Source: Xanthobacter autotrophicus | Lineage (GTDB): Bacteria > Pseudomonadota > Alphaproteobacteria > Rhizobiales > Xanthobacteraceae | Reading direction: 5' to 3' | Assembly: GCF_005871085.1 (NCBI RefSeq) | Contig: NZ_VAUP01000022.1 | Span: 186,001 to 250,000 of the forward strand | Length of the DNA: 64,000 nucleotides | Part shown: positions 1 to 64,000 of the stretch, one piece after another | How the letters are laid out: each line of letters opens with the position of its first letter | Numbering within the stretch: position 1 is the stretch's first letter | Program-made: the position numbers and the translations under genes | Notes under the pieces: model-generated | The model's database searches: none | What the model saw: the letters and a program-made list of their open reading frames with translations, nothing else | Told to the model about the DNA's origin: nothing

Positions 1-388
1 GCTCTTCCAGCCGCGGAAACAGCTCGTGAACCTCGTCCACGGTCAGTCCGCCGGGCAGCACCACGGGGGGCAGCAGCAGGTTCTCGCGCACCGAGAGCGA
101 GGCGAAAATGCCGCGCTCCTCGGGGCAGATGGCGATGCCGAGCCGGGCGATCTTGTTGGGCTGCAGCCCGACCGTCTCGGTGCCCTCGTAGCGGATGGAC
201 CCGGCGCGCTTGCGCAACAGGCCCATGATGGCCCGCATGGTGGTGGTCTTGCCGGCGCCGTTGCGACCCAGCAGCGTCACCACCTCGCCGGGATGGACAT
301 CGAAGGTCATGCCGTGCAGCACGTGGCTTTCGCCATAGTGGCCGTGCAGGTCCTTCACCTCGAGCAGGGGAGTTGCGTTCGCGGCCAT
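1..388 (-). CDS. livF: Branched-chain amino-acid ABC transporter ATPase LivF (partial, C-terminus outside window)
   Basis: This is the first ~129 residues of a cytoplasmic ABC ATPase; the rest lies beyond the left edge. The Walker A motif GRNGAGKTT sits near residues 42-50. The LivF-type segments LHGHYGESHVLHG and AICPEERGIFASLSVRENL follow in order. It starts at an ATG one base past the stop of the neighbouring LivG gene, so the two are almost certainly one operon. LivF normally pairs with LivG to energise uptake of branched-chain amino acids or related amides; the real substrate cannot be read from this fragment. Walker B and the signature motif are outside the window. Confidence 0.9.
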   Translation of the reverse strand, partial: MAANATPLLEVKDLHGHYGESHVLHGMTFDVHPGEVVTLLGRNGAGKTTTMRAIMGLLRKRAGSIRYEGTETVGLQPNKIARLGIAICPEERGIFASLSVRENLLLPPVVLPGGLTVDEVHELFPRLEE

Positions 389-389
389 C

Positions 390-1160
390 TCAATGCGCTC
401 CACCGGTGCCCATGTAGGCCTCGACGACCTGCGGGTTCTTCGACACCTCGGAATAGGGTCCCTCGGTGAGGATCTCGCCGCGGGCGAGCACGGTGATCGT
501 GTCGGAGAGGTCGGAAACCACCGAGAGATTGTGCTCCACCATCAGGATGGTGCGGCCCTCGGAAACGCGCTTGATGAGGTCCGACGTGCGCGCGATGTCC
601 TCGCGGCCCATGCCGGAGGTGGGCTCGTCCAGAAGCAGCATCTCCGGCTCCAGCGCCAGGGTGGTGGCAATCTCCAGCGCCCGTTTGCGGCCGTAGGGAA
701 GCTCCACCGCAAGATGCTTGGCGTAGGAGATCAGGTCCACGTCGGCCAAAAGCGCCATGGCGCGGTCGTTCAGCGCGTCCAGCGACGTCTCCGACTTCCA
801 GAAATGGAAGGAATTGCCGATGGGACGCTGCAGCGCGATGCGGACATTGTCCATCACGGTGAGGTGCGGAAATGTCGCCGAGATCTGGAACGAGCGCACC
901 ATCCCGAGCCGGGCGACATCAGCCGGCGGCGTGCGCGTGATGTCCTTCCCGTTCAGGCGAATGGTGCCCCGGGTCGGTTCCAGAAACTTGGTGATCAGGT
1001 TGAAGCAGGTGGTCTTCCCCGCGCCATTCGGCCCGATCAGGGCGTGAATGGTGTGCCGGCGGATCCTGAGGTCAACGTTCTTGACCGCAGCAAATCCTTT
1101 GAATTCCTTGGTAAGACCAGACGCTTCAACGATGTAGGGCACGTCTGAGACGGTGTCCAT
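390..1160 (-). CDS. livG: Branched-chain amino-acid ABC transporter ATPase LivG
   Basis: A 256-residue ATPase, the usual LivG length. Walker A GPNGAGKTT is near residues 43-51. The Q-loop region reads RSFQISATFPHLTV, the signature segment is the LivG-like LPYGRKRALEIA, and Walker B is LLLDEPTSGM, followed by the H-loop in MVEHN. It is the first gene of a leftward operon with livF one base downstream. The permease and binding-protein genes are not visible and presumably lie further left. The ~200 bases upstream must hold its promoter. Substrate assignment is by family only; amide and urea importers use very similar ATPases. Confidence 0.9.
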   Translation of the reverse strand: MDTVSDVPYIVEASGLTKEFKGFAAVKNVDLRIRRHTIHALIGPNGAGKTTCFNLITKFLEPTRGTIRLNGKDITRTPPADVARLGMVRSFQISATFPHLTVMDNVRIALQRPIGNSFHFWKSETSLDALNDRAMALLADVDLISYAKHLAVELPYGRKRALEIATTLALEPEMLLLDEPTSGMGREDIARTSDLIKRVSEGRTILMVEHNLSVVSDLSDTITVLARGEILTEGPYSEVSKNPQVVEAYMGTGGAH

Positions 1161-1367
1161 GATCGTAAGGTGCCCTCGCTATTGTGGCCTGCGGAGACAG
1201 CGAGCGTTCCCCTGGCCAATTTCCTCCGGATCGGCACCTTTTGCGGTGCACTTCATCTTGCGTCGCAAACTAGCACGTTGCGCCATGGGAGCGTCAATAG
1301 ACTGCTGACGCGACGTTCGTCTATCTCGATCTTGGTCTGCGCGCATGTCACGCACACTTGTGATTGC
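1161..1367. other. Intergenic region upstream of livG
   Basis: About 207 bases with no convincing ORF. It lies upstream of livG and downstream of the leftward gene at 1368-1931, so it should contain the livG promoter and any terminator of that gene. I see no clear sigma70 promoter or strong hairpin. Confidence 0.4.
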
Positions 1368-1931
1368 TCAATCTGCAGGCGTAATGACGAGATCCAGCCA
1401 GGCACCCTCCACCCCCGACACCTGAAGTCGCACGTCACCGCTGGGAATCCCGAATCGCAGACTCTTGCGCAGGCCGGGACAGGCATGCACGCCGGTGAAG
1501 GCGATGGGCGTCAGAGGCCGCCCGTCGACCACCACATCGATCCACGCATTTGCCGAAACCGTGACCTGCCACACCCGCTCGGGCGGGGGTACTTTCAGAT
1601 CCATCACACCGGCGAAGGTCCCGCCGTCGCCCCTGCGCGGCGGGACGGGGAGATTCGCCCCGACCTGCGGCACGAGGCCAAGGCGCAGAGCACCGTCCAG
1701 AGGTAGAACCAGCGTGTCGCCCGGCGTGACCCGACGCGGATCAGGCGCCGAGAGCAAAGCGCGGTCTGCCGCGAGCGGCCAGGCGGCACGTTCGCAATCC
1801 TCCGCCACCGGCTGCGCCCCGGCCACCCCGCCCCTGGCGGCCAGAAATCCAGCAGCCAGAACCAGGGCCACCCCCATCCCGGCGGCGCGCCACCGTCCAC
1901 CGCTTCGCACCGCCCTCGCCAAGGACGCCAT
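1368..1931 (-). CDS. Secreted hypothetical protein
   Basis: A 187-residue protein that I do not recognise. The N-terminus has a basic stretch, then a hydrophobic core (VALVLAAGFLAA) and a GVAGAQ junction, which looks like a Sec signal peptide cut near residue 37, so it is probably periplasmic. The mature part is beta-rich, with repeated Val/Leu-Pro patterns and no catalytic motif I can name. Two starts are possible: ATG at 1931, with GGAGG 11 bases upstream, or ATG at 1952, seven codons earlier with no evident ribosome site. I chose 1931. It lies downstream of the AhpD-like gene on the same strand with a 148-base gap. Confidence 0.6.
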   Translation of the reverse strand: MASLARAVRSGGRWRAAGMGVALVLAAGFLAARGGVAGAQPVAEDCERAAWPLAADRALLSAPDPRRVTPGDTLVLPLDGALRLGLVPQVGANLPVPPRRGDGGTFAGVMDLKVPPPERVWQVTVSANAWIDVVVDGRPLTPIAFTGVHACPGLRKSLRFGIPSGDVRLQVSGVEGAWLDLVITPAD

Positions 1932-2079
1932 GGCCACCACCGCCTCCGGCATCTGCCGCAAGATGTATCTCACGGGATATATCTTATCCTGAAATACACC
2001 GTCGCCGCGCCGGCCACCAGCGGGTCGGATCCGGTAGGCCACCGCCGGGAGGACTGAAGCCGGGAGGACTAGCCGAGCT

Positions 2080-2817
2080 TCACTCGAGCAGGGTGCGGGC
2101 CTGGGCGTGGTAGGCCTCGTTGGGGCGCATGTCGGTGGCCGAGGCGATTCGGTTGGACATGTTGAAGAAGCCCACCACCGCCGACACGTCCCAAATATCC
2201 CGCTCCGAGAGGCCGACACGGCGCAGGGCCTCGCGGTCCTCCTCCTCCACCTCATTGGGGCGCTCGGTGAGCTTGGCGGCGAAGTCGAGCATGGCGCGCC
2301 GGCGCGGGTCGAGCCGGGCGGCGCGATAATTCATCACCAACTGCTCACCCAGGATGGGATCGCCGGACAGCTGACGCACCGCCGCGCCGTGGGCAGTGAG
2401 ACAGTAATAGCAGCGGTTCACGGCGGACACGACCACGGCGATCATCTCCCGCTCCAGCTTGGACAGGCCGGATGGGGCGAGCATGAGGTCGTTGTACATG
2501 GCGGCGAAAGCCGAAAGCTTCGCCATGTCGAAGGCATAGGCCTGAAGCACGTTCGGAACGAAGCCGATCTTCTCCAGGCATTTGTCGAAATACGCCCGGT
2601 TGGCCGGATCAAGCTCCGCCGGCGGCAACGGAAGGGCGATGGCGGGGAGATCGTCCCGCTGCCGCGCCGGAGCCGGTGCCGCAATTGCGGGCGACGCCGC
2701 GCCGGGCTTGGCCTTCGCCTGTTTGGCTGACGCCTTTTTCGCAGGCGCGCCTTTATTTTTGGCAGTCCCGCTTTTGCCCTTTTCGGCGCCCACGCCTGCC
2801 CTCACCTTCGTTGCCAT
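2080..2817 (-). CDS. AhpD-like / carboxymuconolactone decarboxylase family peroxidase-related protein
   Basis: A 245-residue protein. Residues ~55-245 match the alkylhydroperoxidase D-like all-helical fold. The CxxC-x3-H signature (CYYCLTAHG) places Cys136, Cys139 and His143 at the expected redox centre, followed by the conserved LDFAAKLTERP and VVGFFNMSNRIA segments of the peroxidase-related enzyme subfamily. The first ~55 residues are an unusual low-complexity Lys/Ala/Pro stretch resembling a histone H1 tail and absent from typical AhpD proteins. Family knowledge suggests thiol-dependent peroxide or organic hydroperoxide reduction; the physiological partner is unknown. Confidence 0.85.
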   Translation of the reverse strand: MATKVRAGVGAEKGKSGTAKNKGAPAKKASAKQAKAKPGAASPAIAAPAPARQRDDLPAIALPLPPAELDPANRAYFDKCLEKIGFVPNVLQAYAFDMAKLSAFAAMYNDLMLAPSGLSKLEREMIAVVVSAVNRCYYCLTAHGAAVRQLSGDPILGEQLVMNYRAARLDPRRRAMLDFAAKLTERPNEVEEEDREALRRVGLSERDIWDVSAVVGFFNMSNRIASATDMRPNEAYHAQARTLLE

Positions 2818-2963
2818 AGCGTCGCCTCGTCATTGTCGCGTTGCCAGCTTCGTCCAGAACTCGGGACAGGCATTTGGGTCCAACCCCTGGGCCTGGAACT
2901 TGCCCATCATTCGATCCGTCACGGCACAGGCCCGGCGGGCCGGTGCTCCACAAGGGAAAGGCC

Positions 2964-5900
2964 ATGAACGTCATGGGATTTCAAGCCACCGACACTGCCC
3001 AGGTCGGGACCCGCGATCTCACGGCGCTCGCCGCGCATCTGTGCGCGGACGCCCCGGAGCTGCCCCAGGGCTTCGTCGCGGCCGTCCTGGCGGCGGTCGC
3101 GCCCGAGGATCTGGCGCCACTGACCCCGGATTGTCTCGCCGTGCTGCTGAAGGAGGCGTGGACTCATGTCGCTGGCCGCCCCCGGGGCGAGCCGAGCGTG
3201 CGAGTGTTCAACCCCGAGCTGAAGGGCGAGGCCGTCACCGTGGTCGAGGCGGTGAATGACGACATGGCCTTCCTGTTCGATTCCATCGCCGGCACCCTTG
3301 CCGAGCGCGGGCTCGAATTGAAGCTCGCCGCTCATCCCATCCTGCATGTGGAACGCAACGCGTCCGGCACCGTGACCGGGCTGGAAGCCCCCTCGGCGAA
3401 AGGCGAGCGCTCCGAGGACAATCGCGAGAGCCTCATCCACATCCACGTGTCGGCCATCGGCGCGGCGGAGGGCCTGCAACTGCGGGCGGCCCTCGAAGCC
3501 GCGCTGGCGGACGTGCGCGCCGCCAACGAGGACTTCTCCGCCATGCGCAAGCAGGTGAAGAGCCTCAGCAAGGGCTACCGCCGCGAGAAGCGCCCCTACG
3601 ACGAGGACGCCCAGGAAGAAGCAGCGGACGTTCTGGAATGGCTCACCGAGGACAATTTCATCTTCCTCGGCCTGCGGCACTACGAACTGACCGACGACGG
3701 CCTCCAGGCGGAAGCCAACAGCGGCCTTGGCATCCTGCGCGATCCCTCCGTCCACGAGCTGCGGCTCGGCGACAAGCCGGTGGTGACCACGCCGGAGATC
3801 CGCGCCTTCCTGGAAGCGCCTACCCCGCTGCTGTTCACCAAGGCGAGCCTGCGCTCGCGGGTCCATCGCCACGACGTGATGGATTATGTGGGCATCAAGT
3901 CCCATGACGAAAAAGGCCGGCTCGTCGGCGAGGTGCGCCTCATCGGCCTGTTCGCCTCCACCGCCTATACCCATTCGGTGCGGGAGATCCCCTATCTGCG
4001 CCTGAAGGCGGCGTCCGTCATCAAGGGCGCGGGCCTGGAGCCGGATAGCCATTCGGCGCGTGCGCTGACCTCTGTACTGGAGACCTATCCGCGCGACGAC
4101 CTGTTCCAGATCGACGCCCAGACGCTGCTCGGCCACGCCCGCGAGATCCTCTCGCTCTACGACCGGCCGCGCCTGAAGCTGCTGCCCCGCGCCGACCGGT
4201 TCGACCGCTTCGTGTCGGTGCTCGCCTTCCTGCCGCGCGAGCGCTTCGACGCCCAGGTGCGGGACGTGATCGGCGAGATCCTCGCCCGTGCCTATGGCGG
4301 CAGTGTCGCCTCGTTCGACCAGGCGTTCGTCCCCGGCCTGCCGCTCACCCGCGTGCAATACATCATCGACCGCAGCGAAGGCCGCATCCCGACGGTGGAC
4401 CGCGGCGCGCTGGAACAACAGGTCGCCGGCGCCATCCTGTCGTGGAGCGACCGGCTGTCCGCCGCCATCTCGGCACTGCCGGGCATCGACGCCGACATCG
4501 CCACCGGGCTGAAGCGCCGCTACGCCGCGGCGTTCGACCCCGGCTACGTGGCCGAATATGACGTGTCCACGGCGCTCGCCGATATCGACAGCATGGAGCG
4601 GCTGTCCAACGAGCGGCCGGTGGCCCTCGACTTCTATCGCCGGCGCGGTGACGACGACCGGCGCATCTCCCTGCGGCTGCTCTCCTATGGCGCGCCGCTG
4701 CCCCTGGCCACCCGGGTGCCCATGCTCGACAACATGGACCTCAAGGCCATCAACGAGCGCACCTATCGCATCGACCCGGCCGGCGCGGGCGAGCGCAGCT
4801 GGCTCCACGACATGACGCTGGAGCGCCACGACGGCGGCACCATCTCCGTCGAGGGCTCGGCGGTGCGGCTGGAGGACTGCCTGAACGCGGTGCTGCGCGG
4901 GGCGGCGGCGAACGACGGCTACAACGCGCTGGTGCTCGACGCCGGGCTCACCTGGCGCGAGGCGGCGCTGGTGCGCGCGCTCGGCCACTACATCCGGCAG
5001 GCGGGCATCCCGTTCTCGCAGGATTATATCTGGCAGACCCTGAACGCCCACGGCGCGCTGGCCCGCTCCATCGTGGCCCTGTTCCACGCCCGCTTCGACC
5101 CCGCGCTCGATGCCTCGGCCGAGGCGCGCATTGCCCGCGAGGCGCCCCTGCGCGCCGCCATCGACAGCGAACTTGCCGAGGTGTCGAGCCTCGACCAGGA
5201 CCGCATCCTGCGGCGCTTCGTGAACCTCGTGGACGCGGCCATCCGCACCACCTTCTATCAGCGCGACGCCGAGGGCCGGCCCAAGGAGGCCATCGCCATC
5301 AAGTTCGAGAGCGCGAAGGTGGAGGGCCTCGCCCTGCCCCGGCCGCTCTATGAGGTGTTCGTCTATGCGCCCCGCGTGGAAGGCGTGCACCTGCGCTTCG
5401 GCAAGGTGGCGCGCGGCGGCCTCAGGTGGTCCGACCGGCCGCAGGATTTCCGCACCGAGGTCCTCGGCCTCGTGAAAGCCCAGCAGGTGAAGAATGCGGT
5501 GATCGTGCCGGTGGGTGCCAAGGGCGGTTTCGTGCCCAAGCGCCTGCCCGCTGGCGGCAGCCGCGAGGCGGTGATGGCGGAGGGCACCGCCGCCTACCGC
5601 ATTTTCGTCTCCAGCCTGCTCGACCTCACCGACAATCTGAAGGGCGGGCAGGTGGTGCACCCCGCCGACACGGTGCGCCTCGACGCCGACGACCCCTATC
5701 TCGTGGTGGCGGCCGACAAGGGCACGGCCACCTTCTCCGACACCGCCAACGCCATCTCGGCCCGCCACGGCTTCTGGCTGGACGACGCCTTCGCCTCCGG
5801 CGGCTCGGTGGGCTACGACCACAAGGCCATGGGCATCACCGCCCGTGGCGCCTGGGAAGCGGTGAAGCGCCACTTCCGCGAGATGGACATCGACATCCAG

Positions 5901-7796
5901 GTGACCCCGGTCACCGTGGCCGGCGTCGGCGACATGTCCGGCGACGTGTTCGGCAACGGCATGCTGCTGTCGAGCGCGCTCAAGCTGGTGGCGGCCTTCG
6001 ACCACCGCCACATCTTCATCGACCCCACCCCGGAGCCGGCCTCCTCCTTCGCCGAGCGCCAGCGCCTGTTCAACCTGCCCCGCTCCTCCTGGGCAGACTA
6101 TGATCCCGCCCTCATTTCCAAGGGCGGCGGGGTGTTCCCGCGCAGCGCCAAGAGCATCGACCTGTCCGACGAAATCCGCGCCCTGCTGCGCTTCCCCAAG
6201 GCCCATGCCACGCCGGCGGAACTCATCACCGCCATCCTGAAGGCGCAGGTGGACCTGCTCTTCTTCGGCGGCATCGGCACCTATGTGCGCGCCTCCGGCG
6301 AGACCGACGCGCAGGTGGGTGATCGCGCCAACGACGCAGTGCGCATCGCCGCCGCCGACCTCGGCGCCAAGGTGGTGGGCGAGGGCGCTAACCTCGGCAT
6401 GACCCAGCGCTCCCGCATCGAGGCGGCGCGCCGGGGCGTGAAGCTCAACACCGACGCCATCGACAATTCGGCCGGCGTGAACACCTCCGACGTGGAGGTG
6501 AACATCAAGATCGCCCTCGCTTTGCCGCTGGAGCGGGGCGACCTGACCGCCCCCGACCGGGCAGCACTGCTCAAGGAGATGACCGACGAGGTCGGCGCCC
6601 TGGTGCTGCGCAACAACTATCTCCAGACCCTCGCCCTCTCCCTCGCCGAGCACAAGGGCGCGGACGACCTCGCCTTCCAGCAACGCCTGATGCAGATGCT
6701 GGAGGCGCGCGGCGAGCTGGACCGGGCGGTGGAATTCCTGCCGTCCGACGCCGAGATCGCCGACCGGCGCTCGCGCGGGGAGCATCTCACCCGCCCCGAG
6801 CTGGCGGTGCTGCTCGCCTACGCCAAGCTGGCGCTGGACCAGGACCTCGTCGCCTCCAACGTGCCGGACGACGCCTATCTCTCCGGGGAGCTGGTGAATT
6901 ACTTCCCGCGCGAGATCAAGGAGCGTTACCCCCACGCCATCGAGACCCACCGGCTGCACCGGGAGATCATCGCCACCGGCCTGTCCAATGCCATCGTCAA
7001 TCAGGGCGGGCCGTCGTGCCTTGCCCGGATCGCCGACCAGACCGGTGCCGACGCCCCCGCCATCGCCCGCGCCTTCGCCGCGGTGCGCGACAGCTACCAT
7101 GTGCCGGAACTGAATGCCGCCATCGACGCCCTCGACACCAAGGTGCCGGGCGCGGTGCAGCTCGGCCTCTACGCCGCGGTGCAGGACTTGGTGGTGGGGC
7201 GCACCATCTGGTTCCTCGGCAACGTCTCCTTCGCCGATGGCATCGCCGGGGTGGTGGAGCGCTATCGCACCGGGATCGCGGCGGTGGCCGCCGTGCTGGA
7301 AGAGAGCCTGCCGGAGGCCTGGCGCCGCGAGCGCGAGGCGCGCATGGCCGACCTCATCGGCCACAACGTGCCGGAAGAGCTCGCCCGCAAGATCGCCTTC
7401 ATGCCGGGACTGGCGGCGGCCTCCGACATCGCCCTCATCGCCGAGACCACCGGCAAGTCGATCCCCAGCGCTGCCAGCACCTTCTTCGCGGCCGGGCGGA
7501 CCTTCGCCATCGACGACCTGTTCATGCAGGCCCGCAGCATCCTGGCGCCGGACTATTACGACCGGCTCGCCCTCGACCGGTCTCTGGCCCAGTTGGAGAC
7601 CTTCATGCGCCGCATCACCGAGCTGATGCTGGTAGACGACGCAGCGGGGGAAGCGGCCGTGAATGCCTTCATCTGCGCCCGCCACGAGGAGGTGGAGCGC
7701 ATGCGCCGCACGGTGCGCGAGATCGCGGCCTCCGGCCTCAGCCTCTCCAAGCTGACGCTGGCCGCAAGCCTGCTCTCGGACCTGGTGCGGACCTGA
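2964..7796 (+). CDS. NAD-dependent glutamate dehydrogenase, large (about 180 kDa) type
   Basis: A 1610-residue enzyme oxidatively deaminating glutamate to 2-oxoglutarate and ammonium with NAD. Length and sequence match the large bacterial GDH family: an N-terminal ACT-like regulatory part, then the catalytic core near residues 800-1170. The core shows GGLRWSDRPQDFRTEVLGLV, the lysine loop PVGAKGGFVPK near residue 850, and the NAD-domain segments GVGDMSGDVFGNG and KVVGEGANLG. I chose the ATG at 2964 because it follows the purine-rich AAGGGAAAGG; the frame is open from 2841 but has no good earlier site. The gene stands alone and ends at a strong hairpin terminator. The enzyme usually serves glutamate and arginine catabolism. 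Confidence 0.95.
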   Translation: MNVMGFQATDTAQVGTRDLTALAAHLCADAPELPQGFVAAVLAAVAPEDLAPLTPDCLAVLLKEAWTHVAGRPRGEPSVRVFNPELKGEAVTVVEAVNDDMAFLFDSIAGTLAERGLELKLAAHPILHVERNASGTVTGLEAPSAKGERSEDNRESLIHIHVSAIGAAEGLQLRAALEAALADVRAANEDFSAMRKQVKSLSKGYRREKRPYDEDAQEEAADVLEWLTEDNFIFLGLRHYELTDDGLQAEANSGLGILRDPSVHELRLGDKPVVTTPEIRAFLEAPTPLLFTKASLRSRVHRHDVMDYVGIKSHDEKGRLVGEVRLIGLFASTAYTHSVREIPYLRLKAASVIKGAGLEPDSHSARALTSVLETYPRDDLFQIDAQTLLGHAREILSLYDRPRLKLLPRADRFDRFVSVLAFLPRERFDAQVRDVIGEILARAYGGSVASFDQAFVPGLPLTRVQYIIDRSEGRIPTVDRGALEQQVAGAILSWSDRLSAAISALPGIDADIATGLKRRYAAAFDPGYVAEYDVSTALADIDSMERLSNERPVALDFYRRRGDDDRRISLRLLSYGAPLPLATRVPMLDNMDLKAINERTYRIDPAGAGERSWLHDMTLERHDGGTISVEGSAVRLEDCLNAVLRGAAANDGYNALVLDAGLTWREAALVRALGHYIRQAGIPFSQDYIWQTLNAHGALARSIVALFHARFDPALDASAEARIAREAPLRAAIDSELAEVSSLDQDRILRRFVNLVDAAIRTTFYQRDAEGRPKEAIAIKFESAKVEGLALPRPLYEVFVYAPRVEGVHLRFGKVARGGLRWSDRPQDFRTEVLGLVKAQQVKNAVIVPVGAKGGFVPKRLPAGGSREAVMAEGTAAYRIFVSSLLDLTDNLKGGQVVHPADTVRLDADDPYLVVAADKGTATFSDTANAISARHGFWLDDAFASGGSVGYDHKAMGITARGAWEAVKRHFREMDIDIQVTPVTVAGVGDMSGDVFGNGMLLSSALKLVAAFDHRHIFIDPTPEPASSFAERQRLFNLPRSSWADYDPALISKGGGVFPRSAKSIDLSDEIRALLRFPKAHATPAELITAILKAQVDLLFFGGIGTYVRASGETDAQVGDRANDAVRIAAADLGAKVVGEGANLGMTQRSRIEAARRGVKLNTDAIDNSAGVNTSDVEVNIKIALALPLERGDLTAPDRAALLKEMTDEVGALVLRNNYLQTLALSLAEHKGADDLAFQQRLMQMLEARGELDRAVEFLPSDAEIADRRSRGEHLTRPELAVLLAYAKLALDQDLVASNVPDDAYLSGELVNYFPREIKERYPHAIETHRLHREIIATGLSNAIVNQGGPSCLARIADQTGADAPAIARAFAAVRDSYHVPELNAAIDALDTKVPGAVQLGLYAAVQDLVVGRTIWFLGNVSFADGIAGVVERYRTGIAAVAAVLEESLPEAWRREREARMADLIGHNVPEELARKIAFMPGLAAASDIALIAETTGKSIPSAASTFFAAGRTFAIDDLFMQARSILAPDYYDRLALDRSLAQLETFMRRITELMLVDDAAGEAAVNAFICARHEEVERMRRTVREIAASGLSLSKLTLAASLLSDLVRT

Positions 7797-7843
7797 GCTG
7801 TGCCTCTCGGCCCGATCAGGGACCGGGGCCTTTGACATGAAAC

Positions 7844-7879
7844 CTGCGGCCTCGGTCCCTGACCGGGGCCGCAGTTTTT
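7844..7879 (+). terminator. Rho-independent terminator of the glutamate dehydrogenase gene
   Basis: A 14-bp stem (CTGCGGCCTCGGTC / GACCGGGGCCGCAG, one G-U pair) with a three-base loop is followed by TTTTT. It starts 48 bases after the stop codon. An upstream segment at about 7815-7827 can alternatively pair with the left arm of this stem, so two mutually exclusive hairpins are possible. Confidence 0.85.
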
Positions 7880-7928
7880 GTCCAGCCGCACCCACCCTAT
7901 GGCGTGAGACGGAATGGCGTGAGACGGA

Positions 7929-9746
7929 TCAGGCCGCGCCGGCGCGCAGCGGTGCCACGACGGACGAGGCGACGGGTGCGGGCGGCGGTGCCTCCACAGC
8001 CTCTACCGCCGCCGCGACGGAGGTGACGACGGCATCCTCGCCTTCGAACCGCTCCGTCTTCCCCTCCTCCATGCCCCAGTCGGCGACGATCACCCGCCGA
8101 CCCGGCGCATCGCGCTTGAGGCGTCGGATGGTGTAGCGCCGGTGCGCGGGGGTGGCCGGCGACAGATAGGACAGCACCAGCAGGGACACTTCGTCGGCGA
8201 TGGGCCGACCGAGACCGACGCGCGGGCGCGTCTCACACCGCGTGCCGGACTGGCGCAGCCGATGGGCGAACAGCAGGGACGCCGCCTCGTCCAGCGCGGA
8301 GCGGGCCGCTACGATCAAAACATGGGGCGACGCCGCCCCGGGCTCGTCCGCCGACGTCTCTCCGGCCTCGTCCGGCAGATCATCCAGAAGCTCGGCGAGG
8401 GTTTCCTTGAGGCGGGTCTGGCGGGCCTCGTCCAGAACGCCGCGGGCGGCATCGCGCTGGGCGAGGCGCAGCGCCGGCAGCGCCACGCCATCGGCATAAT
8501 CGGCGAACGATTTCTGTTTCAGGTGCTCCTCGGCCGCGGCCGCCGCCTCCAGCGGATCCCCCGCCAACAGGCGCTGATAGAGGAGTTCGCTCGCCGAAAG
8601 AGGCGGCTGGTCGCCCAGCGCCACGTCGAGAAATTCAAGGCTCTCCACATGCCGGCCCAGCACGACCAGGCAGAGCGTGAGCGGGGTGGAGAGCAAAAGC
8701 CCCACCGGCCCCCACAGCCAGGTCCAGAAGGTAGCCGCCGCGATCACCGCCACCGGCGACAGGCCGGTGGAGCGGCCGTAGAGCAAGGGCTCGATCACAT
8801 GGCCCACCAGCGGCTCCACCACCAGGAACAGGGCGGCGGTGGACAGCACCATGGTCCAGCCCGGATCCACCGCGAGCGCCAGGCCGATGGGCAGCGCCGC
8901 CGCGATGGCAGCGCCGATATAGGGAACGAAGCGCAGCACGGCCGCCGCCAGCCCCCACAGGAAGGGGCTCGGCACGCCGATGGCCCACAAGCCGAGGCCG
9001 ATGACCGCGCCGAAGGAGGCATTCAGCGCCACCTGGGCCAGGAAGAACCGCGACAGCCGGCTCCCGGCATCGTCGAGGGCCGCCGTGGTGCGCTGGAGAT
9101 CATGAGCCCCGGCAAGCCGCACGAAGCGGTTTCGCAAATCCTCCCGCTGGAGCAGGATGAACAGCACGAAGATGAAGACGATGCCGATGGTAGCAAGGGG
9201 ATGGAGTAGCGGCCCCATCACCGCCGAGAGGGTGCCGAGGGTGCCCGGCGGCGGCTGGTGAACCTCCACCAGCACTGGCCGCCCGTCGGCGGCACCCGCC
9301 GCCAGTCCCTGCCCGGCCTGCGGGCCGTCGATCTCACGGCTGAGGTCCTGCACCAGGTCCATGGTGCGCTCGAACGTGCCCGAGCCGCCAGCGGCATCCT
9401 TCAGGGACTTGATCTTGTCCCGCATGTTCATGCGGTACTGGGGCAACTCGGCCACAAGGTCGGTGACCTGCAAGGCGATCATTCCGCCCAGCGCCATGAG
9501 GCCGAGGAAGGTGATCAGCACCACCGCCACCACCGCGACCGTGCGCGGGATGCGGATGCGGCGCAGTACCATGATCACCGGCGCCAGCACGAAGGCGAGC
9601 AGGATCGCCACCGCGATGGGCACGAACACGTCGCGCCCTAGGTACAACACGGTGACAATGGCGATGGCGGCGAAGAAGGTGACGAGGCGGTCCTGCCCGC
9701 GTCCGAGCACGGGCATCTTGAAGGAGGAGTCACCCGAACCCAGCAT
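7929..9746 (-). CDS. AI-2E family (PerM-type) membrane transporter with cytoplasmic C-terminal extension
   Basis: A 605-residue inner-membrane protein. Residues ~15-350 hold the multi-helix AI-2E/PerM permease domain, including VVEPLVGHVIEPLLYG and the RFVPYIGA segment diagnostic of the family. The remaining ~250 residues are soluble. They contain a helical acidic region and then an alpha/beta segment (HVLIVAARSALDEAASLL, LVLSYLSP, RRVIVADWG) that looks like a Rossmann-like or receiver-like fold. The ATG at 9746 has GAGGG just upstream; the frame is open further but gives an Arg/Trp-rich, unlikely leader. The family exports or imports small signals or ions; the substrate here is unknown. It is divergent from the gene at 9910. 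Confidence 0.85.
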   Translation of the reverse strand: MLGSGDSSFKMPVLGRGQDRLVTFFAAIAIVTVLYLGRDVFVPIAVAILLAFVLAPVIMVLRRIRIPRTVAVVAVVLITFLGLMALGGMIALQVTDLVAELPQYRMNMRDKIKSLKDAAGGSGTFERTMDLVQDLSREIDGPQAGQGLAAGAADGRPVLVEVHQPPPGTLGTLSAVMGPLLHPLATIGIVFIFVLFILLQREDLRNRFVRLAGAHDLQRTTAALDDAGSRLSRFFLAQVALNASFGAVIGLGLWAIGVPSPFLWGLAAAVLRFVPYIGAAIAAALPIGLALAVDPGWTMVLSTAALFLVVEPLVGHVIEPLLYGRSTGLSPVAVIAAATFWTWLWGPVGLLLSTPLTLCLVVLGRHVESLEFLDVALGDQPPLSASELLYQRLLAGDPLEAAAAAEEHLKQKSFADYADGVALPALRLAQRDAARGVLDEARQTRLKETLAELLDDLPDEAGETSADEPGAASPHVLIVAARSALDEAASLLFAHRLRQSGTRCETRPRVGLGRPIADEVSLLVLSYLSPATPAHRRYTIRRLKRDAPGRRVIVADWGMEEGKTERFEGEDAVVTSVAAAVEAVEAPPPAPVASSVVAPLRAGAA

Positions 9747-9909
9747 CACCAATCCCTCTATGCCCCGCGCACAGGACCGCGCAGGGCAATAACGCTCGGG
9801 CGCGGCTTTGCGATCCACAGCCACGCCACCACCGCGCCACCACAGCTTCCCTCTGCGGAACGCCGGGACGGCAACGGGCGTTCGCACAACGACCGCAGGA
9901 GATAAGGCC

Positions 9910-10209
9910 ATGTTCATCTATCGCGTCACGCTGCGCGGAGACCCCGAAGGCGAGTTGCATGTGCGCGACAAGCGTTCGCCCAAGGCCATGGCCCGGGACC
10001 TGGTAAAGGACGGCTACCTTGTGACCGAAGCGGTGAGCGTGCGCGCCGCCACCTCCGCCTTCGACGACCCCGCCGGCAATACGGTGAAGGAGGATTTCTT
10101 CTCCGCCACGCCACTCGGCGCCGCCGTACTCGTCAAGGAGGCGGTGGCGACGCTGGTGGAGCACGTGGTGCCCAAGGGCGCCGAACCCATGCCCGACATG
10201 CCCGAGTAA
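9910..10209 (+). CDS. Small hypothetical protein (99 aa)
   Basis: I do not recognise a family. The protein is 99 residues, soluble, mixed charge, starting MFIYRVTLRGDPEGELHV. Its pattern of short beta strands and one helix suggests a compact single domain. The ATG at 9910 follows CAGGAGATAAGG, a good ribosome site. It is transcribed away from the AI-2E-type permease and lies just upstream of the MFS permease gene on the same strand, so it could share its transcript. Confidence 0.75.
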   Translation: MFIYRVTLRGDPEGELHVRDKRSPKAMARDLVKDGYLVTEAVSVRAATSAFDDPAGNTVKEDFFSATPLGAAVLVKEAVATLVEHVVPKGAEPMPDMPE

Positions 10210-10307
10210 ACGCCACCGGCACGACCGCCTGACGCGACGGGCCGCCGCTCTTGCACAGCGCCGCGTCCTGTGCGCCCTTGGCCGGAGCTGACCCGTCCGG
10301 ATCCGGC

Positions 10308-11708
10308 ATGCCCGAAACCTCCCCTTCCCCGCCTGTTCCTTCCCCGCCGGTACCACGCCGGGCCATCGTCGGCTGGATCCTGTTCGATCCCGCCTGCCAG
10401 CCCTATTTCACCCTCATCACCACCTTCATCTTCGCGCCCTATTTCGCCTCGGCCGTGGCGGAGACGCCGGCACAGGGGCAGGCGCTGTGGGGCTTCGCCA
10501 CAGGCGCGGCGGGGCTTGTCATCGCCCTCTGCTCACCGGTGCTCGGGGCGGTGGCGGATGCGGCGGGCCGGCGCAAGCCATGGATCTTCGCCTTCGGGCT
10601 GATGATGATGGCGGGGGCGGCGCTGCTGTGGTTCGCCGAGCCGGGGAACACGGCGCGCATCCCCCTCGTGCTTGTGGCCTTCGCCGTGGGCACCATCGGC
10701 GTGGAATTCGCCACTGTCTTCAACAATGCCATCATGCCGGCCCTGGTGCCCAGGGAGCGGCTGGGACGGCTGTCGGGCGCCGGCTGGGCGGCGGGCTATT
10801 TCGGCGGGCTGGTGGCGCTGGCGCTGATGCTCGCCTTCTTCGCCACCCAGCCCGATACAGGCCTCACCCTCCTCGGCCACCCTCCGGCCTTCGGGCTCGA
10901 CGCGTCGGCGCGGGAAGGCGACCGCTTCAGCGGGCCGCTGACCGCGCTGTGGTATGCCGTGCTGGTCATTCCCATGTTCCTGTTCGTGCCGGACGCGCCC
11001 CGCGCCATGCCCATGGGCGAGGCGATCCGCACCGGCCTCGGCGAGATCCGCCGCCTGATCCCGCGCCTGAAGGAACGCCCGGTGCTGGCGCGCTTCCTCC
11101 TCGCCAACATGGTCTATACGGACGCGCTGGTGGCGCTGTTCGCGTTCGGCGGCATCTATGCGGCGGGCACCTTCGGCTGGGGCTCCATCGAGATCGGCAT
11201 TTTCGGCATCCTGCTCACCCTCACCGGTACCGCCGGGGCGCTGGCCGGCGGCTGGCTCGACGACGCGCTGGGGCCGCGCACGGTGATCTTCGGTGCTTTG
11301 CTGGTGCTGCTATTTGCCTGCGTGGGCCTGCTTTCGCTGGATCGTGGCGCGATTTTGTTTGGCCTCGTGCCCACCCCTCCGGGCAGCGGGCTCTTCGGCT
11401 CGGTGCCGGAGAAGGTCTACGTGGGACTGGGCCTCCTCATCGGCGCCGTGGCCGGGCCGCTGCAGGCGGCAAGCCGCACCCTGCTGGTTCGGCTTGCGCC
11501 GGCCGAAAACATGGCGGAATGCTTCGGCCTGTTCGCCCTTTCGGGCAAGATCACCTCGTTCGCCGCCCCCACCTGCGTGGCGCTGGTGACGGCGGCCACC
11601 GGCAGCCAGAAGGCGGGGGTGGCCGTGCTCGTCGCCTTCTTCGCCCTCGGCGCGGTGCTGGTGGCGGGGCGGACGCAGGCTCATGATGCCGACGCGACAG
11701 AGACTTAG
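10308..11708 (+). CDS. Major facilitator superfamily transporter, UMF1/Atg22-like
   Basis: A 466-residue, 12-helix permease. The opening region (RRAIVGWILFDPACQPYFTLITTFIFAPYF) and the loop VADAAGRRKPWIF match the UMF1 subfamily of MFS transporters, related to fungal Atg22 vacuolar effluxers. The ATG at 10308 is preferred over an in-frame TTG at 10251, although its ribosome site is weak. The stop is 10 bases before the GTG chosen for the cupin gene, so the two are likely co-transcribed. Substrate unknown; related proteins export amino acids or other small metabolites. Confidence 0.85.
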   Translation: MPETSPSPPVPSPPVPRRAIVGWILFDPACQPYFTLITTFIFAPYFASAVAETPAQGQALWGFATGAAGLVIALCSPVLGAVADAAGRRKPWIFAFGLMMMAGAALLWFAEPGNTARIPLVLVAFAVGTIGVEFATVFNNAIMPALVPRERLGRLSGAGWAAGYFGGLVALALMLAFFATQPDTGLTLLGHPPAFGLDASAREGDRFSGPLTALWYAVLVIPMFLFVPDAPRAMPMGEAIRTGLGEIRRLIPRLKERPVLARFLLANMVYTDALVALFAFGGIYAAGTFGWGSIEIGIFGILLTLTGTAGALAGGWLDDALGPRTVIFGALLVLLFACVGLLSLDRGAILFGLVPTPPGSGLFGSVPEKVYVGLGLLIGAVAGPLQAASRTLLVRLAPAENMAECFGLFALSGKITSFAAPTCVALVTAATGSQKAGVAVLVAFFALGAVLVAGRTQAHDADATET

Positions 11709-11718
11709 GGAGGCCGCC

Positions 11719-12087
11719 GTGACCATCCGCTCGATCCGCTTCGATCCCAGGCCCGCCGTGGAGGCAGCCTCCAGCACCACCGTGCATGAGTGGTACCAGG
11801 ACCGCACCGGCGCCTTCTCCGCCGGCTTCTGGGCCTCGCACCCGTCCGAGATCGCCGTGAGCTATGAGGAAGACGAATTCTGCGTCCTCATCGAGGGCAA
11901 GGTGGAACTCACCGACGCCTCCGGCCACACCGAGACCTATGAGGCCGGCGCCTCCTTCCTCATTCCCTCCGGCTTCACCGGGACTTGGAAGAGCGTGACG
12001 GCGGTTCGCAAATTCTATGTGGTGCACCTGCCGAAGGCTCCCACCAGCGAAACCTCCGCAAGCTCTTCCGCTGCAAGCCCAGGCTGA
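11719..12087 (+). CDS. Cupin-domain protein (DUF861-like, ureidoglycolate/ethanolamine-type cupin)
   Basis: A 122-residue single-domain cupin. The central strands read DEFCVLIEGKVELTDASG, with the glycine-rich cupin motif 1, then FLIPSGFTGTWKSV, the usual motif 2 with a W-K-S-V ending seen in DUF861 proteins. The GTG at 11719 is chosen because AGGGAGG lies five to six bases upstream; an in-frame ATG at 11683 inside the previous gene has no such site. It follows the MFS permease gene closely. The family includes small-molecule isomerases and metal-binding cupins; no substrate can be assigned here. Confidence 0.8.
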   Translation: MTIRSIRFDPRPAVEAASSTTVHEWYQDRTGAFSAGFWASHPSEIAVSYEEDEFCVLIEGKVELTDASGHTETYEAGASFLIPSGFTGTWKSVTAVRKFYVVHLPKAPTSETSASSSAASPG

Positions 12088-12178
12088 GTGCAGGACATGA
12101 ACCGGCGCCGGCGCGCCGGAACATTGCCGGCTCCGCGACTGTTGCCCTTCCGAGACTTTCACAAGGGAGGGTAAGGCT

Positions 12179-12412
12179 ATGTCCGTCCGGCTCCAGATCG
12201 CCGCCATGCTGTTCATGATGATTCAGGCGGTCCTGTTCTTCATCGGCCTGCTCCTGGTGCTTCTGACGCCGCTGGCGCGGGAGGCCATGGACCTCATGCC
12301 GTGGGTGGTGGGCGCCACAACCGTCGTGTCGCTGCCGCTGTCCTGGTGGCTGGCACCCCGCCTCAGGGCCCGCACCTGGCGGCGGGACGGCACCCTCGAA
12401 GCGCTGAAATGA
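12179..12412 (+). CDS. Small two-helix membrane protein (77 aa)
   Basis: The protein is 77 residues with two hydrophobic helices (roughly residues 7-30 and 41-60) separated by a short acidic loop. The end is basic (RLRARTWRRDG), predicting both termini in the cytoplasm. The ATG follows AAGGGAGGGTAAGG, a strong ribosome site. I do not recognise a family. It lies between the cupin gene and the helicase gene on the same strand. Confidence 0.75.
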   Translation: MSVRLQIAAMLFMMIQAVLFFIGLLLVLLTPLAREAMDLMPWVVGATTVVSLPLSWWLAPRLRARTWRRDGTLEALK

Positions 12413-12482
12413 CACGAGCGTGACCGCCGGGACCCGGTCCGGCGGCCCGCCCTCGCAATCGCCGTCATTGAGTGCCATTTTG

Positions 12483-12496
12483 TTCTCAAGAGAGAA
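12483..12496. promoter_or_regulatory. Short perfect inverted repeat before the helicase gene
   Basis: TTCTC-AAGA-GAGAA lies 24 bases ahead of the helicase GTG start. It could be an operator. It does not match the GTTC-N7-GTTC direct repeat bound by LexA in alphaproteobacteria, so SOS control is not supported by this site. Confidence 0.3.
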
Positions 12497-12519
12497 TCAG
12501 GCCTTGCGAGAGTTTGCCC

Positions 12520-14961
12520 GTGACCCAGTTGACCGATCCGCGCCGGCATCCGCCTGAGCCGGCGCCCGAGCGTCCCGCCCCCCGCGCGGGCGGCATCGCC
12601 GCGCGGGCCGTCTCTGCCGCCGCGCCCACGCCGGATTATCTCAACGGCCTCAATCCCGAGCAGCGCGAAGCCGTGGAGACCCTGGACGGCCCGCTTCTGG
12701 TGCTGGCCGGCGCCGGCACCGGCAAGACGCGGGTGCTCACCGCCCGCGTCGCCCATATCCTGTCGCAGGGCCGCGCCTATCCCTCCCAGATCCTGGTGGT
12801 GACCTTCACCAACAAGGCCGCGCGGGAGATGAAGGACCGCATCCACGCCATGGTGGGCGACCAAGTGGAGGGCATGCCGTGGCTCGGCACCTTCCATTCC
12901 ATCGGCGTGCGCATCCTGCGGCGCCACCACGAGCTGGTGGGGCTGAAATCCGGCTTCACCATCCTCGACACCGACGACCAGATCCGCCTGCTCAAGCAAT
13001 TGCTCGCCGCCGAGAACATCGACGAGAAGCGCTGGCCGGCGCGGCTCCTGGCCTCCACCATCGACAGCTGGAAGAACCGCGGCCTGTCGCCGAAGGACGT
13101 GCCCCCCGGCGAGGGCGCGGTCTTCGCCAATGGGCGTGGCGGCTCCCTCTATGCCGCCTATCAGGCGCGGCTGAAGGCGCTGAACGCCGTGGATTTCGGC
13201 GACCTGCTGCTGGAAGGCATCCGCCTGTTCCGGGAAAACCCGGACGTGCTCGCCGAATACCACAAGCGCTTCAAATACCTGCTGGTGGACGAGTATCAGG
13301 ACACCAACGTGGCCCAGTATCTGTGGCTGCGCCTGCTCGCCCAGGGCTCGAAGAATGTGTGCTGCGTGGGCGACGACGACCAGTCCATCTATGGCTGGCG
13401 CGGCGCCGAGGTGGACAACATCTTGCGCTTCGAGAGCGATTTTCCCGGCGCCAAGGTGATCCGGCTGGAGCGCAACTACCGCTCCACCGGCCACATCCTT
13501 GCCTCCGCCGCCCATCTCATCGCCCATAACGAGGGCCGGCTGGGCAAGACCCTGTTCTCCGAGGGCGAGGACGGTGAGCAGGTCACCGTCACCGGGGCAT
13601 GGGATTCGGGCGAGGAAGCCCGCGCCGTCGGCGAGGAGATCGAGGCACTGCAACGCGCCGGGCATAAGTTGTCCGAGATCGCCATCCTGGTGCGCGCCTC
13701 GTTCCAGATGCGCGAGTTCGAGGACCGGTTCGTGACGCTGGGCATGCCCTATCGCGTCATCGGCGGCCCGCGCTTCTACGAGCGGGCAGAAATCCGCGAT
13801 GCTTTGGCCTATCTGCGCTGCGTAAATTCATCCGCCGACGACCTCGCCTTCGAGCGCATCGTCAACGTGCCCAAGCGCGGCATCGGCGATGCGACCGTCA
13901 AGCAGATCCACGATGTGGCCCGCGCCGTCGGCCTGCCGCTGCAGGAAGCCACCCGCGTGCTCACCGAGAGCGAGGAGCTGAAGCCCAAGGTGCGCGCCAC
14001 CCTGCGCGGCCTCGTGGAGGCGTTCGGGCGTTGGCGCGAGCAGGCGCGGGTTCTGTCCCACACCGAACTGGCCGAGATCGTGCTGGACGAGAGCGGCTAT
14101 ACGGAGATGTGGCAGAAGGACCGCTCGGCGGAAGCGGCCGGGCGGCTGGAGAACCTGAAGGAGTTGGTGCGCTCCATGGAGCCGTTCGAGAATCTCTCCG
14201 GCTTCCTCGAGCACATCTCCCTGGTCATGGACACCGACAACGGCGCCGGCGAGGACGCGGTGCAGATCATGACCCTGCATTCCGCCAAGGGGCTGGAGTT
14301 CGACACCGTCTTCCTGCCCGGCTGGGAGGAAGGTCTGTTCCCCCACCAGCGGGCACTGGACGAGCAGGGCAAGGCCGGGCTGGAGGAAGAGCGCCGCCTC
14401 GCCTATGTGGGCATCACCCGGGCGCGGGCCTCGGCGCGGATCTTCGTCGCCTCCAACCGGCGCATCCACGGCATGTGGAATTCAACGGTCCCCTCCCGCT
14501 TCCTCGACGAACTGCCAGATGCCCATGTGCGGGTGGAGGAAAGCCGCGGCGGCGCCGGCTGGGGCGGGTCGAGCTATGGCGGCGGCAGCTACGGCCAGAG
14601 CCGCTTCGACCGGGCCGAGCCGTTTTCCTCTTCCTCCTATTCCACCCCCGGCTGGCAGCGGGCGCAGACCAACCGCGCCCGTACCGACCAGGGCGGCTCA
14701 GGCTCCTCCCGCAGCGGCTTCTCCGAACGGGGCGGCCGCTATGATGCGGGCGGCTCCACCCGGCGCGGACCCATGGTGATCGAGGGCACGCTGGTGGCCA
14801 CCTCCGCCGGCCCGGCATCGGCCTTCCAAACCGGCGAGCGGGTGTTTCACATCAAGTTCGGCTATGGCGAGGTCACCGGCATCGATGGCAACAAGCTGAC
14901 GGTGCAGTTCGACAAAGCCGGCGAGAAGCGCGTGTTGGAGACCTTCGTCGACAAGGTGTGA
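12520..14961 (+). CDS. uvrD: UvrD/PcrA/Rep-family ATP-dependent 3'-5' DNA helicase
   Basis: An 813-residue superfamily 1A helicase. Visible motifs in order: the Q-motif region LNGLNPEQREAVE, Walker A AGAGTGKT (~63-70), Walker B LLVDEYQDTN (~254), GDDDQSIYGWRG (~284), TLHSAKGLEFD (~585) and YVGITRARA (~629). A Gly/Ser/Tyr-rich disordered linker covers ~670-755. A compact C-terminal segment (VFHIKFGYGEVTGIDGNKL) resembles the Tudor-like domain of PcrA that contacts RNA polymerase. The GTG at 12520 is preferred over GTG 12472 because an inverted repeat occupies the space between. It acts in nucleotide excision and mismatch repair by family. Repair is its family role; PcrA versus UvrD naming is not settled by sequence. 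Confidence 0.9.
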   Translation: MTQLTDPRRHPPEPAPERPAPRAGGIAARAVSAAAPTPDYLNGLNPEQREAVETLDGPLLVLAGAGTGKTRVLTARVAHILSQGRAYPSQILVVTFTNKAAREMKDRIHAMVGDQVEGMPWLGTFHSIGVRILRRHHELVGLKSGFTILDTDDQIRLLKQLLAAENIDEKRWPARLLASTIDSWKNRGLSPKDVPPGEGAVFANGRGGSLYAAYQARLKALNAVDFGDLLLEGIRLFRENPDVLAEYHKRFKYLLVDEYQDTNVAQYLWLRLLAQGSKNVCCVGDDDQSIYGWRGAEVDNILRFESDFPGAKVIRLERNYRSTGHILASAAHLIAHNEGRLGKTLFSEGEDGEQVTVTGAWDSGEEARAVGEEIEALQRAGHKLSEIAILVRASFQMREFEDRFVTLGMPYRVIGGPRFYERAEIRDALAYLRCVNSSADDLAFERIVNVPKRGIGDATVKQIHDVARAVGLPLQEATRVLTESEELKPKVRATLRGLVEAFGRWREQARVLSHTELAEIVLDESGYTEMWQKDRSAEAAGRLENLKELVRSMEPFENLSGFLEHISLVMDTDNGAGEDAVQIMTLHSAKGLEFDTVFLPGWEEGLFPHQRALDEQGKAGLEEERRLAYVGITRARASARIFVASNRRIHGMWNSTVPSRFLDELPDAHVRVEESRGGAGWGGSSYGGGSYGQSRFDRAEPFSSSSYSTPGWQRAQTNRARTDQGGSGSSRSGFSERGGRYDAGGSTRRGPMVIEGTLVATSAGPASAFQTGERVFHIKFGYGEVTGIDGNKLTVQFDKAGEKRVLETFVDKV

Positions 14962-15118
14962 GCGCCTCATGTCAGGCGCCGGCGGACGCACCGGCGGCCA
15001 CCGGACGTGCGTGAAGCTTGCGGTTGCCGGCCCGGCTTGACGCATCTCCTGTTTTCTTCCGCCCGCCGCCTGCTAGGATCCCGGCCCGCCTGCAATTCTG
15101 CCGGCGCAGCGAACCATC

Positions 15119-16393
15119 ATGGCCGGCTTCAACGTCTTCCTGCTCGTCGTCGAGATGGCGGTGTATTTCACCGCCATGCTGGCCCTGTTTCGCCTGCGCG
15201 AAACGCTGGGGCTGGGCGTCTTCTTCTGCGCCCTCGGCAGCTTCCATTTCATGGAAACGTACCTGGCCGCCGCCTATTATGTGCAGTTGCCCCTGGACAT
15301 CTCGCTGTCGCCGGGTTCGGTGGTGCTGTTCTCCGGCAAGCTCGCGCTGATCCTGCTCATCTATATCCGCGAGGATGCCCTCGTCGCCCGCCAACCCATC
15401 TATGGGCTGTTCATCGGCAACATCCTGCTGATCGGCCTTGTCGCCCTGCTGCGCCAGCACGATGCGGTGGCCGCGCCCGGCGTGCCGGCCGACCTGTCCT
15501 TCATGGATGCCATGGGCCTGCTGATGATGTGGGGCACGCTGCTGCTCTTCATCGATGCCATCGCCATGATCCTGATCTACGAACGCATCGCGCGGCCGCT
15601 GCGGCGCATGCCGATCCTCGCCATCTGGGTCACGCTGGCGCTGGTTCTCACCTTCGACCAGGTGGCGTTCTTCGGCGTCCTGTCCCTCGCCATGGGCGTG
15701 CCGCTCACGGCGGGAATCGGCGGCTGGCTGGGCAAGATCGCTGCGGCGGGGCTCTATGCTGTCATGCTCGGCCAATATCTCGCCCGCTTCGAACTGGCCG
15801 GAGCAGCGCCGCGGCGGACCATCGCCGACGTGTTCCACGCCCTCACCTATCGCCAGCGCTACGAGGACCTGAAGCAGGAATCCCGCCGCGACGCTCTCAC
15901 CCATGTGTTGCATCGCGGACAGTTGGAGCCGCTGGGCCGCGACCTGCTGGCGGTGGCGCGCACCACCGGGCGGCCGGTGAGCCTGCTGCTCGTCGACGTG
16001 GACGACTTCAAGGAGGTGAACGACCAGTTCGGGCACCCCACCGGCGATGAGGTCCTGCGTCGGCTCGCCCGCTGCCTCACCGAGAGCCTGCGGCAGGCGG
16101 ATCACGTGGTGCGCTATGGCGGCGACGAGTTCGCCGTCTTCGCCCCGGGCGTGGGCAATGCGGGAGCCTTGTCGCTCGCCGCCCAACTGGGCCGGCGCGT
16201 CCGCGCCATGGCATTGCCTCCGGGGGTCGCCGAGCAGACCCTCTCCATCGGCGTCGCCAGCGCTCCGGAAGACGGCAGCACCTTGACGGAGCTGCTGGAT
16301 GCGGCCGACAAGCGCCTCTACGTGGCCAAGGCGGCCGGGCGGAACCGCGCGACGGGCGGGCCGGGCGCCGACGCCCTCAAGATGAACGGATGA
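15119..16393 (+). CDS. Membrane-anchored diguanylate cyclase (GGDEF)
   Basis: A 424-residue protein. Residues 1-~225 form about seven hydrophobic helices, a membrane sensor domain I cannot name. Residues ~255-415 are a GGDEF domain with an intact active site YGGDEF (334-338) and an intact inhibitory I-site RQAD (325-328) exactly five residues ahead of it, so product-feedback-inhibited synthesis of cyclic di-GMP is expected. There is no EAL domain. The ATG at 15119 overlaps no other gene. Its stop overlaps the start of prmA as ATGA, so translation of the two is probably coupled. Confidence 0.92.
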   Translation: MAGFNVFLLVVEMAVYFTAMLALFRLRETLGLGVFFCALGSFHFMETYLAAAYYVQLPLDISLSPGSVVLFSGKLALILLIYIREDALVARQPIYGLFIGNILLIGLVALLRQHDAVAAPGVPADLSFMDAMGLLMMWGTLLLFIDAIAMILIYERIARPLRRMPILAIWVTLALVLTFDQVAFFGVLSLAMGVPLTAGIGGWLGKIAAAGLYAVMLGQYLARFELAGAAPRRTIADVFHALTYRQRYEDLKQESRRDALTHVLHRGQLEPLGRDLLAVARTTGRPVSLLLVDVDDFKEVNDQFGHPTGDEVLRRLARCLTESLRQADHVVRYGGDEFAVFAPGVGNAGALSLAAQLGRRVRAMALPPGVAEQTLSIGVASAPEDGSTLTELLDAADKRLYVAKAAGRNRATGGPGADALKMNG

Positions 16394-17322
16394 TTGCACA
16401 ACCCATGCTCGAAGGCCTCCCCCCCAACGACGCCACCCATGTGATGCGGGTCGCCGCGCCGCGCGTCGCCGCCCAGCGCATCTCCGACATGATTTCCGAG
16501 ACGTTCGACCCGGCCGAGGTGGCCGTGGCCAATTTCGAGCGCACGGAAAATGACTGGGTGGTGGAGGTCTATGCCGGCGCGGCCTTCGACCCCGACCGGC
16601 TGCTGGAGATGGTGGAGATCGCCGCAGGGGCGGAAATCGCCAGCACCGTCACCTTCGGCGACGTAGAGCAGAAGGACTGGGTGGCCGCGAGCCTCGAAGG
16701 CCTCGCGCCAGTGCGGGTCGGCACCGTCGTGGTCCATGGCAGCCACGATCGCGACCGCGTCGGGCCGAACCAGATCGGCATCGAGATCGAGGCGGCGCTC
16801 GCCTTTGGCACCGGCCATCACGGCACCACCCAGGGCTGCCTCCACGCCATCGTCGATTCGGCGCGTCGTGGGCGGCCTTTTCCCCGACGCGTGCTGGATG
16901 TGGGAACCGGGACGGGCGTGCTCGCCATCGCGGCGGAACGGATCTTCCACACCGGCGTGGTGGCCAGCGACATCGATGCGGTGGCGGTGCGCACCGCTCG
17001 CGCCAACGCGAAGGCCAACAAGGCACCGGGCGTGCGCATGATCCACGCGGCGGGTGCTGGCGCCCGGGCATTGAGCGAGGGCGGTCCCTACGACCTGATC
17101 CTCGCCAACATCCTGTTACCGCCGCTGAAGCGGCTGGCGCGTCCGCTGCGCCGGCTGCTGGCGCCGGGCGGTCGCATCGTGCTGTCGGGATTGTTGTCGG
17201 CGCAGGTGCCGGCAGCGCTCGCGGCCTATCGCGCCCAGGGCCTTCGCCTGGTGTCGCAGCGGCATATCGAGGGCTGGGCGACGCTCACCCTCGCCGTGGA
17301 TGCGGGGCGTCCCCTGCGCTGA
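16390..17322 (+). CDS. prmA: Ribosomal protein L11 methyltransferase PrmA
   Basis: A 310-residue SAM-dependent methyltransferase that methylates ribosomal protein L11 in the cytoplasm. The N-terminal substrate domain (to ~120) is followed by FGTGHHGTTQGCL, the SAM-binding motif VLDVGTGTGVLAI (~169-181), SDIDAVAV, and the motif DLILANILLPPL close to the NxxxxP signature of the PrmA family. The ATG at 16390 overlaps the stop of the diguanylate cyclase gene by four bases; an ATG at 16405 is an alternative. A hairpin-rich stretch follows the stop. Confidence 0.92.
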   Translation: MIAQPMLEGLPPNDATHVMRVAAPRVAAQRISDMISETFDPAEVAVANFERTENDWVVEVYAGAAFDPDRLLEMVEIAAGAEIASTVTFGDVEQKDWVAASLEGLAPVRVGTVVVHGSHDRDRVGPNQIGIEIEAALAFGTGHHGTTQGCLHAIVDSARRGRPFPRRVLDVGTGTGVLAIAAERIFHTGVVASDIDAVAVRTARANAKANKAPGVRMIHAAGAGARALSEGGPYDLILANILLPPLKRLARPLRRLLAPGGRIVLSGLLSAQVPAALAAYRAQGLRLVSQRHIEGWATLTLAVDAGRPLR

Positions 17323-17324
17323 AA

Positions 17325-17384
17325 ACCGGATAGCCGCCCAACACAAAACCGCCCGCGCCGAACAGGTGCGAGCGGTCATCCGGT
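17325..17384 (+). terminator. Nested hairpin structure downstream of prmA
   Basis: An outer stem ACCGGAT (17325-17331) / ATCCGGT (17378-17384) encloses an inner 12-bp stem (17348-17359 with 17365-17376, two G-U pairs, loop GAACA). No T-run follows, so it may be a processed 3' structure rather than an intrinsic terminator. Confidence 0.45.
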
Positions 17385-17554
17385 ATCGGTGACATAGCGT
17401 GAAGGTGGTCGATGGCTGAGGTCCAAACCCCGACGGAGGACCAAGCCCTGATTACGACATCTGACGCCCGGATTGCATTGCAATCAAGCAGCAGAGCCAT
17501 CGGCCAGTTTCAGGGACACCGATGCAATCCCGTTGCCGATCCTGTCGCAGCGTC

Positions 17555-17728
17555 TCAGGCGACGGGATCGCGCCCGTGGATCTCGACGTAGCGCGCATAC
17601 TCACGCTCGGCCTGCTCCAGGCGCGCCGCGACAACGGCCTCAAGAAAGCGGGCGAAGAAACCCTTCTTGGCAGAAGAGTCGGTCTTGGAGGTGCGGACAA
17701 TCTTGTCGGTATAGGTGACGGCGCTCAT
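17555..17728 (-). CDS. Small conserved-looking protein (57 aa)
   Basis: The protein is 57 residues, soluble and charged, starting MSAVTYTDKIVRTSKT, with a helical Ala/Glu/Arg-rich second half (FARFLEAVVAARLEQAEREYARYVE). The ATG at 17728 is preceded by GCAGGAGGCCTCT, a strong ribosome site, and the frame is otherwise open only through an unlikely leader. I cannot assign a function. It lies alone between prmA and a thioesterase gene. Confidence 0.7.
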   Translation of the reverse strand: MSAVTYTDKIVRTSKTDSSAKKGFFARFLEAVVAARLEQAEREYARYVEIHGRDPVA

Positions 17729-17941
17729 AGAGGCCTCCTGCAAATGGGCTCTGTTGCCCTTTTGCAGTGCAATATATCCCTCAATGCAGAGCACCAGAAC
17801 GCATCAACCAGCATGCCTGCCCTGCGCCAAGCGCAAGGAAACTGATTTGCCTGAGAAGGCGACCGCCGAGACTGCCGGTGCCCGCCGGAACTCAATCCGG
17901 GACGCCTGAACCCGGCCCGCCGAGCGGGCCAGATGCCGGCC

Positions 17942-18451
17942 TCAGTAGCGTGCCGGCATGGTCACCTGGCGGCCGAGACCCTCGGGCGGCGGCAGGGCGG
18001 CATGGGCGGCGCGCATGGTGGCGATGCGCTCCAGCACGTCGTCGGGGAAGGGCGCCACGTGGCGGGTGCGCAAGTCCACGTGCAGCACCATCTGCTCCGT
18101 CGTGGCTGCGACCCAGCCTTCCGAGGCATGATGCAGCGTCTGGAACAGGTGCAGGCGCTTCTCGTCATAATCCACGAGGCGCAACGTGACGCGCACGGGA
18201 GAATGGGGCGCTAGTTCCTTCAGGTAGCGGATGTGGCTTTCGGCGGTGAAGAAGGAGGCGCCGCGCTTCGCCGCATAGTTCGGTCCGAGACCCAGAAGGC
18301 AAAGCGCCTCATCCACGGCCCGGTCGAAAATGAGGGTGTAATAGGCCACATTCAGATGACCGTTATAATCGATCCACTCCCCCTCCACCTTCATGGCGGA
18401 AGACACGAACGGAGCGAAAAACACGGGTTCAAAGTCGATCCGGTCAAGCAT
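17942..18451 (-). CDS. Hot-dog-fold acyl-CoA thioesterase
   Basis: A 169-residue single hot-dog domain. The active-site region WIDYNGHLNVAYYTLIFDRA matches the D-x-x-G-H-(L/V)-N-x-x-x-Y pattern of 4HBT-type thioesterases, with Asp and His in place. TLRLVDYDEKRLHLFQTLHH follows as the second strand pair. The subfamily resembles thioesterases linked to carnitine or betainyl-CoA metabolism, but no such genes are adjacent here, so the substrate is open. It is divergent from the FAD oxidase gene, with a 214-base shared upstream region. Confidence 0.82.
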   Translation of the reverse strand: MLDRIDFEPVFFAPFVSSAMKVEGEWIDYNGHLNVAYYTLIFDRAVDEALCLLGLGPNYAAKRGASFFTAESHIRYLKELAPHSPVRVTLRLVDYDEKRLHLFQTLHHASEGWVAATTEQMVLHVDLRTRHVAPFPDDVLERIATMRAAHAALPPPEGLGRQVTMPARY

Positions 18452-18665
18452 GGCCGCCTCGCTTCATCTGCATTAATGTGCCGCTGATGAACACACTGTG
18501 ACGCGAGAAAAGGCATTCGTCACGCCCCAAAACGGCGCGAAAACCGAATCATAAAAGTCACTGTCAAGTTCAATGTGGCTCAGAACGAGCCGTTTCTGGG
18601 GATGACTCCAAGGCCCCTATCCGCCCCCTGGGCGGCCGGCGCAAGGCAAAGTTAAGGAATCGTAA

Positions 18666-20078
18666 ATGGTTGTTGCAGCCGCGAAATCCGAACTGACGCT
18701 TCTCGAGCGAAGCTTTGCCGTCGTCGAACGGCTCAAGGCCGAGCTTGATCACAAAGTCGTGACAGGCTTCGCCGTCCGGGAACAACACGCCAACGTTACC
18801 ACCTACCTGCCCAACGAGCCGGCAGATGCGGTGGTTTTCGCTGAATGCACAGAGGATGTGCAGGCTGTGGTCCGCGCCTGCGCGGATTACGAGGTACCTG
18901 TGATCCCGTGGGGGGCGGGTACCTCGCTGGAAGGCCATGTGAACGCGCCCTTCGGTGGCATCTGCGTGGACCTCTCGCGCATGAACCGTATCATCGCCGT
19001 GAACACGGCTGACCTCGACTGCGTGGTCGAGCCCGGTGTCACCCGCAAGCGGCTGAACGAGGAGTTGCGCGACCAGGGTCTGTTCTTCCCCATCGATCCG
19101 GGTGCCGACGCCTCCATCGGCGGCATGGCCTCCACCCGCTGCTCCGGCACCAATGCGGTGCGCTACGGCACCATGAAGGACAACGTGCTTTCCCTGAAGG
19201 TGGTGACCCCCACCGGCGAGGTCATCACCACCGCCACGCGCGCCCGCAAGTCTTCCGCCGGCTACGACCTCACCCGCCTCTACGTCGGCGCCGAGGGCAC
19301 GCTAGGCATCATTGTCGAGATCACGCTGCGCCTGTTCGGCATTCCGGAGGCGGTCTCCGCCGCCGTCTGCCCCTTTCCCAGCGTGGAGGCGGCCTGCAAC
19401 ACCGTCATCGCCACCATCCAGAGCGGCATTCCGGTGGCCCGCATCGAGCTTCTGGACGAGGTGCAGGTGAAGGCCTCCAACGCCTACGCCAAGCTTGCCC
19501 TCGCCGAGACGCCCACCCTGTTCCTGGAATTCCACGGCACCGAGGCCAGCGTCCACGAGCAGGCCGACCGCTTCGGCGAGCTGGCGGCCGAGTTCGGCGG
19601 CGGCCCTTCGGTGTTCGCGGTGAAGCCGGAGGAGCGCTCGAAGCTGTGGCAAGCCCGGCACGACGCCTACTGGTCGGTCCTGCCCCTGCGGCCGGGCGCT
19701 AAGGCGGTGGCCACCGACGTGTGCGTGCCCATCTCGCGGCTGGCGGAATGCGTGATGGAGACCAAGCGTGACATCGAGGAGATGGACCTCATCGCCCCCA
19801 TCGTCGGCCACGTGGGCGACGGCAACTTCCACACCACCTTGATGGTGGACGTGGACGACCCCGAGGATTTCGCCAAGGCCAAGCTTTATATGAAGCGGCT
19901 GGTGGAACGGGCTCTCGCCATGGGCGGCACCTCCACCGGCGAGCACGGCATCGGCCAGGGCAAGATGAAATACATGCTGCCCGAGCACGGCGAGGAGGCG
20001 CTGGAGGTCATGCGCTCCATCAAGCGCGCGATGGATCCTAAAAACATCATGAATCCGGGCAAGATCGTCGCGATCTGA
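18666..20078 (+). CDS. FAD-binding oxidoreductase, GlcD/D-lactate dehydrogenase (cytochrome) type
   Basis: A 470-residue flavoenzyme of the FAD-linked oxidase family. The N-terminal PCMH FAD domain includes VIPWGAGTSLEGH (~78-90) and DPGADASIGGMASTRCSGTNAVRYG. The C-terminal FAD-linked oxidase domain carries IVGHVGDGNFHTTL (~380), GGTSTGEHGIGQGK and the terminal MDPKNIMNPGKI typical of D-2-hydroxy-acid dehydrogenases such as Dld and GlcD. No glcE or glcF gene follows, which favours a single-subunit D-lactate dehydrogenase feeding electrons to cytochrome c or quinone. Substrate remains inference. Confidence 0.88.
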   Translation: MVVAAAKSELTLLERSFAVVERLKAELDHKVVTGFAVREQHANVTTYLPNEPADAVVFAECTEDVQAVVRACADYEVPVIPWGAGTSLEGHVNAPFGGICVDLSRMNRIIAVNTADLDCVVEPGVTRKRLNEELRDQGLFFPIDPGADASIGGMASTRCSGTNAVRYGTMKDNVLSLKVVTPTGEVITTATRARKSSAGYDLTRLYVGAEGTLGIIVEITLRLFGIPEAVSAAVCPFPSVEAACNTVIATIQSGIPVARIELLDEVQVKASNAYAKLALAETPTLFLEFHGTEASVHEQADRFGELAAEFGGGPSVFAVKPEERSKLWQARHDAYWSVLPLRPGAKAVATDVCVPISRLAECVMETKRDIEEMDLIAPIVGHVGDGNFHTTLMVDVDDPEDFAKAKLYMKRLVERALAMGGTSTGEHGIGQGKMKYMLPEHGEEALEVMRSIKRAMDPKNIMNPGKIVAI

Positions 20079-20083
20079 TCGCA

Positions 20084-20126
20084 TTCCCTGCGCATAGGGA
20101 ACAGGTTCCCCATATGAGGGGAACCT
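20084..20126. other. Two tandem perfect hairpins between the FAD oxidase and asmA genes
   Basis: Hairpin 1: TTCCCT (20084-20089) / AGGGAA (20096-20101). Hairpin 2: AGGTTCCCC (20103-20111) / GGGGAACCT (20118-20126) with loop ATATGA. They occupy almost the whole 63-base gap and end 15 bases before the next start codon. They may terminate or stabilise the upstream transcript; only two T's follow. Confidence 0.55.
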
Positions 20127-20141
20127 TTGGGGGAGACACGC

Positions 20142-23100
20142 GTGCAGGGCATACTGATCAGTCTCGCCACGGCGGTGATCCTGGCCATCGGCGGGGCCTT
20201 CGCAGCCCCGTTCGTGGTGGACTGGAACGCCTGGCGCGGGACGTTCGAGACGCAGATCAGCCAGGCGCTTGGCGTTCCTGTGGTCATCCGCGGGCCCATC
20301 GACGCCGAGATCCTGCCTGCCCCGCGCATCCTGCTGCGCGATGTCACCCTCGGCGACGTGGTCTCCACCGGTGGCACGGTGAAGGCGCTCAGGGCGGAAC
20401 TGTCCCTCGGCGCCCTGCTCCGGGGCGATGTGGAGGCCACCGGCGTCAGCCTCGACCGGCCGCAGATCCGCCTCGTCATCGACAGCGCCGGGCGGCTCGC
20501 CCTGCCCACCGGCGCCCAGCGCCCCGCCGCCCTCTCCATCGCCCGATTCGAGGTGAAGGACGGCACCCTAGACATCCTCGATCGCGCCTCCGACCATACC
20601 CAGACATTACAAGGCCTCAACCTGAAGGGCGAGGCGCGCTCTCTGTCCGGCCCCTTCCGGCTCGACGGCGAGGGCGAGGCCCAGGGTGCGCGCTTCGCCA
20701 TCCGCTCCACCCTCGGCAAGATCGGCGATGACGGCACAGGCCGCCTTCGCCTGGTGCTTGACGGCCGCAACCGCCCCTATGCCCTCGACCTTGACGGCGG
20801 CCTCGCCTTCGCTGGCGCAAAGCCGCGATTCGAGGGCCGGGCCACCCTCTCGCGCCACGGCGGCGAGGGGCTGGAGGCCTGGCAGCTCTCCGGCACGCTG
20901 AAGGCCAGCCCCGACGCCGTGCTCGCCGACAGCCTGGACCTCGCTTTGGGCGGAGCGCAGACACCGGCCCAGCTCTCCGGCTCCGCCCGCCTCGCGCTCG
21001 GACGGGCGGTGGGGCTCGATGCCGTGCTCAACGCCCGCAGCCTCGACCTCGATGCCCTGCGCGCCGCCACCGACGGCGTGCCGAACGCCACCCGCGACAA
21101 GGCTCCGACGGACCCGAACCCCGCCGCCGCCTTGGCGCGCTTTCTCTCCGGCATCGCCGCGCTGCCGGCGCCCGACATCGCTTCCCGCGTCGGCCTCTCG
21201 GTGGAGCAGTTGATGCTCGGCGGCACGCTGGTGCGCGACGTGCGCGCCGATATTTCCGGCTCCGCCGCCGGCTGGCGGGTGGACAATGCCGAGGCGCAAC
21301 TGCCTGGCAAGGCCGCACTGCGCATCTCCGGCATGCCCACGAGCGGGCCCGGTGGTGGCGGCTTCAACGGCACCGTGACCTTCTCGGCGGATGACCCTGC
21401 CATCTTCCTGCGCTGGGCTGCGCCCACCGCGCCGCGTGACTATGTTGCGGCGGCCAAAGGGCCGGTGCGCATCTCCGGCAAGGTCAATGCCGGGCCGACC
21501 CGAATCGCCGTGGACAGGCTCGACGCCACCTTCGCAGCGAGCCGGGTGCGCGGCTCGGCGGTGGCGGCGTTCGATGCCGGCGCGCCGCCCAAGCTCAACC
21601 TCAAGCTGTCCCTCGACGGCTTCGACCTCGACCCGCTGGTGGCCGCGCTCCAGACCGCAGCGGCGGCCGTGGGCGGTGGCGCCGACGGCACACTGGCGCT
21701 CGACGGGCGCAACCTGATGCTCTCCGGCCTTCCCCTGCGCGGCCTCACCCTTGATGCGGCGGCCACCGGCGGCAACTGGCGGCTCTCGCGCATCGTCATG
21801 GACGACCTCGCCGGCATCCGCCTCGAAGGCGCGGGACGCATGGAGAATTTCTCCACCACCCCGCGCGGCGAGTTCAACTTCGCCCTCTCCGGCGCCAAGG
21901 CCGACGGGCTTGTCCCCCTTGCCCGCCTCGTGGCTGGCGAGCAGACGGCGCAGGTGCTCGCCACCCTCCAGCCCATCGCCGCCCCGGTGAAGCTTGCCAG
22001 CACCGTGGTGTGGGGCGAGGCCGGCGGCCGCAACATCACGGTGACTGGCACGTTGGGGCAGATCTCCGGCGACGTCACCTTCGCCCGCAACAATGCCGGC
22101 GTGCCCCTGCGCATCGCGCTCAAGGCCGATGCGGCGGACGGCGCGCGGGCGCTCGCGGCCTTCGGCGTGGAGGGCCTCGCCCCGCGCCTCGGCCCGGCCC
22201 GCGCGGAACTCTCCGTCTCCCCCCTCACCCAGGACGAGGCCCAGGTGCGCGGCCGCCTCACCCTTGCCGACATGACCGCCCAGGCGGAAGGCACCGCGCG
22301 CCTTTCCGGCGGCGCCATGGAGCCGAGCCTCGCGGTGCGCCTCGACGGCGGCGACCTCGGCCGCGTACTGCCCCAGGCCTCGGCAGCGGTGGAGGGGCCG
22401 GTGCCCTCGGCCCTCGCCTTCACGCTTGCCCGCACCGGCGGCATCTGGCGACTTGATGGCATCAGCGGTTCGCTGGCCGCCGCGCCGGTTTCGGGAAACA
22501 TGGAGTTCGAGCCCGGCCCGGTGCCGCGCATCGGCGGCAAGCTGGCGTTTGAAAGCCTGTCCCTGCCGCGCATCCTCGGCATGTTCGCCGCCCGCACCGG
22601 CGCCGATCCGGCCGGCATCCCGGCCATCTGGAACACAGCGCGCCTGCAGCCGGCGGCGATCTCGGGTTATGCCCTCAATCTGGAACTGACCGCCGGCCGC
22701 CTCGCGGTGCTCGGACCCTATGTTCTCGGCAACGGGCGCCTCGTGCTCGGAAGCGACGGCGCCGACCTCGACGTGCGCGACATGTCCGGCAGCCTGGGCG
22801 GCGGACGCACGGCGGCCAGCCTGCGCCTGCGCCGGCAGGGCGACGGCGTGCAGGCGGATGGTCGCCTGGTGCTGGAGCAGGTGGATGCAGCGGCGCTGCT
22901 GGCGCCCACCGGAGCGCGCACCGCACCCCGGGGCAAGGTCAACCTTCTGGTGGACCTTGGCGGGTCCGGCCGCAGCGTGCTGGCCGTGGTGCAGAACCTC
23001 TCCGGCCAGGGCACGCTGGGCGTGCGCGACTTCGTCATTGATGGCGCCAGCCCGGCCGGCCTCGATCAGGCGCTGGCGGAAGCCGTCGGCCTCTCGCCGC

Positions 23101-24161
23101 CGCCCGACGAGCGGCGCGCGGCGCAGATGCTCGACCGCACCCTCGCCAAGGGACCGCTGCGCATCGGCTTCGTCGAGACCACGCTGGGCGTGGTGAACGG
23201 TGTCGCCCGCCTCTCCCCGGCCCGCACCGCCGCCGACGGCGTGCGTGTTGGCTTCAATGGCAGTTTCGATCTCGCCCGCCTCACCCTGGACACCACGGTG
23301 GATCTGGAGGCGCCGGAAAGCGCGGGCGGCGCGCCGGGCGGCAGCATCGTCTGGCGCGGCCCGGTGACGGGTCCCGAGCGGCGGGTGAGCGCCGCGGCGC
23401 TCACCAGCGTCATCGCCATGCGCGCCATCGAGCGGGAGACGCGCCGCCTGGAGGAGCGCCAGGGCCGCACCGGGCCAGAGGCCCCCGCCGGCACCGTGGC
23501 TCCCGTTGCGCCCCCGGTTGCGCCCCCGTTGGCCCAGCCAGTAGCGGCGCCGGCACCGATCCCCGCGCCTGCCGCCATTGCCCCGGTCGCACCACCGGTG
23601 CAGCCGCAGCCTGTTCAGGCCCAACCCGCGCCGGCTCCCGCCGCCGCGAAACCCGCTGCACCGGCCCAGACAAGCGCCCCGCCGCCGACTCCGCGACCGG
23701 CAGCACCGGCCCCCATCGCAACGGCGCCCGCAGCCCTTGCGCAGCCGGCGACTTCTGCTGCGCCGGCGCAGCAAGCCGTGCCAGCGGTACCCGCCCAGAC
23801 GGCCACGCCCCAGGCCGCACCGATGCCCCAGCCGGCACCATTTCCGCAGGCCATCGAGCGGCGCGAGGCGCCGCCGGCCGGCTTCGGCGCACCCACAGCA
23901 TCGGGCGCCGCCGGCACTGCGACGCCAGCCGAATCTCAGGCTCAATCAAGCCCGTCGCGGCCCGAGGCCCGCGCCACGCCGGAAACCGCCGCCGAGCGCC
24001 ACACGCCCGTCGTGCGCCAACCCACGCCGCGCCGGACCGAGCGTGCTCAGCCCGAGCCGGCGCCGCGCGTGTTCACCCCGCTGCCGCCGGAGACCACCCT
24101 GCCGCCCACCCGCGGCTTCGGCGACCTGCCGCGCCCGCCGGGCCTCGTGGGGGCGCAGTAG
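20142..24161 (+). CDS. AsmA-family inner-membrane-anchored protein
   Basis: A 1339-residue protein. One N-terminal hydrophobic helix (residues ~3-25) anchors it to the inner membrane. The remainder is a long beta-rich periplasmic body whose start (FVVDWNAWRGTFETQISQALGVPVVIRGPIDAEILPAPRILLRDV) is typical of AsmA proteins. The AsmA C-terminal region (FNGSFDLARLTLDTTV) lies near residue 1050. A ~230-residue tail rich in Pro, Ala and Gln closes it. The GTG at 20142 has GGGGGAG upstream; an in-frame TTG lies five codons earlier. The family is thought to help lipid transport and envelope biogenesis, TamB-like. It is monocistronic by appearance. Confidence 0.88.
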   Translation: MQGILISLATAVILAIGGAFAAPFVVDWNAWRGTFETQISQALGVPVVIRGPIDAEILPAPRILLRDVTLGDVVSTGGTVKALRAELSLGALLRGDVEATGVSLDRPQIRLVIDSAGRLALPTGAQRPAALSIARFEVKDGTLDILDRASDHTQTLQGLNLKGEARSLSGPFRLDGEGEAQGARFAIRSTLGKIGDDGTGRLRLVLDGRNRPYALDLDGGLAFAGAKPRFEGRATLSRHGGEGLEAWQLSGTLKASPDAVLADSLDLALGGAQTPAQLSGSARLALGRAVGLDAVLNARSLDLDALRAATDGVPNATRDKAPTDPNPAAALARFLSGIAALPAPDIASRVGLSVEQLMLGGTLVRDVRADISGSAAGWRVDNAEAQLPGKAALRISGMPTSGPGGGGFNGTVTFSADDPAIFLRWAAPTAPRDYVAAAKGPVRISGKVNAGPTRIAVDRLDATFAASRVRGSAVAAFDAGAPPKLNLKLSLDGFDLDPLVAALQTAAAAVGGGADGTLALDGRNLMLSGLPLRGLTLDAAATGGNWRLSRIVMDDLAGIRLEGAGRMENFSTTPRGEFNFALSGAKADGLVPLARLVAGEQTAQVLATLQPIAAPVKLASTVVWGEAGGRNITVTGTLGQISGDVTFARNNAGVPLRIALKADAADGARALAAFGVEGLAPRLGPARAELSVSPLTQDEAQVRGRLTLADMTAQAEGTARLSGGAMEPSLAVRLDGGDLGRVLPQASAAVEGPVPSALAFTLARTGGIWRLDGISGSLAAAPVSGNMEFEPGPVPRIGGKLAFESLSLPRILGMFAARTGADPAGIPAIWNTARLQPAAISGYALNLELTAGRLAVLGPYVLGNGRLVLGSDGADLDVRDMSGSLGGGRTAASLRLRRQGDGVQADGRLVLEQVDAAALLAPTGARTAPRGKVNLLVDLGGSGRSVLAVVQNLSGQGTLGVRDFVIDGASPAGLDQALAEAVGLSPPPDERRAAQMLDRTLAKGPLRIGFVETTLGVVNGVARLSPARTAADGVRVGFNGSFDLARLTLDTTVDLEAPESAGGAPGGSIVWRGPVTGPERRVSAAALTSVIAMRAIERETRRLEERQGRTGPEAPAGTVAPVAPPVAPPLAQPVAAPAPIPAPAAIAPVAPPVQPQPVQAQPAPAPAAAKPAAPAQTSAPPPTPRPAAPAPIATAPAALAQPATSAAPAQQAVPAVPAQTATPQAAPMPQPAPFPQAIERREAPPAGFGAPTASGAAGTATPAESQAQSSPSRPEARATPETAAERHTPVVRQPTPRRTERAQPEPAPRVFTPLPPETTLPPTRGFGDLPRPPGLVGAQ

Positions 24162-24178
24162 ACGCGCCGGCAGTCGAG

Positions 24179-24230
24179 AGGCTTGGCCCGATAAGGCTTG
24201 GCCCGATAAGGCTTGGCCCGATAAGGCTGG
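24179..24230. repeat. 15-bp tandem repeat (three copies plus a partial)
   Basis: The unit AGGCTTGGCCCGATA occurs three times perfectly head to tail (24179, 24194, 24209), and a partial fourth copy runs into a hairpin. It sits 17 bases after the asmA stop, in non-coding DNA. Perfect identity of units suggests recent slippage expansion. Confidence 0.9.
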
Positions 24231-24265
24231 CCGGAGGCGTCCGAACGCCGCCGGCCAAGCCCGGA
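24227..24265. terminator. Hairpin between convergent asmA and folA genes
   Basis: TGGCCGGAGGCGT pairs with ACGCCGCCGGCCA around a CCGA loop, with one G-A mismatch. There is no T-run on either side. Its place between two convergent genes suggests a shared transcription-ending structure. Confidence 0.45.
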
Positions 24266-24301
24266 CATTCCTTCAGTGTCGGTTGAAAACGAAGGCCGGC
24301 T

Positions 24302-24838
24302 TCAGGCGCCGGCGCGCACCAGCGTCACGACGGTGAAGGCGGCTTCGTCCTTCTCGCCCTGGATCGGGCCCTCCCGCTCGATCTCGCGCCATTCGGCCTG
24401 ATTGAACGCAGGGAAGAAGACATCGCCCTCCGGCGCCGCATGCACGTGCGTGAGATGCAGCGTACGGGCCAGGGGCAGCGTGTCATGGAACAGGCGAGCG
24501 CCGCCGATGACCATGATCTCGTCCGCGCCCATGGCGTCCGCCGCCTCATCGGCAAGGCGCAGCCCGTCCTCCAGGCTCCCCCCCTTCAGCACCCCTTCCG
24601 GCACCGTGAAGGCGGGATCGGTGCTGACCACCACGGAGGTCCGCCCCGGCAGCGGACGGCCGATGGATTCATAGGTCCGCCTGCCCATCAGCAGCGGCTT
24701 GCCCCAGGTGAGCGCGCGGAAGCGCTTGAGGTCCGAGGGCAGGCGCCAGGGCAGGCCGCCGTCGGCACCGATCACCCCATTCTGCGACACCGCGACCACG
24801 AGGGCGAGAGGATGGCGTTGCGCGTGGCGAGGTGTCAT
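24302..24838 (-). CDS. folA: Dihydrofolate reductase FolA
   Basis: A 178-residue enzyme reducing dihydrofolate to tetrahydrofolate with NADPH. Visible family segments are LVVAVSQNGVIGADGGLPWRLPSDLKRFRALTWGKPLLMGRRTYESIGRPLPGR and EIMVIGGARLF, the pterin and NADPH-binding loops. The catalytic acidic residue in the LPSDLKRF helix is Asp, as in E. coli. It lies 13 bases downstream of the FAD oxidoreductase gene on the same strand. thyA, its frequent partner in relatives, is not in this window. Convergent with asmA. Confidence 0.93.
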   Translation of the reverse strand: MTPRHAQRHPLALVVAVSQNGVIGADGGLPWRLPSDLKRFRALTWGKPLLMGRRTYESIGRPLPGRTSVVVSTDPAFTVPEGVLKGGSLEDGLRLADEAADAMGADEIMVIGGARLFHDTLPLARTLHLTHVHAAPEGDVFFPAFNQAEWREIEREGPIQGEKDEAAFTVVTLVRAGA

Positions 24839-24851
24839 GGGGCGATCTCCA

Positions 24852-26111
24852 TCATCGGGCGCTTTTCAGGGCGGCGAGGGCCGCGTCGGCGGCGGCAAGG
24901 CCGCTGAAGTGGGCACCGTGGCAGGTAGAGAAGGCCTCCCGCCCCAAAGCCTCCCCCGCAAAGAAGATCCGCTCGTCCAAAGGCTCATGCAGCCGTGCGC
25001 GCAGGGCGGCGTGGCCCGGCAAGGCGCAGGAATAGGCCCCGCCGATATAGGGCATCTCGGCCCAGCGGGTAACAAGGCTGCGCTTCACCCTGGTCTTGAG
25101 GCCCGCGCCGAAGGCCGCGCCCAGCACATCAAGCGCGAAGCCGACCAGCGCCCCCTCCCCCTCCGCCGCGATGGCGTGCGCCTCGGGTCCCGCCACATGG
25201 ACCAACGCCGCCGGCGCCCCGCCGGGCTTGAGCAGGGCAGAGGCACCGGCGCGGGCGGGATGGACGAGGTCGATGGCGTCGAGGGCGGTGCGCTCGGGCA
25301 TGCCGAACACGTCCTCATCGAACAGCAGCGCCACCTTCTCGGCAAAGCCCAGCGGCAGCGCCGCGAACGCCTCGGCAAAGTGGACCGGCAGCGCGGGCGC
25401 AAACGCCAGGCGACCGGAGGCGATCACCGCCGTGGAGACCGTCACGATCACCTTGCGGCAAGTAAGAACGCCCTGCGCTGTCTCCAGTTTCAGCCGCGTG
25501 CCCGACCGGTCGATCCGCGACACCGGACAGTCGAGCGTGACCGGCAGCACGCCCGCCGCCGCCAACACCAAGGCGCCATAGCCGTCGAGCACCGGCCAAT
25601 TGTCGTCGGTGTCGTGATAGTAAGCATAATCCACGCAGGATACGGCGTCCGGCCCCGCCGCCGACATCAGCGCCAGCCAATGTCGCGCCAGCGGCCCGAA
25701 CCGCCCCGGCGGCCCCACAGCCTCGGAAGCCGCAATGTCCCGCCCCGCGCGCCCGGTAGCAATGATGGCCTCGAACACCTGATCCATCTCGGCGTCCGCC
25801 TGCGCCTTTTCTTCGGGTGTGGCGAAGCGGGTGCCGAGATGCAGCCGTCGCGCGCTGGGCGTGTTCCGGCCCACCTTGAAGGCGAGCCGGTCGGCGAGGG
25901 CAGTGAAGGGATTTTCCCGCGCGTCGTGGAGCCAGTGGCAACCGAGATCGAACGGCACGCCGAGGGTCGTGGTGTCAGTGGCCGCGCGCCCGCCGGGGAT
26001 GGACGCGGCCTCGATGATACGGAAAGGGAGGCCGGCCTGACGCAGGCGCGTTCCGGCGGCGAGGCCGGCAGCTCCGGCGCCGATCACCACCACATCAGTA
26101 TCGGCGGTCAC
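24852..26111 (-). CDS. FAD-dependent amine-oxidase-like oxidoreductase
   Basis: A 419-residue flavoprotein. The N-terminus is the dinucleotide-binding motif DVVVIGAGAAGLAAGTRLRQAG ending in IIEA, followed by GGRAAT, the second FAD motif of the flavin amine oxidase superfamily. The C-terminus carries RIFFAGEALGREAFSTCHGAHFSG, which closes the FAD site. I chose the GTG at 26111 because no ATG exists in frame before the dinucleotide motif, and an earlier start would overlap sspB. Substrate unknown. It is placed between sspB and folA in a tight leftward run. Confidence 0.82.
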   Translation of the reverse strand: MTADTDVVVIGAGAAGLAAGTRLRQAGLPFRIIEAASIPGGRAATDTTTLGVPFDLGCHWLHDARENPFTALADRLAFKVGRNTPSARRLHLGTRFATPEEKAQADAEMDQVFEAIIATGRAGRDIAASEAVGPPGRFGPLARHWLALMSAAGPDAVSCVDYAYYHDTDDNWPVLDGYGALVLAAAGVLPVTLDCPVSRIDRSGTRLKLETAQGVLTCRKVIVTVSTAVIASGRLAFAPALPVHFAEAFAALPLGFAEKVALLFDEDVFGMPERTALDAIDLVHPARAGASALLKPGGAPAALVHVAGPEAHAIAAEGEGALVGFALDVLGAAFGAGLKTRVKRSLVTRWAEMPYIGGAYSCALPGHAALRARLHEPLDERIFFAGEALGREAFSTCHGAHFSGLAAADAALAALKSAR

Positions 26112-26133
26112 CAATGCGGTCCCGAAGGGCCAG

Positions 26134-26706
26134 CTACTTCTTGTTGCGGAAGACGTCGAGTTGCACCACCTGGGCGCCGCTCGCGGGCCGTTCAGGTGCG
26201 TCCTGGTCCGATGACGCGGGGTTGGATGCCGCGCTCGCCAGTGCCGGCTCGGAGGCCGCGCCCCGGGCGGGCTTGAGCGGAGCGGGGGCATTGGCGGAGC
26301 GGGGCGCCTCGAAAGGCGAGTCCTCGGTTTCCTCTTCTTCGCTCTCGTTCGCGGCGAGTTCGAACTGAAGGCCGAACTTCACGGAGGGGTCGAAGAAGCC
26401 CTTCAGCGCGGAAAAGGGCACCAGCAACCGCTCGGGAATGCTGCCAAACGACAGGCCCACCTCGAAGGTGGTGTCGGTGACGATGAGGTCCCAGAACTGG
26501 TGCTGGAGGACGATGGTCATCTCCTCCGGATACTTCTCCAGCATACGCTGGGAGAGGCGGACGCCCGGCGCGCGGGTGTCGAAGGAAATATAGAAATGGT
26601 GCTCGCCCGGCAGGCCTGTCTTGGCCACATCCAAGAGCACACGGCGCACCACGGAGCGCAAGGCCTCCTGGGCGAGAAGATCGTAGCGGATATGATCGAC
26701 CGACAT
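26134..26706 (-). CDS. sspB: SspB-family ClpXP adaptor (alpha type)
   Basis: A 190-residue adaptor that in alphaproteobacteria tethers tmRNA-tagged proteins to the ClpXP protease. Residues 1-~125 form the substrate-binding fold: ALRSVVRRVLLDVAKTGLPGEHHFYISFDT, then MTIVLQHQFWDL and VPFSALKGFFDPSVKFGLQF. An acidic, Ala/Pro-rich flexible linker (~130-178) leads to the C-terminal VVQLDVFRNKK, the expected ClpX-docking tail. The ATG at 26706 gives the standard start MSVDHIRYD; the upstream open frame is spurious. It lies directly downstream of the tmRNA gene on the same strand, which supports a shared job in ribosome rescue. Confidence 0.92.
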   Translation of the reverse strand: MSVDHIRYDLLAQEALRSVVRRVLLDVAKTGLPGEHHFYISFDTRAPGVRLSQRMLEKYPEEMTIVLQHQFWDLIVTDTTFEVGLSFGSIPERLLVPFSALKGFFDPSVKFGLQFELAANESEEEETEDSPFEAPRSANAPAPLKPARGAASEPALASAASNPASSDQDAPERPASGAQVVQLDVFRNKK

Positions 26707-26848
26707 GAGCCCGCAGCACTTCCCCGTCCGGCCCGGTGATCCAGAAGACTCCGGGCACCTTCCGGGGGGCCATACGGGCATGCCGTATCCGGAGGGTCTG
26801 GCGATGGAGCTTCAAACCTTCCCTCGTCCGGCCGGATGGAAGGGAAGT

Positions 26849-27177
26849 GGAGGCTTCTGTTGCCAGGTGCCTCCGAACCCCGCCTAGCCAGTGCTACCCG
26901 GTAGGACTTTGATTTCGATCGTCAAACCGCTCACGCGGCCAGAGCAACCGGAGCATAGTTGTCATTCGCAACTATCAGTTCGGCCCGATGACGGCGGAAC
27001 CATGCCGAGCGAAAGTATGCCCTTTACACCCTCGTCGATCCTATTTCGCCCCCGCCGGAGCCCGCCTCCCTGCAAGGGGAAGTTGGGCTTTGGTGGAGGC
27101 GCCGGGTACCGCCCCCGGGTCCGAAAGGCTTATTCCGACACCCATTTATCGCCGTATCCGACTTGCGTCGGCAGATC
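26849..27177 (-). ncRNA. ssrA: tmRNA, circularly permuted two-piece form
   Basis: Read leftward, the transcript begins with the acceptor piece (~27174-27091). It contains a CCGAC-GCAA-GTCGG hairpin, a 17-base T-arm-like stem-loop (CCGGG/CCCGG) and the 3' end CGCCTCCACCA with CCA encoded. A 37-base intervening segment (27090-27054) is presumably removed. The coding piece (~27053-26849) begins GGGGGCGAAATAGGATCGACG. Its first seven bases pair with CGCCTCC of the acceptor piece to form the seven-base-pair tRNA-like acceptor stem with one G-U pair. The tag reading frame lies inside. Order and structure match the alphaproteobacterial permuted tmRNA. The 3' end of the coding piece is approximate: I placed it at the GGAGGC/GCCTCC hairpin. 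Confidence 0.93.
26931..26969 (-). other. tmRNA tag-peptide reading frame
   Basis: Starting at the GCG resume codon after ATAGTT, the frame reads A-N-D-N-Y-A-P-V-A-L-A-A then TGA. The front (ANDNY) fits the SspB-binding end of proteobacterial tags and the last residues LAA are the ClpX degron type. Confidence 0.93.
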
Positions 27178-27178
27178 G

Positions 27179-27207
27179 AATATAGGCGTCGCCCGCCGGC
27201 GATGAAA
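27179..27207 (-). promoter_or_regulatory. Candidate sigma70 promoter of ssrA
   Basis: On the minus strand a -35-like TTTCAT (27207-27202), a 17-base spacer and a -10 TATATT (27184-27179) place the transcription start near 27172, just at the expected 5' end of the acceptor piece. Confidence 0.55.
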
Positions 27208-27350
27208 GGGGCGCGCGCCATAAAGTCCGCCGCCATCCCCGCCCTTTGTCGCGGAACCTTGCGCCAACGGCCCCGGTCTTCGACGGGCACCGGGCAGGTT
27301 CGCCCACGCGCCGTGCGGGCTTGGACCCTCCCGCCCGCGAGCGGAGGGTC

Positions 27351-28037
27351 TTACGGCCTGGCGCAATGACATCCTTCGAGGTGGTCGTCCACCAGCCCGC
27401 AGGCCTGCATGGCGGCATAGACGATGGTGGGGCCGACGAACTTGAAGCCCAGCCCCTTCAGCCGCTTGGAAAGGGCGATGGACTGCGCGGTCTGCGCCGG
27501 CACGTCGGCGATGCGGCGGGGCCGGTTCACCCGCGTCTCGCCGTCCACCGCGTCCCACATCAGATCGGAAAAGGCGATGCCTTTGTCCTGAAGGTCGAGA
27601 TAGGCGCGGGCGGAGGCCACCGCCCCCTCCACCTTGGCCCGGTTGCGCACGATGCCAGCGTCGGCCATGAGGGCTTCCACCTTGGCAGCATCGTAGCGGG
27701 CCATCTTTTCCGGCTCGAAGCCGTCGAAGGCGCAGCGGAAATTCTCCCGCTTCCTCAGGATGGTGATCCACGAGAGGCCGGCCTGGAAACCGTCCAGCAG
27801 CAGCTTCTCGAACAAGGCGCGGCTGTCGCGCTCGGGCACGCCCCATTCATCGTCGTGATAGGCCATATAAAACGGGTCGGTGCCGCACCAGAAACAGCGC
27901 GCGCGCCCGTCCCCGTGCTGGAGCAGCGGCGCGCGCTCCGCCTTCACCGCCGGAGCGGTTCCCTTCGCGCTTTCCGCCTTTGTGTTTGCGGCCTCGGGCG
28001 CACTCTTTTTAGCGTTTCCCGCCTTCGGCTCAGCCAT
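27351..28037 (-). CDS. tag: DNA-3-methyladenine glycosylase I (Tag)
   Basis: A 228-residue base-excision repair enzyme removing 3-methyladenine. The zinc-snap ligands are visible: Cys48 in RARCFWCG, His61 in YHDDEWG, and the terminal pair in DHLEGCHC. The substrate pocket reads LLLDGFQAGLSWITILRKRENFR, where the Glu found in E. coli Tag is Asp. The first ~38 residues are a Lys/Ala-rich extension not needed for the fold. The ATG at 28037 lies eight bases after the ygfZ stop, so the two form an operon. The enzyme otherwise looks complete. Confidence 0.92.
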   Translation of the reverse strand: MAEPKAGNAKKSAPEAANTKAESAKGTAPAVKAERAPLLQHGDGRARCFWCGTDPFYMAYHDDEWGVPERDSRALFEKLLLDGFQAGLSWITILRKRENFRCAFDGFEPEKMARYDAAKVEALMADAGIVRNRAKVEGAVASARAYLDLQDKGIAFSDLMWDAVDGETRVNRPRRIADVPAQTAQSIALSKRLKGLGFKFVGPTIVYAAMQACGLVDDHLEGCHCARP

Positions 28038-28045
28038 CGCCCCTC

Positions 28046-28924
28046 TCAGCTTCCCTTGAACTTGCGGTCCAGCTCGCTGACCTTCTTTTCCCATTCCATG
28101 GAAAAGACGGCCCAGTCGGGGCGACGCAGTTCCACCGGAACCTCCCCGGCAAGAAGCGGCACGCCGTCGGTCTTGGCATCGTTGGCGCGATCGAGCCGCA
28201 CGGTGGCGATGCCGCGCCCGTCCGTCACCGACAAGACCTGCCCGACGCTCTTGTCGCCGGCCGTGATCTCCTGACCGGTGGCGAGGGGGGTATCGAACAG
28301 CACTTCCACCAGCCGGTTCCGAGGGGTGGAGCGGTGCTCCATGCGGCTCACCACCTCCTGGCCCACATAGCAGCCCTTCTTGAAGTCTACCCCGCCCAGC
28401 TGGTCCATGTCAGCCTCGTGGGGGAAGGTGTCGCCATAGGCGAAATCCGGCCCGCCCTTGGGAATGCCGAGGGCGATGCGGTGCGCCTCATAGGGCGCCG
28501 CATCGGACGACAGGGCCTGCGCTGCCGCCAGCGGCAGCACCAGACGCTGGCCCAGGGCGGCAAGGCGCGGGTCGGGATAAACCGCGCCCTCGGGCACCTC
28601 CCCCGCATCGCCGAACACGGCGACGACGGCGAAATCATCCGCCTTCGCGAAGGTCACCTTGGCCCGCAGCCGATGGAAAGTGAGGCGCTTCAGCAGGTCT
28701 TCGGCTCGCTCGGCGGGAACGTCGAACAGAAAGGCGTCCTCGCCCTCCGCGTAGAACAGGAAGTCGGAGATGATCTTGCCCTGCGGGGTGAGCAGCGCGC
28801 CGTAGCGCGAGTCGCCCTTCGCCATGGTCTGCACGTTGCAGGTGATCACGCCATGGAGAAACTTGGAGGCTTCGAGGCCGGTGGCACGAATGAGCACACG
28901 ATCGGTCAAATAAACGACGGGCAT
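28046..28924 (-). CDS. ygfZ: Folate-binding YgfZ/IbaG-type iron-sulfur cluster repair protein
   Basis: A 292-residue protein of the YgfZ/GcvT-like family that binds tetrahydrofolate and supports maturation or repair of certain iron-sulfur enzymes and tRNA modification. The diagnostic motif KGCYVGQE surrounds Cys185, preceded by the folate-site segment DQLGGVDFKK. The ATG at 28924 gives MPVVYLTDRVLIRATGLEASKFLHGVIT, the normal N-terminus. It is the first gene of a leftward operon with tag and is divergent from the dihydroorotase gene 78 bases away. Confidence 0.9.
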   Translation of the reverse strand: MPVVYLTDRVLIRATGLEASKFLHGVITCNVQTMAKGDSRYGALLTPQGKIISDFLFYAEGEDAFLFDVPAERAEDLLKRLTFHRLRAKVTFAKADDFAVVAVFGDAGEVPEGAVYPDPRLAALGQRLVLPLAAAQALSSDAAPYEAHRIALGIPKGGPDFAYGDTFPHEADMDQLGGVDFKKGCYVGQEVVSRMEHRSTPRNRLVEVLFDTPLATGQEITAGDKSVGQVLSVTDGRGIATVRLDRANDAKTDGVPLLAGEVPVELRRPDWAVFSMEWEKKVSELDRKFKGS

Positions 28925-29002
28925 GGGGGCCGTCCTTGTCAGAAAAATAAAAACCAGATTTAAGGCCGCTTGCCTGTCCCCATCAAGAGCGAGCTTCCTC
29001 CC

Positions 29003-30343
29003 ATGCCCGTGACTTTCGATCTGCTGCTCAAGGGCGGCGCGGTCGCGACCCCCGCCGGCATTGCCGTTGCGGACATCGGAGTGACAGGCGGACGCATCCG
29101 CGCCATCGGCTCGCTGGGCGCCGCAAGTGCGGGCGAAGTGGTGGACGCCACCGGTCTGCACATCCTGCCCGGCGTCATCGACACCCAGGTGCATTTCCGC
29201 GAGCCGGGGCTGGAGCAGAAGGAAGATCTGGAGACCGGGTCGCTGGCCGCCGTCATGGGCGGCGTGACCGGCGTGTTCGAGATGCCGAACACCATTCCCC
29301 AGACCACGTCCGCCTCCGCGCTGGAAGACAAGATCGCGCGCGGGACCAACCGCATGCACTGCGATTTCGCCTTCTATGTGGGCGGCACCCACGACAACGT
29401 GAAGGACCTGCCCGAGCTGGAGCGCCTGCCGGGAGCGGCGGGCGTGAAGGTGTTCATCGGCTCCTCCACCGGCTCCCTGCTGGTGGCGGACGATGATGGC
29501 GTGCGCAACATCCTGAAAGTCATCCGCCGCCGCGCCGCCTTCCATTGCGAGGACGAGCCGCGCCTGCAGGAGCGCAAGAGCCTGCGCGTGCCCGGCGATG
29601 CCTCCTCCCACCCGGTGTGGCGCGACGAGGTTGCGGCGCTCACCGCCACCCGCCGCCTGGTGAATCTCGCCCGCGAGACCGGCGCGCGCGTGCATGTGCT
29701 GCACGTGACCTCGGCGGAGGAGATGGATTTTCTCGCCGACGCCCGCGACGTGGCCTCGGTGGAGGTGACGCCCCATCACCTCACCCTTGCGGCGCCCGAC
29801 TGCTATGACCGGCTCGGCACGCTGGTGCAGATGAACCCGCCGGTGCGCGACGGCCGCCACCGCGACGCCCTGTGGGCGGCGCTCCAGAGCGGCGTGGTGG
29901 ACGTGCTCGGCTCCGACCATGCCCCCCATACCCTGGAGGAGAAGGCCAAGCCCTATCCCGAAAGCCCCTCGGGCATGACCGGGGTGCAGACCCTGGTGCC
30001 GCTGATGCTGGACCATGTGGCCGCCGGGCGCCTGACCCTGGAGCGCTTCGTGGACCTCTCCAGCGCCGGCCCGGCCCGGCTGTTCGGCATCGCCCGCAAG
30101 GGTCGTATCGTGGTGGGTTATGACGCCGACTTCACCGTGGTGGACCTGAAGCGCCGCGCCACCATCACGGCGGACTGGATCGCCTCGCGCTCCAAGTGGA
30201 CGCCCTATGACGGCAAGGAAGTCACCGGCTGGCCCGTGGGCACTTTCGTGCGCGGCCGCAAGGTGATGTGGGAGGGCGAGCTCACCGGCCCCGCCACCGG
30301 CGCGCCCATCGGCTTCCTGGAGACGCTCCAGCCACGGGGCTGA
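29003..30343 (+). CDS. pyrC: Dihydroorotase, class I-like (PyrC/PyrX family)
   Basis: A 446-residue amidohydrolase that would cyclise carbamoyl-aspartate to dihydroorotate. Family landmarks: VIDTQVHFREPG (~53-64), the candidate carboxylated lysine in AGVKVFIGSS, the His ligands in AAFHCEDEP and VHVLHVTS, and the metal-binding Asp in GSDHAPHT. The first metal-ligand position of the usual H-x-H is Gln here (Q-V-H). I recall close relatives in other Hyphomicrobiales having the same substitution, so it is likely a subfamily trait. The ATG at 29003 is preferred over TTG at 28970. A bidirectional terminator follows. Confidence 0.85.
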   Translation: MPVTFDLLLKGGAVATPAGIAVADIGVTGGRIRAIGSLGAASAGEVVDATGLHILPGVIDTQVHFREPGLEQKEDLETGSLAAVMGGVTGVFEMPNTIPQTTSASALEDKIARGTNRMHCDFAFYVGGTHDNVKDLPELERLPGAAGVKVFIGSSTGSLLVADDDGVRNILKVIRRRAAFHCEDEPRLQERKSLRVPGDASSHPVWRDEVAALTATRRLVNLARETGARVHVLHVTSAEEMDFLADARDVASVEVTPHHLTLAAPDCYDRLGTLVQMNPPVRDGRHRDALWAALQSGVVDVLGSDHAPHTLEEKAKPYPESPSGMTGVQTLVPLMLDHVAAGRLTLERFVDLSSAGPARLFGIARKGRIVVGYDADFTVVDLKRRATITADWIASRSKWTPYDGKEVTGWPVGTFVRGRKVMWEGELTGPATGAPIGFLETLQPRG

Positions 30344-30379
30344 GCCAAGGTACGCCCCAAGCTGATTTCCAACGAAAGA

Positions 30380-30408
30380 GGGCGCGCCACCGGCGCGCCC
30401 TTTCTTTT
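30380..30408. terminator. Rho-independent terminator, probably bidirectional
   Basis: A nine-base-pair perfect stem GGGCGCGCC / GGCGCGCCC with loop ACC, followed on the + strand by TTTCTTTT. On the other strand CTCTTTCGTT follows. It separates the convergent pyrC and DUF2093 genes. Confidence 0.85.
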
Positions 30409-30439
30409 CGTTGACTGGACTTCCTTTCGGCCGCAGGCG

Positions 30440-30661
30440 TCAGCCCGCCGGACGCTCCTTCACGCGGGTCAGCACCGCCTCGGGGCCGGAATAGGCCTCC
30501 TGCAGGTCGACGCTCCAGTAGCGCAACTCATCCAGCGGAATGGCCTGCCCGGTCACGGCGCAGCGCACGAAGCTGCCCGGCCGCAGGATGCGGAACTCAC
30601 CGTCAAGGTAGCGGACCTCCGCCTCGCCATGGGGCTCGGGGAAGCGTTCGAATCTGTTCAT
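30440..30661 (-). CDS. DUF2093 family protein (73 aa)
   Basis: A 73-residue protein. RFERFPEPHGEAEVRYLDGEFRILRPGSFVRCAVTGQAIPLDELRYWSVDLQEAY matches the DUF2093 family of small alphaproteobacterial proteins, with a conserved Cys in the CAVTGQ turn. The ATG at 30661 is the only sensible start; the open frame upstream overlaps xseA. It is downstream of xseA on the same strand with a 73-base gap, so they may share a transcript. Function unknown. Confidence 0.85.
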   Translation of the reverse strand: MNRFERFPEPHGEAEVRYLDGEFRILRPGSFVRCAVTGQAIPLDELRYWSVDLQEAYSGPEAVLTRVKERPAG

Positions 30662-30734
30662 CACAGCCGTTATCGTCCTGAAACAAGAACACGCACCATA
30701 GCCATTCGCCCCGCAGCGCGAAAGAGGCGCCGGC

Positions 30735-32195
30735 TTACGGATCGAACAGGGTCGGCCCCTCGACCTTCGGCGGCTTCCTGGATTTGGCCGGTCGCGGCCG
30801 CGCAGGCGCGGGCACTGGAGGCGTTGCAGCCGGCGCAGCATCCCCCGTCACCGCCGCCACATGCCCATCCGCGAACTGAAGATCCAGCACCATGCCCGGC
30901 GTAAGACCGGCGGCCAGACGCACCGGCTGGCCCTGCGCATCGCGCACAAGCGCGAAGCCGCGGCTCAGCACCCCCTTGAAGGACAGGGCATCGAGCAGCT
31001 GACCCGCCGATTTCAGCCGCGCCGCACGCTGCTCGCGCGCCACCCACAAGGCGCGTTTCAGCCGGCCCTCCAGCGTCTCCAGCCGGTCGCCGGCACGCTC
31101 CAGGCGCAGCTTCAGCGCCTCGGGGGAGAGGCGGGCACGCGCCGCCACCAGGCGCAGGCGATGGGCGGCGGCATTGGCCTTGAGGGCGCGCGGCAGGCGC
31201 TCGCTCGCGGCATCGAGTCGTTGCCGGGGCACGGAGAGCAGGTTTTCCGCGCTGGGCAGGAGTCGGGACAGGCCGCGCAGGTCCGCCCGCCGGCGCTCCA
31301 GAAGCCGCACCGGGGCGGCGGCAAGGCGCCCGCCCAGGTCTTCCACCGCCGCGATAAGCTCGGAACGCACCGGCACCACCATCTCGGCGGCGGCGGTGGG
31401 GGTGGGCGCGCGCACGTCGGCAGCGAAATCAATCAGGGTCACGTCGGTCTCGTGGCCCACGGCGGCGACCAGCGGGATAGCGCTTTCCGCCGCCGCCCGC
31501 ACCACCTCCTCGTCGGAGAAGCCTAGAAGGTCCTCCAGCGCGCCGCCGCCGCGCGCCACCACGATCACGTCGGGACGCGGGATGGCACCGCCGACCGGCA
31601 AGGCGTTGAAGCCGCGAATGGCCGCCGCCACCTCCGCCGCCGAAGTCTCACCCTGCACCCGCACCGGCCACACCAGCACCCGGCGCGGAAAACGGTCGGC
31701 GAGGCGGTGGAGGATGTCGCGGATCACCGCCCCGGTGGGCGAGGTGACCACCCCGATCACCTGCGGCAGGAACGGCAGCGCCACCTTGCGCGCCGGATCG
31801 AACAGGCCCTCGGCCGCCAGGCGGCGCTTGCGCTCCTCCAGCATGGCCATGATGGCGCCGGCGCCGGCGAATTCCAGCGCCTCGATGACGATCTGGTAGC
31901 CCGACTTGCCCGGATAGGTGGTGAGGCGGCCGATGGCCACCACCTCCAGCCCCTCCTCGGGCTTCAGCCGCAGGCGCTGAAAGGTGCCTTTCCAGATCAC
32001 CGCGTCGAGCCGCGCCCCGGCATCCTTCAGGCTGAAATAAGCGTGGCCGGAGCCGTGCGGCCCGCGATAGCCGGAGATTTCGCCGCGCACCCGCACGTGG
32101 CCATAGGCGTCCTCAACCGTGCGCCGGAGCGCTGCGGAGAGCTCGGAAACGCTCCATTCCGGCGCATTTGCACGGGGTTCGGCGACATCCACCAT
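30735..32195 (-). CDS. xseA: Exodeoxyribonuclease VII large subunit XseA
   Basis: A 486-residue subunit of the single-strand DNA exonuclease. Residues ~10-105 form the OB-fold ([35 protein letters not shown]). The catalytic domain shows [46 protein letters not shown] and [31 protein letters not shown]. The long helical coiled region (~270-410) is normal, and the C-terminal ~45 residues are Pro/Ala-rich. xseB is not adjacent. It is divergent from purD. The start lacks an obvious Shine-Dalgarno sequence. Confidence 0.93.
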
Positions 32196-32381
32196 CGAAT
32201 CGCAGTCGGCTGTTGGTCAAGGATTAAGCATAGCGGGAAAGCCCCCCATGCGGCGAGCGCAGAGCCGTGCCTCTTGTTTGCGCGGCTCCGAGCCGATAGG
32301 CGATTGTGACAAGAGACTCTCGCAAGAGACGTTGGCAGAAACGTCCGAGCGAGACATGGGGCAACGCACGGGGGAGGCCGC

Positions 32382-33665
32382 ATGAACATTCTGCTGCTCG
32401 GATCGGGAGGGCGCGAGCACGCCCTCGCCTGGAAGCTGGCGCAGAGCCCAAGTATCGGCCAGTTCTATGCCATACCGGGCAATCCGGGCATCGCCGAGCA
32501 CGCAGAGCTGATCGAGGGCATCCCCCTCTCGGCCCACGACACCATCGTGAAATGGTGCCAGGACCATGGCATCGACTTCGTGGTGGTCGGCCCCGAGGCG
32601 CCGCTGGTGGCGGGGCTGGTGGACCGGCTGGAAGCGGTGGGCATCCCCGCCTTCGGCCCCACGGCTGCGGCTGCCCGGCTGGAGGGCTCCAAGCTCTTCA
32701 CCAAGGAATTGTGCAAGACCAATTCCATACCCACCGCCGCCTTCGGCCGCTTCACCTCCGCCGCCGAGGGCGCCGCCTATGTGCGCCAGCAGGGCGCGCC
32801 CATCGTGGTGAAGGCGGACGGCCTCATGGCCGGCAAGGGCGTCGTGGTCGCCCTCTCCGAGGAAGAGGCAGTGGACGCGGTGGAGCAGGTGTTCTCCAGC
32901 GGCGGCACCGAGGTGCTCATCGAGGAGTTCATGGAGGGCGAGGAGGCCAGCCTGTTCGCCCTGGTGGACGGCGAGACTGTCGTGCTCTTCGGCAGCGCGC
33001 AGGACCACAAGCGCGCGTTCGACGGCGACCTCGGCCCCAACACCGGCGGCATGGGCGCCTATTCCCCCGCCCCGGTGCTGACGCCCGAGCTGGAGCGCCG
33101 GGCACTGGAGGAAATCCTCATCCCCACCGCCCGCGCCATGGTGGCAGCCGGCACGCCCTATCGCGGCGTGCTCTATGCCGGGCTGATGCTGACGGCCGAT
33201 GGCCCAAAGCTGGTGGAATACAATTGCCGCTTCGGCGATCCCGAATGCCAGGTGCTGATGCCCCGCTTCACGGGCGATCTGATCCAGGTGCTGCACGCCA
33301 CCGCCACCGGCCACCTTGCCGAGGTGACGCCGGAATGGTCGCAGGATGCAGCCATGACCGTGGTCTATGCCTCGCGCGGCTATCCCGGCCCGCATCAGGT
33401 GGGCAGCCCCATCGGCGGGCTCGATGCGGCGACGGAGCTGGATGGTGTCCTGGTGTTCCAGGCCGGCACACGGCGCAAAGGCGTCGGGCTGGTCTCCAAC
33501 GGCGGGCGGGTGCTGAACGTCACCGCCACCGGCTCCACCCTCGGCGAGGCGCGTGACCGGGCCTATGCGGGGATCGCCCGTATCGAATGGCCGGACGGCT
33601 TCTTCCGCAGTGACATCGGCTGGCGTGCGCTCGGCAAGGCGACGCCCGCCAAGGGGGCCCGATGA
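32382..33665 (+). CDS. purD: Phosphoribosylamine-glycine ligase PurD
   Basis: A 427-residue ATP-grasp enzyme of purine synthesis that joins glycine to phosphoribosylamine. Segments MNILLLGSGGREHALAWKL, VVVGPEAPLVAGL, VVKADGLMAGKGVVVA, GAQ-loop-like FGSAQDHKRAFDGDLGPNTGGMGAYSPAP, and the metal/ATP site YNCRFGDPECQ are all present. The ATG follows GGGGGAGGCCGC, a strong ribosome site. Its stop overlaps the start of a thioesterase gene by four bases (ATGA). Confidence 0.95.
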   Translation: MNILLLGSGGREHALAWKLAQSPSIGQFYAIPGNPGIAEHAELIEGIPLSAHDTIVKWCQDHGIDFVVVGPEAPLVAGLVDRLEAVGIPAFGPTAAAARLEGSKLFTKELCKTNSIPTAAFGRFTSAAEGAAYVRQQGAPIVVKADGLMAGKGVVVALSEEEAVDAVEQVFSSGGTEVLIEEFMEGEEASLFALVDGETVVLFGSAQDHKRAFDGDLGPNTGGMGAYSPAPVLTPELERRALEEILIPTARAMVAAGTPYRGVLYAGLMLTADGPKLVEYNCRFGDPECQVLMPRFTGDLIQVLHATATGHLAEVTPEWSQDAAMTVVYASRGYPGPHQVGSPIGGLDAATELDGVLVFQAGTRRKGVGLVSNGGRVLNVTATGSTLGEARDRAYAGIARIEWPDGFFRSDIGWRALGKATPAKGAR

Positions 33666-34108
33666 CCGCCCGCGAGAAGCCGCCCCTGCCGGTTCTGGAC
33701 GATTTCCCCGTCAAGGCGAGCGACACCATTCGCTACGGCGACACCGACAAGCTCGGCCATGTGAATAACGCCGTCTTCTCCACCTTCCTGGAGACCGGCC
33801 GCACTCGGCTGCTCTGGGGCGGGGCTGCCGCCGTGGCGCCGGAGCACGCGAGCTTCGTGCTCGCCCGTCTGGTGCTGGACTACCGTGCAGAGATGTTGTG
33901 GCCGGGCGAAGCATTGATCGGTACCGGCGTGCTGTCCGTGGGCAACAGCTCCATGACGCTGTCGCAGGCCATCTTCCAGGGCGAGCGCTGCACCGCGACG
34001 GCAGAAACCGTGCTGGTGCTGTTCGACCTGGTCACCCGCCGTCCCCTGCCCCTTCCCGAGGAAAGCCTCTCGCGTCTCGCAAGCCTCAAAATGCGCCGTC
34101 CCGGCTGA
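33662..34108 (+). CDS. 4HBT-type acyl-CoA thioesterase
   Basis: A 148-residue hot-dog-fold protein. DTIRYGDTDKLGHVNNAVFSTFLETGR contains the D-x-x-G-H-V-N-N pattern of YbgC/4HBT thioesterases, with the catalytic Asp in D-T-D-K-L-G-H-V-N. The FVLARLVLDYRAEMLWPGEALIGTG segment is the second half of the fold. The ATG overlaps the purD stop, so it is translationally coupled to purine synthesis, though no biochemical link is evident. Substrate unknown. Confidence 0.85.
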   Translation: MTAREKPPLPVLDDFPVKASDTIRYGDTDKLGHVNNAVFSTFLETGRTRLLWGGAAAVAPEHASFVLARLVLDYRAEMLWPGEALIGTGVLSVGNSSMTLSQAIFQGERCTATAETVLVLFDLVTRRPLPLPEESLSRLASLKMRRPG

Positions 34109-34177
34109 GGCGGGCCCGCCGCTTTGCACCGACCGGCATTGTGCTCTAGATAAGGGGCCGACAGCCCCGGATGTGCC

Positions 34178-34753
34178 GTGCGCCTTCTGCCTCTTGCCTT
34201 CACGCTTCTCGTCGCCACCATTCTCGGGCTCGGCGTCACCTGGTTTTCCGTTACCCACTCGCGCGGGCTCGATGTGGTGCGCGCCGGCGCTTGGCAGGGC
34301 TGGCCCCGCGCCGGCACGGCCAAGGCGGACCCTTACGCCCGCGCCGCCTTCGCCCGCTCGGGTGAGCTACCGCTGGAACTGGCCGACGGCCTGCTGTTCC
34401 TCGCGGCCACCGACGATGCCGGCAAGCCAATCGACGGGCGCTGCGAGACGCGCATCGTCGGCGTGCTGCCCCAGGCCCGGCTGTGGACGCTGACCGTCAT
34501 GGACCAGGACGGCCACATCATCGCCAATGATGCCGGCCGCTTCAGCTTTACCAGCGCCGAGGTGGTCTATCGCGACGACGGCGCCATCGACGTGCGCCTC
34601 TCCCCGCGCGCCCGCTCGGGTAACTGGCTGCCCACCGGAGCCCGGCCACGGCTGCAAGTGGCGCTCCGTCTCTATGACGCGCCGTTCTCCTTCGCCTCCG
34701 GTGCCGCGGACGCAGCCGTCCTGCCCAGGATCACGCAGGAGGCTTGCCTTTGA
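34178..34753 (+). CDS. DUF1214 domain membrane-anchored protein
   Basis: A 191-residue protein with an N-terminal signal/anchor helix (LLPLAFTLLVATILGLGVTWF). The following domain shows DPYARAAFARSGELPLELADGLLFLAATDDAGKPIDGRCETRIVGVLPQARLWTLTVMDQDG and ends DAPFSFASGAADAAVLPRI, characteristic of DUF1214, a periplasmic beta domain. It starts at a GTG. Its TGA stop overlaps the TTG start of the DUF1254 gene as TTGA. Function unknown; the DUF1214/DUF1254 pair recurs in alphaproteobacteria. Confidence 0.85.
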   Translation: MRLLPLAFTLLVATILGLGVTWFSVTHSRGLDVVRAGAWQGWPRAGTAKADPYARAAFARSGELPLELADGLLFLAATDDAGKPIDGRCETRIVGVLPQARLWTLTVMDQDGHIIANDAGRFSFTSAEVVYRDDGAIDVRLSPRARSGNWLPTGARPRLQVALRLYDAPFSFASGAADAAVLPRITQEACL

Positions 34754-35430
34754 CGACGCTGGACGACCTGCGCGAGGAAGCCTCCACCGTTGCCGCCCGC
34801 CTCACCCGGCGCGCCGGGCGCTTTTTCGCCGGATTGCCGCGCCCGCATTTCTCGCGCCCGCGCCTGTCCCGGCCGCACTTCAGCTCGCCCGGACAGGTGC
34901 TGCTGTTCGTTGCGTTCGCGGTGGTGCTGGGCGCCATCACTCACATCCTCTCCGTCCTGAGCATGCCGGCGCTCGCCGAGCGCAACGCCTATGCACGGCT
35001 CTCTGAGCTGATGGATTCCAATGTGCTCACCCTGCTTCCGGATCCCTCGCCCCAGCAGCAGGTGTTGCCCATGATGGACCCTGCCTTCGTTTCGGCGGTG
35101 TGCCTTTATGATCTGTCGGTAGCGCCGCTGAAGGTGCGGGTGCCGGCGACGGCCGATTACACCTCGGTATCCTTCTATACGGCGGAGGGCCTCGCCTTCT
35201 ACGCGCTGAGCGACCAAGCGGCGGGCAAGGTAATCGAGTTGGACCTCATGACGGCGCGCCAGAAGGCGGCATTGCCGGAGGATGAGGAAATCACCGCGGC
35301 TGACCGGCTGGTGATCGAATCGCCGGCCCTGGAAGGCATCGTGGCGGTGCGCGCGTTCGTACGCGAGCGGGGCATGCGGGCTTTCGTGCGGCGCCAGCTC
35401 GAAGCCGCCACCTGTACACCCTCGAACTGA
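34750..35430 (+). CDS. DUF1254 domain membrane protein
   Basis: A 226-residue protein with a basic N-terminal cytoplasmic part, one hydrophobic helix (~residues 50-68) and a periplasmic DUF1254-like domain (LLPDPSPQQQVLPMMDPAFVSAVCLYDLSVAPLKVRVPA). The start is TTG at 34750: AGGAGG (34737-34742) lies seven bases upstream and the codon overlaps the previous stop as TTGA. An in-frame TTG at 34744 is too close to that site. The protein is shorter than the full-length DUF1254 enzymes and appears to be the partner of the DUF1214 gene. Confidence 0.83.
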   Translation: MTTLDDLREEASTVAARLTRRAGRFFAGLPRPHFSRPRLSRPHFSSPGQVLLFVAFAVVLGAITHILSVLSMPALAERNAYARLSELMDSNVLTLLPDPSPQQQVLPMMDPAFVSAVCLYDLSVAPLKVRVPATADYTSVSFYTAEGLAFYALSDQAAGKVIELDLMTARQKAALPEDEEITAADRLVIESPALEGIVAVRAFVRERGMRAFVRRQLEAATCTPSN

Positions 35431-35431
35431 T

Positions 35432-35626
35432 TCAGCGCGCGCGCCGCCCATTTGTGCTGAAGGGCACCGGTCCCGGCAATGGCGCCTCATACCGCTCCAC
35501 GCGCACCACAGGCAGGATCACAATGTCGGCGCCGGGCGACCGTATGTCGTCCGCATCCCGACTGCGGGCGGGGGGGCGGCGCGAAGCGAGGGTCGACGCG
35601 TCGGGGAACGCAATGACAGTGCTCAT
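35432..35626 (-). CDS. Small hypothetical protein (64 aa)
   Basis: The protein is 64 residues, starting MSTVIAFPDASTLASRR, with a central hydrophobic strand (ADIVILPVVRVERYE) and a basic end. The ATG at 35626 has GGAGGAGCAG just upstream, which makes it likely to be translated. No family recognised. It is convergent with the DUF1254 gene, their stops one base apart. Confidence 0.65.
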   Translation of the reverse strand: MSTVIAFPDASTLASRRPPARSRDADDIRSPGADIVILPVVRVERYEAPLPGPVPFSTNGRRAR

Positions 35627-35752
35627 GCTCTGCTCCTCCATTGAGAGCCGTGATCACAACGTCGCTGGCGTCCTTATGGTTTCGTGTACCTGAACCGCAG
35701 ATTAACCAATGATGGCGGGCGCCCCCCGCATACGCCTCCCGGCCCGCCCCTG

Positions 35753-36097
35753 TCAGTCCTTGGCCAGATCCAGGAAATGCCGGCCGGCGCGGTCCTCGAT
35801 CTCCACCACGAAGATGTCCGGGTCGAACTTCAGTTCCCTGGCGATGCGCGCGTCCGCATCCGCCTCGGGCCGGCCGGGCTCGACCAGGACAGAAAACAGG
35901 CGATCGCCGGGAAAACCTTCATCGAACGCGCTCTGCGGAGCGGGGCCATAGAGGGCTGCGGTACCGTCAAGGCGCGAGACCTTGACGAAGATGGCCCCTG
36001 CCTCCTCGGAGCCGCGGCGCACCACGACCCCATAGGCACCTTCCACCTGGGCACGGCGGAGAAGCGCGGAAACGAAGATGGCGCTCTTGAGCCGCAT
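35753..36097 (-). CDS. DUF1491 family protein
   Basis: A 114-residue protein. MRLKSAIFVSALLRRAQVEGAYGVVVRRGSEEAGAIFVKVSRLDGTAALYGPAPQ and FDPDIFVVEIEDRAGRHFLDLA match DUF1491, a small alphaproteobacterial family of unknown function with an alpha/beta fold. The ATG lies immediately after the stop codon of the peptidoglycan-binding protein gene (no spacing), so it is the last gene of a three-gene leftward operon with that gene and the histidine kinase gene. Confidence 0.88.
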   Translation of the reverse strand: MRLKSAIFVSALLRRAQVEGAYGVVVRRGSEEAGAIFVKVSRLDGTAALYGPAPQSAFDEGFPGDRLFSVLVEPGRPEADADARIARELKFDPDIFVVEIEDRAGRHFLDLAKD

Positions 36098-36817
36098 TCA
36101 GTTGACCGTGACGCCGGAGACCGAGGCCAGTTCCCGCACCAGCTTGTCGCTGACCTCGCCATCGGCGGCCATGTTGCGGTCGCGCTGGAACCGCTGGATG
36201 GCGGAACGGGTCTCGCCGCCGGGCCGGCCGTCCACCTTTAACGGACCGTAGCCGAGCTTGGCCAGCGCCTTTTGCACCGCGAGCAGGCGCGGCGAGGCCG
36301 GCACGTCGCTCGGCGGGCGCACGGCACCGGTCACATCAGCCCCGGTGCCGACACTGGCCGGTGGGCGACGCGGAACCGGATCGGCATAGGCCTGCGAGGT
36401 CGAGCGGCCGGCCGCCGCCGTGCCGGGAACCAGGGGCACCGGCGTTCCGGTCACGGTGGTGCGGATGGACAGGTAGCCCAGCGCGCCGTCAGTTGCGCCA
36501 CCGGCTGACGCTACGGGCGACCCGCCGGGACTGTGCGGCGGCAGCGGCACGGTGGTGCGGCTGGTCCTGGAGCGGTCGAGGGCCTGGATGGCCCCGGCCG
36601 GACGCGCCTCCGGCAGCGGCGCGCCAGCGGGCGGCGCCTGCAACAGCAGGAGGTTGACGAGGAAAGCGCCGGACGCGGCGAGCGCCACGGCGCCGGCCAC
36701 CCAGTCTAGCCGGCGCAGGTGCCGGGCCTCGCTCGCATGGGCGATCGCCGTCGACAGGTCCACCGCCGCCGGCGCGTCCTCGCCCAATCCCCCCGCCATG
36801 ACCGGTTCCAGCTTCAT
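36098..36817 (-). CDS. Membrane-anchored peptidoglycan-binding-domain protein
   Basis: A 239-residue protein. A cytoplasmic ~35-residue head is followed by one hydrophobic helix (WVAGAVALAASGAFLVNLLLL), a Pro/Thr/Ser-rich periplasmic linker, and a C-terminal PG-binding-1 domain (~178-235: RLLAVQKALAKLGYGPLKVDGRPGGETRSAIQRFQRDRNM). It lies between a histidine kinase gene, overlapping it by four bases, and the DUF1491 gene. Translational coupling to a kinase suggests a cell-wall-sensing or anchoring role, which is inference. Confidence 0.87.
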   Translation of the reverse strand: MKLEPVMAGGLGEDAPAAVDLSTAIAHASEARHLRRLDWVAGAVALAASGAFLVNLLLLQAPPAGAPLPEARPAGAIQALDRSRTSRTTVPLPPHSPGGSPVASAGGATDGALGYLSIRTTVTGTPVPLVPGTAAAGRSTSQAYADPVPRRPPASVGTGADVTGAVRPPSDVPASPRLLAVQKALAKLGYGPLKVDGRPGGETRSAIQRFQRDRNMAADGEVSDKLVRELASVSGVTVN

Positions 36818-38268
36818 GCCATCCTCTTCGCGCGTGTTTCGTCGAGGCGGGCAGGAAACGGCGCCACCACGCCCTCGCCCCGCACCGCCGGTTCAACCGC
36901 AAGCGGCAATGTCACAGTGACGCTGGTGCCCCGCCCCGGCGCGCTCTCCACGCGGAAATCGCCGCCGTGCAGCTTCACCAGCCCCTTCACCACCGCGATG
37001 CCGAGACCGCTGCCCCGGGCCCGCTGGGTGCAGTCGCCGGCCTGGAAGAACGGCTCGCCGAGCCGGGCCACATCCTCCGGCCGCATGCCGGGGCCGGTGT
37101 CGCGTACCCGGATGGCGACCGCCTCGCCCTCGCGGCGGACACTGACCTGCACCCGGCCGCCCTCGGGCGTGAATTTCACGGCGTTGGACAAAAGATTGAG
37201 CACGATCTGCTTGAACGCCCGCCGGTCGGCATCGATGACCGGCAAGCGGGGCGCGAACACAGTCTTCACCGCCACGCCCGCGCGTCCGGCGTCGATGGCC
37301 ACCATTTCGGCGCAGCCGGCGACGAGGGCGGCCATGTCCACCGCCTCGCGTTCCAGCTCGTAGGCCCCCGCCTCCACCCGCGAGAGATCCAGGATGTCGT
37401 TCACCAGGCCGAGCAGATGCTGGCCACTCTCGTGGATGATGCGCGCGTAATCGGCCTTGCGCACGTCGTCGAGGGGGGCGCCGGTCTCGGTCGCCAGCAG
37501 CTCGGAAAAACCGAGGATGGCGTTGAGCGGGGTGCGCAGCTCATGGCTCATGGCGGCGAGGAAGTGACTCTTGGCGGCGTTGGCCTCCTCCGCCTGGGCG
37601 CGGGCGCGGGCGGCATCGTCGGCCTTCAGCCGTTCAACGGCGGCGGCCTGCCAGGGCGCCCGCCAGACGATCCGCACCAAGCCGGAGCGCAGGGCCGTGC
37701 ACCGCGCCTCCACGGTCATGAAGGCCGGAGCGGCTTCCCCCTTACCGTCGCAACGCAGGCGCAGCTCGCAGCGCTGCGCCCTGCCGTGATGGGCCGTCTG
37801 CACGGCGGAGAGGAAGGCCGGCCGGTCGGCCACCAGCACGCGCTCGAACAGGGCAAGGCCGGTGAAGGCGGCGGCCGATGCGCCGGCGAACGGCCCTTCC
37901 ATCGCTTCCACCACCGCCACCTCACCGCGCAGGCCGTGGCGGGTGACGAGGAGGGCATCGTCGGGAATTTCCTCGCTGGCGCGGGTGGCGGCGCGGGCCA
38001 GCCCGCCGGCCACCGCCGCCAGGGCGGTCGAGACAAGACCGGTGGCCACCAGCGCCGTAGCATTCAAAAACGCACCCTGGACGAGGCCCGTGACCTCGGC
38101 CAGAAGCGCGATGGCGCCGCATCCCAGCGCCAGCACGCCGAGGCCCGTGAGCGTGGCGCCTGTGACCCGCCCGAGCACCGCAAGACGCGGCAGGCTCTCG
38201 CCGCCCGCGGCCCGCAGGGGGCCGGGACGAGAACCGTCTGCCGCTTCGCCGATGCCGAGGTGACGCAC
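36814..38268 (-). CDS. Sensor histidine kinase (two membrane helices)
   Basis: A 484-residue kinase. Two N-terminal hydrophobic helices (LTGLGVLALGCGAIALLAEV; TALVATGLVSTALAAVAGG) precede a PAS-like segment and then the dimerisation domain with AAMSHELRTPLNAILGFSELL (His242). The ATPase domain has the N-box NLLSNAVKFTPEGG and G-boxes DTGPGM and GSGLGIAVVKGLVKLHGG. All phosphotransfer residues are present. The HisKA/HATPase pair resembles the PleC/DivJ type. The GTG at 38268 is supported by GGGGGGCGG upstream. No response regulator gene is adjacent, so it is an orphan kinase here. Confidence 0.88.
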   Translation of the reverse strand: MRHLGIGEAADGSRPGPLRAAGGESLPRLAVLGRVTGATLTGLGVLALGCGAIALLAEVTGLVQGAFLNATALVATGLVSTALAAVAGGLARAATRASEEIPDDALLVTRHGLRGEVAVVEAMEGPFAGASAAAFTGLALFERVLVADRPAFLSAVQTAHHGRAQRCELRLRCDGKGEAAPAFMTVEARCTALRSGLVRIVWRAPWQAAAVERLKADDAARARAQAEEANAAKSHFLAAMSHELRTPLNAILGFSELLATETGAPLDDVRKADYARIIHESGQHLLGLVNDILDLSRVEAGAYELEREAVDMAALVAGCAEMVAIDAGRAGVAVKTVFAPRLPVIDADRRAFKQIVLNLLSNAVKFTPEGGRVQVSVRREGEAVAIRVRDTGPGMRPEDVARLGEPFFQAGDCTQRARGSGLGIAVVKGLVKLHGGDFRVESAPGRGTSVTVTLPLAVEPAVRGEGVVAPFPARLDETRAKRMA

Positions 38269-38525
38269 GCCGCCCCCTGTCAGATGCCCGCAAGCGCGAG
38301 CCGGATGCCTGAAAACTGCGCGCCGGTCTCCCGGCACTGCGGGGAACACCCTGCCACGGCAGGCTTTAAGCGAACGCTAAGCCGGGGCGGCACTGCCCGC
38401 TTTCAGCGTTAACGATGTCTTGAAAAGTGCAGCCCGACGGCGGCCGCGCAGGCCCCCGTCGGCCACCGGCTCTGGTAATTTGCAAGGGCGCCGGCATCCG
38501 GCCCGCGCATCTCGACGAGGGGGCC

Positions 38526-38987
38526 ATGTTCTTTCTGCTTCGCCTCGCCTTCTGGCTCGGCCTCGTGCTGCTGCTCCTGCCGCTCGGCCTCAAGGGCACC
38601 GACGGCAAGGAGGTGAGCGTGTTCGACGCCTTCGGCGCCGCGCAGGCGCTGGTGGCCGACCTCAAGGGATTCTGCGATCGCCAGCCGCAAGCCTGCGCGG
38701 TGGGCGGGCAGATGGCGAGCCACCTTGTCGAGAAGGCGCAGGTGGGCGCCAAGTGGCTGCACGATTCCATCGGCTCTTCGCCCTCCGGCGAAGCGCCCCA
38801 TCCGCCTGCCGGCGTGCCGGGCTCCGGCCAGGCGGGCGGGCTCGACCTCGCGCCTCAGGATTTGCTACCGGTCTGGGGCGGTGGCGAAAACGCCCGCACT
38901 TTCGTGCCCCAGGGTGTCCAGCCCGGCGCCCCCGCCCTGCCGGCCTCCCCCGCCCCGACGCCCCTGCCGCCGCGCCGGCCAGCCTGA
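38526..38987 (+). CDS. DUF5330 family protein
   Basis: A 153-residue protein. It starts with one hydrophobic helix (FFLLRLAFWLGLVLLLLPLGL), then VSVFDAFGAAQALVADLKGFCDRQPQACAVGGQMASHLVEKAQVGAKWLHDSIG, which matches the small alphaproteobacterial DUF5330 family, with two Cys in a short loop. The rest is Pro-rich. The ATG follows CGAGGGGGCC. It is divergent from the histidine kinase gene. Function unknown. Confidence 0.83.
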   Translation: MFFLLRLAFWLGLVLLLLPLGLKGTDGKEVSVFDAFGAAQALVADLKGFCDRQPQACAVGGQMASHLVEKAQVGAKWLHDSIGSSPSGEAPHPPAGVPGSGQAGGLDLAPQDLLPVWGGGENARTFVPQGVQPGAPALPASPAPTPLPPRRPA

Positions 38988-39139
38988 TACCTTCTGCCCG
39001 CCGTCGCGCCGGCGATCGCCACATCGAATCAAAGTGGCCGCATTTCCTTGCCGGCTGTGCTATGCTGCACCGCAAGGTTCTATGGCTGCCCGTTCCGTTT
39101 TCCGGGCGGGCGCCTCAGGTGAGACGAGGAATTGGCCTC

Positions 39140-39562
39140 ATGAACGCAGACGACCTCATTGCCGATTTTGAATTCTTGGACAATTGGGAAGACCGGTACC
39201 GCCACGTCATCGAGCTGGGCAAGAAGCTGCCGCCCTTCCCGGACGCGGAGCGCAACGAAACCAACAAGGTGCAGGGCTGCGCCAGCCAGGTGTGGCTCAT
39301 CTCCGACCTGAAGCAGACGCCGGCCGGTACCATCATCGAATTCCAGGGCGATTCGGACGCGCACATCGTGCGCGGCTTGGTGGCGGTGCTGCTCCACCTC
39401 GTATCGGGCCACAGCCCGAAGGAGATCATGGAGACGGACATCCTCGGCGTGTTCCGGCAGATCGGGCTTGAGGGTCACCTCACGCCGCAGCGTTCCAACG
39501 GCCTGCGCTCGATGGTGGAACGCATCCGCGGTCACGCTCGCGCAGCACTCGCTGCCGCCTGA
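39140..39562 (+). CDS. sufE: Cysteine desulfuration protein SufE
   Basis: A 140-residue sulfur-acceptor protein that takes persulfide from SufS and passes it to the Fe-S scaffold. LPPFPDAERNETNKVQGCASQVWL holds the active Cys in the conserved VxGCxSQVW motif, and GLVAVLLHLVSGHSPKEI is the family's second signature. The ATG at 39140 has GACGAGGAATT upstream. It is not next to other suf genes. A perfect hairpin follows the stop. Confidence 0.92.
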   Translation: MNADDLIADFEFLDNWEDRYRHVIELGKKLPPFPDAERNETNKVQGCASQVWLISDLKQTPAGTIIEFQGDSDAHIVRGLVAVLLHLVSGHSPKEIMETDILGVFRQIGLEGHLTPQRSNGLRSMVERIRGHARAALAAA

Positions 39563-39569
39563 GGCGGTT

Positions 39570-39592
39570 CCGGCCCTGCAAGTCAGGGCCGG
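39570..39592 (+). terminator. Hairpin downstream of sufE
   Basis: CCGGCCCTG / CAGGGCCGG perfect nine-bp stem, loop CAAGT, seven bases after the stop. No T-run, so efficiency as an intrinsic terminator is doubtful. Confidence 0.5.
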
Positions 39593-39658
39593 GTCCAGGC
39601 CTTCGCACGATCAAGGCTGACCAATCCCGGCCGCTCTTGTCGACGGCCGCTCTTGCGA

Positions 39659-40198
39659 TCAGGCACGGCCCGAGGTGCCGCGCACCACGATTTCGGCCGC
39701 AGCTAAGCGCCGGAACAAGTTGCGTTGGCGGGCGATGGGCCACCAGTCGTAGAGGAAGATCTCCATGGGCCGCCACAGCGCGACCCAGCCGAGGATCAGC
39801 AGGCCTTCGGCAGCAAATCCCGCCAGATTCCGCGAAAACGCCCCCTCGCCGATCAGGCCGGCAATGCCGAGGCAGACGGCGAGCACGGCGCAGCCGATGG
39901 TCAGCGACAGTCGGCCGACGCGGAACAGCTCCTTCAGTTCGCCAGACACCGCGATTTCGCGATCCATGAAATAATGGCGCATCGCCTCGGGCAGGCCCCG
40001 CGCCTCGGACGCTGCAGCTTCCGCTTCGGGCAGATGCACCACGATCCGCATGGGCGCACCGCGCGGCAATTCGCGCGCCCAGGCGACGATATACGCCTCG
40101 GCCTCAGGGTCGAGATCCCGCTCCCGGAAGGGAAAGGGATCGAGCATGTTGAAGAGCTGCGAGACCCGCTCAACGCGGATCTCGATGTCGGTGTCCAT
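39659..40198 (-). CDS. Membrane protein of unknown function (179 aa)
   Basis: A 179-residue protein. The first ~95 residues are cytoplasmic and acidic, beginning MDTDIEIRVERVSQLFNMLDPFPFRERDLDPEAEAYIVAWARELP. Two hydrophobic helices follow (~99-116 and ~126-140). The tail is basic. The pattern, in which an acidic soluble head precedes a two-helix hairpin, is conserved-looking but I do not recognise a named family. Convergent with sufE. It has no co-directional neighbour close by. Confidence 0.78.
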   Translation of the reverse strand: MDTDIEIRVERVSQLFNMLDPFPFRERDLDPEAEAYIVAWARELPRGAPMRIVVHLPEAEAAASEARGLPEAMRHYFMDREIAVSGELKELFRVGRLSLTIGCAVLAVCLGIAGLIGEGAFSRNLAGFAAEGLLILGWVALWRPMEIFLYDWWPIARQRNLFRRLAAAEIVVRGTSGRA

Positions 40199-40261
40199 GT
40201 CGATTATTCAATCCGCTCTGGCGCGGCGCCCGCCGAACGCCTTTCGACCAAATCGCTGCGC

Positions 40262-40310
40262 GATACCGTCTAGAGCGTGATCCGGGCAAATTGCCCCATT
40301 CACAATCAAT
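40262..40310. repeat. Possible remnant of a rhizobial intergenic palindromic repeat
   Basis: AGAGCGTGATCCGG resembles the conserved core of short palindromic intergenic elements (RIME-like) common in Hyphomicrobiales, here next to the complementary GGGCAAATTGCCCC. A single degenerate copy in this window; assignment is tentative. Confidence 0.3.
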
Positions 40311-40455
40311 TTTGCCGTCAACCGCCCATGCGTCTCAAGCGAAAGCACGCTTCGACTAGCCCGCAATGCAAGCTGGCCGACGCGTGCTCTCCGATTGCGT
40401 CCCGTCGAAACTCAAACGGAGATGAGGATTTCCCGGTAGCGGAAGGTGGAGCGCC

Positions 40456-40584
40456 TCAGCGGCTGACGCGGCGCGCCCGCACGCGCACGGGCACCGCCTG
40501 CTTCTGCCGCGCCGCAAGCTGGGCGAGGACCATGGCCCCGACAAGAGCTGCGAGGGCGAGAGCGGAACCGGCAATGAGGGACAT
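40456..40584 (-). CDS. Very small membrane protein (42 aa)
   Basis: An unannotated 42-residue ORF: a single hydrophobic helix at residues 3-23 (LIAGSALALAALVGAMVLAQ) followed by a strongly basic tail (ARQKQAVPVRVRARRVSR). The ATG at 40584 is preceded by GGAGGAGGATCTCC, an excellent ribosome site. The hydrophobic-then-basic pattern and strong Shine-Dalgarno sequence argue that it is translated. An imperfect inverted repeat lies 60 bases upstream. Function unknown. Confidence 0.65.
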   Translation of the reverse strand: MSLIAGSALALAALVGAMVLAQLAARQKQAVPVRVRARRVSR

Positions 40585-40928
40585 GGAGATCCTCCTCCAA
40601 GACACTTGCGACGACTGTCGCCAAGCAGACAGGCTCTGCGCCGACGAACAAGTTATCTTAACCTCGTTCGTGCCGGGCGCTACCCGTCTAGATCAACAAA
40701 TAGGTGCAGCGCGCGTGGCAACGAGGGGCGTCACGCCCATGTGACCGCCTTTCGGCGTTCATTTGCGGCAGACCCATGGAGTTACGGCACAAAATGCTGC
40801 TGCATCAAAAGCTTGGGTCCGGGCGCCGTGAATGTCCGGTTCGCCGTCCTCAGGCAGGCGGCACGGAGGCGTGGCTCGCGACGCCCGGTATCCGCGATTC
40901 CCGACCCGCCATCCCCCGACCCGCGCGA
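40585..40928. other. Intergenic region between the 42-aa gene and the GntR gene
   Basis: About 344 bases without a supported gene. An imperfect inverted repeat (ACGAACAAGTTA / TAACCTCGTTCGT, 40644-40671) overlaps a plausible promoter for the 42-residue protein. The rest shows no recognisable gene, terminator or RNA to me. Confidence 0.5.
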
Positions 40929-41954
40929 CTACAACGGCGACAGATAGGGCAGCGGACCCGGGGCCGGAGCCTGGCGCACCCGTTCCAGGCGCTCCATGGC
41001 GCGGGCGAAGGAGCCATCAAGATGGCTCTTGAGCGCCTCCACCGCCGCTTCCGCGCGGCCAGCCGAAAGCCGCTCCGCCACGTCCATGTGCTCGGCGAGG
41101 AACGGCTCGACGCCGGGCGCCCGTGCTGCGGCGTCATAAAGGAAGGTCAGGGCCACCAGCAGGGTCTGGTAGGAGGAAAGGGCGTCCATGAGGGTTGCGT
41201 TGCCGCAATGGCCGAGAAGGCTGATGTGCAACTCCTCCTCCAGGGCGCTGAGGCGCGCGCCGTCCACCGCCTCGGGCGCTGCCATGGCGTCCGCGAGGTT
41301 GCCCGCAAGCGCCTTGAGCGTCGCCGGAGGAAGGCGAGGCGCGGCAAGGCGCAAGGCCGCCGGCTCCAGGATGGCGCGCATCTCGAACAGTTCGGCCACG
41401 TAAGCGGGCGTGAGTGCCGGCGCATACCAGTGCTGGCGCGCATCCTTGCGCACGACGCCGCGCTGGTGAAGCCGCGACAACGCCTCCCGGGCCACCGTGC
41501 GGCTGACGCCGTAGGCGGCGGCAAGGTGATTCTCCACCACGCGAAACGAGCCGAAGGCACTGCGGGTGACCACCTCGTGCTCCACCTCCTTGTAGATACG
41601 CTCCCAGGTGGATTCGGGGGCGAGGTGGATATCTGCCGCCGGCGCCTGTTCGGTGAAATCCGGGACGGGGCCGATGGGCAGCTCGACGACGAAGCCGTGC
41701 CCCTCGGCCCGGCGCACCAGGCCCAATTGCTCCAGCCGGGCAAGGGCCTGGCGAGCCGGTGCGCGGGAAATGCCGAACCGTTCCGCCACCCGAGATTCGA
41801 GCAGCCGCTCGCCGGGCCGGAGCGCGCCGGAAACGATCTGCGCCGCCAGAATGTCGAAAGCCCGTTCATGCAGGCGGGGCGCGAGCCCGCTGGTCCGCTC
41901 CGCGTCCCGGCCGGGCTCAACGCCTTTGCCGGCAGCGGGGATCAGGTGTCCCAT
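40929..41954 (-). CDS. GntR-family transcriptional regulator with two winged-helix domains and an FCD domain
   Basis: A 341-residue regulator. Residues ~25-95 are one GntR winged helix (LRPGERLLESRVAERFGISRAPARQALARLEQLGLVRR). Residues ~115-185 are a second one (RVVENHLAAAYGVSRTVAREALSRLHQRGVVRK). Residues ~195-325 form the ligand-binding FCD helical domain (ELFEMRAILEPAALRLAA, LLGHCGNATLMDAL). Typical FadR/GntR-FCD proteins have only one DNA-binding domain and ~230 residues. The ATG at 41954 is favoured by the GAGGA just upstream; an ATG at 41981 is possible. It probably binds the AT-rich repeats at 42298-42360. Confidence 0.85.
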   Translation of the reverse strand: MGHLIPAAGKGVEPGRDAERTSGLAPRLHERAFDILAAQIVSGALRPGERLLESRVAERFGISRAPARQALARLEQLGLVRRAEGHGFVVELPIGPVPDFTEQAPAADIHLAPESTWERIYKEVEHEVVTRSAFGSFRVVENHLAAAYGVSRTVAREALSRLHQRGVVRKDARQHWYAPALTPAYVAELFEMRAILEPAALRLAAPRLPPATLKALAGNLADAMAAPEAVDGARLSALEEELHISLLGHCGNATLMDALSSYQTLLVALTFLYDAAARAPGVEPFLAEHMDVAERLSAGRAEAAVEALKSHLDGSFARAMERLERVRQAPAPGPLPYLSPL

Positions 41955-42214
41955 CGCGTCCTCACCGTCCCGATTTCCCATCGCATGTTGGGAAGGGTGC
42001 CGGAGTGGGCGCGAGATGCCAAGCCCCACAAAGGCTTATGCATGGCGCGGGATGCCGCACCTGAAGAGATGGCCCAAGAGAGAAAAGCACGAGAGCAGGT
42101 CGAGGAAGCGCGGCCCGGAAGACATGCTCCGGAAGGAGCGGAAGACGAGCCGCCCCCTTCCCCCAGGCCAAGCTTCGCGCGGCGCAAAGCGCATCGACGC
42201 GCGAGGCGAATGGC

Positions 42215-42304
42215 TCAGCCGAAAATTACGGCGGCGGCAATGACGCCGTAGGCCAGAACGAAGAGGAAGCTGTCCCGCAGGACTCGTCCACGTGCTATGG
42301 TCAT
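42215..42304 (-). CDS. Possible 29-residue membrane peptide
   Basis: An unannotated ORF of 29 residues: MTIARGRVLRDSFLFVLAY then a hydrophobic end (GVIAAAVIFG). ATG at 42304 with GGGAAG upstream in an AT-rich promoter-like region. One transmembrane helix with a basic front. It is close upstream of the GntR gene on the same strand and may be a leader or a real micro-protein. Evidence is size, ribosome site and hydrophobic pattern only. Confidence 0.45.
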   Translation of the reverse strand: MTIARGRVLRDSFLFVLAYGVIAAAVIFG

Positions 42305-42360
42305 AATTCACTTCCCATTATGTCCGGTCATTTTATATTGAAAGTGAATATGGTCAATAA
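42298..42360. promoter_or_regulatory. AT-rich repeat-bearing promoter/operator region
   Basis: An AT-rich island in GC-rich DNA. ATTCACTT (about 42307) and AAGTGAAT (about 42340) form an 8-bp inverted repeat. ATGGTCA occurs at about 42297 and 42351, with CGGTCAT between them. Candidate operator for the neighbouring GntR regulator. Confidence 0.5.
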
Positions 42361-42435
42361 ACATTTTTTCAACGTTATTTAATAGCACCCCCCACCCGCT
42401 GACGCACGTCGGCGGGCAGGGGGCTTGCTATCGAG

Positions 42436-43248
42436 CTACCGCCCCTCGAAGCGGGGCGCGCGCTTTTCCACGAAGGCGGCGGCGCCTTCGGCGAAATCAT
42501 GAGTGCCGGCGCTGGCGATGAAGGCATCGCGCTCGGCGTTCAACTGGTCCGACAGGCTGTGGTTGAAGGAGGCGCGCAGCAGATGCTTGATGCGGCCATA
42601 GGCCAGCGTCGGCCCGGCGGCGAGGCGCTTGGCCAGCGCATCCGTCTCGGCCGCAAGATCGGCCGCCGGCACCACCTTGTTCACCAGCCCCAGCCGCAGC
42701 GCCTCGGCCGCGTCCACCGTGTCGGAGAGCAGCGCGATCTCCATGGCCTTGCGCAGCCCCACCACCCGCGGCAGCGAGAAGGTGGACGACCCGTCCGGCG
42801 AAGTGCCGATGCGGGTGTAGGCCAGGGTCATCTTGATGTCGTCGGCGGCGATGGCGAGGTCCGCAGCCAGCGCCACCGAGACCCCCGCCCCCGCCACCGC
42901 GCCGTGGAGGCACGCGATCACCGGCGCCGGCATGGCGGCGAGCGAGACGATGGCATGGTGGAACGGGTCGATGATGGCGTTGACCACCTTCGGCGCATCG
43001 CGGCCCGCCGCGTGGAAGCGGCCCACGTCGCCGCCGGCCATGAAGGCTCGCCCTTCCCCCGACAGCACGACAACGCGGACGCTCTCGTCCTTCGCCACCT
43101 GGTCCACGGCCGACTTGAAGGCCAGCACCGCCGCCTCGTTGATGGCGTTCAGCACCTGGGGACGGTTGAAGCGGATGCGGGCGATGCCCTCGGCGATGTC
43201 GAGGCGAATGGGGTGTTCGTCGGCGGCGGCGCTGGTGGGGGCGCTCAT
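42436..43248 (-). CDS. Enoyl-CoA hydratase/isomerase family protein
   Basis: A 270-residue crotonase-fold enzyme. ARIRFNRPQVLNAINEAA, GRAFMAGGDVGRFH (first oxyanion loop) and PVIACLHGAVAGAGVSVALAADLAIAADD (second) are family signatures, followed by TRIGTSPDGSSTFSLPRVVG. The glutamate pair of canonical hydratases is partly replaced: the second position reads SPDGSS, common in isomerase/hydratase homologues, so substrate and exact reaction are uncertain. The ATG at 43248 has AGGAACG upstream. It stands between the GntR region and the cys operon. Confidence 0.85.
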   Translation of the reverse strand: MSAPTSAAADEHPIRLDIAEGIARIRFNRPQVLNAINEAAVLAFKSAVDQVAKDESVRVVVLSGEGRAFMAGGDVGRFHAAGRDAPKVVNAIIDPFHHAIVSLAAMPAPVIACLHGAVAGAGVSVALAADLAIAADDIKMTLAYTRIGTSPDGSSTFSLPRVVGLRKAMEIALLSDTVDAAEALRLGLVNKVVPAADLAAETDALAKRLAAGPTLAYGRIKHLLRASFNHSLSDQLNAERDAFIASAGTHDFAEGAAAFVEKRAPRFEGR

Positions 43249-43412
43249 CAGGGGCGTTCCTCGGGCTTTGTCGGCTCGAACCGCACGCGGAATGCGGCGG
43301 CGGCCTTGCGGATTGGGACCGCCAAGCTGCCAAAGCCGGAGCATCGCCACAAGGCGGCCGGGCCGAGAGTTTTCAGGCCCGGTGCCGGTGCTGAGTGCCG
43401 AACTCGCCGATC

Positions 43413-45356
43413 TCAGATCGGCGAATCGGTATCCGGCGGGAACAGCACGCCGGCCTCTTCCAGATAGGCCTCCAGCGCCGCCAGCGTGGCAGCGATGTCT
43501 CCGGTGGTGTCGAGCACCAGTTCAGGCGCCTCCGGCTCCTCATAGGGCGCGGAAATGCCGGTGAAGCTGGCGATCTCGCCCTTGCGGGCCTTGGCGTAGT
43601 GACCCTTGGGGTCGCGCCCCTCGCACACTTCCAGCGGGGCGCGGATGAACACCTCATGGAAGAAGCGCGCCCCCACCTCCCGCGCCTGCTCCCGGTCGGC
43701 GCGCGTGGGCGACACCAAAGCGACGATGGCGATATGGCCGTTGCGGGCAAGGAAGCCGGCCATGTGGGCGACGCGGCGGATGTTCTCCGAGCGCTCCTGC
43801 GGCGAGAAGCCGAGGTCGGCATTGAGCCCGGTGCGCAGGGTGTCGCCGTCCAGGTAGACCGGCGAGCCGCCGAGGTCGAACAGGCGCCGCTCCAGGGCCC
43901 GCGCCACCGTGGACTTGCCGGAGGCCGGCAGCCCGGTGAGCCACAGCACCGCGCCCTGGTGATGGAAGCGCGTGACCCTTTCCGCCGGGGTGACGGCCGA
44001 ATCCACCGCCACCACGGGGCCACGCTTCGGCGCTTCCAGCCGCGCCTCGCGGGCCGCGTGCAGGATGATGCCGCCGCCGCAGATGCGCCGGTCCCGCTCC
44101 ACCACCACGCGGCCGGTGAAGGCGTTGAGGTGGTAGGGATCGGCCGGCAGGGCCTGGCGCAAGGTGATTTCCACCTCGCCCACATAGTTGCGGCCAAGGC
44201 TCGCCTGCCCCTCGGTGACGAGATTGGCGGGATCCACGGCGCTGGTCACCGCCGAGACCACGCCCGGCGCGGCGGCGGTGGACAGGCGCACCACCACCGG
44301 GTCACCCGCCTTCAGCGGCGCATCGTCGAGCCAGAACAGGCGCACCTTCAGACTTTTGGCGGCACGGGGGCGCTGGTCGCCATGAGCGGCGATGTCGCCG
44401 CGGGTGACGAAAATATCCTTGTCGAGTGTGATGCCGGCGGACTGGCCGGCCTCAACGGTCGTCGGCGCCGAGCCGGGCCACGCCTCGATGGATTTCACCC
44501 GCGCGGTGGCACCCGACGGCTCGAAGGCAAGCTCGTCGCCCACGGAGAGGCGGCCGCTTTCGATACGGCCGGCAAGGATGCGCCGCTCGTCGAACTTGTA
44601 GACCGCCTGGATCGGGAAGCGCAGCGGCTGGTCGGACAGGCTCGGCGGCGCGGTGAAGGCGTCCAGCGCCTCCACCACCGTGGGGCCGGAATACCAGGGC
44701 AGGCGCGCTGTGCGCTCGGAGATGAAGTCACCGTCGCGGGCCGAAACCGGGATGACGAAGGTGGGGCGCAGGCCGAAGCCGCCGAGATAGGCGCTCACAT
44801 CCTCCTCGATGGCCGCGAACGCCTCCTGGTCGAAGGCCACGCGATCCATCTTGTTCACCACCACCGTCACCTGCCGCAGGCCGAGCAGGTGCAGCAGGAA
44901 GGCGTGGCGGCGGGTCTGCTCGCGCACGCCCTCGCCCGCATCCACCAGCAGCAGGGCCGCGTCGGCCTGGGCGGCGCCGGTGACCATGTTGCGCAGGAAT
45001 TCCACATGGCCGGGCGCGTCGATGAGCACATAGTCGCGCTTGGCGGTCTTGAAGCGGATCTGGCTGGTGTCCACCGTGATGCCCTGGTCGCGCTCGGTCT
45101 GCAGCGCGTCGAGCAGGAACGACCACTCGAACGGCATGCCGCGGCGGGCGGAGACCTCCTTCAGCATCTCCAGCTTGCCGTCGGGCAACGAGCCGGTCTC
45201 GTGCAGGAGACGGCCGACCAGGGTGGACTTCCCGTGGTCCACGTGGCCGACGATGACGATGCGCAGAAGCTCACGCTCTTTGGCCGCAGCCGCGGCGGAA
45301 GAGGTGGCGAGCGGCAGGGTGGACGTTGATGCGGAAACGGACGTTGACGCGGACAT
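43413..45356 (-). CDS. cysNC: Bifunctional sulfate adenylyltransferase subunit 1 / adenylylsulfate kinase (CysN-CysC fusion)
   Basis: A 647-residue fusion. Residues ~25-440 are the CysN GTPase: GHVDHGKST (~37-45), DAPGH, NKMD, then beta-barrel domains. Residues ~455-640 are the APS kinase with P-loop GLPASGKST (Lys481) and [16 protein letters not shown]. CysN with CysD makes APS from sulfate and ATP, driven by GTP; the kinase domain turns APS into PAPS. The N-terminus is Ser/Thr-rich ([13 protein letters not shown]) from a small DNA repeat. It lies 158 bases downstream of cysD. It is NodQ-like in architecture but has no nod genes nearby. Confidence 0.93.
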
Positions 45357-45514
45357 GGCAATGATCTCTTCAAAATCTCGGGAGGCGGCGCGCTGGACGG
45401 TCGGCGGATCCTGGTCCATCGGTCCCGGTCTACGACCGGCACCGCGAGGGTTTCGCTCAAGTGCCGCGCGGGCTTGACCAAGGACCGGCGAGCACGGCTC
45501 GCCGGTCGTTGGTT

Positions 45515-46309
45515 TCACAGGTAGCCGGCGGTGCGCAGGCGCTCGAAGGCGTCCTCGGATTCGTGGTCCATGGCGCGGCCCGAGCGCTCGGAGGTCTTGG
45601 TGACGGCCAGTTCGGCCAGAATCTCGTCCAGGGTGGATGCGTCCGACTCCACCGGGTTGGTGATGTCCTGGTCGCCCAGCGAGCGGTAGCGCTTGCCGTC
45701 CTTGGAGAAGTACAGCGGGATCACCGGGATGTTCTCGCGCTGGGTGTAGGCCCAGATGTCCATCTCCGTCCAATGCAGGATGGGATGGATGCGCACATGG
45801 GCGCCGGGGGTCAAAGCGGTGTTGTACTGGTCCCAGAATTCGGGGGGCTGCTCGCGCACGTTCCAGGCGCCGTCGGTGCCGCGCGGCGAGAAGAAGCGCT
45901 CCTTGGCTCGGGTCGGCTCCTCGTCGCGGCGAATGCCGGCGATGACACCGTCGAAGCCGTGCTTGGCCAGCGCCAGGCGCAGGCCTTCGGTCTTGCGGGC
46001 GGCGGAACGGGCGGCGGGGGGCAGCGTGGGGTCGGTGCTCTCGATGGGCGGGCAATCCTCGACGATGAGGTCGAGGTCCCATTCCTTCGCGTAGTGATCG
46101 CGGAAGGCATACATCTCGGGGAACTTGCGGTGGGTATCCACGTGCATGGCCGGGAATGGCAGGCGGCCGAAGAAGGCCTTGCGCGCCAGGTGGATCATCA
46201 CGTTGGAATCCTTGCCGAGCGACCACAGCATGGCAATCTTGCGCAGCTGGGCGAAGGCCTCGCGGAAGATGAAGATGCTCTGCGCTTCCAGCGCATCGAG
46301 ACGCGTCAT
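45515..46309 (-). CDS. cysD: Sulfate adenylyltransferase subunit 2 CysD
   Basis: A 264-residue ATP-PPi loop enzyme that forms APS from sulfate with Cys[23 protein letters not shown] contains the SxGKDS PP-loop motif. [24 protein letters not shown] and [28 protein letters not shown] follow as in CysD/NodP. It starts at 46309 ([11 protein letters not shown]), which agrees with family length. It is the first gene of the leftward arm of the sulfate locus, divergent from DUF2849-cysI-DUF934-cysH across a 322-base regulatory region. Confidence 0.94.
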
Positions 46310-46631
46310 GACGTCATTCCTTCGTGGCACCGCTGAAGGTGCCGGTCTGCCCCGGTCTTCGCCTGTCCGCAGACCGCAGGACACGCCGGGCCGGAGCCAA
46401 TTCCAAACCGAACCGCCCTCCCCTTCCGCCTTGACCACGCCCGCGACGGGCGCCACAGACGGCGGGCAACTTTAAATTCTACCAAACTGGTAGATTTTAC
46501 ATTGACGAGAGGCGGTTATTTTCATATTGCGCATTTTTGATCGGTAATTTAGCTTAAGACACACGTCAACTGGATTATTTAGCGCTCTCCCGCTGTGAGA
46601 TGGGAAATCGGGCGCGCGGAGCGGCTTTTTC
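46310..46631. promoter_or_regulatory. Divergent promoter region of the sulfate locus
   Basis: 322 bases without a gene. The right two thirds is AT-rich for this genome. A perfect palindrome lies at 46478-46494. A + strand promoter candidate follows it: TTGACG (46502-46507), a 17-base spacer and TATTGC (46525-46530). On the minus strand TAGAAT (46481-46476) could be the -10 of cysD. Confidence 0.6.
46478..46494. promoter_or_regulatory. Perfect palindrome TCTACCA-AAC-TGGTAGA, candidate operator
   Basis: Seven-base arms with a three-base centre, placed in the divergent cysD/cysI control region, eight bases before a + strand -35 candidate and overlapping a minus-strand -10 candidate. Likely bound by a dimeric regulator of sulfur assimilation that I cannot name from sequence. 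Confidence 0.6.
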
Positions 46632-46946
46632 ATGACCTCCCCCTTGCAGCGCAAGCTCAAGATCAGCGGACCTACGGTGGTCACCGCCAACCGTCTCGCG
46701 GACGGCATTTCCGTGTGGCTCACCGCCACCGGCGGCTGGAGCGAGACCATCGCCCAGGCCGCGGTGGGCACCACCAGCGACGAGGTGCTGCGGCTGCTCG
46801 ACATCGCCCATGCGGACGAGATCACCGCGGTCGGCGCCTATCCGGCTCCGGCCATTCTGGCGGCCGACGGCACGCCGCAGCCGGCCAATTTGCGCGAGCG
46901 CATCCGCGTCACCGGCCCCACCATTTCCCTGCCCGGCGCCGCCTGA
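46632..46946 (+). CDS. DUF2849 family protein, sulfite-reductase operon
   Basis: A 104-residue protein. VVTANRLADGISVWLTATGGWSETIAQAAV, DEITAVGAYPAPA and the LRERIRVTGPTI end match DUF2849, a family often encoded beside alphaproteobacterial sulfite/nitrite reductases. The ATG at 46632 has GGAGCGG upstream. It is the first gene of the rightward operon, 40 bases before cysI. The function is unproven; the constant location suggests help with siroheme or reductase handling. Confidence 0.87.
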   Translation: MTSPLQRKLKISGPTVVTANRLADGISVWLTATGGWSETIAQAAVGTTSDEVLRLLDIAHADEITAVGAYPAPAILAADGTPQPANLRERIRVTGPTISLPGAA

Positions 46947-46986
46947 GATCCCTCAAGGGACCCCGACGCCCAAGCGAGTAGGCCTC

Positions 46987-48642
46987 ATGTACGTCTATGA
47001 CGAGTTCGATCGCACGTTCCTTCAGGAACGCGTCGCCGAGTTCCGCGATCAGGTGGCGCGCCGCCTGTCGGGGGAGCTGAACGAGGAGGAGTTCAAGCCG
47101 CTCCGCCTCATGAACGGCGTGTACCTGCAGCTCCATGCCTACATGCTGCGGGTGTGCATTCCCTACGGCACCCTGTCGTCGCAGCAGCTGCGCGCGCTGG
47201 GCGCGGTGGCCCGCAAATATGACCGGGGCTACGGCCACTTCACCACTCGGCAGAACATCCAGTTCAACTGGATCAAGCTGAACGAGCTGCCGGACGCCAT
47301 GGCGGACCTCGCCAAGGTGGGCATCCACGGTCTCCAGACCTCCGGCAACTGCATCCGCAACACCACCACCGATCCGTGGGCCGGCGCGGCGGCGGACGAG
47401 GTGGAGGACCCGCGCCTCTATGCGGAGGTGATCCGCCAGTGGTCCACCCTGCACCCGGAATTCACCTACCTGCCGCGCAAGTTCAAGATCGCCATCACCG
47501 CGGCCAAGCACGATCGCGCCGCCATCCGCGTGCACGACATCGGCCTGCGCCTCCACAAGCGCGACGGCGAGACCGGCTTCGAGGTGATGGTGGGCGGCGG
47601 GCTCGGCCGCTCGCCCTTCATCGGCAAGACCATCAAGGACTTCCTGCCGAAGGAGCACCTGCTCTCTTATCTCGAGGCGGTGCTACGCACCTACAACCTC
47701 GGCGGCCGGCGCGACAACATCTACAAGGCGCGCATCAAGATCCAGGTGCACGAGATGGGCGCCGAGGCCTTCGCGAAGAAGGTGGAGGCCGAGTGGGCCG
47801 AGATCCGCGACGGCGCCCTGAAGCTGGACGAAGCCGCCCTCGACGCCATCCGCGACCGCTTCCAGATCCCGGACCTCGAGGCGCTGGACGACCAGCCCGC
47901 GGAGCTGGCCAGCGCCCTCGCCACCGACGACGCCTTCGCCCGCTGGCATGCCAATTCGGTGGCGCCCCACAAGGCGAAGGGCCATGCCATTGTCACGCTC
48001 TCGCTGAAGCCCGTGGGCGCCCCGCCCGGCGACGCCACGGCGGACCAGATGGACGCCATCGCCGACCTCGCCGACCAGTATGCCTATGGCGAGATCCGCG
48101 TCGCCCACGAGCAGAACCTCACCTTCCCCTATGTGCGGCAGAAGGATCTGCCGGCGCTGTGGGCGAAGCTGAAAGCGATCGGCGTCGCCACCCCCAATGT
48201 GGGCCTCCTCACCGACATCATCTCCTGCCCCGGCCTCGACTATTGCTCGCTGGCCAACACCCGCTCGATCCCGATCGCGCAGAAGCTCACCGAGCGCTTC
48301 GCCGACGAGGCGCGCATCGCCGACATCGGCCGGCTGCACGTGAACATTTCAGGCTGCATCAATGCATGCGGCCACCACCATGTGGGTCATATCGGCATTC
48401 TGGGCGTGGAGAAGAAGGACGAGGAGTTCTTCCAGATCACCCTGGGCGGCAAGGGCAATTCCAAGGCCCGCATCGGCGAGCTGATCGGCCCCGCCGTTGC
48501 GGAAAGCGAGATCGTGGACGTGGTGGAAAGCCTCGTCGATACCTATCTCAACCTGCGCACCTCTCCCGCCGAGACCTTCGTGGCGGCGGTGGAGCGTTTG
48601 GGAATCGAGCCTTTCAAGGAGCGCGCCTATGCCCCTCGTTAA
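46987..48642 (+). CDS. cysI: Siroheme sulfite reductase hemoprotein (CysI-like nitrite/sulfite reductase)
   Basis: A 551-residue reductase that reduces sulfite to sulfide with six electrons using a siroheme-[4Fe-4S] centre. The cluster ligands are visible: Cys414 and Cys420 (CPGLDYC) and Cys457 and Cys461 (CINAC, then GHHHVGHIG). YGHFTTRQNIQFNWIKL is the substrate/siroheme segment of the first half. It has a two-fold ferredoxin-like repeat. No flavoprotein subunit cysJ is present nearby, so electrons probably come from ferredoxin. Its end overlaps the DUF934 gene by 14 bases. Confidence 0.92.
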   Translation: MYVYDEFDRTFLQERVAEFRDQVARRLSGELNEEEFKPLRLMNGVYLQLHAYMLRVCIPYGTLSSQQLRALGAVARKYDRGYGHFTTRQNIQFNWIKLNELPDAMADLAKVGIHGLQTSGNCIRNTTTDPWAGAAADEVEDPRLYAEVIRQWSTLHPEFTYLPRKFKIAITAAKHDRAAIRVHDIGLRLHKRDGETGFEVMVGGGLGRSPFIGKTIKDFLPKEHLLSYLEAVLRTYNLGGRRDNIYKARIKIQVHEMGAEAFAKKVEAEWAEIRDGALKLDEAALDAIRDRFQIPDLEALDDQPAELASALATDDAFARWHANSVAPHKAKGHAIVTLSLKPVGAPPGDATADQMDAIADLADQYAYGEIRVAHEQNLTFPYVRQKDLPALWAKLKAIGVATPNVGLLTDIISCPGLDYCSLANTRSIPIAQKLTERFADEARIADIGRLHVNISGCINACGHHHVGHIGILGVEKKDEEFFQITLGGKGNSKARIGELIGPAVAESEIVDVVESLVDTYLNLRTSPAETFVAAVERLGIEPFKERAYAPR

Positions 48643-49132
48643 GAACGGGGCGCTTGCCGCCGACCTGTTCGTTGCCGTCGCCGACGGCGAGCCGCTGCCC
48701 GACGGGCCGGTGATCGTATCCGCCGCGCGCCTTCTTGCGGACGGCCCGGCGCTCATCATCCGCAACGGCGAGATTGGCGTTGCCTGGCCCAACGACAAGG
48801 ATGTGGCCGAGCTTCAGCCCTTCCTGTCGCGGCTGTCGCTGATCACCCTTGCCTTCCCGAAGCTCCGCGATGGGCGTGCCTACAGCCAGGCCCGGCTTCT
48901 GCGCGAGCGCTACGGCTACAAGGGTGAGCTGCGCGCCGTGGGCAACGTGCTGCGTGACCAGGTGCTGATGATGGTGCGCGCCGGTTTCGACGCCTTTTCC
49001 CTGGAAAAGGCGGCGGACGTGGAGGCCTTCGGCAAGGCGGTTGCCACCTATTCCGTCTTCTACCAGCCCACGGGCGACCACCGCCCCACCGTGCGCGACG
49101 CCCGCACCGCGCCGGCGGCCACAGGGGGATAG
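48629..49132 (+). CDS. DUF934 family protein, sulfite-reductase operon
   Basis: A 167-residue protein. VIVSAARLLADGPALIIRNGEIGVAWPNDKDVAELQPFLSRLSLITLAFPKLRDGRAYSQARLLRERYGYKGELRAVGNVLRDQVLMMVRAGFDAF matches DUF934, a beta/alpha family that almost always sits between cysI and cysH. The start overlaps the cysI stop by 14 bases and the stop lies four bases before the cysH ATG, so the operon is tight. Biochemical role unproven; an accessory to sulfite reductase is inferred from context. Confidence 0.9.
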   Translation: MPLVKNGALAADLFVAVADGEPLPDGPVIVSAARLLADGPALIIRNGEIGVAWPNDKDVAELQPFLSRLSLITLAFPKLRDGRAYSQARLLRERYGYKGELRAVGNVLRDQVLMMVRAGFDAFSLEKAADVEAFGKAVATYSVFYQPTGDHRPTVRDARTAPAATGG

Positions 49133-49136
49133 GTCC

Positions 49137-49901
49137 ATGATAGCCAGCCCCAGCGCCAGCCTCCCCTCCACACCATTCGACCAGCCTTCGCCCGGCGCCC
49201 CCTTGGGCGCAGGGTCCGGCTTCGACGTGGCGACGCTCGATGCGAAGCTCAGGTCGGCCGCGCCGCTGGAAGTCATCGCCGCGGGGCTTGCCGCCTTTCC
49301 CGGTCGCATCGCCGCCGTCTCCTCCTTCGGCACGGAATCGGCGGTGCTGCTGCATATGATCGCCGAGGTGGACAGGGCGACGCCGGTGCTCTTCCTCGAC
49401 ACCGGCCACTTGTTCGAGGAGACCCTGGCCTATCGCGACACCCTCATCGCGCGCCTCGGGCTGACGCAGGTCCTCACCTTCCACCCCGATCCGGTGGCGC
49501 TCGCCGCGCGCGATCCCGAGAACGGCCTGTGGTCGGATGACCCGGATGCCTGCTGCGGCCTGCGCAAGGTGGAGCCGCTGGCCCGCGCGCTCGGTCCCTA
49601 TGCGGCCTGGATCAACGGCCGCAAGCGCTACCAGGCGTCGACCCGCGCCGACATTCCCTTCGTGGAGGAAGACGGGACCCGGGTGAAGTTCAACCCGCTG
49701 GCCGCACTCGGTCGCGAGGACCTGCTCGCCTACATGGATGCTCACGCCCTGCCGCGGCATCCCATGGAACAGTTCGGCTTTCCCTCCATCGGCTGCATGC
49801 CCTGCACCTCGCGGGTGAAGCCGGGAGAGGACCCGCGCGCCGGCCGCTGGCGCGGAAAGTCCAAGACCGAATGCGGTATCCATATTAGCGATGGGAAATA
49901 A
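49137..49901 (+). CDS. cysH: Assimilatory APS (adenylylsulfate) reductase CysH, [4Fe-4S] type
   Basis: A 254-residue enzyme. SSFGTESAVLLHMI is the PP-loop, LFLDTGHLFEET the substrate segment. Cys139-Cys140 (DACCGLRKVEPL) and Cys220/Cys223 (GCMPCTSRV) are the [4Fe-4S] ligands that distinguish APS reductases from the cluster-free PAPS reductase of E. coli. Cys246 in KTECGIH is the catalytic thiol. It reduces APS to sulfite using thioredoxin or glutaredoxin. The ATG at 49137 is four bases from the DUF934 stop. The first ~30 residues are low-complexity. Confidence 0.93.
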   Translation: MIASPSASLPSTPFDQPSPGAPLGAGSGFDVATLDAKLRSAAPLEVIAAGLAAFPGRIAAVSSFGTESAVLLHMIAEVDRATPVLFLDTGHLFEETLAYRDTLIARLGLTQVLTFHPDPVALAARDPENGLWSDDPDACCGLRKVEPLARALGPYAAWINGRKRYQASTRADIPFVEEDGTRVKFNPLAALGREDLLAYMDAHALPRHPMEQFGFPSIGCMPCTSRVKPGEDPRAGRWRGKSKTECGIHISDGK

Positions 49902-49956
49902 TTTAATTCCATCGATTTTGTGATAAAATGTATTGACCCTTCGCGAGGCCGATGCC

Positions 49957-49982
49957 ATCGTTTGTTTTATCGAACAAACGAT
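49957..49982. promoter_or_regulatory. Perfect 10-bp inverted repeat upstream of the sulfate-binding protein gene
   Basis: Arms ATCGTTTGTT and AACAAACGAT around TTATCG, ending 34 bases before the ATG of the sulfate-binding protein gene and 55 bases after the cysH stop. No T-run follows, so an operator or 5' untranslated hairpin is more likely than a terminator. Confidence 0.6.
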
Positions 49983-50016
49983 CCATTTGACGGATGAACT
50001 TCGCTGGAGGCTCCCC

Positions 50017-51033
50017 ATGTCGTCTCGTCGCTCTTTCCTGCGCAGTTCGCTGGGGGCCATCACGGCTCTGGCCCTGTCGGCCAGCGCCGCCGCCGCCGCC
50101 GACACGACGCTGCTGAACGTGTCCTACGACCCGACCCGCGAGCTGTATGTGGAAGTCAACAAGGCCTTTGCCGCCGATTGGGCCAAGACCCATCCGGGCG
50201 ACACGCTGAAAATCAACCAGTCCCACGGCGGCTCGGGCAAGCAGGCGCGCTCGGTCATCGACGGGCTTGAGGCGGACGTGGTGACGCTGGCTCTGGCCTA
50301 CGACATCGACGCCATCGCCGAGCGGGGCCTGCTCGCCCCCGACTGGCAGAAGCGCCTGCCCGACAATGCGGCACCCTACACCTCCACCATCGTGTTCCTG
50401 GTGCGCAAGGGCAATCCCAAGAACATCAAGGACTGGGACGACCTGGTGAAGCCCGGCATCAAGATCGTCACGCCCAACCCGAAGACCTCCGGCGGCGCCC
50501 GCTGGAACTATCTCGCCGCCTGGGGCTATGCACTCAAGAAGAGCGGCGGCGACGAGGCCAAGGCCAAGGAGTTCGTGAAGGCCCTCTTCAAGAACGCCCC
50601 GGTGCTCGACACCGGCGCCCGCGGCTCCACCGTCACCTTCGTGGAGCGCGGCATCGGCGACGTGCTGATCGCCTGGGAGAACGAGGCCTATCTCTCGGTC
50701 AACGAGCTGGGTCCTGACAAGTTCGACATCATCACACCCTCGCTCTCCATCCTGGCCGAGCCGCCGGTGGCGGTGGTGGACAAGGTGGTGGACAAGAAGG
50801 GCACCCGCGCCATCTCCGAGGCCTACCTGAAGTTCCTCTACACGCCCCAGGGCCAGGAGATCGCCGCCAAGAACTATTACCGTCCGCGCAACGAGGCCGT
50901 GGCGGCCAAGTTCAAGGACAAGTTCGCCCCCGTTGAGCTGTTCACCATCGATCAGGTGTTCGGCGGCTGGCAGAAGGCACAGAAGACCCACTTCGCCGAT
51001 GGCGGCGTGTTCGACCAGATCACCGGCAACTGA
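50017..51033 (+). CDS. sbp: Sulfate ABC transporter periplasmic substrate-binding protein
   Basis: A 338-residue periplasmic protein. The leader [29 protein letters not shown] is a signal peptide cut after AAA near residue 28. The mature part has [24 protein letters not shown] and [35 protein letters not shown], the sulfate-binding segments of the Sbp/CysP family. [16 protein letters not shown] follows. It is first in the transporter operon with cysT, cysW and cysA. The ATG at 50017 has CTGGAGGCTCCCC upstream. A 10-bp inverted repeat lies in the leader. Confidence 0.93.
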
Positions 51034-51122
51034 GCTTTCATCACCGCGGCCGTCGCCTTTACGGGCGACGGCCGTTGCCCCGGGACCCGAGACGCGATCT
51101 TCGCCAGAGCCTATAATTTGTC

Positions 51123-51977
51123 ATGAGCGCCTCCCCGTCCCGCATCGCCTTCCGGCAGAAGAGCGTCATCCCCGGCTTCGGCCTTACCATGGGGCTGACG
51201 CTGACTTGGCTTGGCCTCATCGTTCTGCTGCCGCTGTCCGCCCTGTTCATCAAGACCAGCGAACTCACCTTCGATCGCTTCATCGCCATCGTCACCGCCA
51301 CGCGCACCCTGCACGCCTTGCAGGTGTCATTCGGGCTGGCGCTGGTGGCGGCGCTGGTGAACGTGGTGTTCGGCGCCATCGTGGTGTGGGTGCTGGTGCG
51401 CTACGAATTCCCCTTCAAGAAGGTAGTGGACGCCCTCATCGACATCCCCTTCGCCTTGCCCACCGCCGTGGCGGGCATCGCGCTGACCGCGCTTTATGCC
51501 GAGAACGGATGGGTCGGCTCCTTGCTGGCGCCGCTCGGCATCCAGGTGTCGTTCACGCCGCTGGGCATCGTGGTGGCCCTCGTCTTCATCGGCCTGCCGT
51601 TCGTGGTGCGCACCGTGCAGCCCGTGCTCGCGGACCTTGACCAGGAGTTGGAGGAGGCCGCCGCCAGCCTCGGCGCCAGCCGCCCCCAGACCCTCGTCAA
51701 GGTGGTGCTGCCCTCCGTCTGGCCGGCGCTGCTCACGGGCTTCGCCCTCGCCTTCGCGCGGGCGGTCGGGGAATACGGCTCCGTCATCTTCATCGCCGGC
51801 AACCTGCCGGGGGTATCGGAGATCGCACCGCTGTTGATCGTGATCCGTCTGGAGGAGTTCCGCTACGCCGACGCCACCGCGATCGCCACGGTGATGCTGG
51901 TGGCCTCCTTCCTGCTGCTCCTCATCATCAACCGCCTGCAGCGCTGGGCGGAACTGCGCGGGAGCCGCAACGCATGA
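51123..51977 (+). CDS. cysT: Sulfate/thiosulfate ABC transporter permease CysT
   Basis: A 284-residue inner-membrane permease with about six helices. The EAA coupling loop that contacts CysA reads [67 protein letters not shown] is the conserved CysT/CysU segment. It follows the binding-protein gene and overlaps cysW by four bases (ATGA-type). Confidence 0.93.
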
Positions 51978-52897
51978 GCACGCTCGACCATCCCGCGCAG
52001 AGCGCAGTCCACGGCGCCAGCGAGGGGCTGCCCTCGGCGCTGGCGCAATCCCACACCTATACCCATCACGGCGGGCGGCCGGTGCGCACCGAGCCGCGCG
52101 CCGTGCGCATCGCCCTCATCCTGGTGGCGCTGGGCTTTCTCGGACTGTTCATCGCCCTGCCTCTGGTGAGTGTCTTCTACGAAGCGTTCCGGCGTGGCTG
52201 GGCCGCCTATGTGGCGGCCATCATCGAACCCGACGCCCTCGCCGCCATCCGCCTCACCCTCATCGTCGCGGCAATCTCGGTGACGGCGAACCTGCTGTTC
52301 GGGCTGGTCGCATCCTGGGCCATCGCCAAGTTCGAGTTTCCGGGCAAGAGCCTGCTCATCACCCTCATCGACCTGCCCTTCTCGGTCTCACCCGTGGTGG
52401 CGGGCCTCATCTACGTGCTGCTGTTCGGCTCCCAGGGCCTGTTCGCCGCCTATCTGCAGGCGTGGGACATCAAGATCATCTTCGCCCTGCCAGGCATCGT
52501 GCTCGCCACCATCTTCGTCACCTTCCCTTTCGTGGCGCGCGAGTTGATCCCGCTGATGCAGGAGCAGGGCACCGCGGAAGAGGAGGCGGCAATCTCGCTC
52601 GGCGCCTCGGGTCTCTCCACCTTCTTCCGCGTCACCCTGCCCAATGTGAAATGGGCGCTTCTCTATGGCGTGCTCCTATGCAACGCCCGCGCTATGGGCG
52701 AGTTCGGAGCGGTGTCGGTGGTGTCGGGCCATGTGCGCGGCCTCACCAACACCATGCCGCTGCACATTGAGATCCTCTATAATGAATATCAGTTCGTCGC
52801 CTCCTTCGCGGTCGCGTCACTGCTGGCGCTGCTGGCGCTGGTGACGCTCATCGCCAAGACCATCCTGGAACACCGCCTCGCCGAGGAAGACAGATGA
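51974..52897 (+). CDS. cysW: Sulfate/thiosulfate ABC transporter permease CysW
   Basis: A 307-residue permease forming the heterodimer with CysT. The EAA loop is [55 protein letters not shown], the CysW-typical form, and [22 protein letters not shown] is the matching membrane segment. An N-terminal ~45-residue cytoplasmic extension is present. It overlaps both cysT and cysA by four bases. Confidence 0.93.
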
Positions 52898-53946
52898 CCA
52901 TCGACGTGGTCGGCGTCACCAAGCGCTTCAAGACCTTCACCGCCCTCGACCATGTGAACCTCACCATCCATTCGGGTGAGCTCGTGGCTTTGCTCGGCCC
53001 CTCGGGATCGGGCAAGACCACGCTTTTGCGCATTATCGCCGGCCTGGAATGGCCGGATACGGGCGAAGTGCGCTTCGACGGCGAGGACGCCCTGGCGCGC
53101 TCCGTGCGCGAGCGCAACGTGGGCTTCGTGTTCCAGCACTACGCCCTGTTCCGGCACATGAACGTGTTCGAGAACGTGGCCTTCGGGCTGCGGGTGCGGC
53201 GCGGCGCCGACAAGCTGCCGGAAGCCGCCATCCGCGAGAAGGTCAACGAGTTGCTCTCCCTGGTCCAGATCGATTGGCTGGCCGAGCGCTATCCCGCCCA
53301 GCTGTCCGGCGGCCAGCGCCAGCGCGTGGCGCTCGCCCGGGCGCTGGCCATTTCGCCGAAAGTGCTGTTGCTTGACGAGCCGTTCGGCGCCCTCGACGCC
53401 AAGGTGCGCAAGGAATTGCGGCGCTGGCTCCGCCACCTGCACGAGGAGCTGCCGGTCACCTCCGTCCTCGTCACCCACGACCAGGAAGAAGCGCTGGAAC
53501 TCGCCGACCGGGTGGTGGTGATGGGCCATGGCAAGATCGAGCAGGTCGGCTCTCCGGCCGAGGTCTACGACAACCCCGCCACCGCCTTCGTGCACGATTT
53601 TATCGGTGAGACCATCGCCTTGCCCGGCGAAGTGCGCGGCGGCGCGCTCTATTTCGGCACCCATGCGCTGGGCCTCGACCCCCAGGGGGTGGCCGACGGG
53701 CCGGCGCGCATCCTCGCCCGCCCCCATGACGTGGACCTCGCCGATCCCGGCACCACGCCCTTCGCTGGCAAGGTTCTGGCGGTGCGCACCTTCGGCCCCA
53801 CCCGCCGCGCCGATGTGGAACTGACCAGCACCGGCGGCCCTGTGGTGGTGGAAGCCGCCGTGCCCCACGGCCAGACACTGTTGCCAGGCACGCAGGTCGG
53901 CTTGCTGCCCCGCCGCTACAAGGTGTTCTCCCAGCCCACGCGGTGA
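52894..53946 (+). CDS. cysA: Sulfate/thiosulfate ABC transporter ATPase CysA
   Basis: A 350-residue ATPase energising sulfate import. Walker [10 protein letters not shown] (~35-43), Q-loop [13 protein letters not shown], signature [16 protein letters not shown], Walker [13 protein letters not shown]-loop VTHDQEE. The ~110-residue C-terminal TOBE-type domain ([14 protein letters not shown]) is the usual regulatory part. It closes the sulfate transporter operon. Confidence 0.94.
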
Positions 53947-54001
53947 GGCACGCGGCGCAATAGGCGACGATTTTTCGCCACGGGCGTATGGTGAGAATGG
54001 C

Positions 54002-54026
54002 TCAGGCCTCCACCCCGGAGGCCTGA
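54002..54026. other. Perfect hairpin directly before a ribosome site
   Basis: TCAGGCCTCC / GGAGGCCTGA with loop ACCCC. It ends one base before the AAGGAGGA of the 62-residue protein, 56 bases after the cysA stop. May end the cysA transcript or mask the ribosome site. Confidence 0.55.
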
Positions 54027-54038
54027 AGGAGGACACCC

Positions 54039-54227
54039 GTGCCGCCGTTTGTCATCGTCGCGCTGGGCGCCCTCGGCGCCGTCGCCCTGGTGAAGGTGAT
54101 TTCCGCCGAGACGCGTCGCATCAATGCGGCCCTCGACCGCCACCGCGCGGCCGATGCGGGTGAGGTGAAGGCGGTACCGCTGGAACGCGATCCGGTCACT
54201 GGCGATTATCGCCCCAAGAAAAACTGA
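54039..54227 (+). CDS. Small membrane-associated protein (62 aa)
   Basis: A 62-residue protein: a hydrophobic N-terminal helix (PPFVIVALGALGAVALVKVI), then a charged helical tail ending DPVTGDYRPKK. The GTG at 54039 has AAGGAGGA seven bases upstream. A D-x-x-T-G-x-Y/(R) end pattern is common in small alphaproteobacterial proteins, but I cannot name the family. Function unknown. Confidence 0.72.
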   Translation: MPPFVIVALGALGAVALVKVISAETRRINAALDRHRAADAGEVKAVPLERDPVTGDYRPKKN

Positions 54228-54287
54228 AGGCCGAGGCCGAGCATCAATCGGTCAGAGCCTCATCGGCGGGAAACATCCGCCGGCTCA

Positions 54288-55295
54288 TCAATCGCGGGCG
54301 GGCGCACAGGCGGCGGCCGGCCGGCAACCGGGCGCTGCGGCGCCCAGCCCCGGGGTGGAGGCACGGCGCGCGGCGCGGCTTTTCTCGTGCTCGCGATGGA
54401 CGGCATAGAGGCCGGCGCCCACCACCAGCACCATGCCCACCGTGGTCCACGCATCCGGCAGGTCGCCGAAGACGAAATAGCCCGACACCAGCGCCCCGAA
54501 CACCAGCAGGTAGCGCAGGGGTGACACCGAGGCCACTGGCGCGTTGCGGAAGGCGAAGACGAGGCACAGGGTGCCCCCGGCAAACGCCACGCCCGAGGCG
54601 ACGATATAGGCCATGACCGTCACGGACGGCAGCTTCCAGCTTTCCCAGGCCATGAAGACGGCTGCGGTGGCGCACAGCACCAGCGTTCCGGAAAAGCCCA
54701 CCACCGTGCCCGGAATCTCCCGGCCGATGCCACGCGTCGACACGTCCCGGATGGCGCCGAAAAGGGCCGCGAGCAGCGGCAGGATGGCGATGGCTTCGAA
54801 GGTGGAGGGGTCCGGCCGGGTCACGATCACCGCGCCGCAGAAGCCGACCACGATGGCGCACCAGCTGCGCCAGCCCACCTTCTCGCCCAACATGGGCACG
54901 GCCAGCGCCGTGGTGATGAGCGGTGTCGCCATGTAGATGGTGGTGGAGGAGGCGATGGCCATCACCGCCAGCGCCGCCACATAGACGAAGGTGGTCAGTG
55001 TATCCAGCGTCGAGCGCATCACCACCCGCGGGTGGAAGGCATAGCGCAGCGCCGGCAGGTCGCCGGCGCGCATGATCAGCACGAACAGCACAATGCCGGC
55101 CATGAACGAGCGCAGGCCGAGCGCCTCCCCGAGCGGGATTTCCCGGATGGAGAGCTTGAGGAACGTATCGTTGGTGACGAAGAGCGCCATGGACAGGGCC
55201 ATGGCGATCAGCCCCTTCACCGTGGCCGACATGGCGGGCTTGGCCGCCGCGGCACGGGCAGGCTCCGGCTTCGCTGATTGCGGAAGACGGCTCAT
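54288..55295 (-). CDS. EamA/DMT-family transporter
   Basis: A 335-residue ten-helix permease with two EamA repeats. ALFVTNDTFLKLSIREIPLGEALGLRSFMAGIVLFVL begins the first, and VYVAALAVMAIASSTTIYMATPLITTALAVPMLGEKVGWRSWCAIVVGFCGAVIV is the diagnostic helix-rich section before the second. The C-terminus is a basic, Ala-rich cytoplasmic tail. The ATG at 55295 removes an unlikely Arg-rich leader. Drug or metabolite efflux is the family role; substrate unknown. Confidence 0.87.
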   Translation of the reverse strand: MSRLPQSAKPEPARAAAAKPAMSATVKGLIAMALSMALFVTNDTFLKLSIREIPLGEALGLRSFMAGIVLFVLIMRAGDLPALRYAFHPRVVMRSTLDTLTTFVYVAALAVMAIASSTTIYMATPLITTALAVPMLGEKVGWRSWCAIVVGFCGAVIVTRPDPSTFEAIAILPLLAALFGAIRDVSTRGIGREIPGTVVGFSGTLVLCATAAVFMAWESWKLPSVTVMAYIVASGVAFAGGTLCLVFAFRNAPVASVSPLRYLLVFGALVSGYFVFGDLPDAWTTVGMVLVVGAGLYAVHREHEKSRAARRASTPGLGAAAPGCRPAAACAPARD

Positions 55296-55646
55296 TCCGA
55301 GCGCTCCGCTGGAGAGCCGGCGCAGGGGAAGACGGACGGTGCGGCAGTAAAGCTGTCGCCGACGCGTAGGCGCACGGCAGCCCGGGGCAGGCTCACGATC
55401 GACCTCTTGGGGTTCGCTCCCACGGTGCGAACGTCTCGTCCGCACCTCATCGATTAGTTGCCCCAGATGTAGCTGATTTCAGGTAAATCGCGCCTTGCGG
55501 AATCCCGATGGCTCGCGCCTGAGCCCTTCGCGCGCCGCATGCCCCGGCCACCTCTCCGCCGCAATTCAGGCCCGCGCCGGAACAGGACGTTAGCGGGAAA
55601 CCTCCCGGTGCCGTCCGCGGTCGAGGTGTTGGTCACAGGGGCCGCG
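55296..55646. other. Intergenic region between the DMT permease and moaA genes
   Basis: About 351 bases with no supported gene. It lies upstream of the leftward permease gene and downstream of leftward moaA. A weak GTTCGC/GCGAAC inverted repeat near 55409 is the only structure I see. A 60-codon open frame at 55454-55636 has no family support. Confidence 0.5.
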
Positions 55647-56702
55647 TCAGCCGCCGGTGGTGCTCATGTGGCGGCTCACCGCCGGCTGGCGGGTGCGGCG
55701 ATCGATGACGAAATCGTGGCCCTTGGGCTTACGGAAGATGGCCTCGTCAATGGCCTGCTGCAGCACGGCGTCATCCTTCGAGGCCCGCAGCGGCGCGCGG
55801 AGGTCCGCGGCGTCGTCCTGACCGAGGCACATGTAGAGGGTGCCGGTGCAGGTGACCCGCACGCGGTTGCAGCCCTCGCAGAAATTGTGGGTCATGGGGG
55901 TGATGAAACCCAGCCGCCCGCCGGTCTCCTTCACCTCCACGTAGCGGGCCGGGCCACCGGTGCGATAGTCGATGTCGGTGAGGGTGAAGCGCTCTTCCAG
56001 CCGCGCGCGCACGACGGAGAGCGGCAGATACTGGTCCACCCGCTCCTCGCCCACCTCGCCCAGCGGCATCACCTCGATGAGGGAGAGGTCGTGCCCCTCG
56101 CCATGGGCCCATTCCATCATGGAGGCGATCTCGTGCTCGTTCACATCCTTGAGCGCCACCGCGTTGATCTTCACCTTGAGCCCGGCATTGCTGGCGGCCT
56201 TCACCCCCTCCAGCACCTTGGACAACTCGCCCCAGCGGGTGATGGCGCGGAACTTCGCCACGTCCAGCGTGTCGATGGACACATTGATGCGCTTCACCCC
56301 ACAGGCCGCGAGGTCGGCCGCGTGGCGGGCCAGCTGGGAGCCGTTGGTGGTCAGCGTGAGTTCTTCGAGCTGCCCACTCTCCATGTGGCGGGACAGGCTG
56401 CGGAACAGGGTCATCACATCCCGGCGCACCAGCGGCTCGCCGCCGGTGAGGCGTAGTTTCCTCACCCCGCGCAGCACGAAGGCGCTGCACAGGCGGTCCA
56501 GCTCCTCAAGGCTGAGCAAGTCCTGCTTGGGCAGGAAGGTCATGTGCTCGGCCATGCAATAGACACAGCGGAAATCGCAGCGATCGGTCACCGAAACGCG
56601 CAGATAGGTGACGGCGCGGCCGAACGTATCCACCAGCGGTCCGGTCTGAGCCGCCGCCGCCACGCTTGGCCTGTCGATCAGATCCCTCGGCACATCACTC
56701 AC
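55647..56702 (-). CDS. moaA: GTP 3',8-cyclase MoaA (molybdenum cofactor biosynthesis)
   Basis: A 351-residue radical SAM enzyme that starts molybdopterin synthesis from GTP. The N-terminal cluster motif is C-D-F-R-C-V-Y-C (Cys42, Cys46, Cys49). The C-terminal cluster region is [20 protein letters not shown]. The last residues are Gly-Gly, which MoaA needs for activity. [14 protein letters not shown] is the SAM-binding GGEP motif. The GTG at 56702 follows GGGAGTGGTCTC; a longer frame is open but overlaps DUF971. moaC and moaE are not adjacent. Confidence 0.93.
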
Positions 56703-56913
56703 GAGACCACTCCCACATCCACCCTGCGCCGCCTCGCCTGCCGGCTTGTGCCGATCTCGAAGGCCCGCCTGCCGTCCCATCGGTTTCCCAGGCTGCGGCA
56801 GTGCGCGGACTTCGGCGCACGCTCTATATATCGTATGCAAGCAACCCATGGATAGGGTCCGGGCCAGTACACATTGCGGTGTGCCCCGCCCGAGCGTGCA
56901 AATGGAGAATGAA

Positions 56914-57288
56914 ATGGCCACAGCGTCTGCCCCCGCCGCGGCATGGCCCACCGAGCTACGCGTGGTGAACGAGCGCCACGCCCTCGCCGTCACCTTCGAT
57001 GATGGCCAGAGCTTCACCTTGCCGGCCGAATATCTGCGCGTGGAAAGCCCCTCCGCCGAGGTCCAGGGCCACAATCCGGATGAGAAGATCCTGGTCGCCG
57101 GCAAGCGCAATGTGCGCATCGCCCAGGTGGAGCCGGTGGGCAATTACGCCGTGCGGCTCATCTTCGACGATGGCCACTCCACCGGCCTCTACACCTGGAC
57201 GCTGCTCCACGCCTACGGCGCCGAGCAGGAGGAGAAATTCGGCTCCTATCTCAAGGCGCTGGAAAAAAACGGCCTGTCGCGCGGGTAA
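56914..57288 (+). CDS. DUF971 / gamma-butyrobetaine hydroxylase-like N-terminal domain protein
   Basis: A 124-residue protein. [43 protein letters not shown] and [28 protein letters not shown] match DUF971, the small Zn-less form of the N-terminal domain of gamma-butyrobetaine dioxygenase, often near Fe-S or Mrp genes. I chose ATG 56914 because GGAG lies five bases before it; an ATG 12 bases upstream is possible. Divergent from moaA. Function unknown. Confidence 0.87.
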
Positions 57289-57400
57289 GGCACGCACGAT
57301 GACGTGAGGGTGTAACCGGGCACAGGCGTCGGCCGAAGCGCTCAAGGAGCGCGTTCGGCCGTATCGCGGCGAATGGCGCCTCGCTCCGGAGAACCGCCCG

Positions 57401-58132
57401 ATGCCCGCACCGCCACGCCCCGCGCCCCGCGCACGCCTGTTGCACGCAGTTACCCTCATGGTGGCGCTTGCCACCACCACCGCCGCACTGTCGGCCGTCG
57501 CCGCTCCGCAAAACCAGCGCCTCACCGTGGTGGAACTGTTCACCAGCCAGGGCTGCTCCTCCTGCCCGCCGGCGGACGCCAACCTCATCGCCCTCAGCCG
57601 GCGGCCGGATGTGCTCGCGCTCAGCTTCAGCGTGACCTATTGGGATCATCTCGGCTGGCGCGACACCTTCGGCAAGCCGGAATTCACGAAACGCCAATAT
57701 GCCTACGAACCGCAATTGGGCGAGCGCGGGCCATTCACGCCGCAGATGGTGGTGAACGGCCGCATCAGCCGCGTCGGCTTCGATCTGGCGGACATCGAGC
57801 GGGCCATTGCCGTCGCCCCGCCCTTCAGCGGGCCGGACATCACGCTGGGGCCACGGGAGGTGTCCATCGGCCGGGGAGCGGCGCCGGCCGCGGAGGCCGA
57901 CATCTGGCTGGTGGCCTATGATCCGAACGTGGTCGAAGTGCCGGTGCGGCGCGGCGAGAATTCCGGCCGCACCTTGCCCCACGTGCGCGTTGTGCACCGG
58001 CTGGAACGCCTCGGCGGCTGGGACGGCAAGCCCGTCCACATCGCCCGGAGCGAGACGCCGCCGGGCCTTCTCACAGCGGTCCTTGTCCAGCTTCCGTCCG
58101 GCGGCCCGATCCTGTCGGCGGTGACGGAATGA
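57401..58132 (+). CDS. DUF1223 secreted thioredoxin-like protein
   Basis: A 243-residue protein. A signal peptide (LLHAVTLMVALATTTAALSAVAA) is followed by VVELFTSQGCSSCPPADANLIALSRRPDVLALSFSVTYWDHLGWRDTFGKPEFTKRQYAY, the DUF1223 signature with a C-S-S-C redox motif resembling thioredoxins. A periplasmic redox role is suggested by the motif but is not shown. It lies just after the DUF971 gene on the same strand. Confidence 0.88.
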   Translation: MPAPPRPAPRARLLHAVTLMVALATTTAALSAVAAPQNQRLTVVELFTSQGCSSCPPADANLIALSRRPDVLALSFSVTYWDHLGWRDTFGKPEFTKRQYAYEPQLGERGPFTPQMVVNGRISRVGFDLADIERAIAVAPPFSGPDITLGPREVSIGRGAAPAAEADIWLVAYDPNVVEVPVRRGENSGRTLPHVRVVHRLERLGGWDGKPVHIARSETPPGLLTAVLVQLPSGGPILSAVTE

Positions 58133-58205
58133 GCCCCACTCCGGGCAGGGCTGGAAGCGGCCGAAGCCGCCCGAGGCGGGAGAAGGGGCCACGGGCCCCC
58201 TGCCC

Positions 58206-59393
58206 TCACTTCACCCGTTCGAGAACGGAGACGTAGTTGGCCACGGCGGCGCCGCCCATGTTGAAGATGCCGGCCATCTTGGCGTCGGCGATCTGCATGT
58301 CGCCGGCCTCGCCCATGAGCTGCATGGCGCAGAGCACATGCATGGACACGCCGGTGGCGCCGATGGGATGGCCCTTGGACTTCAGCCCGCCCGAGGCGTT
58401 CACCGGCAGCTTGCCGGTCTTCTCGGTGATGCCCTCGCGCACCACCTTGTAGCCTTCGCCGGGCTTGGCGAGGCCCATGGCCTCATATTCGAGCAGTTCG
58501 GCGATGGTGAAGCAGTCGTGGGTCTCCACCAGATCGAGGTCGTCGAGGCTGATACCGCCCTGCTCCAGCGCCTTCACCCAGGCGCGACGGGCGCCTTCGA
58601 AGGCGATGGGATCGCGCCGCGACAAGGGCAGGATGTCGTTGGCATGGGCGCGGGCGCGGAAGGCGACGGCGCGTTGCAGGGTCTGCGCCACGTCGGGCGA
58701 GGCGATCACCAGCGCCGCGGCGCCGTCCGACACCAGCGAGCAGTCGGTGCGGCGCAGGGGGCCGGCCACATAGGGGTTCTTCTCGGAGATGGTGTTGCAG
58801 AACTCGAAGCCGAAATCCTTGCGCATCTGGGCGTAGGGATTGGAAACGCCGTTCTTGTGGTTCTTGGCAGCGATGCGCGCCAGCTCCTCGGAGCGGTCGC
58901 CGTAGCGCTGGAAATAATGCTGCGCGATGCGGCCGAACACGCCGGCGAAGCCGCCGTCGATGTCAGCTTCTTCCTTGCGGTAGGACGCGTTGAGCAGGAT
59001 ATCGCCCACCTCGGCGGTGGGCTTGGCCGTCATCTTCTCCGCGCCCACCACGAGGGCGATGCGGCCCTGCCCGCTGGCGATATAATTCAGCGCCGAATGG
59101 ATGGCGGCCGATCCGGTGGCGCAGGCATTCTCCACCCGCACCGCCGGGGTATGGGCCAGCTCCGGCACGCTCAGGGCCGGCAGCGCGCCCTGGAAATCCT
59201 GCTTCTGGAAGCCGGCATTGAACACACCCACATGGATGGAATCCACATCCGAGGGGGCAAGGCCCGCATGCTCGATGGCGGCGCCGGCGACGCGGCTCAT
59301 CAAGGCCTCGGTGTCGGCATCCTCAAGCTTGCCGAACGGCGAATGGGCCCAGCCCACGATGGCGGCCTTGGTCTCCAGATCTCCTGCAGGCAT
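58206..59393 (-). CDS. Thiolase-like acetyl-CoA acetyltransferase family protein (SCP-x type)
   Basis: A 395-residue thiolase-fold protein. The nucleophilic Cys91 is in VENACATGSAAIH, and GGLKSKGHPIGATG carries the active His. The second catalytic Cys of classical thiolases (C-x-G) is replaced: the end reads IFNMGGAAVANYVSVLERV. That places it in the SCP2-thiolase-like group, whose reactions are often lipid- or acyl-CoA-related but poorly defined. The ATG at 59393 is preferred to one eight codons earlier. Upstream on the same strand is fhs, with a 66-base gap. Confidence 0.87.
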   Translation of the reverse strand: MPAGDLETKAAIVGWAHSPFGKLEDADTEALMSRVAGAAIEHAGLAPSDVDSIHVGVFNAGFQKQDFQGALPALSVPELAHTPAVRVENACATGSAAIHSALNYIASGQGRIALVVGAEKMTAKPTAEVGDILLNASYRKEEADIDGGFAGVFGRIAQHYFQRYGDRSEELARIAAKNHKNGVSNPYAQMRKDFGFEFCNTISEKNPYVAGPLRRTDCSLVSDGAAALVIASPDVAQTLQRAVAFRARAHANDILPLSRRDPIAFEGARRAWVKALEQGGISLDDLDLVETHDCFTIAELLEYEAMGLAKPGEGYKVVREGITEKTGKLPVNASGGLKSKGHPIGATGVSMHVLCAMQLMGEAGDMQIADAKMAGIFNMGGAAVANYVSVLERVK

Positions 59394-59459
59394 GTCATTC
59401 TCCCGGCGGCGTGACACCGCGTTGCGTTGGTCTTGGTTGAGATAGGCGCGCGGCGGGCG

Positions 59460-61157
59460 TTATGACAGACCCGCGATAAAGCCATCCGGCATCACAAAAA
59501 TCTGCTCGGCGGCGGGGGCCGAGGGCAGGCCCGGCATGGTCATGATGTCCCCCGCCAGCGCCACCACGAAGCCGGCGCCGGCGGACAGGCGCACCTCGCG
59601 CACCGGCAGCACATGGCCTTCCGGGGCATTGCGCGCCGCCGGATCGGCGGAGAAGGAATACTGCGTCTTCGCCATGCACACCGGCAGGTCGCCAAAGCCA
59701 GCAATTTCATACTCATGCAGCTTGCGGGCGGCGGCGGGGGCGATGTCCACGCGGACGGCGCGGTAGATCTCGCGGGCGACGGTCTCGATCTTCCGGGCCA
59801 GCGGGAGCTGGTCGGGATAGAGGGTGTGGAAGGTGGAGGGACGAGCCACCAGCTCCAGCACCTCGCGGGCCAGATCTTCAGCCCCCGCGCCGCCTTTCGC
59901 CCAGTGACCGCAGACATGGACGCCCACGCCCAGCGGCGCCAGAGCGGCGCGCACGGCCTGCGTCTCCTCATGCGTGTCGGAGGTGAAATGGTTCAATGCC
60001 ACCACCACCGGCAAGCCGAACTTCTCCAGGTTCTCCACATGTCGCTTCAGGTTGGCGCAGCCGCGCGTGACCGCATGCACGTCCGGCGTGCCCAGCTCCT
60101 TGAGCGAGACGCCGCCATGCATTTTCAACGCCCGCACGGTCGCCACCACCACGGCGGCGGAGGGCGCAAGGCCGGCCTGCCGGCATTTGATGTCCAAGAA
60201 CTTCTCCGCCCCGAGATCGGCACCGAAACCGGCCTCGGTCACCACCACGTCGGCGAGGCCGAGGGCGGTCTTGGTGGCCATCACCGAATTACATCCATGG
60301 GCGATGTTGGCGAACGGTCCGCCATGGACGAAGGCGGGGGTGCCCTCCATGGTCTGGACCAGGTTCGGCTGGAAGGCGTCACGCAGCAGCGCCACCATGG
60401 CGCCGATGCCGCCCAGTTCCTCCGCGCTCACCAGACGGCGCCCGCGGGTCTGGCCGATGACCATGCGCGACAGGCGCTCCTCCAGGTCGGCGAGGCTGGT
60501 GGCGAGGCACAGGATGGCCATGACCTCGCTGGCGACCGTGATGTCGAAGCCGTCCTCGCGGGGAAAGCCGTTGCCCGGCCCGCCGAGGCCCACCGTGACC
60601 TGGCGCAGCGCCCGGTCGTTGAGGTCCATCACCCGCCGCCAGCTGATGCGCCTTGCGTCAAGGTCGAGGCGGTTACCCCAGTGGATGTGATTGTCGATGA
60701 GCGCCGACAACAGGTTATGCGCTGCGGTGATGGCGTGGAGGTCGCCGGTGAAGTGCAGGTTGATGTCCTGCATGGGGATGATCTGCGCCCATCCGCCACC
60801 GGTGGCGCCGCCCTTGGCGCCGAACACCGGGCCGAGGGAGGGCTCGCGCAGGCACACGGCGGCCTTGGTGCCGAGCCGGGCCAGCGCGTCGCCGAGGCCG
60901 ATGGTGGTGGTGGTCTTGCCCTCCCCAGCCGGGGTCGGGTTGATGGCGGTAACGAGCACCAGGTGGCCGCGCGGCCGCGTCTCGATCTCGGCGATGAAAT
61001 CCAGCGCCACCTTGGCCTTGTGCGGGCCGTAGCGGTAGAGCGCATCCGCCGGGATCCCCAGGTCGTCCGCCACCTCAGCGATGGGCCGGGGTGTCACACT
61101 GGCGGCGATGGCGGCGTCGGATGAGGGATCGAGCGGGCGGGCGGTTCTCTCGTGCAT
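59460..61157 (-). CDS. fhs: Formate-tetrahydrofolate ligase (formyl-THF synthetase)
   Basis: A 565-residue ATP-dependent enzyme that joins formate to tetrahydrofolate, supplying 10-formyl-THF for purines, initiator tRNA and methylotrophy. [20 protein letters not shown]-type P-loop (here [18 protein letters not shown], ~68-85), [20 protein letters not shown] and [19 protein letters not shown] are complete. [36 protein letters not shown] closes the fold. It stands alone; no fold or methylene-THF gene adjoins. Confidence 0.95.
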
Positions 61158-61279
61158 GCATCAGTCCCCAGGCGGCGCGACCCTACCGGGTCGCACCACG
61201 CGAGGGAAGCACGGGCGCGGCAAAAAAGCTGTGCCCGAACAGGGGGGAAAGGAGGTCCGCAGCGCGGCGCCTTTCAGGC

Positions 61280-63019
61280 TCAGCCGCCCTTCTGGGTCTC
61301 CTCGGCCTTGCGCACGGGGGCCGGCTGGTCCACCGCGTCGAGGCCCTTGTCGATCTTCTGCACGATCTTGGTGAGGTCGTCCGGCTCGGGCTTCAGGTCG
61401 CGGGCGTGGGCCCACTGGAAGCCCGCCTCCAGCTTGCGGCCCACCTTCCAGTAGGCGTCGCCCAGATGATCGTTGATGACCGGGTCCTGGGGCATCAGCT
61501 CGATGGCGCGCTCCAGCTCCACCACCGCCTCGTCGTAGCGGCCGAGGCGGTAATAGGCCCAGCCCAGGCTGTCCACGATGGGGCCGTCGTCGGGCCGCAG
61601 CTTGGCCGCCTTGCGGATCATCTCCACGCCCTGGTCGAGGTTGATGCCCTGGTCCACCCAGCTGTAGCCCAGATAATTGAGCACGTGGGGCTGGTCCGGG
61701 TTCAGCTCCAGCGCCTTCTTCAGGTCGGCCTCCGCTGCCGGCCAGTTCTTCGAGCGCTCGTTGCAGATGCCCCGGAAATAGAACAGCGCCCAATTGCCCT
61801 TCTTCGGCTCGGGAATCAGCGCGATGGCCTTGGAATAGGTCCCGGCGCAGTCGGCGAACATCTTGCGGGCCTGCTGGATCTTGCCCAGCGCGACGATGGC
61901 CTCGATGTCCTTGGGATCAGCGGCGATCATCTTGTCCAGATGGGCGCGCGCATCGTTGAACTTGTCGGCGGCATCGAGATTGACCGCCAGCTGAACCTCG
62001 GCATTACGCTTCAGCGGCGAGGTGTCCGGCACGCTCTCATAGACCTCGATGGCCTTGGCCGGCTGCTTCAGCTGCTCGTACAGGTCGGCCAGGGTCAGGC
62101 TGGCGAACGGGTGCTCGGGATAGAGCCAGATGGCGAGCTGGAGATAGACAAGGGCGAGGTCCTCGCCGCCCTGCCGGCCCACCGTGGAGCCGAGGCCGTA
62201 GAGCACCTCGGAGGAGCCCTCCTGCGCGGTCTTGACCAGCGGCGGCAGGGTCTTGCCCGCCTTCAGTTCCTTGATGGCGGCCAGCACCACCGGATGGTTC
62301 GGAAGCTGCTTGTCGAAGCTGGCATAGGCGGCCAGCGCCGCATCGATGCTCTCGTTTCGCGAGGCCCAGCGAGCATAGGCATCGATAGCGCGCAGCGAGC
62401 CGGGATCGATCTTCATCGCCTGCTCGAGGCGCTTGCCCGCCTCCTTCTTCTGCCCGGCGGCATCCAGGATGAGGCCGGCATGCAGCTCCTTGAGGGGCAC
62501 GTACCAGTCGGGGCCTTCCAGGCGGTCGATGAGTTCCACCGCGCCCTTGGTGTTGCCGGAGCCGTAGAAGGTCCAGGCCGCCAGCAGCGTGGCGGTGAGA
62601 TCGCCGATGGGGCCGCGCACCGACAGGGCGAGGTTGGTGCGGGCGGTCTGATAATGGGCCTTCTTGATGGCGCGCACGGACAGGGCCAGGCGGGCGATGC
62701 GGTGGGTGCGGTCCGCCTTCACCATCCGGTCGGCGAGCTTCATGGCGTCGTCGATGTCGCCATCCATGAGCATGGCGAAGAAGGTGCGCTCGACGATCTC
62801 GTCATTGCGCGCATCGAGCTTCATCAGATTGCGCAGGTAGGTCACCGCCGCATCCGAATCACGCTCGGAGCTGGCGAGCCGCGCGGCGAGATAATTGCCG
62901 GCGAGCGAGGTGTCGACGTCGGGCACCGCTTCGGCGCGGGCCGGGCTCGCCGCGAGATGGAGCACCGCAGCAAAGCCGGCCGCGAGGGCAACGGAGAAGA
63001 AGGGGCGTGCAGTCGTCAC
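61280..63019 (-). CDS. Secreted TPR-repeat protein
   Basis: A 579-residue protein. A signal peptide (FFSVALAAGFAAVLHLAASPARAEAVPD, cut near residue 29) precedes about a dozen helix-pair tetratricopeptide repeats. Clear examples are AEADLKKALELNPDQPHVLNYLGYSWVDQG and LGWAYYRLGRYDEAVVELERAIELMPQDPVINDHLGDAYWKVGR near the C-terminus. The GTG at 63019 puts the signal peptide at the N-terminus; a longer frame from 63127 gives a 36-residue unlikely leader. Probably periplasmic scaffolding for an envelope complex; partners unknown. Confidence 0.85.
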   Translation of the reverse strand: MTTARPFFSVALAAGFAAVLHLAASPARAEAVPDVDTSLAGNYLAARLASSERDSDAAVTYLRNLMKLDARNDEIVERTFFAMLMDGDIDDAMKLADRMVKADRTHRIARLALSVRAIKKAHYQTARTNLALSVRGPIGDLTATLLAAWTFYGSGNTKGAVELIDRLEGPDWYVPLKELHAGLILDAAGQKKEAGKRLEQAMKIDPGSLRAIDAYARWASRNESIDAALAAYASFDKQLPNHPVVLAAIKELKAGKTLPPLVKTAQEGSSEVLYGLGSTVGRQGGEDLALVYLQLAIWLYPEHPFASLTLADLYEQLKQPAKAIEVYESVPDTSPLKRNAEVQLAVNLDAADKFNDARAHLDKMIAADPKDIEAIVALGKIQQARKMFADCAGTYSKAIALIPEPKKGNWALFYFRGICNERSKNWPAAEADLKKALELNPDQPHVLNYLGYSWVDQGINLDQGVEMIRKAAKLRPDDGPIVDSLGWAYYRLGRYDEAVVELERAIELMPQDPVINDHLGDAYWKVGRKLEAGFQWAHARDLKPEPDDLTKIVQKIDKGLDAVDQPAPVRKAEETQKGG

Positions 63020-63209
63020 CGATCGTATGTCCTGAAAGTGCCGTCCCTGCCGGTTAAGCGCCAGAGATACTAGTGAAGGATCCAAGCGGGGCGAGATGGC
63101 GGGAGGATGGCGGCTTTCCTGTGACACCGCAAGTTACGTGCGCGTAATACCACCGGCGCGACACCCCCTGGTGGTGGTGCAGTGCGGGAGAACCCTATCC
63201 CGCGCGGGC

Positions 63210-63237
63210 GTGACGGCCCGGCCCGATCTGCTATAAG
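63210..63237 (+). promoter_or_regulatory. Candidate ispE promoter
   Basis: GTGACG (63210-63215) and TATAAG (63232-63237) with a 16-base spacer. The predicted transcription start falls at or within two bases of the ispE ATG at 63246, so the message may be leaderless. No Shine-Dalgarno sequence precedes the ATG. Confidence 0.5.
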
Positions 63238-63245
63238 CCCGCCCC

Positions 63246-64000
63246 ATGGAACTGATGCGCGCGCGCGCCCCGGCGAAGATCAACCTGACGTTGCGCATCG
63301 AGGGACGGCGCGCGGACGGCTTTCACGATCTCGCGAGCCTCGTGGCCTTTGCCGGCGCCGGCGACCTCGTCTTCCTTCATCCCGATGCGCCCCTGGCGCT
63401 GGAGGTGTCTGGCCCCACGGCCGCCGCCGCCGGCCCGGACGACGACAATCTGGTGCTGCGCGCCGCCCGTGCCTTTGCGGAACGGGTGCCCGGCGCGCGG
63501 CTCGGCCGCTTCGTGCTGGAAAAGCGGCTGCCGGTGGCGGCGGGGTTGGGGGGCGGCTCGTCCGACGCCGCCGCAGCGCTGCGCCTGCTCGCCGGTCTCA
63601 ACGGGCTGGCGCCGGACGATCCGCGCCTGTTTGCCGCCGCCCGGGCCACCGGATCGGACGTTCCGGTGTGCCTTGATCCACGGGCGCGGCTGATGCGCGG
63701 GGTGGGTGACCGCCTCTCCGCCCCGCTCGCCCTGCCGCCGTTGTCGGCGGTGCTGGTCAATTGCCGGGTCGCCGTGCCCACCGCCGGCGTGTTCCGGGCG
63801 CTGGGCCTTGCGCCCGGCGCGAGGCTCCCCGGTCCCGAGCACCCGGACGCCCTGCGGGACATGACGATGGGGAATGGGGTCGCCCTGCGCGCCCTCATCG
63901 CCGGCCTGCCCAATGATCTGGAGCCGCCGGCCCTGGCACTGGCGCCCGAAATCGGCCGGGCCATGGCGCTGCTGGCCGAAACGCCCGAGGCGCGCCTGGT
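63246..64000 (+). CDS. ispE: 4-diphosphocytidyl-2-C-methyl-D-erythritol kinase IspE (partial, runs off window)
   Basis: The first ~251 residues of a GHMP kinase of the MEP isoprenoid pathway. It opens [13 protein letters not shown], the conserved start with the substrate-binding lysine. The ATP-binding glycine loop is [20 protein letters not shown], and GSDVPVCL carries the Asp of the third motif. The C-terminal ~30-40 residues lie outside the window. It is divergent from the TPR-protein gene. Confidence 0.93.

Follow-up and report, generated by a model that had tools for sequence, protein, structure and literature searches.

Linkage of a permuted tmRNA gene to the gene for the adaptor SspB in Xanthobacter autotrophicus and across Alphaproteobacteria, and its possible connection with partial read-through

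In Xanthobacter autotrophicus, the permuted tmRNA gene ssrA and sspB, which encodes the SspB adaptor, form a pair of adjacent genes whose order and strand recur among relatives more often than chance would give, and this linkage is real and widespread in Alphaproteobacteria. The pair was analyzed within a stretch of 64,000 nucleotides (the window), in which both genes are ordinary members of their families. The wide recurrence suggests that the two genes are kept together and are perhaps made together. The likeliest reason for the class-wide conservation of their order is partial read-through from the ssrA promoter into sspB, and we lean toward reading ssrA-sspB as an alphaproteobacterial tagging-and-delivery pair in which this read-through would couple the adaptor to the supply of tmRNA. 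The positions of all features are collected in Table 1.

The RF01849 covariance model (alpha_tmRNA), run as the initial annotation had proposed, matches the window with 295.3 bits (E 3.9e-85) against a gathering score of 50, is covered over its full length (model positions 1-355 of 355) and has a single match in the genome. RF04321 (tmRNA_permuted) matches at 27153-26931 of the minus strand with 152.5 bits, and ARAGORN reports a permuted tmRNA (tmRNA*) with the tag ANDNYAPVALAA. These last two results confirm the permuted order, in which the acceptor piece comes before the coding piece and a tag frame is present, and all three agree with the two-piece permuted ssrA claimed at the outset. Since the TATATT upstream of the acceptor piece aligns with the UAUAUU of the Rfam consensus, the CTTTCA-18 nt-TATATT arrangement is probably the ssrA promoter.

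Table 1. Features of the ssrA-sspB region of X. autotrophicus (positions in the window)
Feature	Positions	Strand	Remarks
sspB, 190 aa, ClpXP adaptor by family	26134..26706	-	ATG at 26706, start MSVDHIRYDLLAQEALRSVV; stop ends at 26134; PF04386
SspB C-terminal tail VVQLDVFRNKK, likely ClpX contact	26137..26169	-	tail positions conserved across 150 loci
ssrA-sspB spacer, 139 nt by Rfam end	26707..26845	-	no consensus promoter or terminator
Hairpin at ssrA 3' end, no U-run	26818..26847	-	predicted folds; paired in 17/18 compared sequences
ssrA, permuted tmRNA gene, 5' flank included	26846..27211	-	extent of the RF01849 match; ARAGORN 26840-27186
tmRNA coding piece, ends approximate	26846..27053	-	RF04321 and RF01849 alignments
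Tag reading frame, ANDNYAPVALAA and stop	26931..26969	-	ARAGORN; frame located in sequence
tmRNA acceptor piece, ends in CCA, ends approximate	27091..27153	-	RF04321 and RF01849 alignments
Likely ssrA -10, TATATT	27179..27184	-	counterpart of consensus UAUAUU in RF01849; putative role
Likely ssrA -35, CTTTCA	27203..27208	-	18 nt before the -10; role assigned from position

The product of sspB matches PF04386 with 168 bits (curated cut-off 27) and is related to the solved structures 2nys, 2qas and 2qaz, the last of which is a clear relative that we take to be the SspB of Caulobacter. Its nearest named counterparts are from Xanthobacter (best identity 91%). SspB, smpB and clpX each have a single match over the cut-off in the genome, and the presence of smpB and clpX counts in favor of the tagging-and-delivery explanation. 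By family, the protein would bind the tag and deliver its bearer to ClpXP, and AANDNYAPVALAA, a peptide that carries the ANDN positions, may be a ligand of the Xanthobacter SspB. Among the 150 SspB loci described below, the tail columns V180, L183, D184, F186 and R187 are kept in 141-148, and a strict tail pattern is found in 133, with the window, which has an extra N, among the 17 near-misses. The tail of E. coli SspB contacts ClpX, and the same role is predicted here. The E. coli protein is likewise a member of PF04386, which matches in two control genomes, E. coli being one; in that species sspB follows sspA, and ssrA is a one-piece gene located elsewhere. On the 3' side of sspB, also on the minus strand and within 24302-26134, lie a gene resembling those of FAD-dependent amine oxidoreductases (24852-26114) and then folA (24302-24838), separated by successive gaps of about 20 and 13 nt; both may share a transcript with sspB.

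The initial annotation had placed ssrA directly upstream of sspB on the same strand, 142 bases away; the order and the shared strand, here the minus strand, are confirmed, and the distance comes close, measuring 139 nt from the Rfam end of ssrA to the sspB ATG and 133 nt from the ARAGORN end. A consensus scan of 26650-27400 returned zero terminators and zero sigma-70-like promoters, a silence on promoters that is weak because the scan overlooks the likely ssrA promoter as well. The hairpin at the ssrA 3' end, compared between the window and 17 Xanthobacteraceae-type relatives, is predicted in all but one of the 18 sequences, and its stability in the window alone is not above that of shuffled sequences. 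It may serve in transcript trimming, in protection or as a weak stop. Outside this hairpin the spacer diverges quickly among the same relatives, and their spacers show no conserved block that resembles a promoter.

Recurrence was assessed in a class sample of 387 alphaproteobacterial genomes, with SspB in 356 and RF01849 in 370. The loci examined were the best-scoring 150 of the 356 SspB-bearing genomes, a choice that favors typical SspBs, and at each of them the sequence from 6 kb upstream to 3 kb downstream of sspB was searched by ARAGORN, with Rfam used where ARAGORN was silent or doubtful. Four loci with a contig end less than 1 kb upstream (G065, G096, G106 and G201) were set aside, leaving 146 evaluable. 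The comparison across relatives, which had been suggested together with the adjacency, bears it out: ssrA lies at most 400 nt upstream of sspB on the same strand in 107 of the 146 loci. It lies 0.4-6 kb upstream, also on the same strand, in another 18, is absent within 6 kb in 21, and is never found in the inverted arrangement (0/146 within the stretch examined). Of the 21 unlinked loci, 15 are negative by Rfam as well, five others have ssrA at least 14 kb off or on another contig, and in the last (G332) the genes are about 62 kb apart on opposite strands. Counted by family label (n = 68), the close pair is present in 52 families, the spaced form only in seven (two of which also show other states) and neither in eight, with one family not judged.

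Other samples were compared in the same respect. Among the 83 genomes listed for both genes, ssrA and sspB are at most 1 kb apart in 68, at most 10 kb apart in eight, further apart in four and on different contigs in three. For the best 80 of 147 named relatives, ARAGORN read a tmRNA in 78, always upstream of sspB and in the same orientation, with a distance of no more than 276 nt in 76. Seven further genomes of the same order include four close pairs (73-199 nt between the Rfam and Pfam ends) and three with about 3 kb between the genes, and the three same-order genomes of the 150 set that fall outside the window's family comprise two close pairs and one unlinked locus (G238). Of 30 small SspB-bearing genomes, 18 have an SspB frame just 3' of the tmRNA and co-directional with it; the remaining 12 have no SspB frame within the 1.5 kb flank (or as far as the contig end).

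Fourteen of the 18 spaced loci were inspected for intervening ORFs, and four of these 14 carry some on the opposite strand; the sole intervening ORF of one spaced locus (G227) resembles repeat sequence. With 18 of 146 loci spaced, some by such opposite-strand ORFs, and 21 of 146 unlinked, co-transcription is neither general nor essential. In three spaced loci of one family (L075, L101 and L106), a Metal_hydrol and Peptidase_M19 pair is inserted between ssrA and sspB, and in three of another family (L065, L164 and L165) a chromate transporter is inserted, accompanied in L164 by a ChrB-like gene; the inserted genes were named by Pfam in L075 and L164 and judged by eye in the others.

The genes flanking the ssrA-sspB pair are conserved about half as widely as the pair itself. 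The most widely kept gene downstream of sspB (within 1.5 kb), fumarate hydratase (PF05681), occurs in 25 of 68 families, and its counterpart upstream of ssrA, ThyX (PF02511), in 27 of the 52 close-pair families. Both figures come from ORF clustering followed by naming with Pfam; clustering may divide one family into several, which would make the counts for neighbors too low. Outside Alphaproteobacteria, ARAGORN and Rfam place a tmRNA within 1.5 kb of sspB at none of 12 loci; these are the best-scoring of 57 SspB matches in the same phylum, so a restriction of the linkage to Alphaproteobacteria is likely rather than proven.

ARAGORN ends were tried as a measure of the spacer and rejected, because they overshoot in some genomes (giving gaps of 0-4 nt), and the gap was therefore re-measured with AACAGAA, a motif conserved close to the 3' end of the tmRNA, as its starting point. 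For the 98 of 107 close pairs in which the sspB start codon could be placed, the median distance from this motif to the start is 92 nt, which is room for a promoter. Seven of the 98 genomes, from five families, have gaps of at most 45 nt, with a minimum of 17 nt; a whole separate promoter would there overlap the tmRNA gene, so that read-through is the simple reading.

Terminators were also considered as a deciding feature and discarded, as the scans do not discriminate linked loci from others. In sets of 98 sequences each, a lenient scan reported sites in 22 spacers, 25 regions 3' of sspB and 13 mononucleotide shuffles. A stricter one found terminator-like sites in 5/101 linked spacers and 2/14 spaced loci, for which the shuffle means were 7.6 and 1.2, respectively; with shuffling in two-base blocks (shuffle values in brackets), it gave 1/15 (0.55) for unlinked ssrA, nine of which are from small genomes with sspB excluded only within 1.5 kb, 1/5 (0.1) for loci with inserts, 0/21 (0.45) for further linked loci and 1/14 (0.35) for SspB-less genomes. 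Since unlinked and SspB-less ssrA genes are likewise without U-run terminators, the test is not discriminating. Taken together, the lack of an enriched U-run terminator and the seven very short spacers among 98 make a read-through supply of sspB plausible, and the common control of ssrA and sspB suggested by the initial annotation, which is partly supported, would be plausible as well.

The tag offers a further view of the relationship between the two genes. ARAGORN read 116 of the 150 loci, and one reading (G325) was spurious; the Rfam position was taken for linkage at that locus, which was excluded here to leave 115 readable tags. ANDN stands at the start of 112 of them. It is also kept in all six ssrA genes of SspB-bearing genomes that have no sspB in the fetched stretch, which argues that the box follows SspB and not linkage. 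RF01849 matches in 21 of the 31 genomes that lack an SspB match, in 18 of them above the cut-off; in this set ARAGORN read 17 of 24 loci, from which 15 two-piece tags were used and two one-piece tags left out. The 15 tags, drawn from five families, are non-independent; one of them has ANDN, the others having ANDD, AKRD, AKSD, ANES, ANDK, ANNN, AKNN and ANQN. Decay of ANDN in genomes without sspB would fit a box held by SspB. As proof of co-evolution, the box is weakened by a control set, 30 small genomes with SspB, in which ANDN occurs in 10 of 22 readable tags (8/30 unread) against 1/15 in the SspB-less set (Fisher p 0.014, with related genomes counted apart). These genomes vary too, and part of the ANDN decay thus goes with small genomes. 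A looser pattern, [AVSCMI]NxN anywhere in the tag, is found in 21/22 small SspB-bearing against 4/15 SspB-less genomes; since it was chosen post hoc and is favored by long tags, it is given no weight here.

In the reading that we prefer, ssrA would be transcribed from its own putative promoter into a permuted precursor that is cut to yield the two-piece tmRNA, which would rescue stalled ribosomes and append A-ANDNYAPVALAA. SspB would bind the AANDN end of this tag and pass the protein to ClpXP, which would recognize its LAA end. Some transcription from the ssrA promoter would continue past the weak 3' hairpin into sspB, and the supply of SspB would thereby track that of tmRNA, matching their dosage. 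The same arrangement could, however, reflect ancestral order only, with sspB expressed independently from a weak promoter of its own in the spacer and nothing selecting against linkage. Such an account would be in keeping with a median gap that lets most spacers hold a promoter, with the quick divergence of the spacer outside the 3' hairpin, and with an interruption of the linkage in 18 and its absence in 21 of 146 loci where both genes are retained. We nevertheless find it doubtful, if possible, given that the pair is present in 52 of 68 families against 25/68 and 27/52 for the best neighbors, that a few spacers are too short for a promoter, and that Xanthobacteraceae-type spacers contain no conserved promoter-like block.

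Linkage might otherwise be held by co-evolution of tag and adaptor and their joint travel, and not by shared transcription. The prevalence of ANDN in the SspB-bearing set (112/115, against 1/15 two-piece tags of SspB-less genomes) and in the six unlinked ssrA genes speaks for a tag matched to its adaptor, but its retention in the latter also argues that linkage is unnecessary for the matching. As ANDN is in addition present in just 10 of 22 small SspB-bearing tags (at the Fisher p given above), and the SspB-less tags are from five families and non-independent, we hold this explanation to be unlikely. The notion that the 3' hairpin is an efficient ssrA stop (independent of a U-run or assisted by Rho), with adjacency serving, for instance, a shared open promoter region, draws on the position of the hairpin, predicted directly 3' of the coding piece in 17 of 18 sequences. 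It appears very improbable, because the hairpin lacks a U-run, is no more stable in the window than shuffled sequences and was compared in Xanthobacteraceae-type loci only.

Each part of the preferred tagging-and-delivery pair is well known, and the class-wide linkage of a tagging RNA with its adaptor is the interesting element. The available text of PMC3985003 describes the permuted tmRNA gene and cites Lessner 2007 for alphaproteobacterial SspB, and Caulobacter crescentus is known to have a two-piece tmRNA and SspB (Keiler 2000; Lessner 2007, as given in the available parts of PMC3985003 and PMC8138137). As far as these texts go, the X. autotrophicus system resembles that of C. crescentus in its permuted tmRNA, its SspB adaptor and the delivery to ClpXP that is predicted here from the genes. 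In Sinorhizobium meliloti, according to the portions available, the two tmRNA pieces measure 214 and 82 nt and have an unstable precursor (PMC2873474), and ssrA is followed directly by SMc01450, a gene that runs in the same direction (PMC2573895). X. autotrophicus likewise has a co-directional gene next to ssrA and a tmRNA in two pieces, with processing known in S. meliloti and predicted here. The term SspB is absent from the main text of a tmRNA database paper (PMC11915505), and the available parts of PMC2780559 and PMC5742171 hold nothing on ssrA-sspB gene order. In the open-access literature as available, no statement of a class-wide linkage was found; one could be contained in Lessner 2007. 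Should read-through hold true, it would be a simple means of matching the supply of adaptor to the tag load, and the SspB-less lineages form a natural test for tag residues maintained by SspB.

A wider proposal can be put forward tentatively: the pair might be an ancestral alphaproteobacterial transcription unit of RNA and mRNA in which tmRNA read-through sets the dose of the adaptor, with AANDN upheld by SspB, decaying upon loss of sspB and multiplied in some small-genome tags (20-31 residues, at least two A-N-x-N) whose binding to the SspB dimer may be tighter. In some small-genome lineages, tags of 20-31 residues do carry repeated A-N-x-N boxes. Several further tags are of note in their own right. 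Two one-piece tmRNAs, reported by ARAGORN in genomes placed in Alphaproteobacteria that have no SspB match (L199 and L200), have the tags ADDNFEYAMAA and AEDNFEYALAA. Ten SspB-less loci from two families with genomes of 1.2-1.4 Mb have ANDD, AKSD or AKRD and ANES or ANDK in place of ANDN. Seven small SspB-bearing genomes, each with an SspB frame after ssrA (7/7), have tags of 24-31 residues that are mostly rich in Arg and Lys and contain several A-N-x-N or similar stretches. Finally, two N-D-N boxes are present in the tags at L120, L143, L156 and L225, as well as at L208 and at the SspB-less L188, with ANDNAQFVAANDNFVVEGDIAIAA and ANDNFVACNDNYGDAISVAA as examples; two such boxes could possibly act as double docking sites for SspB.
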